From Hyphomicrobiales bacterium (GTDB lineage: Bacteria > Pseudomonadota > Alphaproteobacteria > Rhizobiales > Beijerinckiaceae), in NCBI GenBank assembly GCA_028869185.1, contig JAGWTA010000004.1, positions 62,001 through 126,000 on the forward strand: DNA of 64,000 nt, given 5' to 3'. The position numbers and the translations under genes are program-made. Each line of letters begins with the position of its first letter. The stretch's first letter is position 1. Of the stretch, positions 1 to 64,000 are shown piece after piece. The notes below the pieces were generated by a model that was given only the letters and a program-made list of their open reading frames with translations, did no database searches and was not told the origin of the DNA.

Positions 1-523
1 GCGTTTTCAGCTTCTCGATCAGCGGCGTCACTTCCTTGATCGGCGCGACGCGATCCTGATCGCCGTGAACGAACAGGCCCGAAGAAGGGCAGGGCGCAAG
101 GAATGAAAAATCGAAACGGTTGGCCGGCGGCGCGATGGAAATAAATCCTTCGATTTCAGGGCGGCGCATCAGCAATTGCATGCCGATCCAGGAGCCGAAC
201 GAAACGCCGGCGATCCAGCAGGCGCGCGCTTCCGGGTTGACGGCCTGCGCCCAGTCGAGCGCGGCGGCGGCGTCCGAAAGCTCGCCCTGGCCGTGATCGA
301 ACTCGCCCTGCGACCGGCCGACGCCACGAAAGTTGAACCGCATCACCGAAAAGCCGCGCTCGGCGAAAGCGTAATAGAGATTGTAGACGATCTGGTTGTT
401 CATCGTGCCCCCGAATTGCGGATGGGGATGCAGGATGATCGCAATGGGCGCGCCGCGCGTCTTGGAAGGATGAAAGCGGCCTTCGAGGCGGCCGGCGGGG
501 CCGGTGAAGATAACTTCGGGCAT
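1..523 (-). CDS. Alpha/beta hydrolase, COG2945-like (partial, C-terminus cut by window edge)
   Basis: The minus-strand frame starts at ATG 523 and runs without a stop to base 1, giving about 174 residues. The product has a beta-strand-rich start, an LHPHPQFGG segment near residue 32 that could form the oxyanion region, and a nucleophile elbow GVSFGS at 106-111 (Ser108). A VHGDQDRV segment near the cut end is typical of the strand that carries the catalytic Asp. The catalytic His should lie beyond the window. There is no signal peptide, so a cytosolic serine hydrolase of unknown substrate is likely. The family resembles COG2945 hydrolases of about 210-220 residues, so some 40 residues are missing. 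The hydrolase fold is secure; the substrate is not known. Confidence 0.85.
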   Translation of the reverse strand, partial: MPEVIFTGPAGRLEGRFHPSKTRGAPIAIILHPHPQFGGTMNNQIVYNLYYAFAERGFSVMRFNFRGVGRSQGEFDHGQGELSDAAAALDWAQAVNPEARACWIAGVSFGSWIGMQLLMRRPEIEGFISIAPPANRFDFSFLAPCPSSGLFVHGDQDRVAPIKEVTPLIEKLKT

Positions 524-626
524 TTAGCACTCCGTGGGAAGCGCGGTTTAGCACGGGGCGAGGGGCAAAAAGCAAGCAAAATGCGCCAGAGGCGTGCGAG
601 CGGGCGCATCGCCGCGCGCTATGCGG

Positions 627-1760
627 TCACCGGCGGCCCAGATTGACTTTGGCAATATCGCCGCCCGCCCAGTCCATGACTTTGGGATTCATCGTGCGGA
701 ACCACAGCGGCGGGATCGCCGCCAGCACGAAACAGCCGGGATAGCCGCTCGGCAGGCGCGGCAGATCATCGAAGTCGCGCAGGCACTGATAGGGCCGCAG
801 CGGATTGGCGTGATGATCCGAGTGGCGCTGGAGGTGGAAGGAAACCAGATTGGAGACGATATGGTTCGTGTTCCACGAGTGCCGCGGCGCGACCGCTTCA
901 TAGCGACCGTCGGGCGTCTTCTGGCGCAGCAGGCCGTAATGCTCGACGTAATTGGCCTGCGTCAGCGCATACCAGCCCAGAAAATGATGCAGGACGATGA
1001 ACGGCGCAGCAATCCAGCCGAACAAGGCGATCAGGAGCCCGGCGACGCCGAGCGTCAGCGCATAACCGGCGAGAATTTCGTTGCGCCACGACCAGACCGG
1101 CAGCCCGCGCCGTTGCAGGCGCTCGGCCTCCGTCCGCCAGCCGCGCAGGAAGCACCCCGGCAACTCCCGTCGCGCGAAAGCATAGATGGATTCTCCATAG
1201 CGCGCGCTGGCGGGGTCTTCGGGCGTCGCCACCCACGTGTGATGGCCGCGATTGTGCTCGATGCGGAAATGCGCATAGCCCACCGCGTTATTGGCCAGAA
1301 AGGCGAAAGCCCGGTTCAGCCTGTCGGTCTTGTGGCCAAGCTCGTGCCCGATCAGCAGCACGCCGCCATTGATGACGCCGATGCCGAGCAGCAGCGCGAC
1401 ATAGGACCACCACGGCAGAGCGTTGGCGCCGAGAAACACCACCGTCGCGATGTAATTGATCCATGCGAAAGGCGTGATCAAGCGCACGATGCGCATGTAA
1501 TAGGGATCGGCCTCCATCGCCGCCACTGCTTCGGCCGGCGGGTTGTGTCGGTCCTCGCCGATCAGAGCGTCGAGCAGCGGAATGAGGCCGAAGATGAACA
1601 GCGCCGGGATCAGCGTCGCGCGCGCGTCGCCCGTTTGCGCATAGAGCCAGAAACTGAAGAGCGGGACGATCGGCGGAATGAAGGCGAGCAGCCAAAGATA
1701 GCGCTTGCCGTCGCGATAGGGCGTCGGCGCATCGAGCGCGGCTGTGTCCGACAAAGCCAT
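627..1760 (-). CDS. alkB: AlkB-type alkane 1-monooxygenase (membrane non-haem di-iron)
   Basis: This 377-residue integral membrane protein carries the full AlkB signature: HELGHK (139-144), EHNRGHH (168-174), the HYG motif in NYVEHYGL (270-277) and LQRHSDHHA (310-318). The histidines bind the di-iron centre that hydroxylates the terminal carbon of n-alkanes, with electrons from rubredoxin and rubredoxin reductase. Several hydrophobic segments fall before the first His box and around residues 230-262, as expected for the six-helix fold. Length is normal for the family (about 370-410). No rubredoxin gene, reductase or AlkS-like regulator is adjacent, and there is no C-terminal rubredoxin fusion, so the electron donor must be encoded elsewhere. 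The HYG motif favours AlkB over XylM-like relatives or fatty acid desaturases. Confidence 0.93.
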   Translation of the reverse strand: MALSDTAALDAPTPYRDGKRYLWLLAFIPPIVPLFSFWLYAQTGDARATLIPALFIFGLIPLLDALIGEDRHNPPAEAVAAMEADPYYMRIVRLITPFAWINYIATVVFLGANALPWWSYVALLLGIGVINGGVLLIGHELGHKTDRLNRAFAFLANNAVGYAHFRIEHNRGHHTWVATPEDPASARYGESIYAFARRELPGCFLRGWRTEAERLQRRGLPVWSWRNEILAGYALTLGVAGLLIALFGWIAAPFIVLHHFLGWYALTQANYVEHYGLLRQKTPDGRYEAVAPRHSWNTNHIVSNLVSFHLQRHSDHHANPLRPYQCLRDFDDLPRLPSGYPGCFVLAAIPPLWFRTMNPKVMDWAGGDIAKVNLGRR

Positions 1761-1906
1761 GATCTGCTCCCATGCCGGTTCGCCCGATTGCAGGCCTCCA
1801 GCGCGACAAAGTCAACAGGCGAACTTTGAGGGGAAAACGGCCAGGTCAGGCCTGGGCCAGTCAATCCTGCGATTGTCCTCCATCTCAACGGGGGAAGGGA
1901 GCCGCC

Positions 1907-2242
1907 ATGTTCAACGTCGCTATTGCGGCCGATTGGAAACGCAAGTTCAACGCCGCCATCGACTCCGGCGCGACCATTGATCTGGCGGTGATCGAGCGCA
2001 GCGAACCGGGCGTTCGTTTTCAAGGTCGCGCGCTCGAACGGTATGCCGCATGCGCCGCTTTCGATGATTGCCGCCAGGCGCATGTCGATCTGCAGCGCGC
2101 GGCCCTGCGGATCGGCGAACTCATCAACCGGCAGCAATATGAGGCCGCGGCGGCCGCGCTCGGCCCGCGCGCGCTGTTCGCCGTCGCCGCGCGCCGCGCC
2201 AGACAGGCGCTGGAGCGGCTGGAGGCGGAAGCCGCCGCCTGA
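1907..2242 (+). CDS. Hypothetical alpha-helical protein, 111 aa
   Basis: I do not recognise this family. The start at 1907 is chosen because a purine-rich ribosome site (ggggaaggga) lies just upstream; an in-frame extension back to 1772 has poorer composition. The product is soluble, begins MFNVAIAADWKRK, and is rich in Ala and Arg with predicted helices, including an amphipathic stretch near residues 50-105. There is no signal peptide or membrane segment. Two Cys residues (in AACAAFDDCRQ) are not part of an obvious metal site. It is divergent from alkB and ends directly against the stop of the next, oppositely oriented gene. The Ala/Leu/Arg helices could form a four-helix bundle of the chemoreceptor-sensor kind, but no diagnostic residues support this. 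Confidence 0.6.
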   Translation: MFNVAIAADWKRKFNAAIDSGATIDLAVIERSEPGVRFQGRALERYAACAAFDDCRQAHVDLQRAALRIGELINRQQYEAAAAALGPRALFAVAARRARQALERLEAEAAA

Positions 2243-2731
2243 TTATTGCGGAAAGGGCCGGGGATAGATTTTCAGCATGGCGCGATGGGCTTGCGTGAAA
2301 AGCGGCGCCAGCGCCGCTGGAGCGCCGGGCGCGCAGGTCGAATCCATCGCGCCGCTCGCGCCTTGCAAAGTGATAGTGCGTGCGCCCTCCGTTAGCGTAA
2401 CCGTCTCGCCAACGCCCGGCAGCCGTCGGCGCGCCATGCAGGCGGGGCCATTTTCACGCGCGCCCGCAAGCGCGCGCTGCACGGCGCGGTCGAGCGCGCG
2501 CCGCGCTGTTTCGTCGAGCCTGCCCGCCAGAACGCGCCCATCCGGCGCAGGCCCTGCCGAAAGCCGGCCCGATGCGTTGATGACCGCCCCATAGGCGCCC
2601 TGACAAAAGGCCGGATTCATCGCCTCGCAATGTGATTGCACGCGCACCGTCCAGGCGCCGGCGCGCTCAGCCGCTGCGCCGCACGCGGCCACGGCCAGAA
2701 AAGCAATTGTCGTTTTTCTTGCCGCGCTCAT
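2243..2731 (-). CDS. Secreted hypothetical protein, 162 aa
   Basis: The chosen start (ATG 2731) gives [18 protein letters not shown], a typical Sec signal peptide with a basic N-region, a hydrophobic core and a cleavage region near AERAGA. The upstream in-frame start at 2764 would put 11 extra residues before it. The mature part has five Cys (in [23 protein letters not shown] and DSTCAPG), one of which may be unpaired. An Arg/Ala-rich central part and a short Thr-rich beta segment ([14 protein letters not shown]) follow. This suggests a small periplasmic, disulfide-stabilised protein of unknown function. It abuts the preceding gene tail to tail and is divergent from ilvD, with about 150 bases between the two starts. 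Confidence 0.6.
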
Positions 2732-2885
2732 GACCAGCTCCGCAAATGCGCCAGCGCGCGCCAAAGCGCGCGCTCTCTTGAGCTATATACCGCAAACAAG
2801 GGGCAGACGATGGCCGCCCGGCGCTTCAAGCCGGCCGGGCTTGACGCGCGTTGCGCAACCCCGATGCTGGCTGCAGGAGGTCGTC

Positions 2886-4739
2886 ATGCCCGAACTACGC
2901 TCGCGAAAGGTGACATTCGGACGAGACGCTGCGGTGCAGCGCTCGCTTTGGCGCGCCACAGGCATGCAGGCGAGCGATTTCGGCAAACCCATCATCGCCA
3001 TCGCCAACAGTTTCACCCAGTTCGTGCCAGGTCACACGCATCTGAAGGATCTGGGCGCGCTCGTCGCATCCGCCATAGCAGGCGCTGGCGGCGTTGGCCG
3101 CGAGTTCAACACGATCGCTGTCGACGACGGCATCGCGATGGGCCACCAGGGCATGCTTTATTCGCTCCCCTCGCGCGAACTGATCGCCGACAGCGTCGAA
3201 TATATGGTCGAGGCCCATTGCGCTGACGCGCTCGTGTGCATTTCGAATTGCGACAAGATTACGCCCGGCATGCTGATGGCGGCGTTGCGGCTCAACATTC
3301 CGACCGTTTTTGTTTCGGGCGGTCCGATGGAAGCCGGCCGCGTCGATACGCGCCGCCTTTCCGCCGCCGAAGCCTATGTCGTCGGCATGACGCCGTCGGC
3401 CAGCGACGCCGATGTCGCGGCTGTCGAGCAGAACGCCTGCCCGACCTGCGGTTCGTGCTCGGGCATGTTCACCGCCAACAGCATGAATTGTCTTGTCGAG
3501 GCGCTGGGTCTGGCGCTGCCCGGAAACGGTTCGCTGCTGGCCACGCACGCCGACCGCCGCGCGCTGTTCGAACAGGCGGGCGCGTTGATCGTCGATCTGG
3601 CGCGTCGTTATTACAAGGAGAACGACAGCGCCGTTCTCCCGCGCGCCATCGCCAGCTTCGCCGCATTCGAAAACGCCATGCGTCTCGATGTGGCGATGGG
3701 CGGCTCGACAAATACGGTGTTGCATCTGCTCGCAGCAGCCCATGAGGCCGATGCGCCGTTCACGATGGCCGACATAGACCGCATCTCGCGTGAAACGCCG
3801 CATCTGTGCAAGGTTTCGCCATCCTCGACGCAATATTTCATGGAGGACGTGCATCGGGCCGGCGGCGTGATGCGACTGCTTGGCGAACTGGATCGCGCCG
3901 GTCTTCTGCACGCCGATTGCCCGACCATTCACGCGCCGAGCATGCGCGTGGCGCTGGAGCAGTGGGACATTGCGCACGCTGTCAGCCCCGATGTCGCGCG
4001 TTTCTACGCAGCAGCGCCGGGCGGCGTTGCCTCTACAACCGCCTTTTCGCAATTCCGCCGCTTCGAAACGCTCGACCGTGACAGCGTCGACGGCTGCATT
4101 CGCGACCGCGCCCATGCCTATGCGCAGGACGGCGGGCTCGCGGTGCTGACCGGCGATCTCGCCCCTGAGGGTTGCGTCGTGAAAACGGCGGGCGTCCCGG
4201 CGGCGCTGCGCCGCTTTTCGGGCCCTGCTCGCGTCGTCGAAAGCGAGAACGATGGGGCGGCCGCCATCCGCGCGGGCGCCGTGCAGCCCGGCGACGTGCT
4301 CGTCGTGCGTTACGAAGGTCCGCGCGGCGGACCCGGCATGCAGGAAATGCTGGCCCTGACCACCGCGCTTCGCGCGCGCGGGCTGGACCAGAGTTGCGCG
4401 CTGGTGACTGACGGGCGATTTTCCGGCGCGACGGCGGGCCTTTCCATCGGCCACGTTTCGCCCGAAGCGGCGGCTGGCGGCGCCATCGCGCTGGTCGAGG
4501 ATGGCGACATCATCGCCGTCGACATCGACGCGCGCACCATCGAATGGCGTGTCGAACCCGCCGAACGCGACCGTCGCGCAGCGGCGATGCGCGCAGCCGG
4601 CGCCAGAGCATGGAAGCCGAAACGCAATCGCCCCGTTTCGGTGGCGTTGCGCCATTACGCCTTGACGGCGACCTCCGCTTCGCGCGGCGGCGTGCGCGAT
4701 GTGGCTGCGGCGGAAGCAGCCCTCGCTCGGCGGAACTGA
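2886..4739 (+). CDS. ilvD: Dihydroxy-acid dehydratase, [4Fe-4S] type
   Basis: IlvD dehydrates 2,3-dihydroxy-isovalerate and 2,3-dihydroxy-3-methylvalerate to the 2-keto acids in valine, leucine and isoleucine synthesis. The start at 2886 follows a strong aggagg site and gives 617 residues, almost the length of the E. coli enzyme (616). Visible signatures are SNCDKITPG (Cys122) and [11 protein letters not shown] (Cys185, 188, 191), with the Mg-binding VDDGIAMGH at about 79-87. The segment FVPGHTHL lacks the extra Cys (PCN motif) of the oxygen-stable [2Fe-2S] enzymes, so this should be the oxygen-labile cluster form. Its stop is 37 bases before the first gene of the suf operon, which suggests cotranscription with the machinery that supplies its cluster. 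The long open frames on the opposite strand are composition artefacts. Confidence 0.96.
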
Positions 4740-4776
4740 CGTTTCGCATTGCGCACGCCATGCGTTAAACAGCGCC

Positions 4777-5916
4777 ATGTCCCGCCGCTATCTCGACCAT
4801 AACGCCACAGCGCCGCTGCGCCCGCAGGCGCGCGAAGCGATGCTTGCGGCGCTTGGGCAGACCGGCAACGCCTCGTCCATTCACGCCGAAGGGCGCGCGG
4901 CTCGCGCCGTGATCGAGAACGCGCGCGCCGATGTCGCCGCGCTTGTCGGAGCGCCTGCGCGCAATGTCATTTTCACATCCGGCGCGACAGAGGCGCTGGC
5001 TTTGGCGTTGCGCCCGCACTGGCGGCGCGGCGCGGCGCCTGCGCCGCAGCGCCTCGTCATCGGCGCAACCGAGCACCCGGCCGTCTTCGCCGCGCATGAA
5101 TTTGCGCAGGCGCAGGAAAACCCGGTCGATGCGCGCGGGCTGTTCGACGCCGCCGCGCTGGACCAAGCGCTCGCGCCCGGCCAAGGGGCCGCGATGCTTG
5201 CGCTGCAGGCTGCAAACAGCGAAACCGGCGTGCTGCAACCCTTGGGCGGCGTCGGCGAGCGCGTGCGCGCGGCAGGCGGTCTCATGGTGTGCGACGCGGT
5301 TCAGGCGGCAGGCCGCACGCCCTGCGATTTTATCGCAACTGGCGCCGATTTTCTGATCCTCTCGTCGCACAAGATCGGCGGGCCGCAGGGCGCCGGCGCG
5401 CTGATCCTGTCGGACCTGGCCCTTGCCTGCGACCGGCCTCTTCTGCGGGGCGGCGGGCAGGAGCGGGGCCTGCGCGGCGGCACGGAAAATGTGGCGGCCA
5501 TCGCCGGGTTTGGCGCAGCCGCCCGCGCGGCTCTGGCCGGTCAGGCGACCGAGACGGCGCGGCTTGGCGAACTGCGCGACCTGTTCGAGCGCGGCCTGCG
5601 CGACGCTGCGCCCGACACGGTCATCTTCGGCGAGGGCGCGCCGCGCCTGCCCAACACCAGCGCCTTCGCCATCCCCGGCGTTGCCGCCGAGAAGATGTTG
5701 ATTGCGCTGGATCTTGCCGGTGTGGCGCTCTCTTCGGGCTCTGCCTGCTCGTCCGGGAAGGTGCGCGGCTCGCATGTTTTGGCGGCGATGCGCACCCCTG
5801 AAAATCTCGCGTCCTGCGCCCTGCGCGCTTCTTTCGGCTGGGATTCGGCGCGCGAGGACGCAGAAATGGCCGTTGCGGCGATTTCGCGCGCCATTTCGCG
5901 GCTTCGGCGCGGTTGA
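4777..5916 (+). CDS. Cysteine desulfurase, IscS/NifS-like, first gene of suf operon
   Basis: This class V PLP enzyme of 379 residues releases sulfur from cysteine for Fe-S cluster assembly. The PLP lysine is Lys199 in SSHKIGGPQG and the sulfur-accepting Cys is Cys324 in SSGSACSSGKV, in the flexible loop that marks the IscS/NifS group. HAEGRAAR near 36-43 and the aspartate in VCDAVQ match PLP-site segments. The start at ATG 4777 gives MSRRYLDHNATAPLRP, the usual N-terminus of the family. The operon also encodes a SufS (at 9.6 kb), so two desulfurases share one transcript, an arrangement common in alphaproteobacterial suf loci. No IscR or RirA gene precedes it; ilvD takes that position. Confidence 0.93.
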   Translation: MSRRYLDHNATAPLRPQAREAMLAALGQTGNASSIHAEGRAARAVIENARADVAALVGAPARNVIFTSGATEALALALRPHWRRGAAPAPQRLVIGATEHPAVFAAHEFAQAQENPVDARGLFDAAALDQALAPGQGAAMLALQAANSETGVLQPLGGVGERVRAAGGLMVCDAVQAAGRTPCDFIATGADFLILSSHKIGGPQGAGALILSDLALACDRPLLRGGGQERGLRGGTENVAAIAGFGAAARAALAGQATETARLGELRDLFERGLRDAAPDTVIFGEGAPRLPNTSAFAIPGVAAEKMLIALDLAGVALSSGSACSSGKVRGSHVLAAMRTPENLASCALRASFGWDSAREDAEMAVAAISRAISRLRRG

Positions 5917-5996
5917 ACCAGCCCGCGCAAGAGGCTACATATTGGGCTGACTCACGGACCGGCGGGCCTTGAACCCGCGCAGGGCAGGAGCTTGAG

Positions 5997-7466
5997 ATGG
6001 CTGCGGTTCAGGAAACCGTCGATCGCGTCAAGGCGATCGACGTGGATGCGTACAAATATGGCTTCGTCACCGACATCGAGTCGGAACTCGCCCCCAAAGG
6101 GCTGAACGAAGACATCGTTCGCTTTATTTCAGCGCGCAAGAACGAACCTGAATGGCTGACGCAATGGCGTCTGGACGCCTATCGGCGCTGGCTGACCATG
6201 CGCGAGCCGACATGGGCGCGCGTCCATTACAAGCCGATCGACTTTCAGGATCTCCATTATTACGCCGCGCCGAAATCGACTCCCGGCCCAAAATCGCTCG
6301 ACGAGGTCGATCCCGAACTCCTGCGCACCTACGAGAAACTCGGCATTCCTCTGCGCGAACAGGAATTGCTGGCTGGCGTGCAGACCTCGAAAGTTGCGGT
6401 GGACGCGGTTTTCGACAGCGTGTCCGTCGCCACCACGTTCAAGGCCGAACTGGCCAAGGCCGGCGTGATTTTCTGTCCGATTTCCGAAGCCGTGCATTCG
6501 CATCCAGAACTCGTTCAGAAATATCTCGGCTCGGTTGTGCCGGTCACTGACAATTTTTACGCCACACTGAACTCGGCCGTCTTCTCGGATGGCTCCTTCG
6601 TCTACATTCCGCCGGGCGTGCGCTGCCCGATGGAGCTGTCGACCTATTTCCGCATCAACGAGAAAAAGACCGGCCAGTTCGAGCGCACGCTCATCATCGC
6701 CGACAAGGGCTCCTACGTTTCCTATCTGGAGGGCTGCACGGCGCCCCAGCGCGACGAAAACCAGTTGCACGCCGCCGTTGTCGAACTCATCGCGCTCGAC
6801 GACGCCGAGATCAAATATTCCACCGTGCAGAACTGGTATCCTGGCGACGCCGAGGGCAGGGGCGGCATTTACAATTTCGTCACCAAACGCGGCGACTGCC
6901 GCGGGCCGCGCTCCAAAATCTCATGGACGCAGGTCGAAACCGGCTCGGCGATCACGTGGAAATATCCCTCCTGCATCCTGCGCGGCGATGAATCGCGCGG
7001 CGAGTTTTATTCGATCGCCATTTCCAACGGCTATCAGCAGGTGGACAGCGGCACGAAGATGATCCATCTCGGCAAGAACACGACGAGCCGCATCATCTCC
7101 AAGGGCATTTCGGCTGGCCGCTCCAACAACACCTACCGCGGCCAGGTGAGCGCGCATCGCAAGGCGTCGGGCGCGCGCAATTTCACCAACTGCGACTCGC
7201 TGCTCATCGGCCATGACTGCGGCGCGCACACCGTGCCCTATATCGAAAGCAAGAACGCGACCGCCGTTTTCGAACACGAGGCGACCACCTCGAAAATTTC
7301 CGAAGACCAGCTGTTCTATTGCATGCAGCGCGGCCTTTCGGCGGAAGAGGCGACAGCGCTCATCGTCAATGGCTTCGTGCGCGACGTTCTCCAGCAATTG
7401 CCGATGGAATTTGCCGTCGAAGCGCAAAAGCTCATCTCGATTTCGCTCGAGGGGAGCGTTGGGTGA
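5997..7466 (+). CDS. sufB: Fe-S cluster scaffold SufB
   Basis: SufB is the scaffold subunit of the SufBC2D complex, where sulfur from SufS and iron are built into a cluster. The protein has 489 residues, matching the family, and starts [17 protein letters not shown] at ATG 5997 behind agggcaggag. Conserved stretches include [29 protein letters not shown] and the C-terminal [17 protein letters not shown], which is diagnostic of SufB/SufD. The acceptor Cys residues lie in the central beta-helix; [11 protein letters not shown] near the C-terminal third is a good candidate. It sits 80 bases after the desulfurase and 81 before sufC. Identification is secure. Confidence 0.98.
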
Positions 7467-7547
7467 ACGGGGCCTCAGCCTCCACCGAATTTCATGCGAT
7501 CTAGCGCTGGCGTTTGTGCAAGCGATCTCGAACAAGAAGTGACCGCA

Positions 7548-8297
7548 ATGCTCGAAATCAAGAATCTTCACGCCTCTATCGGCGACAAGAAAATCCTCGA
7601 CGGACTGACGCTTACCGTAAAGAAGGGCGAAGTCGCCGCCATCATGGGGCCGAACGGCTCCGGCAAGTCGACCTTGTCCTATGTCATTTCCGGGCGCGAG
7701 GACTACACCGTCACGCAGGGCGAAGTGCTGCTCGACGGCGTCAACCTGCTCGACATGGACGCGAGCGAGCGCGCTAACGCCGGCGTGTTCCTGGCCTTTC
7801 AATATCCGCTCGAGATCCCCGGCGTCGCCACGATGACCTTCCTCAAGGCGGCGATGAATGCGCACGCGCGCGCTAACGGCCAGAGCGAATTGCAGACGCC
7901 CGATTTCATGCGTCGTGTGCGCGAGGCGGCGCAAAAACTTGGCGTCAGCCAGGACATGCTGAAGCGCCCGCTCAACGTCGGCTTTTCCGGCGGCGAGAAG
8001 AAGCGCATGGAAATCCTGCAAATGGCGCTGCTGCAACCCAAGCTCGGCATTCTCGACGAGACCGATTCCGGTCTCGACATCGACGCATTGCGCGTCGTTT
8101 CCGAAGGCGTGAACGCGTTGCGCGCGCCCGACCGCGCCTTCCTCGTTATCACGCATTACCAGCGACTGCTGGATTACATCAAACCGGACACCGTGCATGT
8201 GATGGCGCGCGGCCGTATCGTGAAAACGGGTGGACCGGAACTCGCGCTCGAGCTCGAAAAAAGCGGTTACAAGGATTACGTCGGAGAAGCCGCGTGA
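7548..8297 (+). CDS. sufC: Fe-S assembly ATPase SufC
   Basis: SufC is the ABC-type ATPase that drives conformational change in SufBC2D; it is cytosolic and not a transporter. The product has 249 residues from ATG 7548. Walker A GPNGSGKST is at 34-42, the Q-loop lies in AFQYPLEIPG, the signature is SGGEKKRMEI, and the Walker B/D-loop region LDETDSGLDID carries the SufC-specific spacing. Upstream in-frame codons at 7494 add a weakly coding extension without a ribosome site, so the later ATG is preferred. Its stop overlaps the GTG start of sufD (GTGA), implying translational coupling. Confidence 0.97.
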   Translation: MLEIKNLHASIGDKKILDGLTLTVKKGEVAAIMGPNGSGKSTLSYVISGREDYTVTQGEVLLDGVNLLDMDASERANAGVFLAFQYPLEIPGVATMTFLKAAMNAHARANGQSELQTPDFMRRVREAAQKLGVSQDMLKRPLNVGFSGGEKKRMEILQMALLQPKLGILDETDSGLDIDALRVVSEGVNALRAPDRAFLVITHYQRLLDYIKPDTVHVMARGRIVKTGGPELALELEKSGYKDYVGEAA

Positions 8298-9604
8298 CCC
8301 TGCAGCGAACGTCCGCCGAAGCGGCGCTGGCCGCCGATTACGCCGCCCGCCGCCCGGTTTTGTTCGGCGCGACCAAGATGCGCGACGACGCGATGGCGCG
8401 CTTTCTGGAAGCCGGATTGCCCAACCGGCGCGTCGAGGAATGGCATTACACCGATCTGCGCGCCCGCATGAACGAGGCCGCGCCGCTGCGCAGCGCCGAC
8501 GCGGCCGCAATCGGCGCCGCCAGGGAGCGGCTGACGAGCCTCGAACTTGGCGAAGCGATCGTCGTGGTCATGCTCGATGGCGAGTTTAACCTCGGCCTGT
8601 CCTCGATTGGCGCGCGCCCGCAAGGCGTCGAGATCGGCTCGCTGGCGACCGCGTTGCTCGATCCCGCCAATGCCGATCTCATTGCGCCGCCCGGTCTTGG
8701 CGAAGCCGATTCCATCGTCTCGCTCAACGCCGCATTCGTACAGGGCGGCGCCTTCATCCGCATTCCCGCAAACATGCGGGTCGAGCGCCCTATTGCGCTG
8801 GTCAATCTTCTCTCCGGCGGCCCGCGCCATGCCGCTTACACACGCTCCTTCATCGAACTTGGCGTCGGCGCATCCGCGACGGTCTGGGAGATTTCCGAAA
8901 ATTCCGGCGGCGAAACGCAGGCCAACGATGCGCTCGTCATCAAGCTCGGCGATCTGGCCGAATGCGATCACATTGCACAGGTCCATCATCGCGGCGAGAA
9001 ATCGATTGCTGTGCACACGCTGCTGGCCACGATGGGCCGCAGCGCGCGCTTCGATTCCTTCGCGCTGGTCAAGGACACGGGCTTCGTGCGCCGCCAGATG
9101 TTCGCGCGGCTGGAGCGCGAGGAGAGCCACATCGGTCTGCGCGGCCTCTCGCTTCTGCGCGGCGAAGAACACGCCGACACGACCCTGGTGATCGATCACG
9201 CAGCCGGCCATTGCGAGAGCCGCGAATTCTATCGCACCATTCTGGACGGTTCCGCGACCGGCGTTTTTCAGGGCAAGGTCTGCGTGCGGCAGGGCGCGCA
9301 GAAAACCGACGGGGGCATGAAAAGCCAGGCGTTGATGCTCTCCGACGATGCTACGATGTACAACAAGCCGGAGCTGGAAATTTTCGCCGACGATGTCGTC
9401 TGCGGCCACGGCGCGACGGTCGGCCAACTCGACGACAACCAGATTTTCTATCTGCAGTCGCGCGGTCTCTCGCGCGCCGAGGCGCAGAGCATGCTTTTGC
9501 AGGCCTTTGCGCAGGAGGCGCTCGATCACATCGCCGACGAGACGTTGCGCGAACGCTTCGCCAGCGAGGCGCACGCCTGGCTTTCGATGCGGAGCAAGGC
9601 ATGA
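8294..9604 (+). CDS. sufD: Fe-S assembly protein SufD
   Basis: SufD is the SufB paralogue that completes the SufBC2D scaffold and helps iron acquisition. The protein has 436 residues and begins at GTG 8294, overlapping the sufC stop by four bases. Near the N-terminus NRRVEEWHYTDL is the classic SufD motif for the region preceding the beta-helix. The C-terminal part contains ADDVVCGHGATVGQLDDNQ, with the conserved His and the helix that binds SufC. Sequence outside the core is more divergent than SufB, as is normal. It ends in an ATGA overlap with sufS. Confidence 0.96.
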   Translation: MTLQRTSAEAALAADYAARRPVLFGATKMRDDAMARFLEAGLPNRRVEEWHYTDLRARMNEAAPLRSADAAAIGAARERLTSLELGEAIVVVMLDGEFNLGLSSIGARPQGVEIGSLATALLDPANADLIAPPGLGEADSIVSLNAAFVQGGAFIRIPANMRVERPIALVNLLSGGPRHAAYTRSFIELGVGASATVWEISENSGGETQANDALVIKLGDLAECDHIAQVHHRGEKSIAVHTLLATMGRSARFDSFALVKDTGFVRRQMFARLEREESHIGLRGLSLLRGEEHADTTLVIDHAAGHCESREFYRTILDGSATGVFQGKVCVRQGAQKTDGGMKSQALMLSDDATMYNKPELEIFADDVVCGHGATVGQLDDNQIFYLQSRGLSRAEAQSMLLQAFAQEALDHIADETLRERFASEAHAWLSMRSKA

Positions 9605-10833
9605 ACGCGCCCTACGATATCGAGAAAATCCGGCGCGACTTTCCCATTCTCGCCGAGCGGCCCTACGGCAAGCCGCTCGTTTACCTCGATAATGCAGCCT
9701 CCGCACAAAAGCCGCGCGCGGTGATCGACCGCATGATGCATGTGTACGAATACGAATACGCAAACGTGCATCGCGGCCTTCACTACCTCGCCAATGCCGC
9801 CACCGATGCATTCGAGGCTGCGCGCGAAAGCGTGCGGCGCTTTCTCAACGCCGGTTCAAGCGACGAAATCATTTTCACGCGCTCGGCGACGGAAGCGATC
9901 AATCTCGTCGCTTCGTCCTATGGACTGGAGCATATCCGGCGCGGCGACGAAATCATTCTCACGGTGATGGAGCACCATTCCAACATCGTGCCGTGGTATT
10001 TTCACCGCGAGCGCAATGGGGCGGTGCTGAAATGGCTCGAAGTTGACGACGATGGCCATATTTCGCTGGAGGCGCTCGAAAAGGCCATCACCCCGCGCAC
10101 CAAAATGGTCGCGATCACCCATATGTCCAATGTTCTCGGCGCGCCGGTTCCCGTCGCTGACGTGATCAAAATCGCGCATAAATATGGCGTGCCGGTGCTC
10201 GTCGACGGCTCGCAGGGCGCTGTGCATCTTGATGTCGACGTGCGCGCGCTGGACGCCGATTTTTACGTCATGACCGGCCACAAGCTTTACGGGCCGACCG
10301 GAATTGGCGTGCTCTACGGCAAGAAGAAGTGGCTCGAGGCTTTGCCGCCTTTCAACGGCGGCGGCGAAATGATCGAGATGGTCACCAAGGAGCGCATCAC
10401 TTACAACACGCCGCCGCATCGCTTCGAGGCGGGCACACCGCCGATCGTGCAGGCCATCGGCCTCGGCGCGGCGCTCAGCTACATGGAGCAGATCGGCCGC
10501 AGCGCGATCCGCGCGCATGAGGCGGATCTGACGGCCTATGCGATGGAGCGTCTGTCGCGCATCAATTCTTTGCGCCTCATCGGCCGCGCGCCGGACAAGG
10601 GGCCGATCGTGTCATTCGAGATGAAGGGCGCGCACGCCCATGACGTGGCGACGATCATCGATCGCAGCGGCGTCGCGGTGCGCGCCGGCACGCATTGCGC
10701 CATGCCTCTCATGGAGCGCTTCGGCGTGACATCAACATGCCGCGCGTCTTTCGCGCTCTACAACACACGCGCAGAGGTCGATGTGTTGGCGGAAGCGTTG
10801 ACGCGGGCCCAATCGCTGTTCTCGTGGGGTTGA
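9601..10833 (+). CDS. sufS: Cysteine desulfurase SufS
   Basis: SufS is the PLP-dependent group II cysteine desulfurase that delivers persulfide to the SUF scaffold, usually through SufE or SufU. The 410-residue product starts at ATG 9601, overlapping the sufD stop. The PLP lysine is Lys228 in MTGHKLYGPTG and the catalytic Cys is Cys366 in RAGTHCAMPLM, the short-loop form that separates SufS from IscS. TEAINLV and VMEHHSNIVPW are further family motifs. No sufE lies in the window; a SufE partner would be encoded elsewhere or the protein may work with another acceptor. The next gene begins one base after its stop. Confidence 0.97.
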   Translation: MNAPYDIEKIRRDFPILAERPYGKPLVYLDNAASAQKPRAVIDRMMHVYEYEYANVHRGLHYLANAATDAFEAARESVRRFLNAGSSDEIIFTRSATEAINLVASSYGLEHIRRGDEIILTVMEHHSNIVPWYFHRERNGAVLKWLEVDDDGHISLEALEKAITPRTKMVAITHMSNVLGAPVPVADVIKIAHKYGVPVLVDGSQGAVHLDVDVRALDADFYVMTGHKLYGPTGIGVLYGKKKWLEALPPFNGGGEMIEMVTKERITYNTPPHRFEAGTPPIVQAIGLGAALSYMEQIGRSAIRAHEADLTAYAMERLSRINSLRLIGRAPDKGPIVSFEMKGAHAHDVATIIDRSGVAVRAGTHCAMPLMERFGVTSTCRASFALYNTRAEVDVLAEALTRAQSLFSWG

Positions 10834-10834
10834 T

Positions 10835-11221
10835 ATGAACGCGCCGGACGCCAGGGAAGACCAGCAGCCGAACAAGCCGCAAATCGCGCTTGATCCGGCC
10901 TTTTCGCCCGAGGAACTCGACAGGCTGACCGATGACATCATCGCAGCGCTGAAGACCGTCTACGACCCGGAAATTCCCGCCGATATTTACGAACTCGGCC
11001 TCATCTACAAGGTCGACGTCGACGACTCGCGCTTCGTCAATATCGACATGACGCTGACGGCGCCGGGCTGCCCCGTCGCGGGCGAAATGCCCAAATGGGT
11101 GGAGGACGCTGTCGCCGCCGTTCCCGGCGTTTCCGGGGCGAGGGTGACAATGGTCTTCGATCCGCCGTGGGATCAGAGCCGCATGTCGGAAACCGCGCGC
11201 GTTGCGCTCGACATGTGGTGA
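10835..11221 (+). CDS. sufT: SUF system protein SufT (DUF59/MIP18 family)
   Basis: This 128-residue protein belongs to the MIP18/DUF59 family used in Fe-S cluster maturation or carrier roles. Core motifs are TVYDPEIPADIYELGLIY, the TLTAPGCPVAGEMP segment with its conserved Cys, and VTMVFDPPWDQSRMSE at the C-terminus. The first about 30 residues are low in complexity and probably disordered. It begins one base after the sufS stop, so it is almost certainly in the same transcript. SufT is found in many suf operons and is thought to help cluster delivery to client proteins; the exact reaction is not settled in the literature. Confidence 0.93.
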   Translation: MNAPDAREDQQPNKPQIALDPAFSPEELDRLTDDIIAALKTVYDPEIPADIYELGLIYKVDVDDSRFVNIDMTLTAPGCPVAGEMPKWVEDAVAAVPGVSGARVTMVFDPPWDQSRMSETARVALDMW

Positions 11222-11295
11222 GTGGCGTTGCGAATGCTTATATGAGTTGGATAGCCACTATGCGCGGCCTTTGACGCCGCGCGATGGAGGACGAC

Positions 11296-11679
11296 ATGGG
11301 CGCTCGCCCGAAAATGCGCGTGATGACGTTGACCGAGGCCGCCGCCGCTCGCGTGCGCGATCTCGTCGCCAATTCCGAAAACCCGGCGGTGGGCCTGCGC
11401 GTTGGCGTCGAAAAGGGCGGCTGCGCAGGCATGGCCTATACGATGGAGCTGGCCGACGCCGTGAAACCTGGCGACGAGGTGATCGAGGAGCACGGCGCGC
11501 GTGTCCTGATCGACCCCAAGGCGGTGCTGTTCCTTCTGGGCGCGCGCATGGACTTCGAAAAAACCAAATTGCGTTCGGGCTTCGTCTTTTCCAACCCGAA
11601 CGAGACGTCGGCCTGCGGCTGCGGCGAAAGCGTCGCAATCACGCCCGCAACGCTCGACGCCGACGACGCGCGCCCGTGA
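11296..11679 (+). CDS. sufA: A-type Fe-S carrier SufA/IscA-like
   Basis: A-type carriers accept clusters from the scaffold and pass them to apo-proteins. The three cluster-binding cysteines are visible: Cys43 in EKGGCAGMAY and Cys107/Cys109 in TSACGCGES. The start at 11296 is preferred to the in-frame ATG at 11284 because the earlier ATG forms part of the gatggaggacgac ribosome site, with ggagg five bases before 11296. The product is then 127 residues, slightly longer than the usual 107-122 because of a short C-terminal tail. A 74-base gap separates it from sufT. Its stop overlaps the start of the TfoX-like gene (TGATG). Confidence 0.95.
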   Translation: MGARPKMRVMTLTEAAAARVRDLVANSENPAVGLRVGVEKGGCAGMAYTMELADAVKPGDEVIEEHGARVLIDPKAVLFLLGARMDFEKTKLRSGFVFSNPNETSACGCGESVAITPATLDADDARP

Positions 11680-12074
11680 TGGACGCGGCCGCGCTCGAAG
11701 ATCTGTTCGGTCCATTCGCGCGCGTTGCCCTGAAACGGATGTTTTCCGGCTACGGCGTTTACGTCGGCAACGCCTGTTTTGCTGTCGCGGTCGACGGCGG
11801 CCTTTACATCAAGGTCGATGACGAAGCCGAACGCGCCGCCTTGCAGGCCGCAGAGGCGCGTCCGTTCGCTTACACCCGGTCCGACGGCAAGATGATCGCC
11901 GTCGCTTCGTTTTTGTCGCTGCCGGAAGAAGCTTTCGACGACGAGGACGCCCTGCGCCGTTGGTGCGCTCCCGCGCTCGCCGCCGCGCAGCGGTCGGCTG
12001 CGGAAAAGGCGCGCAAGCTGACGCTGGCGCGCGAAAAAGCCGGTGGCGCGCAGCGCAAGCAGGCCCTGCGCTGA
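11679..12074 (+). CDS. TfoX/Sxy N-terminal domain protein
   Basis: The product has 131 residues and begins MDAAALEDLFGPFARVALKRM. The stretch KRMFSGYGVYVGNACFAVAVDGGLYIKVDD is the hallmark of the TfoX N-terminal domain, followed by a SDGKMIAVASFLSLPEEAFDD segment. The C-terminal 30 residues are Lys/Arg/Ala rich. In gammaproteobacteria TfoX/Sxy controls competence with CRP, but most alphaproteobacterial members are single-domain proteins of unknown role, so no competence function should be assumed. The gene overlaps the sufA stop by one base and probably rides at the end of the suf transcript. The family assignment is firm, the function unknown. Confidence 0.85.
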   Translation: MDAAALEDLFGPFARVALKRMFSGYGVYVGNACFAVAVDGGLYIKVDDEAERAALQAAEARPFAYTRSDGKMIAVASFLSLPEEAFDDEDALRRWCAPALAAAQRSAAEKARKLTLAREKAGGAQRKQALR

Positions 12075-12312
12075 GCGCCAAGGCGCGCCGCGGCGCTCGA
12101 GCGCAATGGCCGCGCAACGCGCAGCATCGCCCGCTCTTGCAAGGCCGCGCGGCGCAAGGCCGGGGACTACACTGCATCTTGTTTTAATGCGTTGAAAAAT
12201 AAGTAAATTATCCGCATGCTTTTTGCGTCGAAAATTCGCGTTTGCCGCGCTGATCGCGTAAAATCGCAGCACTGATTCCCTGCGCGTTTGCGCGCCTGAC
12301 GCGAGCCCTGCC

Positions 12313-15054
12313 TTGGCCGACAAAGACTCCGACAAAGACGACGACAAGCAGCCGGGCGCCCCCGATCCTTCCGACGTCAAGCCCGTCTCCATCGTCGAGG
12401 AGATGAAGCGTTCCTACCTCGATTACGCGATGAGCGTGATCGTCAGCCGCGCGCTGCCGGACGTGCGCGACGGCCTGAAACCCGTGCACCGGCGCATTCT
12501 GTTCTCGATGCACGAGAGCGGCCACACGCCGGACAAGGCGTATGTGAAATCCGCCCGCGTCGTCGGCGATGTCATGGGTAAATATCATCCCCACGGCGAT
12601 GCGGCGATTTACGACGCGCTCGTGCGCATGGCGCAGCCTTTCTCGATGCGTCTGCCGCTGATCGACGGGCAGGGCAATTTCGGTTCGATCGACGGCGATC
12701 CGCCGGCGGCGATGCGTTACACCGAGTCGCGTCTGGCGCGTCCTGCGCTTGCGCTGCTCGAAAACATCGACGAGGGCACGGTCGACTTCCAGCCGAACTA
12801 TGACGGCAAGGAACACGAACCGACCGTGCTGCCGGCGCGCTTCCCCAATCTGCTCGTCAATGGCGCGGGCGGCATCGCGGTCGGCATGGCGACGAATATT
12901 CCGCCGCACAATCTCGGCGAGGTGATCGATGGAACGATCGCGCTGATCGACCGGCCCGACATTTCCATCGCCGATCTCATGGAGATCATTCCAGGCCCCG
13001 ACTTCCCGACGGGCGGCTCGATCATCGGCCGTTCCGGCGTCGCCAGCGCCTATACATCGAGCCGCGGTTCGATCATGGTGCGCGCGAAGGTGGAAGTCGA
13101 GGAAACGCGCACCGGCCGCTCTGCGCTGATCGTCACGGAAATCCCGTACCAGATCAACAAATCCGCGCTGATCGAGCGCATTGCCGAGCTTGTCCGCGAA
13201 AAGAAGATCGAGGGCGTGTCCGACCTGCGCGATGAAAGCGACCGCGATGGCATGCGCATCGTGATCGAGCTGAAGCGCGAAGCCGTGCCCGATGTCGTGC
13301 TCAATCAGCTCTACCGTTTCACGGCGCTGCAAACCAGCTTCGGCGCCAACATGATCGCGCTGAACGGCGGCAAACCGGAGCAGCTCAATCTCAAGGACAT
13401 TCTGCGGGCATTCGTCGATTTCCGCGAGGAAGTCGTCACGCGCCGCACCAAGTTCCGTCTGGCGAAGGCGCGCGACAGCGCGCATGTTCAGGTCGGCCTT
13501 GCGATCGCCGTCGCAAATATCGACGAAGTGATCCATCTGATCCGCACGTCGCCCGACGCGGCGGCGGCGCGTGAATCGTTGATGGCGCGCGCCTGGCCTG
13601 CGAAAGACATGGCGCCGCTCATTGCCCTCATCGCCGATCCGCGCCACGCGCTCGATGCGAATGGCGACATTCATCTTTCCGAAACGCAGGCGCGCGCGAT
13701 CCTCGACCTGCGCCTGCAGCGCCTCACCGCGCTCGGGCGCGATGAGATCGCCGAGGCATTGAACAAGCTCGCGGCTGAAATCGCCGATTTCCTCGATATC
13801 CTGCGGTCGCGCGAACGTCTGTTCAACATCGTGAAGGACGAGTTGCGCGCAGTGAAGGAATCTTACGCCACGCCCCGCCGGACCATCATTCTGGACGCTG
13901 CCGGCGATATGGAGGACGAAGACCTCATTCAGCGCGAGGAAATGGTCGTTACCGTTTCGCACGCCGGATACATCAAACGCGTGCCGCTTTCGACCTATCG
14001 CGCGCAACGCCGCGGCGGCAAGGGCCGCGCCGGCATGCAGACGCGCGAGGAAGATTTCGTCGCGCGCCTGTTTGTCGCCTCCACACATGCGCCGATTCTG
14101 TTCTTCTCCTCCCTCGGCCAGGTCTACAAGGAAAAGGTCTGGCGCCTTCCGCTCACCAGCCCGCAATCGCCCGGCAAGTTCCTGCGCAACATCCTGCCGC
14201 TGGAAGCCGACGAGCGCATCACCACGATCATGCCTCTCCCGGAATCGGAAGAGGAATGGGAAAAGCTCGATGTTGTCTTCGCCACCACGGGCGGAACGGT
14301 TCGGCGCAACAAATTATCAGATTTCACGCAGGTCAATCGCGCCGGCAAGATCGCAATGAAGCTGGATGAAGGCGAACAGATCGTCGACGTGCAGATTTGC
14401 GACGAGAATGACGATGTGCTGCTGACGAGCGCTCAGGGACAATGTATCCGCTTCGCCGCCACGGATGTGCGCGTCTTCAAGGGGCGCGACTCCATGGGCG
14501 TTCGCGGCATAACGCTGGACGCGGGCGACCGCCTGATCTCCATGTCGATCCTGCGCCACTTCGAGGCGGATTCCGAAGAGCGTAGCGCCTATCTGAAAAT
14601 GCGGCGCGCCGTGAACGGCGAAGTCGCCGAAGCAGAGGCCGATGGCGAAGAGACGAGCGGCGCCGAAAGCGGCGGCGCGCAAGTGTCGCAGGAGCGCTAC
14701 GCGGCCATGTCGGCTGCCGAACAATATATTCTCACGATCTCGGAGAATGGTTACGGCAAGAGGACGTCCTCCTTCGAATATCGCATCACGAACCGCGGCG
14801 GCAAAGGCATTGTCGCGATGGCGGTCAACACACGCAACGGACCGCTCGTTGCGTCATTCCCCGTGGAGGAATCCGATCAGATCATGCTGGTGACGGACGG
14901 CGGGCAACTCATTCGCTGCCCGGTTGACGGCATTCGCATCGCCGGCCGCTCTACGCAGGGCGTCATCGTCTTCAACACGGCTGAAGACGAGAAAGTCGTC
15001 TCCGTCGAGCGTGTCGCCGCAGAAGACGAAGAGGGCGAAGGCGACGGCGAATAA
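12313..15054 (+). CDS. gyrA: DNA gyrase subunit A
   Basis: GyrA is the breakage-reunion subunit of gyrase, which introduces negative supercoils. The product has 913 residues from a TTG start. The catalytic tyrosine is Tyr136 in [10 protein letters not shown], and the gyrase-specific GyrA box appears as [10 protein letters not shown] near residue 560, which separates it from ParC. The C-terminal beta-pinwheel repeats run to about 880, followed by an acidic tail. In the quinolone region GDAAIYDAL, the residue equivalent to E. coli Ser83 is Ala97, while Asp87 is kept as Asp101. The N-terminus is charged and Asp/Lys rich. About 238 bases of AT-richer DNA precede it, including a possible -10 box taaaat at 12259. 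Confidence 0.98.
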
Positions 15055-15068
15055 AAGGGCAGGGCGCG

Positions 15069-16133
15069 CTATCGCAGCAGCAGACAGGCGTCGCCATAGC
15101 TGTAGAAGCGATAATGCGCGGCGATGGCGTGCGCATAGGCCGATTGCATCCGACCCAGTCCTGCAAAGGCGCTGACCAGCATGAACAGCGTCGAGCGCGG
15201 CAGATGAAAATTTGTCAGCAGCGCATCGACGGCGCGGAACCGGTAGCCCGGCGTAATGAAAATATCCGTATCGCCCTCGAAAGGCTTCAGCGCGCCATCG
15301 CGCGCAGCGCTTTCGAGAATGCGCAAGGCGGTGGTTCCGACGGCGATGATGCGCCCGCCGCGTGCGCGCGCGTCATTGAGCGCGGCGGCTGTGGACGCGC
15401 TCACGCGGCCCCATTCGCTATGCATGACATGCGCATCCGTATCTTCGGCCTTCACTGGCAGAAATGTGCCGGCGCCGACATGCAGGGTAACGCTGTGAAT
15501 GGTTGCGCCCCGCGCTTCGACGGCGGCGGCGAGCGTCGGCGTGAAGTGCAGACCGGCCGTGGGCGCGGCGACTGCGCCTGCTTCGCGCGCAAACATCGTC
15601 TGGTAATCGCGCGCGTCGCGCGCATCGTCCTGGCGGCGCGCAGCGATATAGGGCGGCAGCGGCACATGACCGATCCGCTCGATCGCCTCGTCCAGCGCCG
15701 CGCCGTCGAGATGAAAGGCAAGCAGCACTTCGCCTTCGGTGCGCTCGACGACATCGGCGTCGAGCGCAGCCAGAAGGCACGCCATGCTTTCGGACGTTTC
15801 GCCGAAACGGATGCGGTCGCCGGGCTGCAGGCGTTTGGCGGGTTTTGCGAGCGCGCGCCACAGGTTGGATCCCTCGCGCCGGATCAGCGTCGCTTCGATA
15901 CGCGCCGCATTCTCGCCGCGCACGCGCAAACCGTTGAGACGGGCGGGAATGACGCGCGTGTCATTGACGACCAGCGCATCGCCGGGATTCAGAAATTGCG
16001 GAAAATCGCGAATGAATCGGTCTTCGAGCGCATCGGCGCGCACAACCAGCATCCGCGCATCCTCGCGCGGCTCGGCCGGACGCAAGGCGATGCGCTCCGG
16101 CGGCAAATCGAAATCAAAGCTATCTACCCGCAC
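15069..16133 (-). CDS. queA: tRNA preQ1(34) S-adenosylmethionine ribosyltransferase-isomerase
   Basis: QueA transfers the ribosyl group of SAM to preQ1 in tRNA, forming epoxyqueuosine. The frame is open to a TTG at 16160, but a GTG at 16133 gives [19 protein letters not shown], the normal N-terminus, and 354 residues, close to the 356 of E. coli. Conserved blocks include [32 protein letters not shown] and [13 protein letters not shown]. The gene converges on gyrA, with only 14 bases between the stops. Neither candidate start has a strong ribosome site. Identification is secure; the start is less so. Confidence 0.95.
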
Positions 16134-16201
16134 GCTTGACCCGTCGGGATGAGGGACCAACGCACATGGGCGCGTTGGTCAATTGGAATCGATCTTTCAG
16201 C

Positions 16202-16657
16202 TCAGCTCATCTTGGCCGAAATGATCTTGTCGGGATCGCGCACCGGCTCGCCGCGCTTGATCTTGTCGACGTTCTCCATGCCCGAAACCACTTCGCCCCA
16301 GACCGTATATTGACGGTTGAGGAAGGGCGCCGGTTCGAAGCAGATGAAGAATTGGGAATTGGCGCTGTCGGGGCTTGCCGCGCGCGCCATGGAGCATGTG
16401 CCGCGCACATGCGGCTGCGCATTGAATTCCTGCTTGAGGTTCGGATATTTCGAGCCGCCTGTGCCGGTGCCGTGTGGGCAACCGGTCTGCGCCATGAAGC
16501 CGTCGATGACGCGGTGGAACACGATGCCATCGTAAAAGCCCTCATTCACGAGGCGCTTGATATGCGCAACGTGATTGGGCGCAAGATCGGGACGCATGCG
16601 AATGACCACAGGGCCCTTCGTCGTCTCGAGCGTCAGTGTATTGCCTTCGTCAGCCAT
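16202..16657 (-). CDS. ppiB: Cytoplasmic peptidyl-prolyl cis-trans isomerase (cyclophilin)
   Basis: This 151-residue cyclophilin has no signal peptide and should act in the cytosol. The catalytic Arg lies in IVFHRVIDGFMAQTG, and the NSQFFICF and LNRQYTVWGEVVSGM blocks complete the fold; the drug-binding Trp is present in YTVWGEV. It catalyses proline isomerisation during folding. The neighbouring upstream gene is a second cyclophilin with a signal peptide, 12 bases away, so the two form a cytosolic/periplasmic pair that arose by duplication. A 53-base block is identical between them at the DNA level. The gene order suggests one transcript with coaD. Confidence 0.95.
   Translation of the reverse strand: MADEGNTLTLETTKGPVVIRMRPDLAPNHVAHIKRLVNEGFYDGIVFHRVIDGFMAQTGCPHGTGTGGSKYPNLKQEFNAQPHVRGTCSMARAASPDSANSQFFICFEPAPFLNRQYTVWGEVVSGMENVDKIKRGEPVRDPDKIISAKMS
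16482..16534. repeat. 53-bp exact repeat shared by the two cyclophilin genes, copy 1
   Basis: This block inside ppiB is identical base for base to 16977-17029 inside ppiA. It covers the codons for the catalytic-Arg segment FYDGIVFHRVIDG and flanks. Sequence on both sides has diverged, which points to gene conversion or strong constraint on a recent tandem duplication. Confidence 0.85.
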
Positions 16658-16669
16658 GTTTGCTCCTTG

Positions 16670-17221
16670 TTATTTCGCGTCTTTCGCCATGCGCATCTTT
16701 ACGATCTTGTCGGGGTTCGTCACAGCGCCATTGTCGGCTTTCGAACCCTTCTTGATCTTGTCGACGACATCCATGCCGCTCGTGACTTCGCCAACGACCG
16801 TATACTGATTGTCGAGAAAACCGGCGTCAGCGAAGCAGATGAAGAATTGCGAATTGGCGGAATTGGGATCCTGCGAACGGGCCATGCCGACCGTGCCGCG
16901 TTTGAAATGGGCGGATGAAAATTCGGCGGGAATGTTCGGCAGATCGGATTTGCCGGCGCCTGTCCCGGTCGGATCGCCGGTCTGCGCCATGAAGCCGTCG
17001 ATGACGCGGTGGAACACGATGCCATCGTAGAAGTGCCGCTTCGTCAGCGTCTCGATCTGCACGACATGTTTGGGCGCAAGGTCAGGGCGCAATTGAATCG
17101 TGATGCGCCCGTCTTTCGTGTCGAGATAAATCGTGTTGGCGTCGGCCGCCAGCGCAGGCGCAGCGAAAGCCAGGGCAACGACCGGCGCAGCGGCGAGAAG
17201 AATGCGTCGTGACAGAAACAT
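16670..17221 (-). CDS. ppiA: Periplasmic peptidyl-prolyl cis-trans isomerase (cyclophilin)
   Basis: This is a cyclophilin for the periplasm. The start at 17221 (MFLSRRILLAAAPV) is preferred because a gaggaagg ribosome site lies eight bases upstream; the ATG at 17239 has none. The first 25 residues form a Sec signal with an ALA cleavage motif. The mature domain carries IVFHRVIDGFMAQTGDP with the catalytic Arg and NSQFFICFADAGFLDNQYT. Compared with its neighbour, the Trp of the substrate pocket is replaced: YTVVGEV instead of YTVWGEV. Product length 183 residues. It probably assists folding of secreted proteins alongside other chaperones. Confidence 0.95.
   Translation of the reverse strand: MFLSRRILLAAAPVVALAFAAPALAADANTIYLDTKDGRITIQLRPDLAPKHVVQIETLTKRHFYDGIVFHRVIDGFMAQTGDPTGTGAGKSDLPNIPAEFSSAHFKRGTVGMARSQDPNSANSQFFICFADAGFLDNQYTVVGEVTSGMDVVDKIKKGSKADNGAVTNPDKIVKMRMAKDAK
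16977..17029. repeat. 53-bp exact repeat shared by the two cyclophilin genes, copy 2
   Basis: This is the second copy of the identical 53-base block, here within ppiA. The two copies lie 495 bases apart in the same orientation. A recombination between them would fuse the two genes into one chimeric cyclophilin. Confidence 0.85.
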
Positions 17222-17254
17222 GAGTGTGGCCTTCCTCATTGAGTGATCGGAAAA

Positions 17255-17752
17255 TCAGGACTTGCGGGTCCGCGCTGCGAGGGCTGCGGCGACAGGCGCG
17301 GGGACGAAAGGCGTCACATCGCCGCCGAGCGTTGCAATCTGGCGGACAAGCGTGGCGGTGATGGGGCGCGCCAGCGGCGTGGCGGCGAAGAACACGGTGC
17401 GCACCTGCGGCGCCATCGTTCCATTCATGCCGGCCATCTGCATTTCATAGTCGAGATCGGTGCCATCGCGCAGGCCGCGCACGAAAAGCGTTGCGCCATG
17501 CTCGCGCGCGGTCTGCACCGCAAGCCCGGCGAACGTCACGATTTCGAGCGCGCACTTCTGATCGGTCAGCAGTCCCTGGCAGGATTGCCGGATCAGCGCC
17601 GCGCGCTCATCGGCGGTGAAAAACGGCGTCTTGCCGGGATGCACGCCGATGCCGACGACGAGGCGATCGCAAATCGACGCAGCCTGCCGAATGACATCGA
17701 CATGCCCATTGGTGAGCGGATCGAAAGAGCCGGTGTAAAGCGCGGTGCGCAT
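17255..17752 (-). CDS. coaD: Phosphopantetheine adenylyltransferase
   Basis: CoaD makes dephospho-CoA from 4-phosphopantetheine and ATP, the penultimate CoA step. The start at 17752 gives [20 protein letters not shown], the canonical beginning with the nucleotidyltransferase motif [11 protein letters not shown]. The second family block appears as [21 protein letters not shown]. The product has 165 residues, normal for the hexameric bacterial enzyme. An in-frame ATG at 17779 would add nine poorly conserved residues. It is the first gene of the leftward group coaD-ppiA-ppiB-queA, with gaps of 33, 12 and 68 bases. Confidence 0.96.
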
Positions 17753-17802
17753 GCGGGAATCCGTTTCTGCTGCCGGCAAGCTAAACCGTCGCAGCGCAAA
17801 TA

Positions 17803-17828
17803 AAAAGGCCGCCCCGAGGCGGCCTTTT
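17803..17828 (-). terminator. Rho-independent terminator for the coiled-coil gene
   Basis: The stem aaaaggccgcc pairs with ggcggcctttt over 11 bp around a 4-base loop. In the leftward direction it ends in a T run, directly after the stop of the coiled-coil gene and before coaD. The stem is symmetrical, so some activity in both directions is possible. Confidence 0.85.
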
Positions 17829-17845
17829 GTCTGCCCGAAAGCCGA

Positions 17846-19510
17846 TCAATGCGCAGCCGAAGCCGGTCCGATCGATTCGACATTTTCCGCTGCATCGCGC
17901 AGCCGGCGCTGCAAATCCTCGGCTTCGCGCAGCGTGTTGTTTTCCGCTTCCACAACAGCAAGCGGCGCCTGCCGCGTGGGCGCCTTGGTCTGCGACACGA
18001 AGCCTTGCAACTGGGTGCGATCGCGGCGGGCGATTTGCAGCGCGCCTTCGACATAGGCGCGGTCGGACCGTTCCTTTTCCAGCATTTCCGTGAGCTTGGC
18101 GATGCGGGCGTGAAGATCGGCCGTTTCGGCGGCGCGCTTCTGGTCGGCGGCCGCGTTGGTTTCCTGCAGCGCGCGGATGCGGTCGGCGGCCTGATCGTTG
18201 AGCGCCTGCTTTTCGCGCAGCTTGCCAACGAGTTCGTTGGCGCGCTCGACGATGAGATCGCGCGAACGCTCCGAATCGACGAGCTCCTTGTTCTTTTCCT
18301 CGATCTGGCTGCGCAATTCCTCGACAGCGGCTTCCGCGCGCTGCAGACGGCGCTTCATGTCGCCGTTCTGGGCCTGCTCTTCCTGCATGCGGCGACCTTC
18401 TTCGCGCGCGCTTTGCAGCAATTGCTCGGTCAGGCGCACACGCGACTTCAGCGCGTCCGCCTGCAGGTTAAGCGAGTAAACGTCTTCCTGATGGCTCGTC
18501 TGGCTGACGCGCAGCGCATCGCGCAATCCGTCTGCCTCCGCGATTGTCTGGGCGAGCCGCGTCTCGGCTTCCGAATGTTCGGCGCGCGCCTTTTGCAGAT
18601 CGCCGAGGGCCTCGAGCAATTCCCGCTTTTTCTGCGTCGCTTGCCCGGTCATGTCTTCATGCGCCTTCGAGAGCTTCATGTGCTCTTCGCTCTCGAACAG
18701 CAGGCGTTCGCGCAGGCCACGGCGCTCTTCGCCCAGTTCGGCCGCGACCTTTTCAGCATCATGCAGCTTGTTGGTGAGGCGCGTGACGTCGTCGTTCGTG
18801 TTGTCGAGAGCAGCGCGCGCGGCGGCGAGTTCGAGTTCCATCGTGCGCAGCGCGGCGGTCTTGTCCTTCAGTTCGGAATGGGCGCCGCGCAGATTTTCGT
18901 CGAGCGCGCTGGCCTGCTGTTCGGCGTTGGTGCGCGCCATATTCTGCAGTTCGAGCTGCCCGCTGAGATGGGCGGCGTGCGCTTGCGCTTCCTGCAGGTC
19001 GGCAAGATGCTTCTGCGCCGTCTCGGCCTGATTGCGCAGCAGCTGTTCCTGCTCCATCACCGTCTGGCTTTGCAGGTGATAGGCGCGCGCCATTTTGCCG
19101 AATTCGTGAATCAGCGCTTCCATCTCGTCGAACGAGGAACGGAAGGTCTTGATCGTGTTGACCGTCGTTTCGGAACGGGCGCGCAAGCTCTCGTGGTAGG
19201 AGCCCAGCGAGCGCAGGGCGGCGTTCATTTCCAGCTCGTGCGAAATATAGGGATTGGCGGCTGCCGCGGCGGCGAACGCCGCAGGGGCGGGCTCGGCGGT
19301 CGGCATGGACGAAGTCTGTGGCATTGGCGCGGCCTGGGGCATGGGTGTCGCCTGGGGCATGGGCGCAGCCTGGGGCATGGCGGCCGCAGGCGCGGCGGCG
19401 TGGATTTCTTCGCGCATTTCGTGCGGCGCGTGAACCGGCGTCAGGGCCGGCAAGGGCACGGGGTCGTAGGAAGTCGTCGTTTGCCGATCAGGCTGACGCG
19501 TCTCGGTCAT
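17846..19510 (-). CDS. Long coiled-coil protein with PMPQA repeats; cytoskeletal candidate
   Basis: The start at 19510 follows a ggaggaacgat ribosome site and yields 554 residues. The first about 90 are Pro/Ala/Met-rich and include four tandem copies of a (A/T)PMPQ unit. From about residue 95 to 530 the chain is almost continuous heptad-type coiled coil, rich in Glu, Gln, Ala, Leu and Arg, with few prolines. A short tail with Pro (TKAPTRQAPLAVVEAE) and one more helix follow. There are no membrane segments or enzyme motifs. The layout (disordered head, long rod, short tail) is that of bacterial intermediate-filament-like proteins such as crescentin or FilP, but SMC-like or scaffold roles are equally possible. 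It is divergent from secG and ends at its own terminator. Confidence 0.8.
   Translation of the reverse strand: MTETRQPDRQTTTSYDPVPLPALTPVHAPHEMREEIHAAAPAAAMPQAAPMPQATPMPQAAPMPQTSSMPTAEPAPAAFAAAAAANPYISHELEMNAALRSLGSYHESLRARSETTVNTIKTFRSSFDEMEALIHEFGKMARAYHLQSQTVMEQEQLLRNQAETAQKHLADLQEAQAHAAHLSGQLELQNMARTNAEQQASALDENLRGAHSELKDKTAALRTMELELAAARAALDNTNDDVTRLTNKLHDAEKVAAELGEERRGLRERLLFESEEHMKLSKAHEDMTGQATQKKRELLEALGDLQKARAEHSEAETRLAQTIAEADGLRDALRVSQTSHQEDVYSLNLQADALKSRVRLTEQLLQSAREEGRRMQEEQAQNGDMKRRLQRAEAAVEELRSQIEEKNKELVDSERSRDLIVERANELVGKLREKQALNDQAADRIRALQETNAAADQKRAAETADLHARIAKLTEMLEKERSDRAYVEGALQIARRDRTQLQGFVSQTKAPTRQAPLAVVEAENNTLREAEDLQRRLRDAAENVESIGPASAAH
19315..19386. repeat. 18-bp tandem repeat coding PMPQA units
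   Basis: About four 18-base units are built on cctggggcatggg (plus-strand reading). The last three are near-identical and start at 19333, 19351 and 19369; the first is degenerate. They encode the repeated MPQ(A/T)(A/T)P head of the coiled-coil protein. Copy number could vary by slippage without breaking the frame. Confidence 0.8.
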
Positions 19511-19776
19511 ATCGTTCCTCCGGCCGCGCAAAAAAACTTTCGTTAAAGACATAATTCCGAACCCCCGCATCAACCCACTGCAATGTGGGGCTGTCGCCAA
19601 CTCAAATTCCAGCCGCAAGAATGACAGCATTTAATGAGTCGTAAAAGACCATCCGGGCCAATTTGCTCAAAATGAGACGCTTTTATCGCGGCAAGCGTTG
19701 CAAAAAGCTGGCGCGCGCCCGCTTCATGGGCTAGAAGCGCGCCGAAACGAGCCGCTGCGCCGGAAGCACAAGCACA

Positions 19777-20178
19777 ATGCAAACCGTTCTGATCGTCATT
19801 CATCTTCTCGTCGTCGTCGCCCTGATCGTCGTCGTTCTGCTCCAGCGTTCCGAGGGCGGCGCGCTTGGCATCGGCGGGGGCGGCGTCGGCGGTTTTTTCA
19901 CGGGCCGCGGCCAATCCAACGCGTTGACGCGCGCCACCGCCATTCTGGCGACGATTTTTTTCCTGACTTCGATCGCCTTGACGGTCGCTGCGAGCCTCAA
20001 TCGCAGCGGCAAGTCGATTTTCGAGAATTTCCAGCCTGCCGCGACCGCTCCGGCCAAGCCAGGCGAAGTCCCTGCGGGCGGCCTGCTGAACGAGCTGCAG
20101 AAGCTGCAGGATCAAAAATCCGGCGCGCCCGCGCAGCCGGCCGCGCCCGCGACCCCCGCGCCGCCGCGTTCGCAGTAA
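19777..20178 (+). CDS. secG: Preprotein translocase subunit SecG
   Basis: SecG is the small auxiliary subunit of the SecYEG channel. It has two membrane helices (about residues 3-22 and 52-72) linked by the Gly-rich cytoplasmic loop ALGIGGGGVGGFFTGRG, which is the family signature. The product has 133 residues with a Pro/Ala-rich tail (QPAAPATPAPPRSQ), longer than the E. coli protein (110), as is usual in alphaproteobacteria. The start at 19777 gives MQTVLIVIHLLVVVALI. It lies 140 bases upstream of pyrG in the common secG-pyrG arrangement. Confidence 0.95.
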   Translation: MQTVLIVIHLLVVVALIVVVLLQRSEGGALGIGGGGVGGFFTGRGQSNALTRATAILATIFFLTSIALTVAASLNRSGKSIFENFQPAATAPAKPGEVPAGGLLNELQKLQDQKSGAPAQPAAPATPAPPRSQ

Positions 20179-20306
20179 GGCCGGCAGGGCGTAGCGAAGC
20201 GCGAATGGGGTAAAATCCCTATTCGCCCGTTCGCCATGCGCCCTTCAGCCAAATCTCTTGTGGGACGCGCATTTTTTGCTTCCCAGAATCGCTTGAGACA
20301 GGGTAG

Positions 20307-21947
<1,641 letters not shown>

Positions 21948-22281
21948 AAGGCCATCGTCACAATGCGCCCGCGAGCAATCGCGAGAAATAGGCGCAGGTC
22001 GACAGTCCACGCTGCAAATGCCTCGCGTTGCAAATGTCTCGCGCTGCAAATGTCTAATGACATGGCCGCGCCGATGACGGCCGCACAAAACGCGCGCGCC
22101 GATCGCTTTACGATCGCAATGTCGCAGATTTGCTTCGCGCAACGCAGGAACGACGCTGCCGCGTTCGGCGAAAACATGTGCGTAGCGGCTTTGGCGCGGT
22201 CTGTTTGCATTGCATGGCGGCGCTCGCACGTTAAGGTCTCGTCGCACCGATCATTTTTCGAGACGACAGCCGCCCGGACGC
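21948..22281. other. Non-coding gap after pyrG
   Basis: I see no convincing gene, RNA or terminator in these 334 bases. Open frames here lack a ribosome site and recognisable content. The only structure is a set of three 16-base tandem repeats at 22011-22058. Base composition is somewhat lower in GC than in the neighbouring genes. Confidence 0.6.
22011..22058. repeat. Three tandem 16-bp repeats
   Basis: The units are gctgcaaatgcctcgc, gttgcaaatgtctcgc and gctgcaaatgtctaat, at 22011, 22027 and 22043. They differ at a few positions. No coding frame explains them. They could be protein-binding iterons or a slippage product. Confidence 0.8.
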
Positions 22282-22623
22282 ATGCCCTTCGTCATCGCCT
22301 TCATCGCGGCGCTCGCCGCCTTCATGGGCTGGAAGATCATCCAGCCCGCGTGCCCCGGCGGCGCTGTTGTGGCGACGCAGGCCGAATGCGTCGCCGCCTT
22401 CGACAAGACCTTCTGCGACGCCGCCATGGCGCGCGCCGACAAGCAATCGCGCAATTCCGGCGATTCCTATTCCACCCTGTCCGCCTGTCTCGACCATTGG
22501 CCGGCCTGCCAGCCGCGCGAGGATGTCTCGGCCTATGGCCCCAAGCCCGTCGCCGCCTGCATCGTGCGCTCGCCCAGCGGCGGCATCGCTCGGATCGAGC
22601 TGCAATATTCCAAACGGCCCTGA
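22282..22623 (+). CDS. Small cysteine-rich membrane-anchored or secreted protein
   Basis: The start at 22282 gives MPFVIAFIAALAAFMGWKII, a hydrophobic N-terminus acting as signal anchor or signal peptide. The remaining about 90 residues contain cysteines in QPACPGG, AECVAAF, TFCDAAM, SACLDHWPAC and AACIVRS, so several disulfides in the periplasm are likely. An earlier in-frame start at 22210 would place an Arg-rich stretch before the hydrophobic segment. Spacing of ATQAECVAAFDKTFCDAA is loosely like DUF1190/YgiB proteins, but I cannot confirm that. It lies 136 bases upstream of tatA and might share its transcript. Function unknown. Confidence 0.6.
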   Translation: MPFVIAFIAALAAFMGWKIIQPACPGGAVVATQAECVAAFDKTFCDAAMARADKQSRNSGDSYSTLSACLDHWPACQPREDVSAYGPKPVAACIVRSPSGGIARIELQYSKRP

Positions 22624-22759
22624 ATGGCGCGGACGGCCGCGCCCATATGGCGCGCGCGTGGCCAATCGGCAGCAACGCCTTGTTTTCGCCGCCGCGCGCG
22701 CCTAGTTTGCGGCACAGAGACGGGCGCCAGACGGGTTTGCCGGCGCCTTGGAGGTTTCA

Positions 22760-22984
22760 ATGGGTAGCATGTCCATTTGGCACTGGCTGATCCTCGGCGC
22801 AGTCGTCCTCTTGATGTTCGGCGGCAAAGGCAAGATTTCGGACATCATGGGCGATGTGGCCAAGGGCGTGAAAGCCTTCAAAAAAGGCCTGAACGAGGAC
22901 GAAACGGACGTCGCCGCGACCGACAAGCCCAAGACGCTCGACCATCAGGCGAGCGTCGAGGCGCGCGATCCGCGCAAAGTCTGA
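22760..22984 (+). CDS. tatA: Sec-independent translocase subunit TatA
   Basis: TatA forms the size-adjusting pore of the twin-arginine pathway. The start at 22760 follows ttggaggtttca and gives 74 residues: [20 protein letters not shown], then the [24 protein letters not shown] hinge and amphipathic helix. Here the usual FG is followed by GKGK, where many TatA proteins have xxKLP, a common alphaproteobacterial form. The polar tail ends with DPRKV. It opens the tatABC operon; tatB begins 30 bases after its stop. Confidence 0.95.
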
Positions 22985-23014
22985 GCGCATCGGCGCGAAC
23001 GCGAAGAAGAATCG

Positions 23015-23461
23015 ATGTTCGATCTCGACGTCGGGAAAATGCTTATCGTCGGTGCGGTCGCGCTCGTCGTGATCCCGCCGAAGGATTTTCCACGCGTCAT
23101 GCGTCAGCTTGGCCAGGCGCTGGGCAAGATGCGCCGCATGGCCAACGAGTTTCAAGGCCAGTTCATGGACGCCATTCGCGAGGCCGATCTCGAAGGCGTG
23201 AAAAAGGAAATGACCGGCCTTGCCGATTCAGCGCGGGTCGATGTCGCTTTCGATCCGGTGCGCGATGTGAAAAACCACATTGAGGGCGCGCTCGAGCCGG
23301 CCAGACATCCAGAGCATGTCGAGGCGCCCCAACAGCTCGAGATGATCGAGCATGAGCCGGTCGCAGCGCACGAGCCGGGCCACCAGGACGTTATCGCCTT
23401 CCCGGCGCCGGCCGCTGAAGGCGCAAAACGCGGAGACGGTCCCAAAGACCACGTCGCATGA
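23015..23461 (+). CDS. tatB: Sec-independent translocase subunit TatB
   Basis: TatB joins TatC to form the receptor for twin-arginine signal peptides. The 148-residue protein has an N-terminal membrane helix (MFDLDVGKMLIVGAVALVVI) ending in the PPKDFP hinge, followed by a long amphipathic helix (MRQLGQALGKMRRMANEFQGQF) and an acidic, disordered tail. These features and the position between tatA and tatC separate it from TatA. The stop overlaps the tatC start in ATGA. Confidence 0.95.
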   Translation: MFDLDVGKMLIVGAVALVVIPPKDFPRVMRQLGQALGKMRRMANEFQGQFMDAIREADLEGVKKEMTGLADSARVDVAFDPVRDVKNHIEGALEPARHPEHVEAPQQLEMIEHEPVAAHEPGHQDVIAFPAPAAEGAKRGDGPKDHVA

Positions 23462-24249
23462 CTCAGGCCGACATCGACGCCACACGCGCTCCCCTGATGG
23501 AGCATCTGATCGAGCTGCGCACGCGCCTCATCCGCTCGCTGCTTGCGTTTCTCGTGCTGTTCGTCGTCTGCTTCTTTTTCGCCAAGGACATCTACAATCT
23601 GCTGGTCGTGCCTTACACGAAGGTCGCCGGCCCGGACGCCAAACTGATCTACACGGCGCCGCAGGAGTTTTTCTTCACGCAGATCAAGGTCGGCGTTTTT
23701 GCCGCCGCTTTCCTGTCGACGCCGGTTGTGTTTTCGCAGATCTACGCATTCGTCGCGCCGGGGCTCTATCACAAGGAACGCAAGGCGTTCCGGCCCTATC
23801 TGTTCGCCACGCCGGTTTTTTTCGCGGCGGGCGCCATGCTCGTCTATTTCTTCGTCATGCCGAACCTGCTGCATTTCTTCATGGGTATGCAGCAGGCCAA
23901 CGAGCCCGGCCGCGCGCAGATCGAACTTTTGCCGCGCGTGTCGGAATATCTCTCGCTCATCATGACGCTGATTTTCGCTTTCGGCCTCGTGTTTCAATTG
24001 CCTGTCATCCTCACGCTGCTCGGCAGCATCGGCGTCGTCGACAGCGATTTCCTGCGCCGCATGCGACGCTACGCCATCGTCGCGGTTTTCGCGCTGGCTG
24101 CGGTTCTGACCCCGCCTGATGTCTTCTCCATGCTGGCGCTGGCGGTGCCGGGCGTGCTGCTCTACGAGGCCTCGATCATCGCGGTCGCCATGATCGAGAA
24201 AAAGCGCAAGCAGGAAGAGGCCGCTGGCGAAACGGGCGAGAGCCGATAG
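23458..24249 (+). CDS. tatC: Sec-independent translocase subunit TatC
   Basis: TatC is the six-helix membrane protein that binds twin-arginine signals. The 263-residue product begins with APLMEHLIELRTRLIRS, the conserved N-terminal segment including the key Glu of HLIEL. Further landmarks are FFTQIKVG, FVAPGLYHKERK and the FGLVFQLPVI helix. A charged Lys/Glu tail ends the protein. It completes tatABC, so export of folded cofactor proteins is supported. serS begins 66 bases later. Confidence 0.97.
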   Translation: MTQADIDATRAPLMEHLIELRTRLIRSLLAFLVLFVVCFFFAKDIYNLLVVPYTKVAGPDAKLIYTAPQEFFFTQIKVGVFAAAFLSTPVVFSQIYAFVAPGLYHKERKAFRPYLFATPVFFAAGAMLVYFFVMPNLLHFFMGMQQANEPGRAQIELLPRVSEYLSLIMTLIFAFGLVFQLPVILTLLGSIGVVDSDFLRRMRRYAIVAVFALAAVLTPPDVFSMLALAVPGVLLYEASIIAVAMIEKKRKQEEAAGETGESR

Positions 24250-25593
<1,344 letters not shown>

Positions 25594-25623
25594 AATAAGC
25601 GCAACGGCGCGGCGCCTCGCGTC

Positions 25624-25677
25624 GTCATTGCGAGCGAAGCAAAGCGATTGCTTCGTCGCTGCGCGCCTCGCAAGGAC
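25624..25677. repeat. REP-like palindromic element between serS and surE
   Basis: Outer arms gtcattgcgag (25624-25634) and ctcgcaaggac (25667-25677) are inverted copies with one mismatch. Inside them cgaagcaa (25635-25642) pairs with ttgcttcg (25648-25655) around a 5-base loop. The gtcattgcgagcgaagc core is a widely dispersed intergenic repeat in bacterial genomes. Only one copy was noticed in this window. It lies upstream of the chosen surE start. Confidence 0.75.
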
Positions 25678-25749
25678 GGGACGATTGACGTTCGCGGCCA
25701 AACCGCGAATCGCATACGAATAAAACTTGAATCTTACGGGGCGTTTGAC

Positions 25750-26514
25750 GTGCGCATTCTCATCACCAATGACGATGGCGTCCACGCGCCGGGGCTGGAA
25801 GTTCTTGAGGCCATCGCCCATGCGTTGTCCGATGACGTGTGGGTCGTCGCGCCGGAGACCGATCAGTCCGGCGTCGCCCATTCGCTGAGCCTGTCCGACC
25901 CTTTGCGGCTGCGGCGGATCGACGAGAAAAAATTCGCCGTCAAGGGCACGCCGACGGATTGCGTGATCATGGGCGTGCGCAACATCCTGAAGGACAAGAA
26001 GCCCGACCTGGTGCTCTCGGGCGTCAACCGCGGGCAGAATGTCGCGGAAGACGTGACCTATTCCGGCACCATCGCGGGCGCCATGGAAGGCGTCATTCTC
26101 GGCGTGCGCTCGATCGCGCTGTCGCAATGCTACGGCTATGTCACGGGGCGCACCTCGCCGCATTGGGCCTGCGCGCGCACGCATGGGCCGGGCCTGATCC
26201 GCAAGCTTGTTGCGTTCGATCTGCCGTCCAACGTGCTGCTCAACGTCAATTTTCCCGATTGTCCGCCGGAGGAGGTGACGGGCGTCGCCGTCGCCGCGCA
26301 GGGCGTGCGTTCCGCCGAATTGCTCGACATCGATGCGCGCCATGACGGGCGCGGCGTGCCTTATTACTGGATCGCCTTTGCGCGGGGCGCCTATACGCCG
26401 GGCCCTGGCACCGACCTTGAAGCGGTCGCCGCCAAAAAAATCTCCGTGACGCCGCTGCGGCTCGACCTGACAGATCGTCCGACCATGACCATGCTGGCGG
26501 AGCAATTGGGATGA
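25750..26514 (+). CDS. surE: 5'-nucleotidase SurE
   Basis: SurE is a metal-dependent phosphatase of nucleoside monophosphates and short polyphosphates, linked to stationary-phase survival. The GTG at 25750 gives [20 protein letters not shown], placing the metal-binding Asp pair (NDDG) where the family has it, and 254 residues, near the 253 of E. coli. The frame continues upstream to 25648, but that part is made of the REP-like element. [25 protein letters not shown] is the second conserved block. The stop overlaps the pcm start (ATGA), so the two genes are coupled. Confidence 0.95.
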
Positions 26515-27161
26515 TCGTGGCGCCGCGTGAGCCGGATGGACTGGAAATCCGCGGCGCGCTGCTCCTTGAATTGCGTCGGTCGGGCGTCAGGGACGTGAAC
26601 GTCCTGCGCGCGATCGAGACCGTGCAGCGTGAGATCTTCACGCCCCATCGCCTGCGCGATCTCGCCCAGCGCAATTGTCCGTTGCCGATCGGATGCGGGC
26701 AGACGATGGAAGCGCCCGAACAACTCGCCCGCATGCTGGAGGCGCTGGCGCCAGAGCCGTCCCACAGGGTGCTCGAAATCGGCGCAGGCTCCGGCTACAG
26801 CGCAGCGGTGCTGTCGCGTCTGGCGCGCGAGATCGTTTCGCTCGAACGTTACGGCTCGCTGGCGACAGAAGCGGCGGCGCGGCTCGATCAGCTCGAAATT
26901 GTCAACGCCGCCGCCCATTGGGGCGACGGTCTTGGCGAGCTTGGGCAATGGGGCAGTTTCGATCGTATCTTCGCGCCTGCTCTCTTTGAGGCGCCGCCGG
27001 CGACGTTGCTGGCGCGGCTCGCCCCGCGCGGGCGTCTTGTCTGCGCGCTCAAGGGCGAGAACGGCGACGAGCGCCTGTGCATTCTGGCGGAGGGCGTTGT
27101 GCAACGGCTCGCCCCCATGCGTCTGCCGCGTCTCGAGCACGGATTGTCCAGGGCCCTGTGA
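26511..27161 (+). CDS. pcm: Protein-L-isoaspartate O-methyltransferase
   Basis: Pcm repairs isoaspartyl residues in aged proteins with SAM. The 216-residue product has the family N-terminal block ([21 protein letters not shown]), the [19 protein letters not shown] segment and the SAM motif [28 protein letters not shown] stands where the family shows a G-R-x-V-x-P-x-G strand, with Ala in place of Pro. The gene overlaps surE by four bases. The surE-pcm-lytM order mirrors surE-pcm-nlpD of enterobacteria, though no rpoS follows here. Confidence 0.93.
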
Positions 27162-27306
27162 GGCCGGCGTTTCGTCCATAAGCTTAACAAAGACGTAAGA
27201 TTAATTTTCAACGCGCCAATGTGAAAATCCGTTCATCTTAAACGCTCCGTTAACCCGCACGCCCGTAAAACGGATTGTCGAATGCGTTTTGCATGGGTTG
27301 TGTGCG

Positions 27307-28740
27307 ATGAGTGCTTGGTTCCCGCATAATGGCGCCCGCTTGAGTTTGCGTCTTGCGATGGCGACCGCTACGGTCGCTCTTCTGGCCGGTTGCGCCGATT
27401 CAGCGCGCATGGCCGATCCCTTCTCCAATCCTTTCGCGAGCGCCAAGCCCCGCGTTGACCGAACTGCGACCGGTTCGATCAAGCCGCTGCGAACGGCCAG
27501 CCTTTCGCACGAGCGCATCGTCGGGCAGCCGCTGTCCACGCCAGCAAAGCCGTCCTTCTCGCAGGCCGCAGCGCCCGTTGCGCCGCAGCCGTTGCAAAAG
27601 ACGGGCTCGAATTTCGGTCACTGGACCGCAGACGGCGGCACCTCGCTTGTCGCTGCGCAGGGCGAGTCCGCCTCCATGATCGCCGCGCGCTACGGCGTGC
27701 CGACCGACGCGCTGCTGCATGTCAACGGTTTGCAGTCAGCCTCGCAGGTTCAGGCCGGCACGCGCCTGATCGTGCCTGTCTATCGCGCCAACGCCGCCGC
27801 ATCCTCCACTGTGGCGCCGGCGGTTCAGCCTAAAGCCGAGAAGCCGCAGGTCGCTTCGACCAAGGTCCACCCGCTTGTGAAGGCCGAGGAGCAGGACGCC
27901 GCCGAAGCCGCGCGCAAACAGCCCGAACGTCATGCGGAAGCTGCGCCCGAGGCGCGCCCCGTCGCGCGGCCGCATGAAGCCAGGCCCGCCAGAACGGCCG
28001 CTCTCGCGCCGAAGGAAGACGACGAGAGCGAAAAGCCCGTCGCGGCGCCTGCGCCCAGGAAGACGGAGATGAAAAAGGCCGAAGCGAAAAAGCTCGAGCC
28101 GAAGACCGCAAAAGCCGAAAGCCATCGCAAGCAAGAAAAGCTCGCCGCAGCGCCGCAGCAGGAAGAGGAAGAAACGCCCGCCGCCGCGCCCGCGCCGAAA
28201 AAACCCGAAATGAAAAAGGCCGAGATGAAAAAGGCCGAGCCGAAAATCGCGAAGGCCGAGCCGCAGCCCGCGCCAGTCAAGACCGCCAAGGCCGAGCCGA
28301 AAGTGGATACGACGCCGACGGCCAGCCTGCCGAAGCAGGAAGAAAAAGTCTCCGATTCCGCCGCTTCCGGCGCTGGCGATTTCCGCTGGCCTGCGCGCGG
28401 TCGCGTGATCCAGGGCTTCAAGACCGGCGGCAACGACGGCATCAACATTTCGGTGCCCGAAGGCACGCCGGTGAAAGCGGCCGAAAACGGCACCGTGATC
28501 TATTCGGGCTCTGGCTTGAAGGGCTACGGCAATCTCGTGCTGATCCGCCATCCGAACGGTTTTGTGTCGGCCTACGGCAACAACAGCGCGCTGGAAGTGA
28601 AGAACGGCGACAAGGTCACGCGCGGTCAGACGATCGCCAAGGCCGGGCAGACCGGCAACGTCTCCTCGCCGCAAGTGCATTTCGAATTGCGCAAGGGTTC
28701 GACGCCGGTCGATCCCACGGGTTATCTTGCGGGCATCTAG
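27307..28740 (+). CDS. NlpD/DipM-like lipoprotein: LysM plus degenerate LytM (M23) domain
   Basis: ATG 27307 gives a signal peptide ending in a lipobox (VALLAGC), so the 477-residue protein should be lipid-anchored. A LysM domain (about 113-160, MIAARYGVPTDALLHVNGLQ) binds peptidoglycan. A long Ala/Lys/Glu/Pro linker with MKKAE repeats spans the envelope. The C-terminal LytM fold is clear (VPEGTPVKAAENGTVIYSG, GYGNLVLIRHPNG), yet the catalytic positions are changed: NDGINIS in place of HxGxD, YGNNS in place of YxHL, and only the last His of PQVHFELR is kept. It is therefore probably an activator of amidases, like NlpD, EnvC or DipM, rather than an enzyme. Position after surE-pcm supports the NlpD comparison. 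Confidence 0.9.
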   Translation: MSAWFPHNGARLSLRLAMATATVALLAGCADSARMADPFSNPFASAKPRVDRTATGSIKPLRTASLSHERIVGQPLSTPAKPSFSQAAAPVAPQPLQKTGSNFGHWTADGGTSLVAAQGESASMIAARYGVPTDALLHVNGLQSASQVQAGTRLIVPVYRANAAASSTVAPAVQPKAEKPQVASTKVHPLVKAEEQDAAEAARKQPERHAEAAPEARPVARPHEARPARTAALAPKEDDESEKPVAAPAPRKTEMKKAEAKKLEPKTAKAESHRKQEKLAAAPQQEEEETPAAAPAPKKPEMKKAEMKKAEPKIAKAEPQPAPVKTAKAEPKVDTTPTASLPKQEEKVSDSAASGAGDFRWPARGRVIQGFKTGGNDGINISVPEGTPVKAAENGTVIYSGSGLKGYGNLVLIRHPNGFVSAYGNNSALEVKNGDKVTRGQTIAKAGQTGNVSSPQVHFELRKGSTPVDPTGYLAGI

Positions 28741-29106
28741 CGCGCGACAGGCATTCTCCGACCGCGAGACACGGAGCGGAGACGACAGGCGGCGGGTCCC
28801 AGGAAAGGCCTGCCGCCTTTTCCTTTTGGCGCGTGCGGCGGCGGACGCTCGGCGCGCGAACTAACACAATAGTTTATGCCGCCATGAACCATTTGGCGTC
28901 TCGTCGCGGCCGCGCGCGCGCCCTAGCGTAAGGCGGCTCCGCCTTCCGATGAGGCTTGTCCTCAGGATCTCCAGCCGCCTCCGCGCGCAACGGAAGCGGT
29001 GACGGGAGCTGGAGCGCGCGCCTTCCGCAGGGGGCAGGAAGGCGCGCCATCGCGAGCGGCGTTTCCCGCATTGCCCGCACGGCTTGTCGCCTCTACATCG
29101 TGAGAC
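28741..29106. other. Non-coding gap with terminator and stem-loop
   Basis: These 366 bases separate the LytM gene from the NDUFAF6-like gene. They hold a good Rho-independent terminator at 28787-28826 and a perfect 11-bp inverted repeat at 29016-29047 (arms gcgcgccttcc and ggaaggcgcgc, 10-base loop) without a T run. No convincing open frame or RNA gene was found in the rest. Confidence 0.6.
28787..28826 (+). terminator. Rho-independent terminator after the LytM gene
   Basis: The arm aggcggcggg pairs with cctgccgcct over 10 positions with one mismatch, and the right arm runs into ttttccttttgg. It lies about 47 bases after the stop of the LysM-LytM gene, a good position to end the surE-pcm-lytM transcript. 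Confidence 0.75.
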
Positions 29107-29946
29107 GTGGCAGACCTTTCCACTCACTACGCATATTGCGAAAATCTCGTCCGCGAGCAGGACAAGGACCGCTGGCTTGCGTGTCTGTTTGCGCCGGAAG
29201 AGTCGCGGCGACGTCTTTTCGCGCTTTACGCTTTCAATGCGGAAATAGCGCGTGTGCGCGAGGCGGTGTCTGCGCCGACGCCCGGCGAAATCCGGCTGCA
29301 ATGGTGGATCGACGCGCTGCAGGGCGAGGCGCGGGGCGATGTGCGCGCCAATCCCGTCACAGACGCGCTGATCGACGTCATTCGCGCCTGCCGCCTGCCG
29401 AGACAGGCCTTTGTCGACATCATCGAGGCGCGGCGGTTCGATCTCTATGACGATCCGATGGAAACGCTGCCGCAACTCGACGCCTATTGCGGGCATACGA
29501 GTTCGGCGCTGTTTCGCCTCGCCGCGATCATCTGCGCCGATGGCGAGGATCCCGGCGGCGCGGATGCCGCCGGCTACGGCGGGCTTGCCTACGCGCTGAC
29601 CGGCCTCCTGCGCGCTTTCCCGCGCCATGCCGCAGAAGGCCGCCTCTATATTCCGGCCCATATGCTGGAGGCTCATGGCGTGGCCACCAACGCCGCGCTG
29701 ATGCGCCCGGCGTCCGCGGGATTGATTGCGACCCTTGCCGAATTGCGCGCTCTGGCGCGCGAGCATCTTGCCCGCGCGAATGCGGCGCTGAAACACGTCT
29801 CATCGCCCGCGCGCGTGGCCTTTGTGCCTTTGGCGCTCGCGCCGCTTTATCTCGACGCGCTCGACCGTCACGCCGGCGAGCCTTTTGCAGAAACCAGCGT
29901 GCCGCAATGGCGCCGGCAATGGGAGTTGTGGCGCAACAAGCTCTGA
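29107..29946 (+). CDS. Squalene/phytoene synthase-fold protein, NDUFAF6-like
   Basis: The product (279 residues from GTG 29107) has the squalene/phytoene synthase fold, with ALYAFNAEIARVREAVSAPTPG and IRLQWWIDAL in the place of the first substrate motif. The Asp-rich DxxxD boxes that bind prenyl diphosphate are missing: FNAEIARV stands where the enzyme has an Asp motif. RRFDLYDDPMETLPQLDAYC is the other strong block. This pattern is that of the complex I assembly factor NDUFAF6 and its alphaproteobacterial relatives rather than of carotenoid or hopanoid synthases. A role in respiratory complex I assembly is inferred from the family only. The gene converges on trmFO with 23 bases between. Confidence 0.8.
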   Translation: MADLSTHYAYCENLVREQDKDRWLACLFAPEESRRRLFALYAFNAEIARVREAVSAPTPGEIRLQWWIDALQGEARGDVRANPVTDALIDVIRACRLPRQAFVDIIEARRFDLYDDPMETLPQLDAYCGHTSSALFRLAAIICADGEDPGGADAAGYGGLAYALTGLLRAFPRHAAEGRLYIPAHMLEAHGVATNAALMRPASAGLIATLAELRALAREHLARANAALKHVSSPARVAFVPLALAPLYLDALDRHAGEPFAETSVPQWRRQWELWRNKL

Positions 29947-29969
29947 CGAGGCGCCTGCGCCCGCTCGCG

Positions 29970-31358
29970 TCAGCCGCTGCCCTCCAACCAGGCTGAAAGG
30001 TCGCGCGCCGCTCTCTGGCTGAGCGCCAGCTTTTTGGCCTTGGCCTTTTCCGGCCCGCGCAGGCGTTTGCGGTCCGGCGCCGTTACGGCGGCCTCGAGCG
30101 GCGGGAACAGGCCGAAATTCACGTTCATCGGCTGGAACGAGCGTGGGCCGGCGTCGATCGTCGTGACGTGGCCGCCGACGATGTGGTTGACCAGTGCGCC
30201 GATGGCGGTGGTCGGCGGCGGCGCGGCGAGCGGCCGGCCCAGCCGTTCGGCGGCGGCGAGCCGCCCGGCGATCAAGCCGACCCCTGCGCTTTCCACATAG
30301 CCCTCGCATCCCGTGATCTGCCCGGCAAAGCGCAGACGCGGCTGTGTCTTGAGGCGCAACGCGCCGTCGAGCAGCTTGGGGGAGTTGAGATAGGTGTTGC
30401 GGTGGATGCCGCCGAGCCGCGCGAATTCGGCGCCTTCGAGGCCGGGAATCGTGCGGAAGATAGCGCCCTGCGCCCCGTGGCGCAGCTTCGTCTGGAAGCC
30501 GACCATGTTGTAGAGCGTGCCCAGCGCATTGTCCTGCCGCAGCTGGACGACCGCGTAAGGCTTTTCGGTTCGGTGGGGATTGGTCAGGCCGAAGGGTTTC
30601 ATCGGGCCATGGCGCAGCGTTTCGCGTCCGCGCTCGGCCATCACCTCAATGGGCAGGCACCCGTCGAAGTAGGGCGTGCCCTCCCATTCGCGAAATTCGG
30701 TCTTGTCGCCCGCGATGAGCGCGTCCACGAAACGCTCGTATTCCTCGCGCGTCATCGGGCAGTTGATGTAATCGGCGCCGGTTCCGCCGGGCCCCGCCTT
30801 ATCGTAGCGCGACTGGAACCAGGCTTTGTCCATGTCGATGGACTCGCGATGCACGATCGGCGCGATGGCGTCGAAAAAGGCAAGGCCGGCCTCGCCCGTC
30901 AGCGCGGCGAGACGTTCGGCGAGCGCAGGCGAGGTAAGCGGGCCTGTCGCGATTATCACGTTGTCCCAATCGCTTGGCGGCAATTCGTGAATTTCTTCGC
31001 GAATTATGTGAATCAATTCATGAGCTTGCAAAGCGGCCGTGACGGCCTGCGAAAAGCCGTCGCGGTCCACCGCCAGCGCGCCGCCCGCGGGAACCTGATG
31101 CGCATCCGCCGCGCGCATGACCAGCGAATTCATGGCGCGCATCTCGCGATGCAGGATGCCGACCGCATTGAAGTCTGCATCGTCCGAGCGAAAGGAGTTG
31201 GAACAGACGAGTTCGGCGAGACCGTCGGTCTTGTGCGCGTCGGTGCCGCGCACGCCGCGCATCTCGTGCAGCACGACTGGCGCGCCGGCCTGCGCGATCT
31301 GCCAGGCGGCCTCCGAACCGGCGAGACCGCCGCCGATGATGTGAACAGGTGTTGCCAT
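29970..31358 (-). CDS. trmFO: Methylenetetrahydrofolate-tRNA-(uracil-5-)-methyltransferase TrmFO
   Basis: TrmFO makes 5-methyluridine at position 54 of tRNA using methylene-THF and FADH2. The 462-residue flavoprotein starts with the FAD-binding [17 protein letters not shown]. Further signatures are [19 protein letters not shown], where the Cys is the methylated nucleophile region, [17 protein letters not shown] and the second redox Cys segment, and [10 protein letters not shown] near the end. This protein is distinct from the SAM-dependent TrmA. Length is normal (about 440-470). It stands alone; a terminator for the next gene lies just upstream. Confidence 0.96.
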
Positions 31359-31398
31359 GGGCGCCTTCTAGCACGGAAGCCGCGCGCGGCGAGGACCC

Positions 31399-31438
31399 AA
31401 AAGAAAGCGCCCGCCGGGGGGAGGAATCCGGCGGGCGC
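31399..31438 (-). terminator. Rho-independent terminator downstream of the EamA gene
   Basis: A perfect 11-bp stem (gcgcccgccgg with ccggcgggcgc) encloses a 10-base loop. On the minus strand it is followed by tttcttttggg. It lies between the EamA permease and trmFO, so it should stop leftward transcription from the permease and insulate trmFO. Confidence 0.8.
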
Positions 31439-31645
31439 AGCATGGGAGGACCGTCTGGGAGGAACCGGCCCCAACCTGCAACTGGCGAACTTTGCCAGTG
31501 GCGGCGATCGGGCTCATTGAGGGAGGTCAATTGCCCCGCGCGCCGCCTTGATGCGCTGCGATATAGGCTGTTCGCAGGCGCGGGAGAACGGTTTATAACT
31601 TAACCCAGATATGCAGAAAACGCATATCTCGGTGAGCGCGTCCAA

Positions 31646-32530
31646 TCAACGCCTGGCGCGAGAAAACAGCCTTTGCCCGAAAATGTTATAGGCGAGGCCC
31701 GCCATCACGAGCGCGGCGCCGAGCAATTCGCGCGCTTCGAGCGGTTCGTCGAAGACGAAATGCCCGCCCGCCATCCCGACCACCGGCACAAGCAGCGCGA
31801 AGGGCGTGACGACGGCCGCCGGATGCATGGTGAGCAAGCGGCTCCACAGGCCGAAGCCGAGCAGCGTGCCGCCATAGGCAAGCGCTGCGACGCAAAGCGC
31901 GAGGGTCAGGGAAGGGTGCGTCAGGGCCCGCATCGTCCCGCTCTCAAGCGCGAATGAGGCCGCCAGCATCGGCAGGGGAACGGCAAGGCTGGACCAGACC
32001 GTGAAGGACAGCGCGTCGAGCTTGCCGGTCGCGCGCCGGCTTGCAATCACGCCAACGATATTGCCGGCCGCCCAACTCGCCGCCGCCACGAGCGTGAGCG
32101 CAAAGGGCAGGAAGCGCGCACCGCCCAGCCGCGCCGAGCCGATGACGCAAATGCCGGCCAGCGCAATCGCAGCCCCGATGATCTGCTCTCTTTTCGGCCG
32201 CTGTTTGAAGACAAGCGCTGCAAGCAGGATCGTGAAGAAGACCTGGCTCTGAACCACCAGCGAGGCAAGGCCCGCAGGCATGCCGGATTTGATCGCCAGA
32301 AACAGCATGCCGAACTGCAGGACGCCGATGCACACGCCATACAGGGCGACCAGCGCAAATGGCGCCTTGGGCGGCCGAATGAAGAAAATCGCCGGAAAGG
32401 CCGCGAAAAAAAAGCGCAACGCGGCCAGCAGAAAAGGCGGCGCTTCTCGCACGCCGATCTTGATGGCGATGAACGACAGACCCCAGACCACGGCGGTCAG
32501 AAGCGCAGCAGCAATGTCCCGTGGCGGCAT
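31646..32530 (-). CDS. EamA/DMT-superfamily permease
   Basis: This 294-residue protein has about ten hydrophobic helices in two repeated halves, typical of the drug/metabolite transporter superfamily (EamA, PF00892). The first repeat begins ALLTAVVWGLSFIAIKIG and ends near residue 130; the second begins around FALTLVAAASWAAGNIVG. The closing LLGAALVMAGLAYNIFG is the usual last helix. It most resembles the YdcZ/RhaT-like EamA exporters annotated as O-acetylserine/cysteine or amino-acid exporters, but the substrate cannot be read from the sequence. It is divergent from the GGDEF-EAL gene across a 228-base AT-rich region. Confidence 0.88.
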   Translation of the reverse strand: MPPRDIAAALLTAVVWGLSFIAIKIGVREAPPFLLAALRFFFAAFPAIFFIRPPKAPFALVALYGVCIGVLQFGMLFLAIKSGMPAGLASLVVQSQVFFTILLAALVFKQRPKREQIIGAAIALAGICVIGSARLGGARFLPFALTLVAAASWAAGNIVGVIASRRATGKLDALSFTVWSSLAVPLPMLAASFALESGTMRALTHPSLTLALCVAALAYGGTLLGFGLWSRLLTMHPAAVVTPFALLVPVVGMAGGHFVFDEPLEARELLGAALVMAGLAYNIFGQRLFSRARR

Positions 32531-32758
32531 GACGATACTTTCCGCCGGACGTTATGCGAACGATCTCCTTGCGGCAAGGAAGCGGAACGCGACGCGCGGC
32601 GGATGCGGCTCTTCGTGAAAAACGTTAACAAATATACGCTCGGGCGTTTATCGAATTTTGACTGTTTAAATAAAAAGGGACCTCAATGTTCCGTTGCGGA
32701 AAAACCAATTTGCCAGTTTTTCTCGCTATACTTGGCGCAATTGAGGAATTTCTCGAAC

Positions 32759-34678
32759 ATGCGCTTTGCGTCGGTGTACGATTGGGTGAAGGATAAAATC
32801 GGCGACGAGAAAATCGAAACCGATCTGCTCCAGCACTTTGTCGATTCCCTTTTCGTGTCGCCGATCTCGCTTTACGCGTCGATGGCGATGGCCTTGCTGA
32901 CATCCGGTTGCGCCTACTACGCAACCGAAGATCGCATCATGCTGTGGTTTTTCCTGGCGCATATCGCCGTCGGCGCCGTGCGCATCGCAATCGTTGCTCG
33001 ATACCGCAGCATGCGCCCGAACGAGATCACGCGCAGCCAGATCCTGTTTTTCGACCGCGTCTTTCTCGTCGCGGCCGCACTCTACGCGGGCCTTATCGGC
33101 TGGATGAGCGCCATTCTTTCGCGCTCGCACGATCTGGGCATGGACAGTCTGGCGACCGGCCTGACGGTTGGCTTTTGTATTGCATTCATCACCCGAAGTT
33201 CGGGCAGGTTGAAAACGCTGACCGCGCAGATCGTGCTGGTCGTCGCGCCGACGATCTATGTCCATGTGGTCGAACCGCTGCATTTCGGCGGCGTCATTGC
33301 TGTTGCGCTGATCGGCATGATGATTTCCGCGATCATCATGGGCTACGTCGCCAACGGCCGTATCGCCGAACTGTTTTACGCCAACCAGAAGACGCGCAGG
33401 CTCGCCTGGTTCGATACGTTGAGCGGCGTCCAGAACCGGTATTCTTTTTCTGAAACGCTGGACAAGCGGTTGAAACACGCCAACGCCGCGCGACGACAGA
33501 ATTTTCTTCTGGCGGTGATCGATCTCGACCGGTTCAAGGAAATCAACGATACGCTCGGCCATACGCTGGGCGATGCGGTGATCGTCAGAATGGCGCGGCG
33601 GCTCGAACAGGCGATAGGTCCCGACGATGTGCTCGCGCGCCTCGGCGGCGATGAGTTCGTCGTCATCGCCATGCGCGCGGCGGAGGAAGCTGAGAGCTTC
33701 GGTTTGCGCCTGGTTGAAGCGCTCGCGCAAAGCCTGACGATCGATCAGACCGCCATTCCGACATCGGCAAGCGTTGGCGTGGCGATTTATCCCGACCACG
33801 GGCGCGACAGCGCAGACCTGATGAAGGCAGCCGACATCGCGCTCTACGAGGCAAAGCGCGCAGGGCGCAGAAGCGCTCGCGTGTTTACCGCCGAGATGCG
33901 CGAAAAGGTCGAGCAAAAGCGCATTCTCGAACTTGAAATGACGGCGGCCGTCGGGCTCGGCCAGTTCGAACCGTGGTTCCAGCCGATCTGCGACTTTCAA
34001 ACCGGAAAGCCCGTCGCCTTCGAGGCGCTCGCGCGTTGGCGCCATCCCGCGCGCGGCGTCATTTCGCCGATGCTGTTTATACCCGTGGCCGAACACAGCG
34101 GCGCCATTTTCCAGATCGGCGACCAGATTCTGGAAAAGGCCTGTATCGCCGCGACGGCCTGGCCTGAACATATCTGCGTGCAGGTCAATCTCTCGCCCGT
34201 TCAGTTCCGGCGTCCCGATCATCTGCTCGCAAGTATCCGCAGCAGTCTGGAAAAATCGGGCTTGCAGCCGCAAAGGCTGTGTCTTGAATTTACCGAATCC
34301 CTGCTGATGGAAGATTCGGAAACGACGCGCGAGGCTGTGCGCGCTATCGCCGCGATGGGCGTCAAGCTGGCGCTCGACGATTTCGGCGTCGGCTATTCGT
34401 CGCTGTCCTACATCCAGACCTATCCATTCTCGGAAATCAAAATCGACAAGAAATTCGTCGACAATATCGAGACGGATGCGACATCCGCCGCGATCGTCGC
34501 TGCGATCCGCATTCTTGCCGACAGGATCAAGGTCGATCTGGTGGTCGAGGGCGTGGAAACCGAACGTCAGCGTCAGGCGCTGATCGATCTCGGCGTCAAA
34601 ACGGGGCAGGGCTTCTTGTTCGGCGCGCCCGCGCAGCGCGCAGGCGAGGCGCCGCCGCCCGCTGCATCTGCGGCCTGA
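32759..34678 (+). CDS. Membrane GGDEF-EAL protein (c-di-GMP turnover)
   Basis: The start at 32759 (MRFASVYDWVKDKIGDEK) is chosen over the upstream frame at 32603, which is AT-rich and poor in coding features; gagga sits 11 bases upstream. The 639-residue protein has an N-terminal membrane sensor of about six helices (residues 35-215), then a diguanylate cyclase domain with intact GGDEF at 296-300 (ARLGGDEFVV) and a phosphodiesterase domain with intact EAL at 422-424 (AFEALARWRHP), plus LDDFGVGYSSLSYI and KIDKKFVD. Both halves look active; net c-di-GMP effect cannot be predicted. The sensor domain resembles the MHYT-free membrane types; its ligand is unknown. The gene converges on uvrA with one base between. 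Confidence 0.93.
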   Translation: MRFASVYDWVKDKIGDEKIETDLLQHFVDSLFVSPISLYASMAMALLTSGCAYYATEDRIMLWFFLAHIAVGAVRIAIVARYRSMRPNEITRSQILFFDRVFLVAAALYAGLIGWMSAILSRSHDLGMDSLATGLTVGFCIAFITRSSGRLKTLTAQIVLVVAPTIYVHVVEPLHFGGVIAVALIGMMISAIIMGYVANGRIAELFYANQKTRRLAWFDTLSGVQNRYSFSETLDKRLKHANAARRQNFLLAVIDLDRFKEINDTLGHTLGDAVIVRMARRLEQAIGPDDVLARLGGDEFVVIAMRAAEEAESFGLRLVEALAQSLTIDQTAIPTSASVGVAIYPDHGRDSADLMKAADIALYEAKRAGRRSARVFTAEMREKVEQKRILELEMTAAVGLGQFEPWFQPICDFQTGKPVAFEALARWRHPARGVISPMLFIPVAEHSGAIFQIGDQILEKACIAATAWPEHICVQVNLSPVQFRRPDHLLASIRSSLEKSGLQPQRLCLEFTESLLMEDSETTREAVRAIAAMGVKLALDDFGVGYSSLSYIQTYPFSEIKIDKKFVDNIETDATSAAIVAAIRILADRIKVDLVVEGVETERQRQALIDLGVKTGQGFLFGAPAQRAGEAPPPAASAA

Positions 34679-34679
34679 C

Positions 34680-37600
34680 TTATTCGGCCGCCGTTTTCTT
34701 TGCAGGCTTCATCGGCCGGCGCGCCAGCAATTCCTTCAGGAACCGTCCGGTATGGCTGCGTGAGGCTTTCACCACATCCTCAGGCGCGCCGGCCGCGACG
34801 ATTTCGCCGCCGCCATCGCCGCCTTCCGGCCCCATGTCGATGATCCAGTCGGCGGTTTTGACGACTTCGAGATTATGCTCGATCACGACGACCGAATTCC
34901 CCTGGTCGACAAGTTCGTGCAGCACTTCGAGCAATTTCGCGACATCGTGGAAATGCAGGCCGGTCGTCGGCTCGTCGAGAATATAGAGCGTACGGCCCGT
35001 CGAGCGGCGCGAAAGCTCTTTCGCCAGCTTGACGCGTTGCGCTTCGCCGCCTGAAAGCGTCGTCGCCTGCTGACCCACCTTGATGTAATTGAGGCCGACG
35101 CGCGCCAGCGTTTCCATTTTCTCGCGGATCGTCGGCACGGCCTTGAACAGGTCTGCGGCTTCCTCCACCGTCATGTCCAGCACGTCCGCGATGGATTTGT
35201 TGCGATATTTCACTTCCAGCGTTTCGCGGTCGTAACGCTTTCCCTTGCAGACGTCGCAGGTCACATAGACATCGGGCAGGAAGTGCATCTCGATCTTGAT
35301 GACGCCATCGCCCTGGCACGCCTCGCAACGCCCGCCCTTCACGTTGAAGGAAAAGCGTCCCGGCTGATAGCCGCGCGCCTTGGCTTCCGGCAATCCGGCG
35401 AACCATTCGCGGATCGGCGTGAAGGCGCCGGTGTATGTCGCCGGGTTTGAACGCGGCGTGCGTCCGATGGGCGACTGGTCGATATCGATCACCTTGTCGA
35501 TATGTTCGAGCCCCTGCAATTGCGCGAAGGGCGCAGGATGTTCCAGAGCGCCGTTCAGTTTGCGCGCGACCGCCTTGTAGAGCGTATCGATCACCAGCGT
35601 GGACTTGCCGCCGCCAGAAACGCCCGTGATGCAGGTGAAAAGGCCCAGCGGAAATTCGGCCGTCACGTTTTTCAGATTGTTGCCCGACGCGCCGGTAAGC
35701 TTGAGCTTGCGGCCTGGCTGCGGCGCGCGCCGTTTGCGCGGCACCGCCACTTCCTTTTTGCCCGTCAGATACTGCCCCGTCAGAGAAGCGGGATTGTCCA
35801 TGATGTCCTGCGGCGCGCCTTCGGCAATGATTTTGCCGCCATGAATGCCGGCGCCGGGGCCGACATCGACGACATGATCAGCCGTGAGGATCGCATCCTC
35901 GTCATGCTCGACCACAATCACGGTGTTGCCGAGGTCGCGCAGCCGCCGCAGCGTTTCGAGCAGTCGCGCATTGTCGCGCTGGTGCAGGCCGATTGAAGGC
36001 TCGTCCAGCACATAGAGCACGCCCGTCAGGCCAGAACCGATCTGCGAGGCAAGACGAATGCGCTGGCTTTCGCCGCCCGACAGCGAACCCGAACCGCGCG
36101 CGAGCGTCAGATAGTCGAGCCCGACATCGACGAGAAACTCGAGACGCTCGCGAATTTCCTTCAGGATGCGCACGGCGATTTCATTGCGCTTCTTGTCGAG
36201 TTGTTCGGGCAGCAGCGCGAACCAGTCAGAAGCCGCGCGCACCGACAATTCGCAAACCTGACCGATGTGGTTTCCCGCGATCTTCACCGCGAGCGCCTCC
36301 GGTTTCAGCCGGTATCCGTTGCACGCCTTGCAGGGCGTGTCGGACATGAAGCGGCCGATCTCCTCGCGCGCCCATTCCGATTCCGTTTCGAGATAGCGTC
36401 GCTGCAGATTGGAGACGACGCCTTCGAACGGCTTCTTCACGTCATAGGCGCGCAGGCCGTCGTCGTAGGAAAACTTGATTGCATCCTCGCCCGAGCCGAA
36501 GAGGATCGCCTTGCGCGCTTCCTTCGGCAATTGCTCGAAGGGCGTGTCCATCCTGAATTTGTAATGTTTGGCGAGCGCTTCCAGCGTCTGCTGGTAATAG
36601 GGCGATGTCGACCGCGCCCAGGGCGCGATCGCGCCCTTGCGCAGCGTGAGCTTGGCGTCGGGCACAACCAGTTCGGGGTCGATCGTCTGCTCCGAACCGA
36701 GACCGCCGCATGTCGGACAGGCGCCGAAAGGATTGTTGAACGAGAACAGGCGCGGCTCGATTTCCGGAATGGTGAAACCGGAAACGGGACAGGCAAATTG
36801 CGAGGAAAAAACGATATGCTCGCCGTAGTGCGTCGAAACGTTAGCGGCGTCTTTCGCCGGTTTCGCTTCGGCGGCGGGCCTGTCCGCAAATTCCACCACT
36901 GCAATGCCGCCGGCCAGCTCCAGCGCCGTCTCGAAACTTTCGGCAAGCCGCGCGGCGATGTCGGGACGCACGACAATGCGGTCGACCACAACGTCGATGT
37001 CGTGCTTCAGCTTCTTGTCGAGCGAGGGCGCATCGGCGATTTCGTAATATTGCCCGTCCACCTTCACACGCTGAAAGCCGCGCTTCATGTATTCAGCGAT
37101 TTCCTTGCGATACTCGCCCTTGCGTCCGCGCACGGTCGGCGCGAGCAAGTAAAGGCGCGTTCCTTCCGGCAGCGCGAGCACGCGATCCACCATCTGGCTG
37201 ACTGTCTGGCTCTCGATCGGCAGCCCTGTCGCCGGCGAATAGGGCACGCCGACGCGCGCCCACAACAGACGCATGTAATCGTAGATTTCCGTCACCGTCC
37301 CGACGGTGGAGCGCGGGTTCTTCGATGTCGTCTTCTGTTCGATCGAGATGGCGGGCGAGAGCCCGTCGATCTGGTCGACATCGGGCTTCTGCATCATTTC
37401 CAGAAACTGGCGCGCATAGGCCGATAGTGATTCGACGTAACGGCGCTGGCCTTCCGCATAGATCGTATCGAACGCGAGCGAGGATTTGCCCGAGCCGGAA
37501 AGACCCGTGAACACGACGAGCGCATCGCGCGGAATGGTCAGGTCGACGTTTTTCAGATTGTGTTCGCGCGCCCCGCGCACGCTGATCGTGCGCGAATCGC

Positions 37601-37694
37601 GCGTTGCGCTTTTCGGCAGGGTCATCTCCCGCTGGCGGGTCGCGGAAAGGGCGCGTTGCGGCGCGCCGGTCTTGCGGGTCTTGGGAGCGGTCAT
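34680..37694 (-). CDS. uvrA: UvrABC excinuclease subunit A
   Basis: UvrA is the damage-recognition ATPase of nucleotide excision repair. The 1004-residue product has two ABC ATPase modules: Walker [13 protein letters not shown] near residue 70 and [11 protein letters not shown] in the second half, with signatures [12 protein letters not shown] and [11 protein letters not shown]. Zinc modules are seen as [14 protein letters not shown]...ACPTC and CEACQGDG...CDVCKG. About 35 N-terminal residues before [14 protein letters not shown] are variable and the true start could be internal (MTLPKSA). No LexA-type GAAC-N7-GAAC box was found in the short upstream region, unlike ssb. Confidence 0.98.
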
Positions 37695-37783
37695 TGGGCC
37701 TGTGGCTTTGTCGGGATGACCCCTTATGTAGTCCGCTCCGGCTTATTCACAAATGTTTTTTGGGATCCCCGCGGGAGGGCGCT

Positions 37784-38659
37784 TCATGCCGAGCGGGCGC
37801 CGCCGGGGCGCGTCAACCTGATGAAATGCGCGCCGGCGCCGCCGCGCGGCCCACGGCGCGCTCCCGGGAAGTAACGCGCCGCGATCTTGGCCGGCCCAAG
37901 GTCCTCGACACCGTCATATTGCAATGTCGCGATATGTTTGTGCAGCGAGCCCGAATCCAGCGCGCCGCAGAAGGGCTCGCCGGCCTGCCGAACGCGTTCG
38001 GCCAGCCGCTCGTGGGCTCGCCGCGTCGCCGCGTCCGCGATCGTCTGCGGCGGATTGATGTAATCGAAAACGATCTCGACGCCGCCGGGCAGGGCGGCCA
38101 GTTCCGCCAGGACGGAAAAAGTCGTCGGCGGCGGCAGATAGGGCGTGACGCCAAGCCACAGGAAAAACGCGTCTTCGTCTGGCTCGAAACCCGCCGCCGC
38201 CAACGCCTCGACAAGCCCGCCAGCGCGCAGGTCAAGCACTGCGAAGCGGCAGTGGGCGGGCGGCTCGATGCCGGCCGCAGCCAGCCGCCGGCGCTTCTCG
38301 GCCAGGCTTGCCGGCTGGTCGCATTCGTAAATCGTCAATCCCTCGAGCGCCGGCGCGCGCAGCGCAAATGTATCGAGCCCGGCGCCAAGGACGACGATTT
38401 GCCGCGTTCCGTCAGCCAGCGCCCGCAGAGCCGCGTCCTCCGCAAAGCGGCTGCGCGCGGCCAGATAAAATCGCAGCCCCGTCCTTTGGCCCGCCCGCGC
38501 CAGCGCGCCTTCGGCGTCCGCGCCCAGGATCCGCACTGCCAGCGGATCGGTGAAGATCGCGCCGCCGTCGCGTATCTGGTGGGCGGCGCGATGGGCCGCC
38601 GCGCCAAGCGCTGTCGTGCTCGCCTGAAGCGCTGTTCTGCTCGCGTGATGGTTGTGCAT
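37784..38659 (-). CDS. SAM-dependent methyltransferase, TIGR00027/LCM family
   Basis: This 291-residue protein matches the putative SAM methyltransferases related to leucine carboxyl methyltransferase (PF04072). The SAM motif reads [13 protein letters not shown] near residues 90-102, followed by [17 protein letters not shown] with the acidic ribose-binding position, and a [10 protein letters not shown] block. The family is common in actinobacteria and proteobacteria; substrates are mostly unknown, with some acting in small-molecule methylation. It lies 89 bases upstream of uvrA on the same strand and is divergent from dctA. Its GC content and Ala/Arg richness are like the rest of the window. 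Confidence 0.85.
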
Positions 38660-38823
38660 GCGGTTTCAGCGAACCCTTGTGCATTTTAACGGTGCGCGCC
38701 CGATGGTCACAGTTCCGTCATAGCGACCGCTTGTCAGCGCGCGCGCCCGCGCTTAAGCAATCATATCCTAAAGTCAAAGGGCGGATGAACCGTCCCGTAC
38801 GGATATTGAAGGGGAGAGCCTGC

Positions 38824-40143
38824 ATGGACGCCGCAACCATAAGCGCAACGCCGCAGAAGAAGCCGTTTTACAAAATCCTATATGTTCAAGTGTTGGTCGC
38901 GATCGTTCTCGGCGTGCTGGTGGGCTGGCTTTGGCCCGAATTCGCCAAGAACGACTGGATCAAGGCGATGGGCGACGGCTTCGTCAAGCTCATCAAGATG
39001 GTCATTGCGCCGATCATCTTCTGCACCGTCGTTTCGGGCATCGCGCATATCTCGGAAGTCTCGAAGATCGGCCGCGTCGCCGTCAAGGCGCTTGTCTATT
39101 TCGAAATCGTGTCGACGTTCGCTCTCGCGCTGGGTCTCATCGTCGCCAATGTCGTGCAGCCGGGCGTCGGCTTTACAGGCAAGACCGATCCCGCCGCGGT
39201 TGCCGGCTTCGCCAAGAAGGCGGGCGAGATGAAATCGGTCGACTTCGTCCTGCACATCATTCCTGACGCAGTCGTCGGCGCTTTCGCCACGGGCGAAATC
39301 CTGCAGGTGCTGCTGTTCTCGATCCTGTTCGGCGTTTCGCTGATGATGCTCGGCGAACGCGGCCACACCGTGCGCGCCCTGATCGACGATCTGGCCCATG
39401 CGATGTTCGGCGTCATCGCCATCATCGTGAAGGCGGCGCCGATCGGCGCATTTGGCGCCATGGCCTATACGATCGGCAAGTTCGGGCCGCAGGCGCTGGG
39501 CAACCTCGCCGGCCTCATCGCCACTTTCTACTTCACCGCTATCGTGTTCGTTGTGGTGGTGCTGGGATTGATCGCGCGCGTCGCAGGCTTCTCCATCTTC
39601 AAGTTCCTGCGCTACATCAAGGATGAGCTGCTGATCGTGCTCGGCACTTCGTCTTCCGAAAGCGCGCTGCCGCAATTGATGGAAAAGCTCGAACGGCTCG
39701 GCTGTTCTAAGCCGGTCGTCGGGCTCGTGGTTCCCACGGGTTATTCCTTCAATCTCGACGGCACCAACATCTACATGACGCTGGCCACGCTGTTCATCGC
39801 GCAGGCGATGGGCGTGCATCTGAGCTTTGGCGAACAGATGACCATCCTGGTGGTCGCCATGCTGACGTCGAAGGGCGCGTCCGGCGTCACCGGCGCAGGC
39901 TTCATCACGCTCGCGGGCACGCTGGCTGCGGTGCGGCCGGAACTGGTGCCCGGCATGGCCATCGTCCTGGGCATCGACAAGTTCATGTCCGAATGCCGTG
40001 CGCTGACGAACCTGTGCGGCAACGGCGTCGCCTGCGTCGTCGTGTCCTGGTGGGAAGGCGAGCTCGATCGCAACAAGCTCAACGCCGCGCTCAATCGCGA
40101 CATCGACCCCAGCGATGTGGAAACGGCCGTCACGACCGGCTGA
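38824..40143 (+). CDS. dctA: C4-dicarboxylate:proton/cation symporter DctA
   Basis: DctA takes up succinate, fumarate and malate. The start at 38824 follows gaaggggagagcc and gives 439 residues, beginning [20 protein letters not shown]. The protein has the glutamate-transporter fold: [19 protein letters not shown] (re-entrant loop 1), the signature [16 protein letters not shown], the [15 protein letters not shown] re-entrant loop 2 and [20 protein letters not shown] with the substrate-binding residues. Length matches rhizobial DctA (about 440). No dctB/dctD sensor-regulator genes adjoin, and no -24/-12 promoter was seen upstream. A terminator follows its stop. Confidence 0.95.
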
Positions 40144-40150
40144 CTTAGCA

Positions 40151-40180
40151 AACAGGGCGCTTGCGCGCCCTGTTTCCTAT
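40151..40180 (+). terminator. Rho-independent terminator after dctA
   Basis: aacagggcgc pairs with gcgccctgtt over 10 bp around a 4-base ttgc loop, followed by ttcctatt. It begins eight bases after the dctA stop. Confidence 0.85.
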
Positions 40181-40185
40181 TGCTA

Positions 40186-40200
40186 GAACAAAATAGGAAC
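40186..40200. promoter_or_regulatory. LexA (SOS) box, GAAC-N7-GAAC
   Basis: The sequence gaacaaaataggaac matches the direct-repeat LexA operator known from alphaproteobacteria (GTTC-N7-GTTC read on the other strand) exactly in both half-sites and spacing. It lies 98 bases upstream of the ssb start and directly behind the dctA terminator. Damage induction of ssb is therefore likely. Confidence 0.75.
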
Positions 40201-40297
40201 AACAAGGCGGCTCGTTCGCTTTGGTGTGGACTGCCGAAAATTAGCCGCCCCGTTCGCCGGCGGTCGCGCTAATAAAAGGCGAGTAGTGGAGAAAATC

Positions 40298-40810
40298 ATG
40301 TCCGGCAGCGTCAACAAGGTCATTCTCGTCGGCAATCTTGGCCGCGACCCGGAAGTGCGCACCCTGCCTTCGGGCGATCGCGTCGTGAGTTTCTCGCTCG
40401 CGACAACCGAATCCTGGCGCGACAAGAACAGTGGCGAGCGGCGCGACCGCACCGAATGGCACAATGTGTCGATCTTCAACGAGAACCTCGGCAAGATCGC
40501 GGAGCAATATTGCAAGAAGGGCTCCAAGATTTACCTCGAAGGCCAGCTTCAGACACGCGAATATCAGGACAAGGACGGCAATCAGCGCAAGGCGACGGAC
40601 GTCGTGCTGCAGCGTTTCCGCGGCGAATTGACCTTGCTCGACAGCCGCAACGCACGCGGCGGCGAGGAAGGCTCCTACGCCGAGCCGCGCAGCGGCGGCT
40701 ATGGCGGGGGTGGCGGCGCGCCGCAACGCTCGGGCGGGGGCGGTCGTCCCGCGCAGGTCAGCGGCGGCGGTCGTCTCTCGGACGCGCTCGACGACGACAT
40801 TCCGTTCTGA
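40298..40810 (+). CDS. ssb: Single-stranded DNA-binding protein
   Basis: SSB coats single-stranded DNA in replication, recombination and repair. The start at 40298 (MSGSVNKVILVGNLGRDPEV) follows a tggagaaaatc ribosome site. The OB-fold domain covers residues 1-112, with FSLATTESW and GSKIYLEGQLQTREYQ. A Gly-rich linker leads to the acidic C-terminal tip DDDIPF that binds partner proteins. Length is 170 residues. It carries an SOS box upstream. A GT11 gene starts 10 bases after its stop, so they may be cotranscribed. Confidence 0.97.
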   Translation: MSGSVNKVILVGNLGRDPEVRTLPSGDRVVSFSLATTESWRDKNSGERRDRTEWHNVSIFNENLGKIAEQYCKKGSKIYLEGQLQTREYQDKDGNQRKATDVVLQRFRGELTLLDSRNARGGEEGSYAEPRSGGYGGGGGAPQRSGGGGRPAQVSGGGRLSDALDDDIPF

Positions 40811-40820
40811 CGGAGCGGTC

Positions 40821-41672
40821 TTGCTCGGGCTTCACTTTTACGGCCAGCTCGGCAATCAGATGTTTCAATACGCCGCCGCCCGCGTTCAGGCGGAGCGGCT
40901 CGGCGTTGGCCTTCTGGTCGAGCCGCGCCAGAGCGGCGAGCACGAGCTTTTCGCTTTGTTCCCGCATTTGCGCGGCCCGGTTCAGATGGCGGCGCAGCGG
41001 CTGAAGGCGTTGTCCAACAGCGGTTTCGAGAATCTGCGGCGGCGCGCGTTTGCGCACAATTTCGCCGCCCGGGCCGAGCCAGACGACAACGAGCCGTTCG
41101 ATCAGCGCATCGGCGCGATCGGCGACTGGACCTGGCTGTCGGGCTATTTTCAATCGCCGCGCTATTTTCAGGAACATGCGAACGCCGTGCGCGCGTGGTT
41201 TGCGCCGCCGCCCGATCTCGCCGCGCGCGTTGACGCGCTTCTTGCGGGCCTGCCGGCGCCGGCAGCGCAAATGGCGGCGGTGCACATTCGTCTCGGCGAT
41301 TATCTGGCGATGCGCGGCGCCCACGGCGATCCCGACGCAGGCTGGGCGCTCGATGACGCCTATTATGCGCGCGCGCTCGCGCAATTTGCGGCGGACGCGC
41401 CAATCGCCCTGTTCTCCGACGATCCCGAAAACGCGGCGCGCATGCTGCCGCGCCCGCCCGCCTGGGTGTCGCAGGCCCGTTCTGCCGGGGAGGATCTGTT
41501 CGCCATGGCGGCCTTTCCCAATCTGGTCATGGCCAACAGTTCGTTTTCGTGGTGGGCGGGATGGCTCTCGCACAATCCCGCACGGATCGTCGGGCCGCGC
41601 TATCACATCGGCTGGCGCAAACAGCGCTGGTTTCCAGCCGATATTGCTGTGGACGGCTGGCTTTACGTCTGA
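40821..41672 (+). CDS. Glycosyltransferase family 11 (fucosyltransferase-like)
   Basis: GT11 enzymes are alpha-1,2-fucosyltransferases that decorate lipopolysaccharide or capsule. The frame carries GQLGNQMFQYAAARVQAERL at its start and HIRLGDYL in the middle, corresponding to the donor-binding HxRxGD motif of the family. MANSSFSWWAGWL is the third conserved segment. The most likely start is TTG 40821, just behind a cggagcgg ribosome site, giving 283 residues; no ATG or GTG lies nearby in frame without running back into ssb. It follows ssb by 10 bases, an unusual neighbour for a cell-surface enzyme. No other polysaccharide genes adjoin. Acceptor and donor are inferred. Confidence 0.85.
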   Translation: MLGLHFYGQLGNQMFQYAAARVQAERLGVGLLVEPRQSGEHELFALFPHLRGPVQMAAQRLKALSNSGFENLRRRAFAHNFAARAEPDDNEPFDQRIGAIGDWTWLSGYFQSPRYFQEHANAVRAWFAPPPDLAARVDALLAGLPAPAAQMAAVHIRLGDYLAMRGAHGDPDAGWALDDAYYARALAQFAADAPIALFSDDPENAARMLPRPPAWVSQARSAGEDLFAMAAFPNLVMANSSFSWWAGWLSHNPARIVGPRYHIGWRKQRWFPADIAVDGWLYV

Positions 41673-41716
41673 ACCGCGAGCCTTCGGGCGCAAGGCGCGC
41701 CCTTTGGCCGCCGTGT

Positions 41717-43246
41717 TCAGTCGCCGTTTGTCTTGTTGGGCTTTGCGGCGGGCTTCGGCCGCACGGGGCGCAAGAGGAATGAGGGCACGTGATCGCCGAG
41801 CCCGACGACAGCCGGGCCATCGTCATGGTCCTCGCGCCTGCGCCGCGTGCGCGGCTCGTTTCTGTTTTCGTGCCGCTCGCCCCTGTCGCCCCTGTCGCCC
41901 CTGTCGCGCTCTGGCCGTTCTGCGCGCGGCGCGCGCGCCTCGAAGCCGCGTTCGGCGCGTGGCGCCCGTTCGCGGCGCGGCTCTCGCGTCTCCGCGCTCT
42001 TGCCATCTTCGTTGCGTTCGCCATGCGCGCGCTTTTCAAAGCCGCGCCGTTCGCCGCGTTCGGATCCGCGCCGGCCGCGCGGCGAGCGTTCGTAGCGCGG
42101 GCTCTCGTCCGGGCCGAGTTCTTCGAGCCCCGGTCCCTGCCAGTCGATCGATTTGCCGATCAGCTTTTCGATCTGGTCGATATATTTGCGGTCGTCGTCC
42201 GTCACGATCGTCAGCGCAACGCCGCTGCGGCCTGCGCGTCCCGTGCGCCCGATGCGATGCACATAGTCTTCCGGATGCGTCGGCGCATCGAAATTGAACA
42301 CATGGCTGACGTCGGGAATGTCGAGGCCGCGCGCAGCGACATCGGAGCAGACGATCAGATTGACATCGCCGTTCTTGAAAGCGTCGAGCGAGGCCATCCG
42401 CGCGCGCTGGTCCATGTCGCCATGCAGCGCGCCGACCGAAAAGCCGTGCTTGTCGAGCGATTTGTGCAGGATGGCGACATCGCGCTTGCGATTGCAGAAG
42501 ATGATCGCGTTCTTGAGATTTTCTTCGCCGCGAATGAGCTTGCGGAGCGTTTCGCGCTTGGCGCCATGGCCATGCGATGCGACGAGGCCCTGACGGATCG
42601 TGGTGGCGGTGGAGGAGGGCCGCGCGACTTCCACGCGCACCGGATTATGCAGGAATTGCTCGGTCAGCCGCGTGATTTCCGGCGGCATGGTCGCCGAGAA
42701 AAACAAAGTCTGGCGCGTGAACGGCACGAGCTTGCAGATTTTTTCGATGTCGGGAATGAAGCCCATGTCGAGCATGCGGTCGGCTTCGTCGATGACGAGA
42801 ATTTCGATGCCTGTCAGCAACAGCTTGCCGCGTTCGAAAAAGTCGATCAGGCGGCCGGGCGTTGCAATCAGAACATCGGCGCCGCGCGTGATCTTCGCTT
42901 CCTGATCGCCGAAGGACACGCCGCCGATCAGCAGGGCGACGTTGAGTTTGTGATTGGCGCCGTATTTGGCGAAGCTCTCTTCGACCTGTGCGGCAAGTTC
43001 GCGGGTCGGCTCCAGAATGAGGGTGCGCGGCATGCGGGCGCGGGCGCGGCCTTGCTCCAGGCGCGACAGCATCGGCAGCGTGAAGGCGGCCGTCTTGCCG
43101 GTGCCGGTCTGCGCGATTCCCAGAACGTCGCGGCCGGCAAGCGCCTGCGGGATTGCCTGCGCCTGAATGGGCGTGGGGCTCGTGTAGCCGGACGCCTCGA
43201 CCGCGGCGAGGACCTTGTCGGAAAGGCCCAATTCATTGAATTGCAT
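41717..43246 (-). CDS. DEAD-box RNA helicase, RhlE-like
   Basis: The start at 43246 (MQFNELGLSDKVLAAVEASG) follows aggac; an extension to 43390 is Arg-rich and unlikely. The 509-residue enzyme has the Q motif (YTSPTPIQAQAIP), Walker A AQTGTGKT, PTRELAAQ, DEAD (VIDEADRML), SAT, and C-terminal ARGLDIP and HRIGRTGRAG motifs. From about residue 380 the tail is Arg/Gly/Glu-rich with RGDRGDRGER repeats, encoded by 9-base tandem repeats (cgcccctgt) near 41880. Such tails bind RNA. The family helps ribosome assembly and RNA turnover, often at low temperature. RhlE is the closest named type by its motif spacing. Confidence 0.93.
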   Translation of the reverse strand: MQFNELGLSDKVLAAVEASGYTSPTPIQAQAIPQALAGRDVLGIAQTGTGKTAAFTLPMLSRLEQGRARARMPRTLILEPTRELAAQVEESFAKYGANHKLNVALLIGGVSFGDQEAKITRGADVLIATPGRLIDFFERGKLLLTGIEILVIDEADRMLDMGFIPDIEKICKLVPFTRQTLFFSATMPPEITRLTEQFLHNPVRVEVARPSSTATTIRQGLVASHGHGAKRETLRKLIRGEENLKNAIIFCNRKRDVAILHKSLDKHGFSVGALHGDMDQRARMASLDAFKNGDVNLIVCSDVAARGLDIPDVSHVFNFDAPTHPEDYVHRIGRTGRAGRSGVALTIVTDDDRKYIDQIEKLIGKSIDWQGPGLEELGPDESPRYERSPRGRRGSERGERRGFEKRAHGERNEDGKSAETREPRRERAPRAERGFEARAPRAERPERDRGDRGDRGERHENRNEPRTRRRREDHDDGPAVVGLGDHVPSFLLRPVRPKPAAKPNKTNGD

Positions 43247-43421
43247 GGAAAGTCCTGAGCGCGGCGATCTTCGGAAAAAAGCGCAAGCCGCGCGAAAAAA
43301 GCGCTGGTCGGGATTCTTGGCGAGCCGGCCATCGAGGCCGCCCGACCGCTCGCTGCCCCTGCGATGTAGCCGAAACGGCCCAAAAGTCAATGAAAACCGG
43401 CAAGATTTGCCAATTTTAGGT

Positions 43422-44576
43422 TTAAATGCGTCGGCCCCTCATCCTGACGCTTCCGTCGTATGGGTTGAGCAAGCTCATATCGGGCGTCAGCGGCAGCCAC
43501 TCGGGAATGTGCCTGCGCTCCAGCCAATAGGGCCGCCACACCGCCCGCCATACGTCGGCCTGCGGCTCGATCGCGACGATTTCGGGAATCGTCTGCAGCC
43601 TGGCGCCGCAAACCCAGCGATGCGCCGCCACGACAGCCTCCTCGGGCGGCGGCTCATTTTTTGGGCCTCGTATCTGGGCGATTTGCAAAAGCGCGGAGCC
43701 AGGGACGCGCGATAATTCCAACGTCGCGACACGCGCGCCGTTTCTGCGCAAAGAAAAAATGCATACGCTGTTTTCCGCGATCGCATCGGCGTAACTGGCA
43801 ATGCAGTGTTGCATCGCTGCGGCCTCGTCCCGCACGTCTGTCGCGCTCGTCAGCGGCGTCAGTTCATATTCGCCTAAAACGCCGCCTTCGAGCCAGGCGC
43901 GCCGCTGGGCAAAACCGAGATAAATCTCCGACGAAATGATGCGCGCCCATTGGACCATTTCGGCCCGCGCTGCAGCCCAGCACATGTCCGTCGAAAAGCG
44001 ATGCGGCCAGACTTTGGCGCCCCATGTGTGCGGGCGCGCAGAAAACCAGGCCCACAAGGCCATGAGCCGCAACGAACGCGGCATGTGCGCGATCCATTTG
44101 TTGCGTCCGTATTCGCGGGCGATCCAGACCGCAAAAAGCGGATCGCCATAGGTTGCCGCGCGCGTCACAACGTTAAGCCATTGCGCCGCCTCGCGCGGGC
44201 GCGGCGGAAGATGGTTGGCGATCTGGCGTCTAAACACAGCGCCATCGGGCAGGGCGTCGAGGGGCGCCGTAAACGCTTCGGGCGGCAAACGGCGCAGCCA
44301 CAGCGGGACGCCTGCGCTGGCTGCGACGATGCGCAGGCGCGCGCCCGCGCACGCCAGCGCAACCGCAGGTTCGCGGTCCCATCCGCGAGGCGGCGCAGCC
44401 AGCGCAAAGAACAACGCCGGAAACGAAAATGCCAGATCGGCGAGCCAAGGATGACGCGCGGCAAGCTTCGCGCACGCGGCGCGGTGCGGAGCGGCGAAGC
44501 GCGCGATGCGCCGTTCGATGGAGCGCGCTTCGCTGCGCCCGCGCGCGCCTGAAAGGACGCAAGCAGGAGAAGACAT
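43422..44576 (-). CDS. PcfJ-like domain protein
   Basis: The 384-residue product carries the PcfJ-like block near residues 270-305 (VRDEAAAMQHCIASYADA, then FSLRRNGARVATLELSR), in which the Cys and Tyr of HCIASY are hallmarks. The family was first seen on conjugative plasmids and in phages and is of unknown function; stand-alone copies are also found in proteobacterial chromosomes. The N-terminal 250 residues are Trp/Ala/Arg-rich and mostly helical (WLADLAFSFPALFFAL), without signal peptide or obvious enzyme motifs. It lies between an RhlE-like helicase and a divergent hydrolase. A 19-residue ORF with a strong ribosome site lies 91 bases upstream on the same strand. Confidence 0.8.
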   Translation of the reverse strand: MSSPACVLSGARGRSEARSIERRIARFAAPHRAACAKLAARHPWLADLAFSFPALFFALAAPPRGWDREPAVALACAGARLRIVAASAGVPLWLRRLPPEAFTAPLDALPDGAVFRRQIANHLPPRPREAAQWLNVVTRAATYGDPLFAVWIAREYGRNKWIAHMPRSLRLMALWAWFSARPHTWGAKVWPHRFSTDMCWAAARAEMVQWARIISSEIYLGFAQRRAWLEGGVLGEYELTPLTSATDVRDEAAAMQHCIASYADAIAENSVCIFSLRRNGARVATLELSRVPGSALLQIAQIRGPKNEPPPEEAVVAAHRWVCGARLQTIPEIVAIEPQADVWRAVWRPYWLERRHIPEWLPLTPDMSLLNPYDGSVRMRGRRI

Positions 44577-44667
44577 GTAAAAATATCCAGCGCGCCGCGC
44601 GAGCGGCGTCAGTCAGATCGTCGAATGAGGGGCGAGATGCGTCGCGTCGGGTTGCGCAAACGGCCTG

Positions 44668-44727
44668 CTAGCGCAAGCGGGAATGCGGGCCGACTAGCAG
44701 CGCGGAGGCGGACTTAGCATGGTTCAT
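44668..44727 (-). CDS. Possible leader peptide ORF, 19 aa, upstream of the PcfJ-like gene
   Basis: ATG 44727 opens a 19-codon frame (MNHAKSASALLVGPHSRLR). A near-perfect ribosome site, aaaggagg, lies seven bases upstream, better than that of most genes in the window. The ORF ends 91 bases before the PcfJ-like gene on the same strand. Inverted copies ctgctag (44665-44671) and ctagcag (44694-44700) flank its second half and could form a hairpin. The codons show no run of one amino acid, so classical attenuation is not evident. It may be a real small protein, a leader peptide, or chance. Confidence 0.45.
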   Translation of the reverse strand: MNHAKSASALLVGPHSRLR

Positions 44728-44866
44728 GCACGAGCCTCCTTTCTCTGGTTGATCGAGGCAGCGCGCATGTAGCGTAATAATTGCTCTGCTGCAAGTGTTT
44801 TTGAAGCATTGACTTGTTTTCGTCGCATGTGTGCGCACAATGAAACATTCGTTGAGGGGAAACGTC

Positions 44867-45568
44867 ATGCGCGATCATCTCGTCTTCATTCCCGGTTTCA
44901 CGTGCACGCGCGAATTGTGGGAAGCGCAGATCGCGCATCTGCGCGACCGCTACGACATAACGATCGGCGATCATCGCAACGATAATTCCATCGCGGCGAT
45001 TGCGGAGCGCATCCTGGCTGCATCCCCGACGCGATTTTCGCTCGCCGGTCTTTCCATGGGCGGATATATCGCGCTCGAAATCATCGCGCGCGCGCCGGAA
45101 CGGATCGAACGCCTCGCTTTGCTCGATACGCAAGCGACGCCCGAGACGCCCGACGCGCGCAAGACGCGCCTGCAACGTCTCGATGTCGCGCGCAAGGACG
45201 GCGTGCGTGCGGCCGCAGAACTCAATCTGCCGCGCTTCGTCCATCCCGCGCGTATCGACGATGCGCCATTGCGCGCAAAAATCCTGCGCATGGCGGAAGA
45301 CACCGGCCTCGCCGCATGGGAGCGACAGACGCAAGCGATCATGGATCGTCCCGACGCGCGGCCCAATCTCGGCGCGATTTCAGTAAAGACGCTCGTGCTC
45401 GTCGGCGACCGCGACGAAGTCACGCCGCCCGAGCGTGCGCATGAAATGGCGTCGGCGATTCCCGGCGCGACGCTGGTCGAGATTGCGCAATGCGGACATC
45501 TCTCGACGATCGAACGTCCCGACAGCGTCAATCGCGCGCTGGACGATTGGCTTCGGACGCCGGCCTGA
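44867..45568 (+). CDS. Alpha/beta hydrolase, 233 aa
   Basis: The start at 44867 follows ttgaggggaaac and gives MRDHLVFIPGFTCTRELW. The nucleophile elbow is GLSMGGYIAL (Ser about residue 66), the acid strand is VLVGDRDEVTPPE and the catalytic His sits in CGHLSTIERPD, so a complete catalytic triad is visible. There is no signal peptide. The fold matches short lid-containing hydrolases (esterase, MhpC-like), yet the substrate is unknown. The C-terminus VNRALDDWL is typical. It is divergent from the PcfJ-like gene and its possible leader ORF and is followed by a truncated NTF2-like frame. Confidence 0.88.
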   Translation: MRDHLVFIPGFTCTRELWEAQIAHLRDRYDITIGDHRNDNSIAAIAERILAASPTRFSLAGLSMGGYIALEIIARAPERIERLALLDTQATPETPDARKTRLQRLDVARKDGVRAAAELNLPRFVHPARIDDAPLRAKILRMAEDTGLAAWERQTQAIMDRPDARPNLGAISVKTLVLVGDRDEVTPPERAHEMASAIPGATLVEIAQCGHLSTIERPDSVNRALDDWLRTPA

Positions 45569-45599
45569 GTTTTTGCGCCAGAACCATCGTTCCGCGCGG

Positions 45600-45908
45600 G
45601 TGGCGAAAACTCGGGCCTGGTGCGAAAGGCTGTATCGGTTGATGCCGGACATTTCCTTTTCGCTCGGGACGATCCGCGTCGCCGGGCCGCCATGGAACAC
45701 GCTTGTCGGCGTCGACTGGGTTGAGACGAACTCGGGCGCGGACGGCGTCAGGACATCGACGCCCGGAACGCACATCGTCCGGCTGGTCTGGGGCCGCGTC
45801 GCCTATGTCGGGATTTATCCAGATACTGTTGGCTTGCAGCGGACGCTTGAACGGCTCGCGCAGGCGGGCGTTGCGGAAGCCTCGGCCGCGCCGATTGTCG
45901 GCGCCTGA
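45600..45908 (+). pseudogene. N-terminally truncated NTF2/SnoaL-like protein
   Basis: This frame encodes the C-terminal part of an NTF2-like domain: WCERLYRLMPDISFSLG, GPPWNTLVGVDW and THIVRLVWGRVAYVG are the matching strands. The usual N-terminal helix and first 40 or so residues are missing; upstream the frame overlaps the hydrolase in another reading frame. A GTG at 45600 could start a 102-residue product but has no good ribosome site. It may be a remnant of a gene cut by the insertion or by deletion, or a short functional half-domain. It ends next to the stop of the converging gene. Confidence 0.55.
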
Positions 45909-46223
45909 TTATTTCGGCTTGCCGGTGCAGGGGTCGAGCACGACATTGCCTGCGACCGAACGAATGGTCGCGGTCGTCGAATAATCGACGCCGGGCGCGG
46001 GCTCTCCCGTGCGCGCGCCAGCTTTAGGCGCGTTCTGCGCCATTTTCGCAAGATCGCTGTCGCCGCGGATGATGGCGATGCGCGGCAGCGAGCCGTCTTT
46101 GACGGCCATCTGCATCATCTGCGCGCCGCCCATAGCGGCAAAGCAAAGGAAAGCGGCCGCAACGGCGTATTTTTCGACGACGCCGCCGCTGCGGCAGGCG
46201 AAGAAGCGGGAAAAATATTTCAT
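45909..46223 (-). CDS. Hypothetical single-pass membrane protein, 104 aa
   Basis: The start at 46223 gives MKYFSRFFACRSGGVVEKYA, then a hydrophobic helix (VAAAFLCFAAMGGAQMM) that should act as membrane anchor, and a polar tail with a single late Cys in VLDPCTGKPK. The upstream extension to 46442 is Arg-rich and unlikely. The basic N-terminus followed by GGVVEKYA and a helix is loosely reminiscent of Flp-type pilins but lacks their exact motif. I do not recognise the family. It faces the NTF2-like remnant tail to tail. Confidence 0.6.
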   Translation of the reverse strand: MKYFSRFFACRSGGVVEKYAVAAAFLCFAAMGGAQMMQMAVKDGSLPRIAIIRGDSDLAKMAQNAPKAGARTGEPAPGVDYSTTATIRSVAGNVVLDPCTGKPK

Positions 46224-46276
46224 GACGGCGCGATCCTGTGACGGCGCAGTATCGCCGCGCATGGTAAACGCCGCGT

Positions 46277-47299
46277 TTACGTCTCGCCCGCCGCCGCAAG
46301 GGCGGCGCGCCACAGCGCGATGGGCAGGCGCGCGCCTTCGACGCTTATGCGCGCACGTTCCGCGCGCCGGCGGTCGCCTGGCAGGCGAATGCCGGGCAAG
46401 GCGCGCAATTGTGCAAAATATGCGCTTGCATGCGCGCGCCATCCCGCAGCATCGCCGAAACGCGCAGGATCGAACGCGAGCAGCAACAAGCCGCCGCGCG
46501 GAGGGCCGCCGTCGCCATTGTCCTCACGCGCCGCTTCCACGCTCGTCGGCTGTCCGATCAGCACTCCCGCCAGCAATTCGATCATCAACGCGAGCGCCGA
46601 GCCCTTGTGCCCGCCAAACGGCGATTGCGCGCCGCCGAGGATTTCGGCGGGGTCGCGCGTCGGGCGCCCCTGCGCATCCAGCCCCGCGCCCTCGGGCGCC
46701 AGCAGGCCGTCGCGCGCCGCAATCTGGATTTCGCCGCGCGCCGTCGCGGCGGTGGCGAAATCGAAAATGAAACCCTCGTCGCCGGGAAAGCCGAAGGCCA
46801 GCGGATTGGTGCCGAAAAATGGCTTGATCGCGCCGGTGGGCGCGACAACCGGCAGATAGGCCGTGCAACACAGCGCGCCGAGTCCTTCATCGACCAGAGC
46901 CTCGATATCGGCCCAGAGCGCGGAAAAATGCAGCGCGTCGACAATGGCGGCTGCGGCGAGGCCCTGCATGCGCGCCAGCGGCGCCAGCGCCTCTCGTGCG
47001 GTTTGCATCGCCAGCGGGGCAAACCCGCATTGCGCCTCGATGCGCAAGACGCCCGGCGCAATCTGCCGTGCAACAGGCGCCGCTCGCCCGTTCGCCTTGC
47101 CGCTGCGCAACGCCGCAAGATAGCCGTCCAGACGAAACAGGCCATGCGAGGCGCAGCCGTCGCGTTCGGCGCGAACGATCACATCGGTCGTCGCGGCGGC
47201 GTTGGCCTCGTCGCATCCCGCGCGCAGAAGCGCCGCCCGCGCAACGCGCGCGACATCGGCAAGATCGACAGCGACGAAATCGACTGATGTCGCGCTCAT
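46277..47299 (-). CDS. Ldh2/malate-lactate dehydrogenase family oxidoreductase
   Basis: The 340-residue product belongs to the type 2 malate/L-lactate dehydrogenase family (PF02615), whose members include ureidoglycolate dehydrogenase and delta1-piperideine-2-carboxylate/pyrroline-2-carboxylate reductase. Marker segments are SHGLFRLDGYLAAL with the catalytic His, PFFGTNPLAFGFP and GGHKGSALALMIELLAGVL near the NAD(P) site. Substrate specificity cannot be read from sequence. The gene begins nine bases after the parE stop, on the same strand, and may be cotranscribed with it. It is not the classical Rossmann-type lactate dehydrogenase. Confidence 0.88.
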   Translation of the reverse strand: MSATSVDFVAVDLADVARVARAALLRAGCDEANAAATTDVIVRAERDGCASHGLFRLDGYLAALRSGKANGRAAPVARQIAPGVLRIEAQCGFAPLAMQTAREALAPLARMQGLAAAAIVDALHFSALWADIEALVDEGLGALCCTAYLPVVAPTGAIKPFFGTNPLAFGFPGDEGFIFDFATAATARGEIQIAARDGLLAPEGAGLDAQGRPTRDPAEILGGAQSPFGGHKGSALALMIELLAGVLIGQPTSVEAAREDNGDGGPPRGGLLLLAFDPARFGDAAGWRAHASAYFAQLRALPGIRLPGDRRRAERARISVEGARLPIALWRAALAAAGET

Positions 47300-47308
47300 G
47301 TCGACCGG

Positions 47309-49330
47309 TCAGACGTCCACGACATCTTGCGCGAAGGCGGCGCGTTCCTGAATGAACTGAAAGCGCGCTTCGGGCTTGTTGCCCATCAGCCGTTCGACGC
47401 TGTCGGCGGTTTCGGATCGATCTTCGGGCGCGATCATCACGCGCAACAATGTGCGTTTGCGACGGTCCATCGTCGTTTCCTTCAGCTGCGCGGGCAGCAT
47501 TTCGCCAAGGCCCTTGAAACGCGAAACCTCGATCTTGCCTTTGCCGGTCAAGACTTTTTGCGTCAGCTCGGCGCGATGCGCGTCGTCGCGCGCATAGACG
47601 GTCCTGGTTCCCTGCGTCAGCTTGTAAAGCGGCGGCGCGGCGATGAAGAGGTGGCCTTCCTCGATCAGCCTGGGCGTCAGGCGATAGAAGAAGGTGATGA
47701 GCAAGGACGCGATATGCGCGCCGTCGACATCGGCGTCCGTCATGATGATGACGCGCTCGTAGCGCAGATCCTCGTGCCGGTACTGGTTTCCCGTGCCGCA
47801 TCCCAGCGCCTGCACGAGATCGGCGAGCTGCTGATTGGCGGTCAGCTTGTCGCGCGTCGCCGAAGCGACGTTGAGGATCTTGCCACGCAGGGGCAGCACC
47901 GCCTGCGTCGCGCGATCGCGCGCCTGTTTGGCGGAGCCGCCTGCGGAATCGCCTTCAACGATGAACAATTCTGAATCGGCTGCGCCGGAATTCGAACAAT
48001 CAGCGAGCTTGCCGGGCAGGCGCAATTTCCGCACGGCGGTCTTGCGCGCGACATCCTTTTCGGCGCGGCGGCGCAGCCGCTCCTCTGCGCGTTCGATCAC
48101 GAAGTTCAGAAGCTGCGTCGCCTGCTGCGGCGCGCCCGCGAGCCAATGATCGAAGGAATCGCGCACGGTCGCCTCGACGATGCGCGAGGCTTCCACCGTC
48201 ATCAGGCGGCTCTTGTTCTGCCCCTGAAACTCCGGTTCGCGGATGAAGACGGAAATCATCGACGCCGTCTGTCCCGCAATGTCGTCGCCGGTGATCTGCG
48301 AGGCGCGCTTGGCCTGTCCGATGCGCTCGGCGTGATCCTTCAGCCCGCGCAACAGCGCAAGGCGAAAGCCGGCCTCGTGCGTGCCGCCATCGGGCGTTGG
48401 AATCGTGTTGCAATAGGAGTTGGAAAAACCGTCGTCATTGGCGAGCCAGCACACCGCCCATTCGAGCGAACCGTGCCCGCCCTCGCGCTGCACCTTGCCG
48501 ACGAAGGCCTCGCTGGTGACGGTCTCCTTGCCCTCGACTTCGCGCGCCAGATAATCCTTCAGGCCGCCCGGAAAGCGGAACACGGCCTCGCTCGGGGTTT
48601 CGGTTGCCGCCACGAGTTCAGGCGCGCATTTCCAGCGGATTTCGACGCCGCCGAACAGATAGGCTTTCGAGCGCGACATGCGGAACAGGCGCGCCGGTTT
48701 GAAATGCGCGCCCTTGCCGAAAATCTGCGCGTCGGGATGGAAGCGCACGCGCGTGCCGCGGCGGTTGGCGACGCGCCCAAGCTCCTCCAGTTTCGTCAGC
48801 GGCACACCGCGCGAAAACGTCTGGCGATACAGCTGCTGCCCGCGCGCGACCTCCACTTCGAGATGATCGGACAGCGCGTTGACGACCGACACGCCGACGC
48901 CATGCAGACCGCCGGACGTCTGATAGGCGCCGGAATCGAATTTGCCGCCAGCGTGCAGCATCGTCATGATGACTTCGACGGTCGATTTTTTCGGGAACTT
49001 CGGGTGCGGCTCGACGGGCATGCCGCGGCCATTGTCCGTCACAGTGACGAAACCGTCCTTGTCGAGATCGACCTCGATGAAGGTCGCATGGCCGGCGACC
49101 GCCTCGTCCATCGAATTGTCGATGACTTCGGCAAACAGGTGGTGCAGGGCTGTCTCGTCCGTGCCGCCGATATACATGCCGGGGCGCCGGCGCACGGGCT
49201 CGAGGCCCTCGAGCACCTCGATCGAGGCTGCGGTGTAGCCGGCTTCGGTCGGTTTGCCGGTTTCTTTTCGGGAGGGGGCCGGGGCGGGCTGCTTGCGCGC
49301 CGCGCCGCCGAACAAATCGTCGTTCGCCAT
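47309..49330 (-). CDS. parE: DNA topoisomerase IV subunit B
   Basis: ParE is the ATPase subunit of topoisomerase IV, which decatenates replicated chromosomes. The 673-residue product has the GHKL ATPase motifs (EVIDNSMDEA, DNGRGMPVE, GGLHGVGVSVVNALS), the Toprim EGDSAGGSAKQARDRATQAVLP and the TDADVDGAHI metal site. RKLRLPGKLADCSN is the ParE-type version of the segment before the Toprim; GyrB has a different spacing and is usually longer (about 800). The lack of the 165-residue GyrB insertion supports ParE. The N-terminal 30 residues are disordered. The partner parC is not in the window. Confidence 0.96.
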   Translation of the reverse strand: MANDDLFGGAARKQPAPAPSRKETGKPTEAGYTAASIEVLEGLEPVRRRPGMYIGGTDETALHHLFAEVIDNSMDEAVAGHATFIEVDLDKDGFVTVTDNGRGMPVEPHPKFPKKSTVEVIMTMLHAGGKFDSGAYQTSGGLHGVGVSVVNALSDHLEVEVARGQQLYRQTFSRGVPLTKLEELGRVANRRGTRVRFHPDAQIFGKGAHFKPARLFRMSRSKAYLFGGVEIRWKCAPELVAATETPSEAVFRFPGGLKDYLAREVEGKETVTSEAFVGKVQREGGHGSLEWAVCWLANDDGFSNSYCNTIPTPDGGTHEAGFRLALLRGLKDHAERIGQAKRASQITGDDIAGQTASMISVFIREPEFQGQNKSRLMTVEASRIVEATVRDSFDHWLAGAPQQATQLLNFVIERAEERLRRRAEKDVARKTAVRKLRLPGKLADCSNSGAADSELFIVEGDSAGGSAKQARDRATQAVLPLRGKILNVASATRDKLTANQQLADLVQALGCGTGNQYRHEDLRYERVIIMTDADVDGAHIASLLITFFYRLTPRLIEEGHLFIAAPPLYKLTQGTRTVYARDDAHRAELTQKVLTGKGKIEVSRFKGLGEMLPAQLKETTMDRRKRTLLRVMIAPEDRSETADSVERLMGNKPEARFQFIQERAAFAQDVVDV

Positions 49331-49468
49331 GCCGCTCTTTTACGCTGATTCGGAAAGCAGCCGCCCTTATGCCACGAATGCGGCGCGGAAGCGAACGGAG
49401 CGGGAACGCGAGACAAGAGCGGAGGCCGGCTTGCGGCCGCCGCTCTCGACAGTTCGGGCTACATTGAA

Positions 49469-50917
49469 TTAGCGGCTCGCCACCACCTGCAGTCGGCGGA
49501 TCTGGCCATTTTCGAAAGCACGCAGGAACGCGCGGTAATCGCGGAACGACACGCAGCCATTCGACTGGCCGCTCGGCCCGAGCATGTAGGTGTGGGCGAG
49601 CAGGCCGGCGCGGCCGTGAATGGCGCCGGCGCCGCCGACCGGCGTCAGACGCAGCGCGCGTACGCCGTGGAACAGGCGCTCGCGATAGGTGAGATTGTAG
49701 AGATGAGGCGGCGTCACGCCGCGCATGCGCAGACGCCGCGAGTCTGGATCGTCCATATACTGGCCAAGGCCGGAATGGGCCTCCAGGCGCGTGCCGTCGG
49801 GCAGATAAACGGTGCGTGCGGAAATATCGTAGATCGCGGTGTAATTGTCCGGCGTCGAGGCGCGGCCGAAACCGCTGAACAGGCCGCCCGTCTGCGGCGC
49901 CGCATAGGCAAGACGCTGATTGTCGGCCGGTCCGGGCTGATCGCCGCCGAACAGGCGGTCGAAGAAGGAGCGGTTTTCCGGCCGCTGCGTGCGCGCGATG
50001 CGCGTCATGCGGCGCTGTTCGCGGCGCATTTGCGCGCGCGTCATGCGGCGCGGCGCCTCGATGATCGGCTGCGGGTTCGCCATGGCGTTGGCGCCTTCGG
50101 GCGATTGCATCGAAATCGGCGCCTGCGAACGCGCGGGCGCGGCGACGGCGACCTGCGCCGGGCGCGGCTCGATTTTCGGCGGCGCGACGGGCTCGACCTT
50201 GCGCTCGACTTTCGGCTCCGGTCGCGCTTCGGCGATTTTTGGTTCCGGCCGCGGGGCGACCGCTTCAACAGGTTTCGGCGCTTCCGATTTCGTCGCTTCG
50301 ACAGGGCGGGGCGGCGGGGCGGGCGTAAATGCAGGCTCTGCTTCAAGCGGCTTCGGCGCTTTCACATCGCTTTCGGCGGGTTTGTTCGCAAGGCCCGCCG
50401 CGCGCAGCGGGCGCACGGGCGAAAGATCGAGTGGACGCGCGATCGGCTGCGGCGTTTCTGCTTGCGGCGGCTCGCTTTGCGCAGGCGCGGCGTCGAGCTG
50501 CGCCATTTCGCGCGGCGCAGCGTCCAGTTCGCTCGGCCGTTCGGGCGGCAGCGGCGCCGGAGCGTCCACGCGCGCCTGCGCAACGCGCGCAGCGCGCGGC
50601 GTGAAGGAATGGAAATCCTGCGCCATCGGCGCAACGCGGCCGAAGGTTCCCGCGCGCGCACCGCCCATATAATTGGGATCGAGCACAGAGGGTCCGTCGA
50701 CAAGAGCGGCGGCGCGGACCGACGCGGGCAGGGCCGCTTGCGCCGGCGGCGCGTCGGTCGGCGTTGCGCCGAACATGCCGCGGTCGTCGCTCGTCGCGAG
50801 CTTGCCGTAGAGGGTGGAGGCGCCTGCGACGCCGCAGGCCAGGATGGCGACGCTGGCGAGCCAGTGACGCGCGCGCGCAGAAGGACGCGCGGAAGGGGAC
50901 GACTGAACAAACGCCAT
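49469..50917 (-). CDS. Membrane-anchored periplasmic protein with Tlde1/DUF2778 domain
   Basis: An N-terminal membrane anchor (WLASVAILACGVAGASTLYG, residues about 19-38) is followed by about 270 residues rich in Pro, Ala, Glu and Arg (periplasmic spacer), with many PEPK-like units. The C-terminal 150 residues hold the DUF2778/Tlde1 domain: AHSGLGQYMDD, TPPHLYNLTYRERLFHG and HTYMLGPSGQSNGCVSFRDY, where the His and SNGC form the L,D-transpeptidase-like active site. The family was named for a type VI effector that attacks peptidoglycan, but Rhizobiales carry chromosomal copies without a type VI system. A cell-wall role is inferred. It is divergent from the GT4 gene. Confidence 0.87.
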   Translation of the reverse strand: MAFVQSSPSARPSARARHWLASVAILACGVAGASTLYGKLATSDDRGMFGATPTDAPPAQAALPASVRAAALVDGPSVLDPNYMGGARAGTFGRVAPMAQDFHSFTPRAARVAQARVDAPAPLPPERPSELDAAPREMAQLDAAPAQSEPPQAETPQPIARPLDLSPVRPLRAAGLANKPAESDVKAPKPLEAEPAFTPAPPPRPVEATKSEAPKPVEAVAPRPEPKIAEARPEPKVERKVEPVAPPKIEPRPAQVAVAAPARSQAPISMQSPEGANAMANPQPIIEAPRRMTRAQMRREQRRMTRIARTQRPENRSFFDRLFGGDQPGPADNQRLAYAAPQTGGLFSGFGRASTPDNYTAIYDISARTVYLPDGTRLEAHSGLGQYMDDPDSRRLRMRGVTPPHLYNLTYRERLFHGVRALRLTPVGGAGAIHGRAGLLAHTYMLGPSGQSNGCVSFRDYRAFLRAFENGQIRRLQVVASR

Positions 50918-51094
50918 ACGCTAACAGCCACTTGCACGACCGTCCGGACGCGGACGGATACTTCATCGGCCGAGTTAAGCGTGATTTTAGTTAAATGCCT
51001 CTTAAAGCAGGCGGAATGAACCGGTCGCGCAAACGTTTCTAAACCTTGTCCGGCAACGGGCCTTAAACGCTCGCCGGGTAACAATGGCGGATTG

Positions 51095-52348
51095 ATGGAG
51101 CCATTTGTGTCGTCCGCCCCACTCACCATTGTCATTGTCGTCGATCATGCGTCCGTTACGGGCGGCCAGGCGAAAGTCGCTTTCGACAGCGCGGTTGGCC
51201 TGAAGGCCGCCGGGCATCGGCCGATCGTTTTCGCAGCGGCCGGTCCCGTCGATCCCAAATACGCGCAAAGCGACATCGAGATCGTTTGTCTCGATCAGGC
51301 CGATCTGCTCGGCGCCTCGTCCAAGGCGGCGGGCGCGTTGCAGGGCGTCTGGAACGCAAGGGCCGCGCAGGCGCTCGGCGTTTTGTTGAAAGGCCTGCCC
51401 AAAGCCTCCACCATCGTGCATGTGCACGGCTGGGCCAAAGCTGTTTCGCCCTCCATCGCCGTGCCGATCCGCGAGTCCGGCCTGCCGGCCGTCTACACGT
51501 TCCACGAGTTTTTTCTCTATTGCCCCAACGGCGGCTTTTACAATTACCAGAAGAACGAGGTTTGCCACCTGCGCGCGATGTCGGCCGATTGCCTGACGAC
51601 GAATTGCGACAGCGTGTCTTATGCGCGCAAGGTATGGCGGTCCGCGCGGCTTGGTTTCGCGCATGGCCCGATGGGTTTCCCCCGCGTCTTCTCCGATTTC
51701 ATTCGCATCTCGAAAGTGCAGGCCGGGGTGCTCGCGCCTTACCTGCCGAAGGATGCGCGTTTGCATCTGGTTTCCAATCCCATCGAGGCCGAAGACCTCG
51801 GCCCGAAGGAAGACGCCGCCAGCGGGGACATCGCGTTTGTCGCGCGCATCTCGCCGGAGAAGGGGCCGTTTCTGTTTGCAGAAGCCGCGCGCATTGCGGG
51901 CGTGCAGGCCGTCTTCGTGGGCGACGGGCCAGCCGCAGCGCAATTGAAGGCGCGCTATCCCGAGGCGCGCATTCTGGGCTGGCAGCCGGCCGACGCTGCG
52001 CGCGCCGCCTTGCGCAAGGCGCGCGCGCTGGTCTTTCCCTCGCTCTGGTACGAGGGCCAGCCGCTGACCGTGCTGGAGGCCAAGGCCGCCGGCACGCCGG
52101 TCATCGTCTCGGACGTTTGCGCCGGGCGCGAGTCCATCGAGAACGGCAAGCAGGGCCTCTGGTTCAAGAGCAACGACGCGCAGGATCTCGCGCGCGCGCT
52201 CATGCGCATGAAGGACGACGACACGGTGCGCGCCATGTCGCGCGAAGCTTACGCGGACTACTGGCGCGACCCGCCGACGCTCGACCGCCACGTGCAACGA
52301 ATCCTGACGATCTATCGCGGCATGATCGAGCGTCGCGAGGCGGCGTGA
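51095..52348 (+). CDS. Glycosyltransferase family 4 protein
   Basis: The 417-residue product has the GT-B fold. The N-terminal domain opens with TIVIVVDHASVTGGQAKVAF, and the C-terminal donor domain carries FVARISPEKGPFLFAEAARI and SLWYEGQPLTVLEAKAAGTPVI with the Glu-x7-Glu motif. The family adds hexoses to lipids or polysaccharides at the cytosolic face. There is no membrane segment. The acceptor and sugar are unknown. A TTG lies just before the ATG at 51095; the ATG is preferred. Neighbours (Tlde1 protein, glnBA) give no hint of the pathway, and no other polysaccharide genes adjoin. Confidence 0.88.
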   Translation: MEPFVSSAPLTIVIVVDHASVTGGQAKVAFDSAVGLKAAGHRPIVFAAAGPVDPKYAQSDIEIVCLDQADLLGASSKAAGALQGVWNARAAQALGVLLKGLPKASTIVHVHGWAKAVSPSIAVPIRESGLPAVYTFHEFFLYCPNGGFYNYQKNEVCHLRAMSADCLTTNCDSVSYARKVWRSARLGFAHGPMGFPRVFSDFIRISKVQAGVLAPYLPKDARLHLVSNPIEAEDLGPKEDAASGDIAFVARISPEKGPFLFAEAARIAGVQAVFVGDGPAAAQLKARYPEARILGWQPADAARAALRKARALVFPSLWYEGQPLTVLEAKAAGTPVIVSDVCAGRESIENGKQGLWFKSNDAQDLARALMRMKDDDTVRAMSREAYADYWRDPPTLDRHVQRILTIYRGMIERREAA

Positions 52349-52399
52349 ATCAGTCGCCCGTTAACGGGCGATTTAGCATAACGCGCGCATGCTGCTGGC

Positions 52400-52561
52400 A
52401 TGGGCAAACAGCAGAGGACACAAGCCGCATTGCTCCGCTCGGCGGAAGCGGCGGGCTATGCGACAGCGTCGGACGAGATGGAAACCATCGCGCCGCTGCG
52501 TCTGACCCTGCGCGTGCGCCTGCGCGCAGCGCTGGCGCGCTGGAAAGCGCGCGGGCGCTGA
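52400..52561 (+). CDS. Possible small basic protein, 53 aa
   Basis: ATG 52400 opens a frame of 53 codons: MGKQQRTQAALLRSAEAAGY, then acidic and Arg-rich halves ending RWKARGR. It is helical and basic, without signal peptide. It lies 51 bases after the GT4 gene on the same strand and before a terminator. The ribosome site is weak. Composition is compatible with coding but also with chance in this GC-rich DNA. Confidence 0.35.
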   Translation: MGKQQRTQAALLRSAEAAGYATASDEMETIAPLRLTLRVRLRAALARWKARGR

Positions 52562-52597
52562 GGGCCTGGGGCGCAGACAACACAAGACGCATACGAC

Positions 52598-52627
52598 AAA
52601 AAAGGGCGGCCTTGCGGGCCGCCCTTT
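52598..52627 (-). terminator. Rho-independent terminator for glnA
   Basis: aaagggcggcc pairs with ggccgcccttt over 11 bp around a 5-base loop. On the minus strand the stem ends in a run of six T. It lies about 24 bases after the glnA stop. The stem is symmetrical and followed by tttgttctt on the plus strand, so it may also end transcription from the GT4 side. Confidence 0.88.
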
Positions 52628-52651
52628 GTTCTTGGAATGCGATCTTTGAGA

Positions 52652-54061
52652 TCAGCAGGAATAGTACATGTCGAATTCCACCGGGTGCGGCGTCATTTCG
52701 AAGCGCATCACTTCCTGCATCTTCAGGTCGATCCAGCTTTCGATGAAGTCGTCGGTGAACACGCCGCCGGCCTTCAGGAAGTTGCGATCCTTGTCGAGGT
52801 TCGCCAGCGCTTCGCGCAGCGAGCCGCAAACGGTGGGGATCTTCTTGAGTTCCTTCGGCGGCAGATCGTACAGGTCCTTGTCCATCGCCGGGCCCGGATC
52901 GATCTTGTTGGCGATGCCGTCGAGACCGGCCATGAGCATGGCGGCGAAGGCGAGATACGGGTTCGCCGTCGGATCGGGGAAGCGAACCTCGACGCGCTTG
53001 GCCTTCGGGTTGGACGTATAGGGGATGCGGCAGGACGCCGAACGGTTGCGCGCCGAATAGGCGAGCAGCACGGGCGCTTCATAGCCCGGGACGAGACGCT
53101 TGTAGGAGTTCGTCGACGGGTTGGTGAAGGCGTTCAGCGCCTTGGCGTGCTTGATGATGCCGCCGATGTACCACAGGCACTCTTGGCTGAGGTCGGCGTA
53201 TTTGTTGCCCGCAAACACCGGCTTGCCAGCCTTCCAGATCGACTGGTGGACATGCATGCCCGAACCGTTGTCGCCGAAGATGGGCTTGGGCATGAACGTA
53301 GCCGTCTTGCCGTAGCTCTGCGCGACCTGATGGATGCAATATTTGTAGATCTGCATCTGGTCGGCGATGGCGACGAGCGTGTCGAACTTCATGCCGAGTT
53401 CGTGCTGCGCGGAAGCAACTTCGTGATGGTGCTTCTCGACCTGCACGCCCATCTGCTGCATGGCGCCGAGCATTTCGGAGCGCATGTCCTGCGCCGAATC
53501 CATCGGCGGGACGGGGAAGTAGCCGCCCTTGGTGCGGATGCGGTGGCCAAGGTTGCCGCCCTCATACGCGGTATCCATGTTCGAGGGCAGTTCGATCGAG
53601 TCGAGCACGAAGCCCGTGTTGTACGGGTCCGCCTTGAAGCGCACGTCGTCGAACACGAAGAATTCGGCTTCCGGACCGAAATAGGCGGTGTCGCCGACGC
53701 CCTGCGTCTTCATATGCGCCATCGCCTTCTTGGCGATGCCGCGCGGGTCGCGCGAATAGGGCTCGCCGGTCGAGGGCTCGAGAACGTCGCAAACGATCGA
53801 CATCGTCGGCGCGGCGAAGAACGGGTCCATCGTCGCCGAGGTCGGATCGGGCATCAGCGTCATGTCGGATTCGTTGATCGCCTTCCAGCCGGCGATCGAC
53901 GAGCCGTCGAACATCGTGCCTTCCGAGAACATGTCTTCGTCGACCAGCGACTGGTCGAAGGTCACATGCTGCCACTTGCCGCGCGGGTCGGTGAAGCGCA
54001 GATCGACATATTTTACGTCGTTGTCCTTGATCGCCTTGAGGACTTCCTTGGCGGTCTTCAT
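52652..54061 (-). CDS. glnA: Glutamine synthetase type I
   Basis: GlnA makes glutamine from glutamate, ammonium and ATP. The start at 54061 ([20 protein letters not shown]) follows gcgagg and gives 469 residues, identical in length to the E. coli enzyme. The metal and substrate region reads [13 protein letters not shown], with [16 protein letters not shown] and the [12 protein letters not shown] loop. Tyr398 in [15 protein letters not shown] is the conserved adenylylation site, so control by GlnE is expected. It lies 43 bases downstream of glnB on the same strand, the usual glnBA operon. A terminator follows. Confidence 0.98.
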
Positions 54062-54104
54062 GTTTTGCCTCGCTTGTGCTGGTGGCTTGTTGAAGGTGTT
54101 GGAA

Positions 54105-54500
<396 letters not shown>

Positions 54501-54608
54501 TTAGCACCCGGCGCAGGAGTGCGCCAAGGCGCTACAAGGTCGCAAACGCCTAGTTTCGCGTCAATAATCACAGGAAGGCGCCACAAAAATAGGCGACAGG
54601 GGCGGGCC

Positions 54609-54636
54609 GGCAGGCTGCACCCACGCGCAGCCTGCC
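54609..54636 (-). terminator. Possible terminator of the 123-aa gene
   Basis: A perfect 10-bp stem (ggcaggctgc with gcagcctgcc) with an 8-base loop lies ten bases after the stop of the 123-aa gene. It lacks a T run on the minus strand, so factor-independent activity is doubtful. Confidence 0.4.
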
Positions 54637-54645
54637 GTTCATGCG

Positions 54646-55017
54646 TTATTCCACCGGCGTCAGAATGTCCGTCAGGACGGGCGATGTATGTTCGACCATC
54701 ACCACGGCGCCGACGCCCGGGCCCAGCTCCTGCAGCGAAGCGACGGCCCCGTTTGCGAAGCGGACGGCATCTTTGTAGGCGCCGCCGTCGCGTCTTGCGA
54801 AGACGACCTCCGTCTCCGGCGCGACGCCGAATTTGGCGCACAGCGAAGGCGGCAGGTGGTCGAGCGCAAGGCGCATGTCGTATTGCATGCAAATTGCGCA
54901 GCTTTTGTCGCCCGGCGCTGCGAAGCCGATGCTGCCGCTGGAAAAGCGCGTCGTTTCGTAACGCTCGTCGGCGCGCGCGGGCCGCGATGCGTAGGTTTCA
55001 AGCGAATAGTCGCACAT
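54646..55017 (-). CDS. Conserved hypothetical protein beginning MCDYSL, 123 aa
   Basis: The N-terminus MCDYSLETYASRPARADERY, followed by a TTRFSSGSIGFAAPGD segment and a beta-rich remainder, is shared by a group of short uncharacterised alphaproteobacterial proteins; I know the pattern but not a function. Cysteines stand at residue 2, in CAICMQYD and in SLCAKFG. There is no signal peptide. The C-terminal half (VRFANGAVASLQELGPGVGAVVM) looks like a small beta barrel. The gene is divergent from the macro-domain gene across 204 bases. Confidence 0.65.
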   Translation of the reverse strand: MCDYSLETYASRPARADERYETTRFSSGSIGFAAPGDKSCAICMQYDMRLALDHLPPSLCAKFGVAPETEVVFARRDGGAYKDAVRFANGAVASLQELGPGVGAVVMVEHTSPVLTDILTPVE

Positions 55018-55221
55018 GTGTCTCTCCGTTTTCCATGTGTGGGTGGACCCGGGAGGACGGCGATACGGGGCTGCCGGCGCGGCGGATCTGGGAGAGAAAG
55101 GCGGAAACGCCTTGTGAGCCGGCCCGCGCTGCGATTTGCGAGTGCAATCGCTCCAACGCCAAAGTTCACACAGTCAACATGGCGAAGTTGCGCCGGTGGC
55201 GCGGCGATTTAAGGTCGGAAC

Positions 55222-55728
55222 ATGTCGATCGCCTTCCGCGCCGTTCTGGGAGACATTACGCGCCTCGATGTGGACGCCATCGTCAACGCCGCCAATGAGA
55301 GCCTGCTGGGCGGAGGCGGGGTCGACGGCGCGATCCATCGGGCGGCGGGGCCGGCATTGCTCGCTGCGTGCCGCGCGCTCGGCGGTTGCCCGACCGGCGA
55401 GGCCCGGATAACGCCCGGCTTCGCCCTCCCGGCGCGTTTCGTCATTCATACGGTCGGCCCCGTCTGGCGCGGCGGCGCGGCGGGCGAGGCGGCGCTGCTT
55501 GGAAACTGCTATCGCAGCAGCCTGCGCCTCGCGATCGCCCATGAACTCGGCGCGCTGGCCTTTCCTGCAATTTCAACCGGCGTCTATCGCTATCCGGCGG
55601 ATGCGGCGGCGCGCATCGCCGTCGAGACAACGCGCGTCGAAGCGCGCGCGCCGCTGCGCGAAATCATCTTCTGCTGCTTTTCCGAGCGCGATCTTGCGCT
55701 CTACCGCGCGCTGGGCGTTGCTGGTTAG
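55222..55728 (+). CDS. Macro-domain protein (O-acetyl-ADP-ribose deacetylase-like)
   Basis: The 168-residue product is a single macro domain of the YmdB/MacroD type. The ADP-ribose site reads [22 protein letters not shown], the second loop [13 protein letters not shown] and the phosphate loop [13 protein letters not shown]. Enzymes of this group remove acetyl-ADP-ribose or ADP-ribose from proteins. It has no fused partner domain. The start gives [19 protein letters not shown]. It converges on the sulfurtransferase with stop codons overlapping in TTAG. No DarT, PARP or sirtuin gene is nearby, so a toxin-antitoxin pairing is not supported. Confidence 0.93.
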
Positions 55729-56579
55729 GCTGCGCCCTGCGCCGCAGGGCAATCGGGACGCGCGCCCCATTCGGACCAGGAGCCGTCATAGACCGGCGCC
55801 GTGCGGCCCGCCGCCGTCTCCAGTGCGAGCGACAGGATCGCCGCCGAGACGCCCGAGCCGCAGGTGGTGACGATCGGTTTGGCCAGATCCACGCCCGCGC
55901 TCTGGAACAGGGCGGCGAGTTCGTCCCTCGATTTCAGCTTGCCCTGCGCAACGACATCGGTCCAGGGCAGGTTCTTGGCGCCCGGCATATGGCCCGACTT
56001 CAGGCCGGGGCGCGGTTCGGGCGCATCGCCGCGAAAACGGTCGGCGGCGCGCGCATCGACGACCTGCGCCGCGCCGGCGAGCGCCTGTTTCACATCGGCA
56101 AGGTCGGCGATCATGCCGTGATCGAGCCGCGCCGTGAAATGACGCGGCTGTCGCCGCGTCTCGCCGTCTTCCAGCGCATGTCCGGCCGCCGTCCAGGCAG
56201 GCAGGCCGCCTTCGAGCACGTAGACATCGCGCGCGCCGAAGGCCCGCAGCGTCCACCAGACGCGCGGCGCCGAGAACAACCCATAGGAATCGTAGACGAC
56301 AACGCGCATGCCGTCGCCAAGCCCCATCTTGCGCATCGCGGATGCAAAGGCGACCGGGGAAGGGAGCATATGCGGCAGGGCGCTGGACTTGTCCGAAATC
56401 TCGTCGATGTCGAAGAACACAGCCCCGGGAATATGCCCTGCGCGATATTCGGCGCGCGCATCGCGGCCGAGCGTCGGCAAATGCCAGCTCGCATCGATCA
56501 GATAGAGATCGGGCGCGCGCAGATGCTCCTTCAGCCAGTCCACAGTCACGAAATGGGCGTGGGCGGCGTTCTGGCTCAT
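55725..56579 (-). CDS. sseA: 3-mercaptopyruvate sulfurtransferase
   Basis: The start at 56579 ([20 protein letters not shown]) follows caggagaatc and gives 284 residues. There are two rhodanese domains (about 10-135 and 155-280). The active-site Cys is Cys240 in TTCGSGVSA, and the CGSGV loop is the mercaptopyruvate sulfurtransferase form, while thiosulfate enzymes have CRxGx[RT]. The first domain lacks a catalytic Cys. It transfers sulfur from mercaptopyruvate to acceptors such as cyanide or thioredoxin. The neighbouring cysK (1.2 kb away) is also a sulfur enzyme, but an acyltransferase gene lies between, so no operon is implied. Confidence 0.93.
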
Positions 56580-56761
56580 GCGGCGATTCTCCTGTGCGCG
56601 ACGCTTGTTTCTGCCACGCCCTGCGCTGTTTTCCAACGCAGGCTAAAGGCGCAGGACGACATCACGGCGACGAGAGGCGGCGGGCATGGTTGCGCCAAAC
56701 TGCCCGACGTTTAAGCATTCGCGCACTGATTCCATTTTCAGGGGCGCAGGCGGGGGACGGT

Positions 56762-57823
56762 TTGCTTCGCAATCGGCAGATTGATGGTTGGCGCGGTTTG
56801 AGCGCGTCATTCGTCGTGCTCGGCCACACGCTCCTCTTTCACTACGCTGACGAATTGCAGCGCGTCGCCCCGTTCCGCGACGTTCTGAAGGGCGGACAGA
56901 CGGCCGTCGGCGATCTTGTTTTCAACATCGCCATCCGCATCGCGACGCGGCTGCCGGAAATCGGCGTGAATATCTTTTTCGTCATCAGCGGCTATCTCAT
57001 CACCAGCCTTCTGCTGGAAGAGGAGCGCACGCGCGGCGTTGTCAGCATCAAGGCGTTTTACGTCCGCCGCATGTTTCGCATCCTGCCCGCCTTCTGGGTC
57101 TATCTGCTGACGATCTTCGCGCTGCGCACGGCCGGCGTTCTCGAGGCGCCGGCCGGCGCTTTCGTCCGCTCGGCTTTCTTCATGTGCAATATACCGGACG
57201 CCTGCGACGCCTGGTTTCTCGCGCATACGTGGAGCCTGAGTTTCGAGGAGCAGTTCTATCTTGTCTGGCCCTTCGCTTTCGTTGCGCTCGGCGCCAGGCG
57301 CGGTCACGGGCTCGTCGCATTGCTGCTGGCGCTGACGCTGGCGAGTTTCTGGTTCAGGGCGGCGACGTCCTTCGCGCTCATCGCCTGCGGCGCGCTCTAT
57401 GCGGTTTCCGCGCGCGCCAGAGCCTGGGTCGCCGTTCCGGTTGCGTGGCACGGCGTGCCTGTTGCGGCCTTGCTGCTGGTCGCTGCGCCATTCTTCGCTT
57501 CCGCGCCCGCCATTCTCATGGCTCTCGATGTCGCGCGTCCCGTATTGACGTCGATCCTGTTTTTCGGATCGCTCGCGGGCGTCGGTCCGTTTGTGTCGGC
57601 GCTCAATTCGACGCTCGCGGCAAGGCTCGGCCTTGCTTCCTACAGCATCTATCTCTGGCAGCAGATTTCGACCGGCGACCCCAAGCTGTTTCACGGCGGC
57701 GCGCCGCCCATCGTGATTTTCGTAGCGCCGGCGCTGGCGTCCTATTTCCTGATCGAAAAGCCGTTCATCCGTATTGGCCACCGCCTGTCGGCGCGCATTC
57801 TCGCGCGGACGCCGCCACGCTGA
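56762..57823 (+). CDS. Acyltransferase 3 family membrane protein (OafA/YrhL-like)
   Basis: The open frame is long (493 codons), but the region before residue 140 is Arg-rich and unlike the family. TTG 56762 with gcgggggacggt ahead gives MLRNRQIDGWRGLSASFVVLGH, the canonical beginning of acyltransferase_3 proteins. The 353 residues include about ten membrane helices, the catalytic His in VLGHTLLF, the RRMFRILPAFWVYL segment and SLSFEEQFYLVWPF. Such enzymes O-acylate surface polysaccharides or other glycans. The C-terminal SGNH domain of long members is absent. It ends three bases from the cysK stop. Confidence 0.85.
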   Translation: MLRNRQIDGWRGLSASFVVLGHTLLFHYADELQRVAPFRDVLKGGQTAVGDLVFNIAIRIATRLPEIGVNIFFVISGYLITSLLLEEERTRGVVSIKAFYVRRMFRILPAFWVYLLTIFALRTAGVLEAPAGAFVRSAFFMCNIPDACDAWFLAHTWSLSFEEQFYLVWPFAFVALGARRGHGLVALLLALTLASFWFRAATSFALIACGALYAVSARARAWVAVPVAWHGVPVAALLLVAAPFFASAPAILMALDVARPVLTSILFFGSLAGVGPFVSALNSTLAARLGLASYSIYLWQQISTGDPKLFHGGAPPIVIFVAPALASYFLIEKPFIRIGHRLSARILARTPPR

Positions 57824-57826
57824 AAC

Positions 57827-58843
57827 TCAGACAAACGGCGCGGCGGTCGCGCTTTTGCGCTCCATCCACGGCGGAACAGGCAACCCTTTCTCGCGCAGGA
57901 ATGCCGGATTGAACATTTTAGCCGCATAGCGCGCGCCGCCGTCGCAAAGCACGGTCACGACCGTGGAGCCTGCAGGCAGGTCGCGCGCCATGCGCATGGC
58001 GCCGGCGACATTGACGCCCGAAGAGCCGCCGAGCAGAAGCCCCTCGTGTTCGGCGAGATCGAAAACGACGCGCAGCGCCTCGTCGTCGGAAATCTGATAG
58101 GCGCGATCGACGACGACGCCTTCGAGATTTTGCGTGATGCGGCCTTGCCCGATGCCCTCCGTGATCGAACCGCCGGAGGCTTTCAGCGCGCCGTGCGCGT
58201 AATATTCGTAAAGCGCCGAACCCATGGGATCGGCGATGCCGATCTGGATGGCGGGGTTGTGCGCTTTCAGCGCCAGCGAAACGCCGCCCAGCGTGCCGCC
58301 CGATCCCACGGCGCAGATGAAGCCGTCGACCTGCCCGCCGGTCTGCGCGTAAATCTCGGGGCCGGTCGTCGTGCGATGCCCTTCGCGATTGGCGACATTG
58401 TCGAACTGGTTGGCCCAGAAGCCGCCAGGCGTTTCCTGTGCGAGCCGTCCGGAGAGTTTCACGTAATTGTTGGGATTGGCGTAAGGCGCGGCGGGAACCT
58501 CGACGAGTTCGGCGCCCTGCATGCGCAGCATGTCCTTCTTTTCCGCGCTCTGGGTTTGCGGAATGACGATCACGGTCTTGTAGCCAAGCGCAGCGCCCAC
58601 CAGCGTCAGCCCGATGCCGGTGTTGCCGGCCGTGCCTTCAACAATGACGCCGCCCGGCTTGAGCAGGCCGCGCGCCTCGCCGTCGCGCACGATGGCGAGC
58701 GCGGCGCGATCCTTCACCGAGCCGCCCGGATTCATGAATTCGGCCTTGCCGAGAATGCGTCGCCCGGTCGCGCGGGAAGGGCCGCGCAATTCGATGAGGG
58801 GCGTATTGCCGATGGCGGCAAGAACGGAAGGGTCGATCGTCAT
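57827..58843 (-). CDS. cysK: Cysteine synthase (O-acetylserine sulfhydrylase)
   Basis: CysK makes cysteine from O-acetylserine and sulfide. The start at 58843 (MTIDPSVLAAIGNTPLIELR) gives 338 residues. The PLP lysine is Lys44 in NPGGSVKDRAAL; VEGTAGNTGIGL (the substrate loop, here GTAGNTG instead of GTSGNTG) and the PLP-phosphate loop VGSGGTLGG follow. The C-terminus is longer than E. coli CysK (323), with a GLPVPPWMERK tail seen in rhizobial cysteine synthase A proteins. The gene provides the cysteine that the desulfurases use, though it is 50 kb from suf. Confidence 0.94.
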   Translation of the reverse strand: MTIDPSVLAAIGNTPLIELRGPSRATGRRILGKAEFMNPGGSVKDRAALAIVRDGEARGLLKPGGVIVEGTAGNTGIGLTLVGAALGYKTVIVIPQTQSAEKKDMLRMQGAELVEVPAAPYANPNNYVKLSGRLAQETPGGFWANQFDNVANREGHRTTTGPEIYAQTGGQVDGFICAVGSGGTLGGVSLALKAHNPAIQIGIADPMGSALYEYYAHGALKASGGSITEGIGQGRITQNLEGVVVDRAYQISDDEALRVVFDLAEHEGLLLGGSSGVNVAGAMRMARDLPAGSTVVTVLCDGGARYAAKMFNPAFLREKGLPVPPWMERKSATAAPFV

Positions 58844-58881
58844 GCCCGGCAAACTAGCGGCGGGCGCTGGCGAAGCAAACG

Positions 58882-58909
58882 AAAAAGCGGCGGATCGCTC
58901 CGCCGCTTT
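58882..58909 (-). terminator. Rho-independent terminator of the M15-like gene
   Basis: aaagcggcgga pairs with tccgccgcttt over 11 bp around a 4-base tcgc loop. On the minus strand the stem runs into tttttcgttt. It lies 27 bases after the stop of the M15-like peptidase gene and upstream of cysK. Confidence 0.88.
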
Positions 58910-58936
58910 CTCCGATTGCGTCAGGTCAGGCGCTGC

Positions 58937-59404
58937 TCAGCGCTGGGCGAGCCGCGTGACGCGGTGGCGACCGTAATGTCCGCCCGCCGCCACATAATGG
59001 CGGCCGCGCTGATAGGCGACATATTTGCCGTGGCCGCGGTCGCCGATGTCGACATGCACGAGGCCGCGATGTTCGGCGATGACGCCGCCGACCGCAGGAT
59101 CGCGCCGAAGATGCGCCATAGCCGAAGACTGGCTGGCGCGCAGCGGGCGAAAGTCGATCGCCATGCCGCGAAAGTGAAACGAGTTGCGCACATGGCGCCC
59201 GTTGCAGCCCGCCGTGATTTCCAGCGGACCGATGTTGTTGGCGAGACGATGAATCACGCCCATCAGCTTTGGCTTTACGCAGGCGACGCGCGCCTGAGGC
59301 TGGTAGCAGAGATTGCCGGAACAATGATGCTCGCCGGCAAAGGCATTTTGCGCGCTCAGGACAAGGCCCAGAGACACGCCCGCAATAGCGAGAGTTTTAT
59401 GCAA
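58937..59404 (-). CDS. Secreted M15-like peptidase/YcbK-family protein
   Basis: The 155-residue product begins at TTG 59404 behind cggagtgc. It has a Sec signal (MHKTLAIAGVSLGLVLSAQ, cleavage near NAFA-GE). The core carries the zinc-peptidase M15_3 pattern: NSFHFRGMAIDFRP for the SxHxxGxAxDf motif and LVHVDIG for the final His. A Cys pair (HHCSGNLCYQ) and CNGRHVRN suggest disulfides. The C-terminal 30 residues are His/Gly/Arg-rich. Members cut peptidoglycan peptides or recycle cell wall. It is the last gene before the accessory region. Confidence 0.82.
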   Translation of the reverse strand: MHKTLAIAGVSLGLVLSAQNAFAGEHHCSGNLCYQPQARVACVKPKLMGVIHRLANNIGPLEITAGCNGRHVRNSFHFRGMAIDFRPLRASQSSAMAHLRRDPAVGGVIAEHRGLVHVDIGDRGHGKYVAYQRGRHYVAAGGHYGRHRVTRLAQR

Positions 59405-59880
59405 ATGGATGCACTCCGTTAGTGCCGCGGGCGCAGCTTTTAGTTTGAAAAAAAGGCGGGAATGTGTGTCAATATTTGAAATAATCGTAAGTAGAGGTTA
59501 CTTTTTGCGCGAACGAATCTATTACATGACAATTTTGTAATGAAGTAAGCTTCGTTATGCGCTCAATGGCGCAAGATTGCCTGAAACTGACCAAACAGGG
59601 GGCCGCCGGCGCGTCAACGCGCGGCGCGTGGAGTGCGTTTCCCTGACTTTCTTGGATTAGGCGCGGGGAGGTGAGGGCTTCGCCCATCAGCGCTCCGAAA
59701 CAGAGCGCCTGCGCCATCGCCGTTTGCGCCATGAGCGGGCTGTGGCGGCGGCTGGCTCCCCTTCGTCACTCGATATCGAACCATGTGCCTTGCGCCGAGC
59801 GCTGATTTCCGGCGCATTTTGGAGAATGTTTGCGAGCTTGGCCTTGCGGCATAAGCGCCTCATCTGAGAGTGTTTAGATA
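59405..59880. other. AT-rich gap at the left side of the accessory region
   Basis: About 476 bases hold no gene I can support. The part from 59460 to 59560 is clearly AT-richer than the rest of the window, with a short inverted pair attaca/tgtaat near 59520-59540. A minus-strand frame at 59469-59732 lacks ribosome site and family resemblance. Composition change and loss of core gene order suggest that the border of an integrated element lies here, but no attachment repeat or tRNA end was recognised. Confidence 0.5.
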
Positions 59881-59884
59881 TCAG

Positions 59885-59913
59885 TTGACATTCGCGCGCG
59901 AATCGAGTGTAAA
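59885..59913 (+). promoter_or_regulatory. Sigma70-type promoter with palindromic operator
   Basis: ttgaca (59885-59890) matches the -35 consensus exactly; tgtaaa (59908-59913) follows at 17 bases as a -10 box. The spacer begins with the perfect 12-base palindrome ttcgcgcgcgaa (59891-59902). The XRE gene starts 34 bases after the -10 box. A repressor bound at the palindrome would block RNA polymerase, so self-repression by the XRE protein is likely. Confidence 0.7.
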
Positions 59914-59946
59914 GTGCCTCATAAACAGGTAACGGGAGAGACCGGC

Positions 59947-60294
59947 ATGTCAGGGGAGAAGTTCGGCGCGTTCATCCGGGCGCGGCGTGAGGCCAAGGAG
60001 ATCGGCTTGCGCGAGATGGCGAAAATGATCGGCGTGAGCCCGACCTACGTTTCGAAGGTCGAGCGCGACGAGTTCCCGCCGCCTGCCGAAGACAAGATTC
60101 GCCTGATTGCCGGGGTGATCGGTTGCGACGTTGACGAACTTCTGGCGCGGGCGGGCAAGGTCGCCTCGGACTTGTCTGACATCATCAAGCGCAACCCGGT
60201 CGAAGTCGCAGCGCTGCTGCGGACGACCAAGGGCCTTTCGGCGGATGAACTCGCCCGGCTGGCCCGCGAGGCGCAGAAGACAAAGGACAAGTGA
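59947..60294 (+). CDS. XRE-family helix-turn-helix regulator
   Basis: The start at 59947 (MSGEKFGAFIRARREAKEIG) follows aacgggagag; an earlier in-frame GTG at 59914 would lie at the transcription start and is rejected. The 115-residue protein has a Cro/CI-type HTH at about 17-60: LREMAKMIGVSPTYVSKVERD is the recognition region. The C-terminal half is helical (LSDIIKRNPVEVAALL) and could mediate dimer formation. It is the first gene of the accessory operon and precedes an ImmA-like protease by 52 bases, the classic repressor/anti-repressor pair of integrative elements such as ICEBs1. It probably represses its own promoter. Confidence 0.9.
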   Translation: MSGEKFGAFIRARREAKEIGLREMAKMIGVSPTYVSKVERDEFPPPAEDKIRLIAGVIGCDVDELLARAGKVASDLSDIIKRNPVEVAALLRTTKGLSADELARLAREAQKTKDK

Positions 60295-60346
60295 ACGCCT
60301 GAACAGCGGTTGGTTTTGAAGCAATGCAGATAAGGATGAAAGCACG

Positions 60347-61123
60347 ATGGGATTGAAAGTTCCCTTTATGTCGGATGAGGCGATCGAAAGGGACGCGGAA
60401 GCGCTTCTTGCCGACTACGCGCGGGAACGCGGGGTGCCGATCGAAGCACCGATCCCGATTGAAGACATCATCGAGAAGCACTTGAAGATCGGCGTCGAGT
60501 TCGACGATACGCACCGGCTGTTCGGCGTGCCACGTTCCGGCATCGGCTTCGATCCCGATATTCTCGGCGCAATCTTCTTCGATCAGAAACGCATCGTGAT
60601 CGACGAAAGCCTCGATCCCGAAACCAATCCCGCCAAGGAAGGGCGCTATCGCTTCACTCTCGCCCACGAAGGCGGCGGGCACTGGCGCTTGCATCGCCAT
60701 CTGTTCGGCAAAGACCCGGCGCAGACATCGCTTCTTGAACCGAATGCCGCGCCGAGCGTCGTTTGCCGAACCAGTCAGGCAAAGGAGCGGATCGAGTTTC
60801 AGGCCGATCTGTATGCTTCCTGCCTGCTAATGCCGCGCAAACTGGTGTTCGCCGCCTGGGATGAGGCGTTCCCCGACCGCAAGCAGCGGGTGCTTCAGCC
60901 TGCGACGCCGATCGACCATCCCTTCGTCGAAATCGCCCGCTTCGAGTGCCGCATTCCCGGTGCCGAGTTCACGGAAACCGACGATCAGGCTTTGGACAGT
61001 TTCGCCAAGCCGTTCGCCGAGAAGTTTCTCGTTTCGCCGATCGCCATGCGCATTCGCCTCGAAAGGCTCGGGCTCCTGCACCGGATGGTGCCATTGCAGC
61101 GCCTACTCACCGACCGCACGTAA
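60347..61123 (+). CDS. ImmA/IrrE-family metallopeptidase
   Basis: The 258-residue protein has the ImmA/IrrE fold: RYRFTLAHEGGGHWRLHRHL is the zinc-peptidase helix and FQADLYASCLLMP supplies the third ligand region. The motif is H107-E108-G-G-G-H112: three residues instead of two separate the Glu and second His, a change from HExxH that could alter geometry; the following HWRLH keeps the family pattern. In ICEBs1, ImmA cuts the ImmR repressor after DNA damage and releases element genes. Here the adjacent XRE protein is the obvious target. Start ATG 60347 gives MGLKVPFMSDEAIERDAEAL. The gene is not secreted. Activity is inferred. Confidence 0.87.
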   Translation: MGLKVPFMSDEAIERDAEALLADYARERGVPIEAPIPIEDIIEKHLKIGVEFDDTHRLFGVPRSGIGFDPDILGAIFFDQKRIVIDESLDPETNPAKEGRYRFTLAHEGGGHWRLHRHLFGKDPAQTSLLEPNAAPSVVCRTSQAKERIEFQADLYASCLLMPRKLVFAAWDEAFPDRKQRVLQPATPIDHPFVEIARFECRIPGAEFTETDDQALDSFAKPFAEKFLVSPIAMRIRLERLGLLHRMVPLQRLLTDRT

Positions 61124-61149
61124 ACCCCTTTTTTTGAGGAGATCGTCAA

Positions 61150-61419
61150 GTGTCAACTGAACGAAGGCAAACCTCGAAACAGGAGCGGGAGCCCACCGCT
61201 TTCGAGACGCGCGACTTCTATCTCGCCTGCTTCCTGCGCTGCTCGGGCTACGAACTTCAGGGGCTTCGCTCGGAAGGGCCGCGCAAGGTCTTCGTGTTTC
61301 GGGATCGCGCCTCGCGGCGCGATGACGTGATGGCCTTCTACGGCGACGCGACCAGCGTTCGCCCTTTGGCTTTCGCCGCCACCATCAAGGACATGAAAGG
61401 ACTGCTCCACAATGGCTGA
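61150..61419 (+). CDS. DUF5659-like small protein, 89 aa
   Basis: This basic protein reads FETRDFYLACFLRCSGYELQ in its first half and FVFRDRASRRDDVMAFYG in its second, with an alternating strand/helix pattern as in DUF5659 (a short alpha-beta domain found on mobile elements). The start at 61150 is a GTG. The first 18 residues are charged and probably disordered. It follows the protease by 26 bases and its stop overlaps the start of the next gene by eight bases. Function unknown. Confidence 0.7.
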   Translation: MSTERRQTSKQEREPTAFETRDFYLACFLRCSGYELQGLRSEGPRKVFVFRDRASRRDDVMAFYGDATSVRPLAFAATIKDMKGLLHNG

Positions 61420-61636
61420 ACCGCAAGACAAACCGCCATTCCAGCGCGCCAAGAGCGGGCAGGTCCGCGAAGCCCTCGACCGGCTCGAAGGGCTTGTCGT
61501 CGATGGCCTGAAGCACGGCTTCTTCGATTACTCGATCGCCTGCGAAGTCACCAACGGCGGCAAGCGGCAACTCGTGATCCGCGCTGGCAAAAGCCACAAG
61601 TTCACGATCCTCGAACATGAGGTGCCGCTGCTGTAG
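61412..61636 (+). CDS. Hypothetical protein, 74 aa
   Basis: I do not recognise this small protein. It starts MAEPQDKPPFQRAKSGQVRE, then has a helix (ALDRLEGLVVDGLKHGFFDY) and a beta hairpin (SIACEVTNGGKRQLVIRAGK) ending TILEHEVPLL. It is soluble. It overlaps the preceding gene by eight bases, so translation is probably coupled. The pair may act together, for instance as an accessory to the replication genes that follow. Confidence 0.65.
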   Translation: MAEPQDKPPFQRAKSGQVREALDRLEGLVVDGLKHGFFDYSIACEVTNGGKRQLVIRAGKSHKFTILEHEVPLL

Positions 61637-61767
61637 CGACGCCAAGCGGCGATCCCTGAGACGGGGACGTCAGACGATGCAAATCTCTTTGGGCACAACG
61701 TCATCGGTGGGAATCCGAGACCGGAGGCCAGGAGCACGGAGCGGCGGAACCGCCCGTGAGGCTTTCG

Positions 61768-62010
61768 ATGAAACGTCTCGACGCTGCCAACGACAATGAT
61801 CTGAAGCGCCAGATCGCCCGCACCCGCGACATCTGGCAACCGCGCATGGGCCGCGACCTCAACGACGAGGACGCGCGGCAAATCCTTCATTCCGTCACCG
61901 GCTTCTTCGGCGTCCTGGCCGAATGGCGACGCGCCGAATTGCTCGCCGCCGCGAATGATTGCGCCGCGCCGGTCGAACCGAACGATGGCGAGGTGCGCCA
62001 TGACCGCTGA
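61768..62010 (+). CDS. Hypothetical element protein, 80 aa
   Basis: The start at 61768 (MKRLDAANDNDLKRQIARTR) follows gtgagg at good spacing; GTG 61756 is a weaker alternative. The product is helical, with DIWQPRMGRDLNDEDARQIL and VTGFFGVLAEWRRAELLAA. Similar short proteins are common just before Toprim primase genes on alphaproteobacterial integrative elements; the function is unknown. The end overlaps the next gene by 11 bases. A 131-base gap with stem-loops precedes it. Confidence 0.7.
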   Translation: MKRLDAANDNDLKRQIARTRDIWQPRMGRDLNDEDARQILHSVTGFFGVLAEWRRAELLAAANDCAAPVEPNDGEVRHDR

Positions 62011-62896
62011 AGCCATCGCCAAGGCCCTTGGAGGGCACCGGGCGGGCGCAACATGGATGGCGCGCTGCCCGGCCCATGACGATTCAAGCCCGAGCCTTGC
62101 GATCAGCGCGGGATCGAACGGCAAAGTGCTGGTGCGCTGCCATGCCGGTTGCGACCAGCGCGACGTGATCGCCGCCCTCATCGAGCGCGGCTTGTGGGAC
62201 GCGACCGGCAAATGCCCTGGCGGCATTGCCCGAAAGCACCGGAAGGCCCTTGAGCGCGAACCCGATCCTGATACCAAAGCGCGCACCAAGGTGGCGCTTG
62301 CCATCTGGCGGGCGTCGCAAGACATTGCGGGCTCGCTCGGCGAAACCTATTTGCGATCGCGCGGGCTCGCGCTTTCGTCGCGCCCGAGTTTGCGTTTCCA
62401 TCCTGGCCTGAAGCACGCGTCGGGCGGCGTCTGGCCTGCCATGGTGGCGCTGGTGGTGCATGGTGAGACCGGCGAAGCCCTTGCCGTTCATCGCACTTTT
62501 CTTGCCCGCAACGGTCACGGAAAAGCGCCGGTCGATCCGCCGAAGATGATGCTCGGGCCTTGTCGCGGCGGCGTGGTTCGCCTGGGCGAACCCGGCGACG
62601 TGCTGATGGTCGGCGAAGGGATCGAGACTTGTCTTGCCGCCATGCAAGCCAGCGGCAGACCGGCATGGGCGGCGCTTTCTACCTCGGGCCTTCGCTCGCT
62701 CGATCTGCCACGCGACGTTGGCGACGTGATCGTGCTCGCCGATGGTGATGCGCCAGGCGAAGCGGCGGCGCAGCACTGCGCCCGGCGATTGCAACGCGAA
62801 GGGCGAAGCGTTCGGATCGCCCGCCCGCCAAGCGGCATGGATTTCAACGATCTGCTCAAGGCCCGCAACCTCGCTTCATCGGAGGGCGCGCAATGA
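62000..62896 (+). CDS. Toprim-domain primase-like protein with zinc finger
   Basis: ATG 62000 opens a 298-residue product. Near the N-terminus, Cys23-Pro-Ala-His26 and Cys47/Cys51 (VRCHAGCDQ) form a CHC2-type zinc finger, as in bacterial and phage primases. A central linker is followed by a Toprim domain from about residue 205: VLMVGEGIETCLAAM carries the catalytic Glu and VIVLADGDAPG the DxD acid pair. This is the layout of primases on phages, plasmids and integrative elements. The next gene, a P-loop ATPase, overlaps its stop in ATGA, so the two should work together in element replication. Confidence 0.87.
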   Translation: MTAEAIAKALGGHRAGATWMARCPAHDDSSPSLAISAGSNGKVLVRCHAGCDQRDVIAALIERGLWDATGKCPGGIARKHRKALEREPDPDTKARTKVALAIWRASQDIAGSLGETYLRSRGLALSSRPSLRFHPGLKHASGGVWPAMVALVVHGETGEALAVHRTFLARNGHGKAPVDPPKMMLGPCRGGVVRLGEPGDVLMVGEGIETCLAAMQASGRPAWAALSTSGLRSLDLPRDVGDVIVLADGDAPGEAAAQHCARRLQREGRSVRIARPPSGMDFNDLLKARNLASSEGAQ

Positions 62897-64000
62897 GCAC
62901 CGAATCCATGCCTGAACCGGAAAGCCTGATCCTCGATGCCATCGAGGCTGCCGAGGCGATCCCCGATCCGCTGGTCGGGATCGTCGAGCAGACCGCAACC
63001 AATCCGGGCGCGCCCTTCATGCCGGAAGCCCTGGAAGCGCTCGCGGCGCTTAAGCAGGACAACCGCGCCGCTTTCGAGGCGCTGCGCTCGCAACTCAAGA
63101 AGGCCGGGTGCCGGGTGACGGCGCTCGATGACGCCATCGCCGAGGAGAACGGCGATCAAGGCGGGCGCGGGCCGACGCAAGCCGACATCCTGATCGACCT
63201 CGCCCAATCCGTCGCCCTGTTCCACGCACCGGATGGCAGCGGCTATGCCGACCTCGACATCAACGGCCATCGCGAAACCTGGCCGATCCGCGCCAAGGGC
63301 TTTCGGCGCTGGCTGGCGCGGCGTTTCTTCGAGGAGACGGGCGGCGCTCCAAGTTCGGAAGCGCTGCAATCGGCGCTGAACGTCATCGAGGCCAAGGCGC
63401 ATTTCGATGCGCCCGAACGGCAGGTGCATATCCGCGTCGGGGGGCGCGACGGGCGGCTCTATCTCGACCTCGGCGACGAGGCATGGCGCGCCATCGAGAT
63501 CGACGCCACCGGCTGGCGCATCGTTGACAATCCGCCTGTTCGTTTCCGGCGTGCATCCGGCATGAAGGCGATGCCGATTCCGTTGAGCGGCGGCTCGATC
63601 GAAACCTTGCGCTCATTCCTCAATGTGCAGACCGACGCCGATTTCGTGCTGGTGGTCGCCTGGGCGCTGGCGTGCCTTCGCAATCGCGGTCCCTATCCGG
63701 TGATCGTTCTGTCGGGCGAGCAGGGTTCGGCGAAATCGACCTTCTCGGCGATCCTGCGGGCGCTGCTTGATCCGAACACCGCGCCATTGCGGGCCTTGCC
63801 GCGCGAGGATCGCGATCTGTTCATCGCCGCCAGCAACGGCCATGTGCTGGCCTTCGACAACGTGTCGGGCCTTCCCGCCTGGATATCGGACACGCTTTGC
63901 CGCCTCGCCACGGGCGGCGGATTCGCGGTGCGCCAACTCTATTCCGATCAGGATGAAGTTCTGTTCGACGCCGCGCGCCCGGTGATCCTCAACGGGATCG
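62893..64000 (+). CDS. P-loop ATPase of the element replication module (partial)
   Basis: The frame starts at ATG 62893 and is still open at the window edge, giving at least 369 residues. The N-terminal 260 residues are a poorly conserved region with IDLAQSVALFHAPDGSGYADL and GFRRWLARRFF. Walker A is GEQGSAKST at 275-283, followed by LRALPREDRDLFIAASNGHV, the Walker B-like LAFDNVSGL, and ARPVILNGI near the cut. The type is known from integrative elements and phages behind Toprim primases and may be a replicative helicase or loader. Further motifs lie outside the window. The link to the primase is by operon overlap. Confidence 0.8.
   Translation, partial: MSTESMPEPESLILDAIEAAEAIPDPLVGIVEQTATNPGAPFMPEALEALAALKQDNRAAFEALRSQLKKAGCRVTALDDAIAEENGDQGGRGPTQADILIDLAQSVALFHAPDGSGYADLDINGHRETWPIRAKGFRRWLARRFFEETGGAPSSEALQSALNVIEAKAHFDAPERQVHIRVGGRDGRLYLDLGDEAWRAIEIDATGWRIVDNPPVRFRRASGMKAMPIPLSGGSIETLRSFLNVQTDADFVLVVAWALACLRNRGPYPVIVLSGEQGSAKSTFSAILRALLDPNTAPLRALPREDRDLFIAASNGHVLAFDNVSGLPAWISDTLCRLATGGGFAVRQLYSDQDEVLFDAARPVILNGI

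Follow-up and report, generated by a model that had tools for sequence, protein, structure and literature searches.

The right edge of the analysed window, a stretch of 64,000 nucleotides of contig JAGWTA010000004.1 from a Hyphomicrobiales bacterium, carries a tight series of rightward genes, which raises the question of what kind of genetic unit begins there. The first-pass annotation of the window recognised seven such genes, among them an XRE regulator, an ImmA-like protease, a Toprim primase and a P-loop ATPase, and took them for the start of an integrative element or prophage; Pfam searches and the recurrence of the genes elsewhere confirm this gene set. The contig continues for 49.5 kb beyond the window, and the genes very likely form the left part of an integrative element, site-specific and some 15 kb long, with a 'cassette chromosome' design. 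The element spans positions 59753 to about 74945 (extended coordinates; 15.2 kb) and comprises 16 genes; its main features are, from left to right, XRE, ImmA, DUF5659, p74, RNA leader, p80, Toprim primase, SaPI-Rep/D5-like helicase, p176, p229, HsdRMS and a large serine recombinase (LSR). Comparison at the sequence level establishes its ends, gene content and recurrence, the tRNA target of the family, the splitting of the LSR gene at the attachment core and the structured RNA. The features located within the window are listed in Table 1. The start proposed earlier, 59405, has to be moved to 59753, as the DNA at 59405-59752 belongs to the host. The gap noted ahead of the XRE gene has a GC content of 0.54 and contains a conserved coding fragment (59753-59854).

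Table 1. Features of the element identified within the window.
Feature	Position	Strand	Evidence or remark
Left attachment core TGGCTCCCC (attL)	59753..59761		homology between copies starts about here
Split-off LSR 3' end, 33 codons and stop (tail WLPF...YRTMC...)	59753..59854	+	conserved in left ends
XRE-family repressor	59947..60294	+	Pfam HTH_31, E 1.8e-11, also HTH_3; found in copies
ImmA/IrrE-like metallopeptidase (M78)	60347..61123	+	Pfam PF06114, E 4e-5, 23.8 bits (cut-off 22)
DUF5659 protein	61150..61419	+	Pfam PF18903, E 8.2e-7
p74, conserved protein of 74 aa	61412..61636	+	kept together with the core genes
Structured RNA leader, five helices	61648..61767	+	ends at the p80 start codon
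p80, 80 aa, candidate recombination directionality factor	61768..62010	+	p80-like ORF beside the LSR in L257 and L258
Toprim (DnaG-like) primase	62000..62896	+	DUF7146, E 1.3e-33; Toprim_3, E 7.9e-22; PHROG 510 (DNA primase), E 1.2e-46
SaPI-Rep/D5-like helicase (P-loop)	62893..64000 (gene end at 64848, extended)	+	fold match

The expected integrase is found to the right of the window, at 73410-74960 (extended). Its domains, Resolvase (E 8.8e-23), Recombinase (E 2.4e-15) and Zn_ribbon_recom (E 1.4e-10), are those of a large serine recombinase, so that the integrative nature proposed in the first-pass annotation is upheld. No relaxase, transfer, capsid, large terminase or tail gene was recognised in the 16-gene set of the present copy; a prophage, or an integrative and conjugative element (ICE) with transfer genes, was accordingly dropped. 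The cargo consists of hsdR, hsdM and hsdS (PADLOC REase_I 1140 bits, MTase_I 707 bits and Specificity_I 572 bits), predicted to form a type I restriction-modification system that cuts foreign DNA. Among 50 loci compared, 18 contain relatives of the seven window genes in the same order, as does L059 (19 fetched loci in all), which places the gene order beyond chance. As far as their cargo was scanned, the other copies combine an identical core with differing cargo.

These data bear on a very unlikely reading of the locus as an integrative mobilizable element (IME) or ICE whose relaxase has since been lost. XRE/ImmA pairs are typical of ICEs such as ICEBs1, which counts in its favour. Serine recombinases are known from IMEs, and the Tn4451 type is described as having a single serine recombinase and a short shared core (PMC5704250), both of which recur in our element. 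However, the 16 genes contain no recognised relaxase or transfer domain, the target is a tRNA 3' end, and the other copies hold the same core around different cargo, at least in the portion scanned.

The ends of the element are constant. The core pattern is matched by 15 of 21 left ends, and in these the core lies 185-204 bp ahead of the XRE start. Right ends coincide with the 3' end of a tRNA-Gln or tRNA-Asn gene in 21 of 24 cases; a tRNA was found there in 15 of 17 fetched copies, in L114 and L152, and in all four further LSRs from a class sample picked without regard to tRNAs, while G419 and G434 gave no tRNA call. The target of the window copy, whose own right end is lost, we infer to be tRNA-Asn. 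The tRNA-Asn genes of congeners likewise have TGGCTCCCC at their 3' end, and the recombinase tree places the window LSR in a clade (100/100) with three LSRs residing at tRNA-Asn; the fragments G429, G430 and G435 were left out of this tree, and 8 of its 18 inner branches are open. Two other LSRs at Asn sites (G431 and G662) are placed elsewhere, so that either the target has switched repeatedly or the tree is incorrect at those forks. Three congeners (G002, G004 and G005) have a tRNA-Asn gene upstream of cysK, oriented as expected, at a distance of 3.9-5.7 kb against 0.9 kb for the left core in the window, with different intervening genes; three other genomes of the family have no tRNA near cysK.

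The right end of this copy has been replaced by a Mu-like prophage, which probably leaves the copy immobile. This neighbour is separate from the element, as judged from its own S24 repressor, transposase, transposition protein, terminase, portal, head and tail genes. Relatives of its transposase are few, with two besides its own in 99 family genomes (46-48%) and none detected by pattern in viral contigs, so that a single 12-mer had to serve for placing its left end. The tRNA-Asn gene gave no pattern match in the assembly itself, the best match (84%) being a site where ARAGORN calls tRNA-Phe; the right junction thus probably falls in an assembly gap. Two contigs of the assembly, C9 and C33, have individual genes in common with the right flank of a congener; they were discarded as a continuation for want of clear synteny.

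A chromosomal defence island that has lost its movement is a quite unlikely description of the locus, although the missing right end and the broken recombinase genes in copies G430, G435 and G436 agree with it. Carriers with an intact LSR include Kordiimonadales IMCC3096 (L099) and Nitrobacter sp. Nb-311A (L089). Against it stands the distribution of the family, whose hosts are mostly alphaproteobacterial: the LSR occurs in only 7 of 385 genomes of the class, and this patchiness, the constant ends and the two kinds of tRNA target in distant hosts show that the family was mobile in the past. The first-pass annotation would have been contradicted by an operon kept at this site in all relatives; the five congeners searched, two with genomes 57% and 76% complete, lack this LSR and contain only relatives at about 26-30%.

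The helicase bears on a further reading, a satellite of the PICI or P4 type that excises and replicates with its own primase-helicase and is packaged by a helper phage. The AlphaFold model of the helicase (pLDDT 78.8) matches the SaPI5 primase-helicase 7ola (Z 19.1, rmsd 6.1, 379 aligned residues, 8% identity) and, in Foldseek, SCCmec Cch 5dgk (E 9.3e-8, TM 0.34/0.41), while its sequence profile recovered only P-loop matches among PDB sequences; the Cch/Rep fold is accordingly assigned to the modelled protein on fold grounds only. Distant helicase homologues from other types of elements were treated as separate families and excluded. A satellite is nevertheless unlikely. The Rep-type primase-helicase module, control by a repressor and the small size are shared with SaPIs and PICIs, the XRE/ImmA pair fits a satellite as well, and relatives of the helicase occur in 21 contigs filed as viral (best 72% identical). 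Residues 2-24 of p51 (66006-66161, 51 aa) weakly match terminase small subunits (PHROG 1889, E 1.4e-4). However, SaPIs and PICIs use a tyrosine rather than a serine recombinase, neither packaging-interference nor capsid or tail genes were recognised here, nor a small terminase of full length, and a pattern-based scan found LSR relatives in only three viral contigs (best 63% over a fragment). The protein p229 (229 aa, 65357-66046, plus strand) was considered as a small terminase and rejected, its model being too poor for reading (pLDDT 53) and tblastn in phages giving no match. An overlapping minus-strand ORF of 117 aa (65540-65893) was rejected as its shadow because the third codon positions of p229 diverge most in all five comparisons.

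The preferred reading, a tRNA-targeted integrative element, includes an unusual arrangement of its recombinase gene. The attachment core sits within the LSR gene, whose frame crosses the core in 20 of 24 3' ends, and in the integrated state the ORF reads into the antisense strand of the tRNA (overlap in all 10 cases checked). A conserved tail of 33 residues (WLPF...LAA) is encoded at the other end of the element, in the frame of the LSR; among 21 left ends it is complete in 16, incomplete in two and not seen in three. Divergence at the three codon positions of the tail is 0.243/0.111/0.466 across 15 left ends, and one reverse frame is likewise open in 13 of these 15. In L094 the tail is naturally fused to the recombinase body; no such fusion was matched in plasmid records or, by pattern, in viral contigs. 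With the core inside the gene and an in-frame tail at the opposite end, integration should swap the LSR C-terminus, and the element thus appears to exchange the C-terminal tail of its recombinase upon each integration. Integration is likewise known to partition genes in SSV-type archaeal integrases and in mycobacteriophage repressors with attP in the gene. The altered 3' end is common to all these cases, but here the gene is an LSR whose tail becomes encoded by the target.

The first-pass annotation had guessed at anti-defence or copy control for the small proteins between the regulatory and replication genes. This may hold for the DUF5659 protein and for p74, for which searches of Pfam, PHROGs and NCBIfam returned nothing; p80 is better explained by a link to the recombinase. 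A p80-like ORF lies directly upstream of the LSR in L257 and L258, where the LSR is the only core gene found, making p80 a candidate recombination directionality factor on the basis of these two loci. Independent observations amount to two of four loci, the other two being contigs of 8.0 and 5.3 kb. A whole-genome search detected p80 in 6 of 385 genomes, but its alignment already included the L257 and L258 rows, so that the matches in G521 and G615 arise by construction; the sixth genome (G684) has no LSR within its 2.5-kb locus.

The 120-nt structured RNA preceding p80 covers the p80 ribosome site. In an alignment of 26 copies, 97.2% of 909 cells are paired and 12 cells are changed on both sides; the score for further pair types was matched by 38 of 500 shuffles, and the stability of the window leader alone is not unusual (z -1.36). 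The leader was found in 3 of 385 genomes in a scan of the class. A cmscan of 59400-64000 against 4227 Rfam families (E up to 5) returned two matches, none within 61640-61770.

From these features we infer the effects of the tail swap and of the RNA and the role of p80. XRE would repress the operon until ImmA, which weakly matches CapP in the PDB (E 0.0071), lifts repression upon a signal. The leader would gate translation of p80 and, through gene overlaps, that of the primase and helicase. With the LSR, p80 would excise the element at TGGCT, leaving the tRNA behind, and the circle would rejoin the LSR gene with its native 33-aa tail as the integrating form, to be replicated by the primase and helicase; repeats at 66266-66303 are a candidate origin. 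HsdRMS would shield the element and stabilise it, and entry into new cells may depend on a helper phage, conjugative plasmid or transformation. We tentatively suggest, as a possibility somewhat short of even odds, that integration and excision form a protein switch: the native-tail LSR would integrate, the tail encoded by the antisense tRNA would alter activity or stability, and excision would then need p80, co-translated with the replication genes behind the leader, so that DNA rearrangement, RNA and protein jointly set the direction.

In layout the element resembles staphylococcal SCC, yet it does not belong to that group. Staphylococcal SCC/SCCmec and enterococcal ECC are described as combining an LSR, a helicase with a priming partner and variable cargo, often hsdRMS, at a fixed site at the 3' end of a gene that is conserved and related to translation, with an unsettled route of transfer (PMC6222049, PMC10061031, PMC7581432). 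Our element shares each of these traits, and its helicase fold is also matched by Cch. It differs in having a single LSR, which scores far below the NCBIfam cut-offs for CcrB (108.5 bits, cut-off 900), CcrA (64.9, 700) and CcrC (44.6, 900), a Toprim primase instead of CcPol-MP, tRNA-Gln or tRNA-Asn instead of the rlmH 3' end as target, a core inside the recombinase gene, an RNA leader and mostly alphaproteobacterial hosts. The family extends the SCC design to alphaproteobacteria, where it targets tRNA genes, and its leader may define a new RNA family. The LSRs, the candidate directionality factor and the tRNA sites could serve as tools for inserting DNA into genomes. If the proposed switch is true, a recombinase whose end residues are exchanged with each integration would represent a way of setting the direction of recombination.

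Sequence comparison established the ends of the 15.2-kb integrative element, its gene content and recurrence, the target of its family, a recombinase frame split between the two ends, and a conserved RNA. The window represents positions 62001-126000 of contig C35 in the source genome (G000), a draft of 2.9 Mb in 63 contigs, and the contig extends 49.5 kb beyond it. Gene calls and family scans identified the features listed in the table. The 51-aa product of p51 weakly matches small subunits of phage terminases (PHROG 1889, E 1.4e-4), a hint of satellite-like packaging.

Features of the integrative element (p, ORF named by length in amino acids; positions above 64000 carry the window numbering into the contig extension)
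Feature	Position	Remark
LSR tail at left end	59753-59854	
XRE	59947-60294	
ImmA	60347-61123	
DUF5659	61150-61419	
p74	61412-61636	
p80	61768-62010	
Toprim primase	62000-62896	
Helicase	62893-64848	
p176	64830-65360	
p229	65357-66046	
p51	66006-66161	
HsdR	66370-68802	
HsdM	68806-70260	
HsdS	70257-71960	
DUF3800	71957-72676	
p158	72673-73149	PHROG 16230 replication protein, E 5.2e-31
Large serine recombinase (LSR)	73410-74960	

Scanning genome contigs by pattern with a helicase alignment yielded 245 loci, of which the best 80 were retained; 50 loci, namely the first 43 of these 80, L148, L152 and five viral loci, were compared against the window proteins. All seven window genes, from XRE to the helicase, were found in 18 of the 50 (L085-L090, L092-L096, L099, L105, L114, L116, L118, L127 and L152) and also in L059, which brings the total to 19. 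Partial sets are present in six further loci: L091, L098, L100 and L110, truncated by contig ends, L103, without XRE and ImmA matches, and L123, without p80 and primase matches. Among the hosts are Nitrobacter, Mesorhizobium, Enterovirga, a Kordiimonadales isolate and alphaproteobacterial MAGs; L114 and L103 come from MAGs with non-alphaproteobacterial labels, which may be binning errors. Helicase homologues occur in 27 of 397 genomes of the order, and among the 26 stretches fetched around them only L059 contains the whole module. The LSR is found at E <= 1e-120 in 7 of 385 class genomes and in none of the five congeners, three of which have 26-30% relatives only, two of these genomes being 57% and 76% complete. 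Relatives of the helicase were found in 31 plasmid records, none with 80% coverage, in two records of a single phage (31%) and in 21 viral contigs (best 72%). Rearranged copies were also observed: in Enterovirga rhinocerotis (L096, 8860-11727) an inversion runs from about codon 20 of p80 to codon 549 of the helicase, with adjoining parts missing, and the recombinase gene of Mesorhizobium (G435:C22, 325455-326903) contains an internal inversion.

A relative of HsdR is encoded in 13 of the 50 loci compared. In these copies HsdR is 82-97% identical to that of the window (one short 58% piece excepted) and HsdM 79-95%, whereas HsdS is only 39-57% identical: specificity has been swapped and the restriction engine retained. 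In the part of the cargo scanned in other copies, type III restriction (G420), Fic (G427), HNH (G428) and HTH-M78 (G425) proteins were found; in G521, BREX genes located upstream of the LSR are candidate cargo. Genes for a DUF2254 membrane protein and a TspO/MBR family protein accompany restriction genes as cargo (L089, 17801-19551; L092, 19028-19495).

The helicase (651 aa) has only P-loop matches at the sequence level. Its AlphaFold model (pLDDT 78.8, pTM 0.68) aligned best in VIA-align with the SaPI5 primase-helicase 7ola (Z 19.1, rmsd 6.1, 379 aligned, 8% identity), followed by poxvirus D5/E5; Foldseek ranked AsfvPrimPol first (E 1.2e-8) and the SCCmec Cch protein 5dgk sixth (E 9.3e-8), and Cch was not among the 50 VIA-align matches listed. 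Judged by this model, the helicase and the Toprim primase encoded upstream resemble a SaPI/SCC-type replication-initiation module. Downstream of the helicase operon, between p51 and HsdR, GGTTCGC is repeated three times within 28 bp (66266-66303), a possible iteron-type replication origin. The motif likewise occurs three times in G416 and G419, G422 has different repeats, and no such repeats were found in the stretch taken from G424 and G435. Distant helicase homologues reside in other integrative elements (L060, L061, L069, L072, L076, L079 and L083): L072 and L076 have a tyrosine integrase by Pfam, with members of the same blastp cluster in L061, L069, L079 and L083; HTH_17 proteins are encoded in the L061 and L072 elements, and an LSR with DUF2924 in L060.

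Passages of earlier reports describe SCC and ECC elements as carrying LSRs, a helicase with a priming partner and often hsdRMS, inserted at the 3' end of rlmH, and ECC movement as occurring with a conjugative plasmid present (PMC6222049, PMC10061031, PMC7581432). The present element resembles SCC in layout but is not a member of SCC: it falls below the ccr cut-offs and does not occupy the rlmH site.

The stretch separating p74 from p80 is strongly conserved, with a mean column identity of 88% across 18 copies, and carries 1- and 2-nt indels, which argue against a coding function. RNAalifold predicted 35 pairs in five helices for this leader, and in 26 copies 97.2% of 909 cells hold standard pairs; sliding the structure lowers the paired share to 34-50%. 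Changes on both sides affect 4 pairs and 12 cells, against shuffled means of 2.0 and 2.8 (matched in 13 and 0 of 500 shuffles). In 6 copies one C-G pair of helix 4 is replaced by U-A. The covariation score is 0.133 against 0.104 in shuffles, none of 500 reaching it, and further pair types number 23 against 20.9 (reached by 38 of 500); the similarity of the sequences keeps covariation moderate. The window leader by itself is not unusually stable (z -1.36), and it matched no Rfam family. Searched with the leader model, 64 other loci gave 8 further copies, every one in this element, apart from two disregarded matches at E 0.06-0.08, and the 385 class genomes gave three matches, all in LSR carriers, the remaining four carriers giving none. 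GUGAGG, six nucleotides ahead of the p80 start codon, falls on the 3' side of helices 5 and 4, so the p80 ribosome site could be masked by the leader.

The region up to about 220 bp upstream of the LSR gene in L257 and L258 contains an ORF bearing the p80 motif; the other six window genes were not found at these loci. On this neighbourhood at two loci, p80 is the leading candidate for the recombination directionality factor; a whole-genome p80 search adds little, because its alignment already included the rows of both loci. L258 (1511-5110) also contains a tandem pair of LSR genes of this family ahead of tRNA-Gln(TTG).

In 15 of the 21 left ends examined, a core TGGCT(C/G) precedes the XRE start by 185-204 bp. 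At 15 of 17 fetched right ends a tRNA gene (11 Gln-CTG, one Gln-TTG, three Asn) lies to the right of the LSR in opposite orientation, its 3' end at the core; none was called in G419 and G434. The right ends of L114 and L152 lie at tRNA-Asn and tRNA-Gln, respectively, and four further class-sample LSRs, not selected for tRNAs, show the same arrangement (two Asn, two Gln-TTG). Overall, 21 of 24 right ends lie at a tRNA, counting the window, which has none there. Recombinase 3' remnants or remnant-like sequences immediately left of the element in L094 (6589-6933) and L095 (533-685) point to tandem or composite insertion at a single tRNA site.

For the window copy, three lines point to tRNA-Asn: its left core TGGCTCCCC is identical to the 3' end of the congeners' tRNA-Asn; this tRNA lies upstream of cysK in the expected orientation in G002, G004 and G005; and the LSR groups in a 100/100 clade with those of G420, G803 and G423, each at tRNA-Asn. 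However, cysK is 3.9-5.7 kb distant in these three congeners and 0.9 kb here, with different intervening genes. In the two remaining congeners the contig ends before the position near cysK could be read, three other family genomes have no tRNA near cysK, and no tRNA-Asn was found in the 63-contig draft itself.

The right end of the window copy is abnormal, as similarity to G423 breaks off at about 74945 and is followed by TGTAGGGGGACGTGATCTTTGGCAG. A Mu-like prophage occupies 74946-113543, reaching the end of contig C35, from which its right end is absent; it encodes an S24 repressor, transposase, transposition protein, terminase, portal, head protease, major head protein, sheath and baseplate. 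Mu ends start with TG and bear repeated transposase sites. The 12-mer GATCTTTGGCAG occurs at 74959 and 75087 and nowhere else in 113.5 kb, and the prophage apparently has its left end at this junction, within the final codons of the LSR gene.

In 20 of the 24 LSR 3' ends examined, the core lies in frame exactly 60 nt past a conserved PFD(M/L/I/F)(L/I)xE motif; the exceptions are G521 and G615b (no motif), the window (no core) and G436 (frame-shifted). The ORF does not stop at the core but extends into the tRNA on its antisense strand, overlapping it by 15-63 nt in all 10 copies checked and gaining target-encoded residues such as WLGDLDSNQD (Gln) and WLPGLDSNQRP (Asn). At the left end, the same frame encodes from the core a conserved tail, WLPFxxxYRTMCLAPxxDFRRxLExxRELxLAA. 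It is present in all 15 core-pattern left ends, 14 of which have the stop at codon 34 and one at codon 35; among the other left ends, the tail follows a TGGTTG core in G436, is kept only as its second part in G417 and G435, and was not seen in G428, G430 and G434. Differences per site in the 15 tails are 0.243, 0.111 and 0.466 by codon position, a pattern that speaks for selection at the protein level; of the 15, 4 and 0 are open in the other two forward frames, and 13, 4 and 7 in the reverse frames. In L094 (G424) the reading frame of a recombinase fragment to the left of the element continues into the tail (105 codons), a natural instance of the fused frame. Neither plasmid records nor a pattern-based scan of viral contigs yielded such a fusion.

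Integrative and mobilisable elements with serine recombinases are already described (PMC5704250), tRNA genes are reported as common integration sites (PMC12884075), and Sinorhizobium meliloti integrases as nearly all of the tyrosine type (PMC11476347). The literature searched, chiefly at listing level, described neither this element family nor LSRs that specialise in tRNA-Gln/Asn 3' ends, nor an attachment site that divides the LSR gene containing it, so all three may perhaps be new to print. Since the recombinase frame runs through the core and the tail continues it at the left end, the circular element would encode a recombinase carrying the 33-residue tail, and integration would separate the tail from the recombinase gene.
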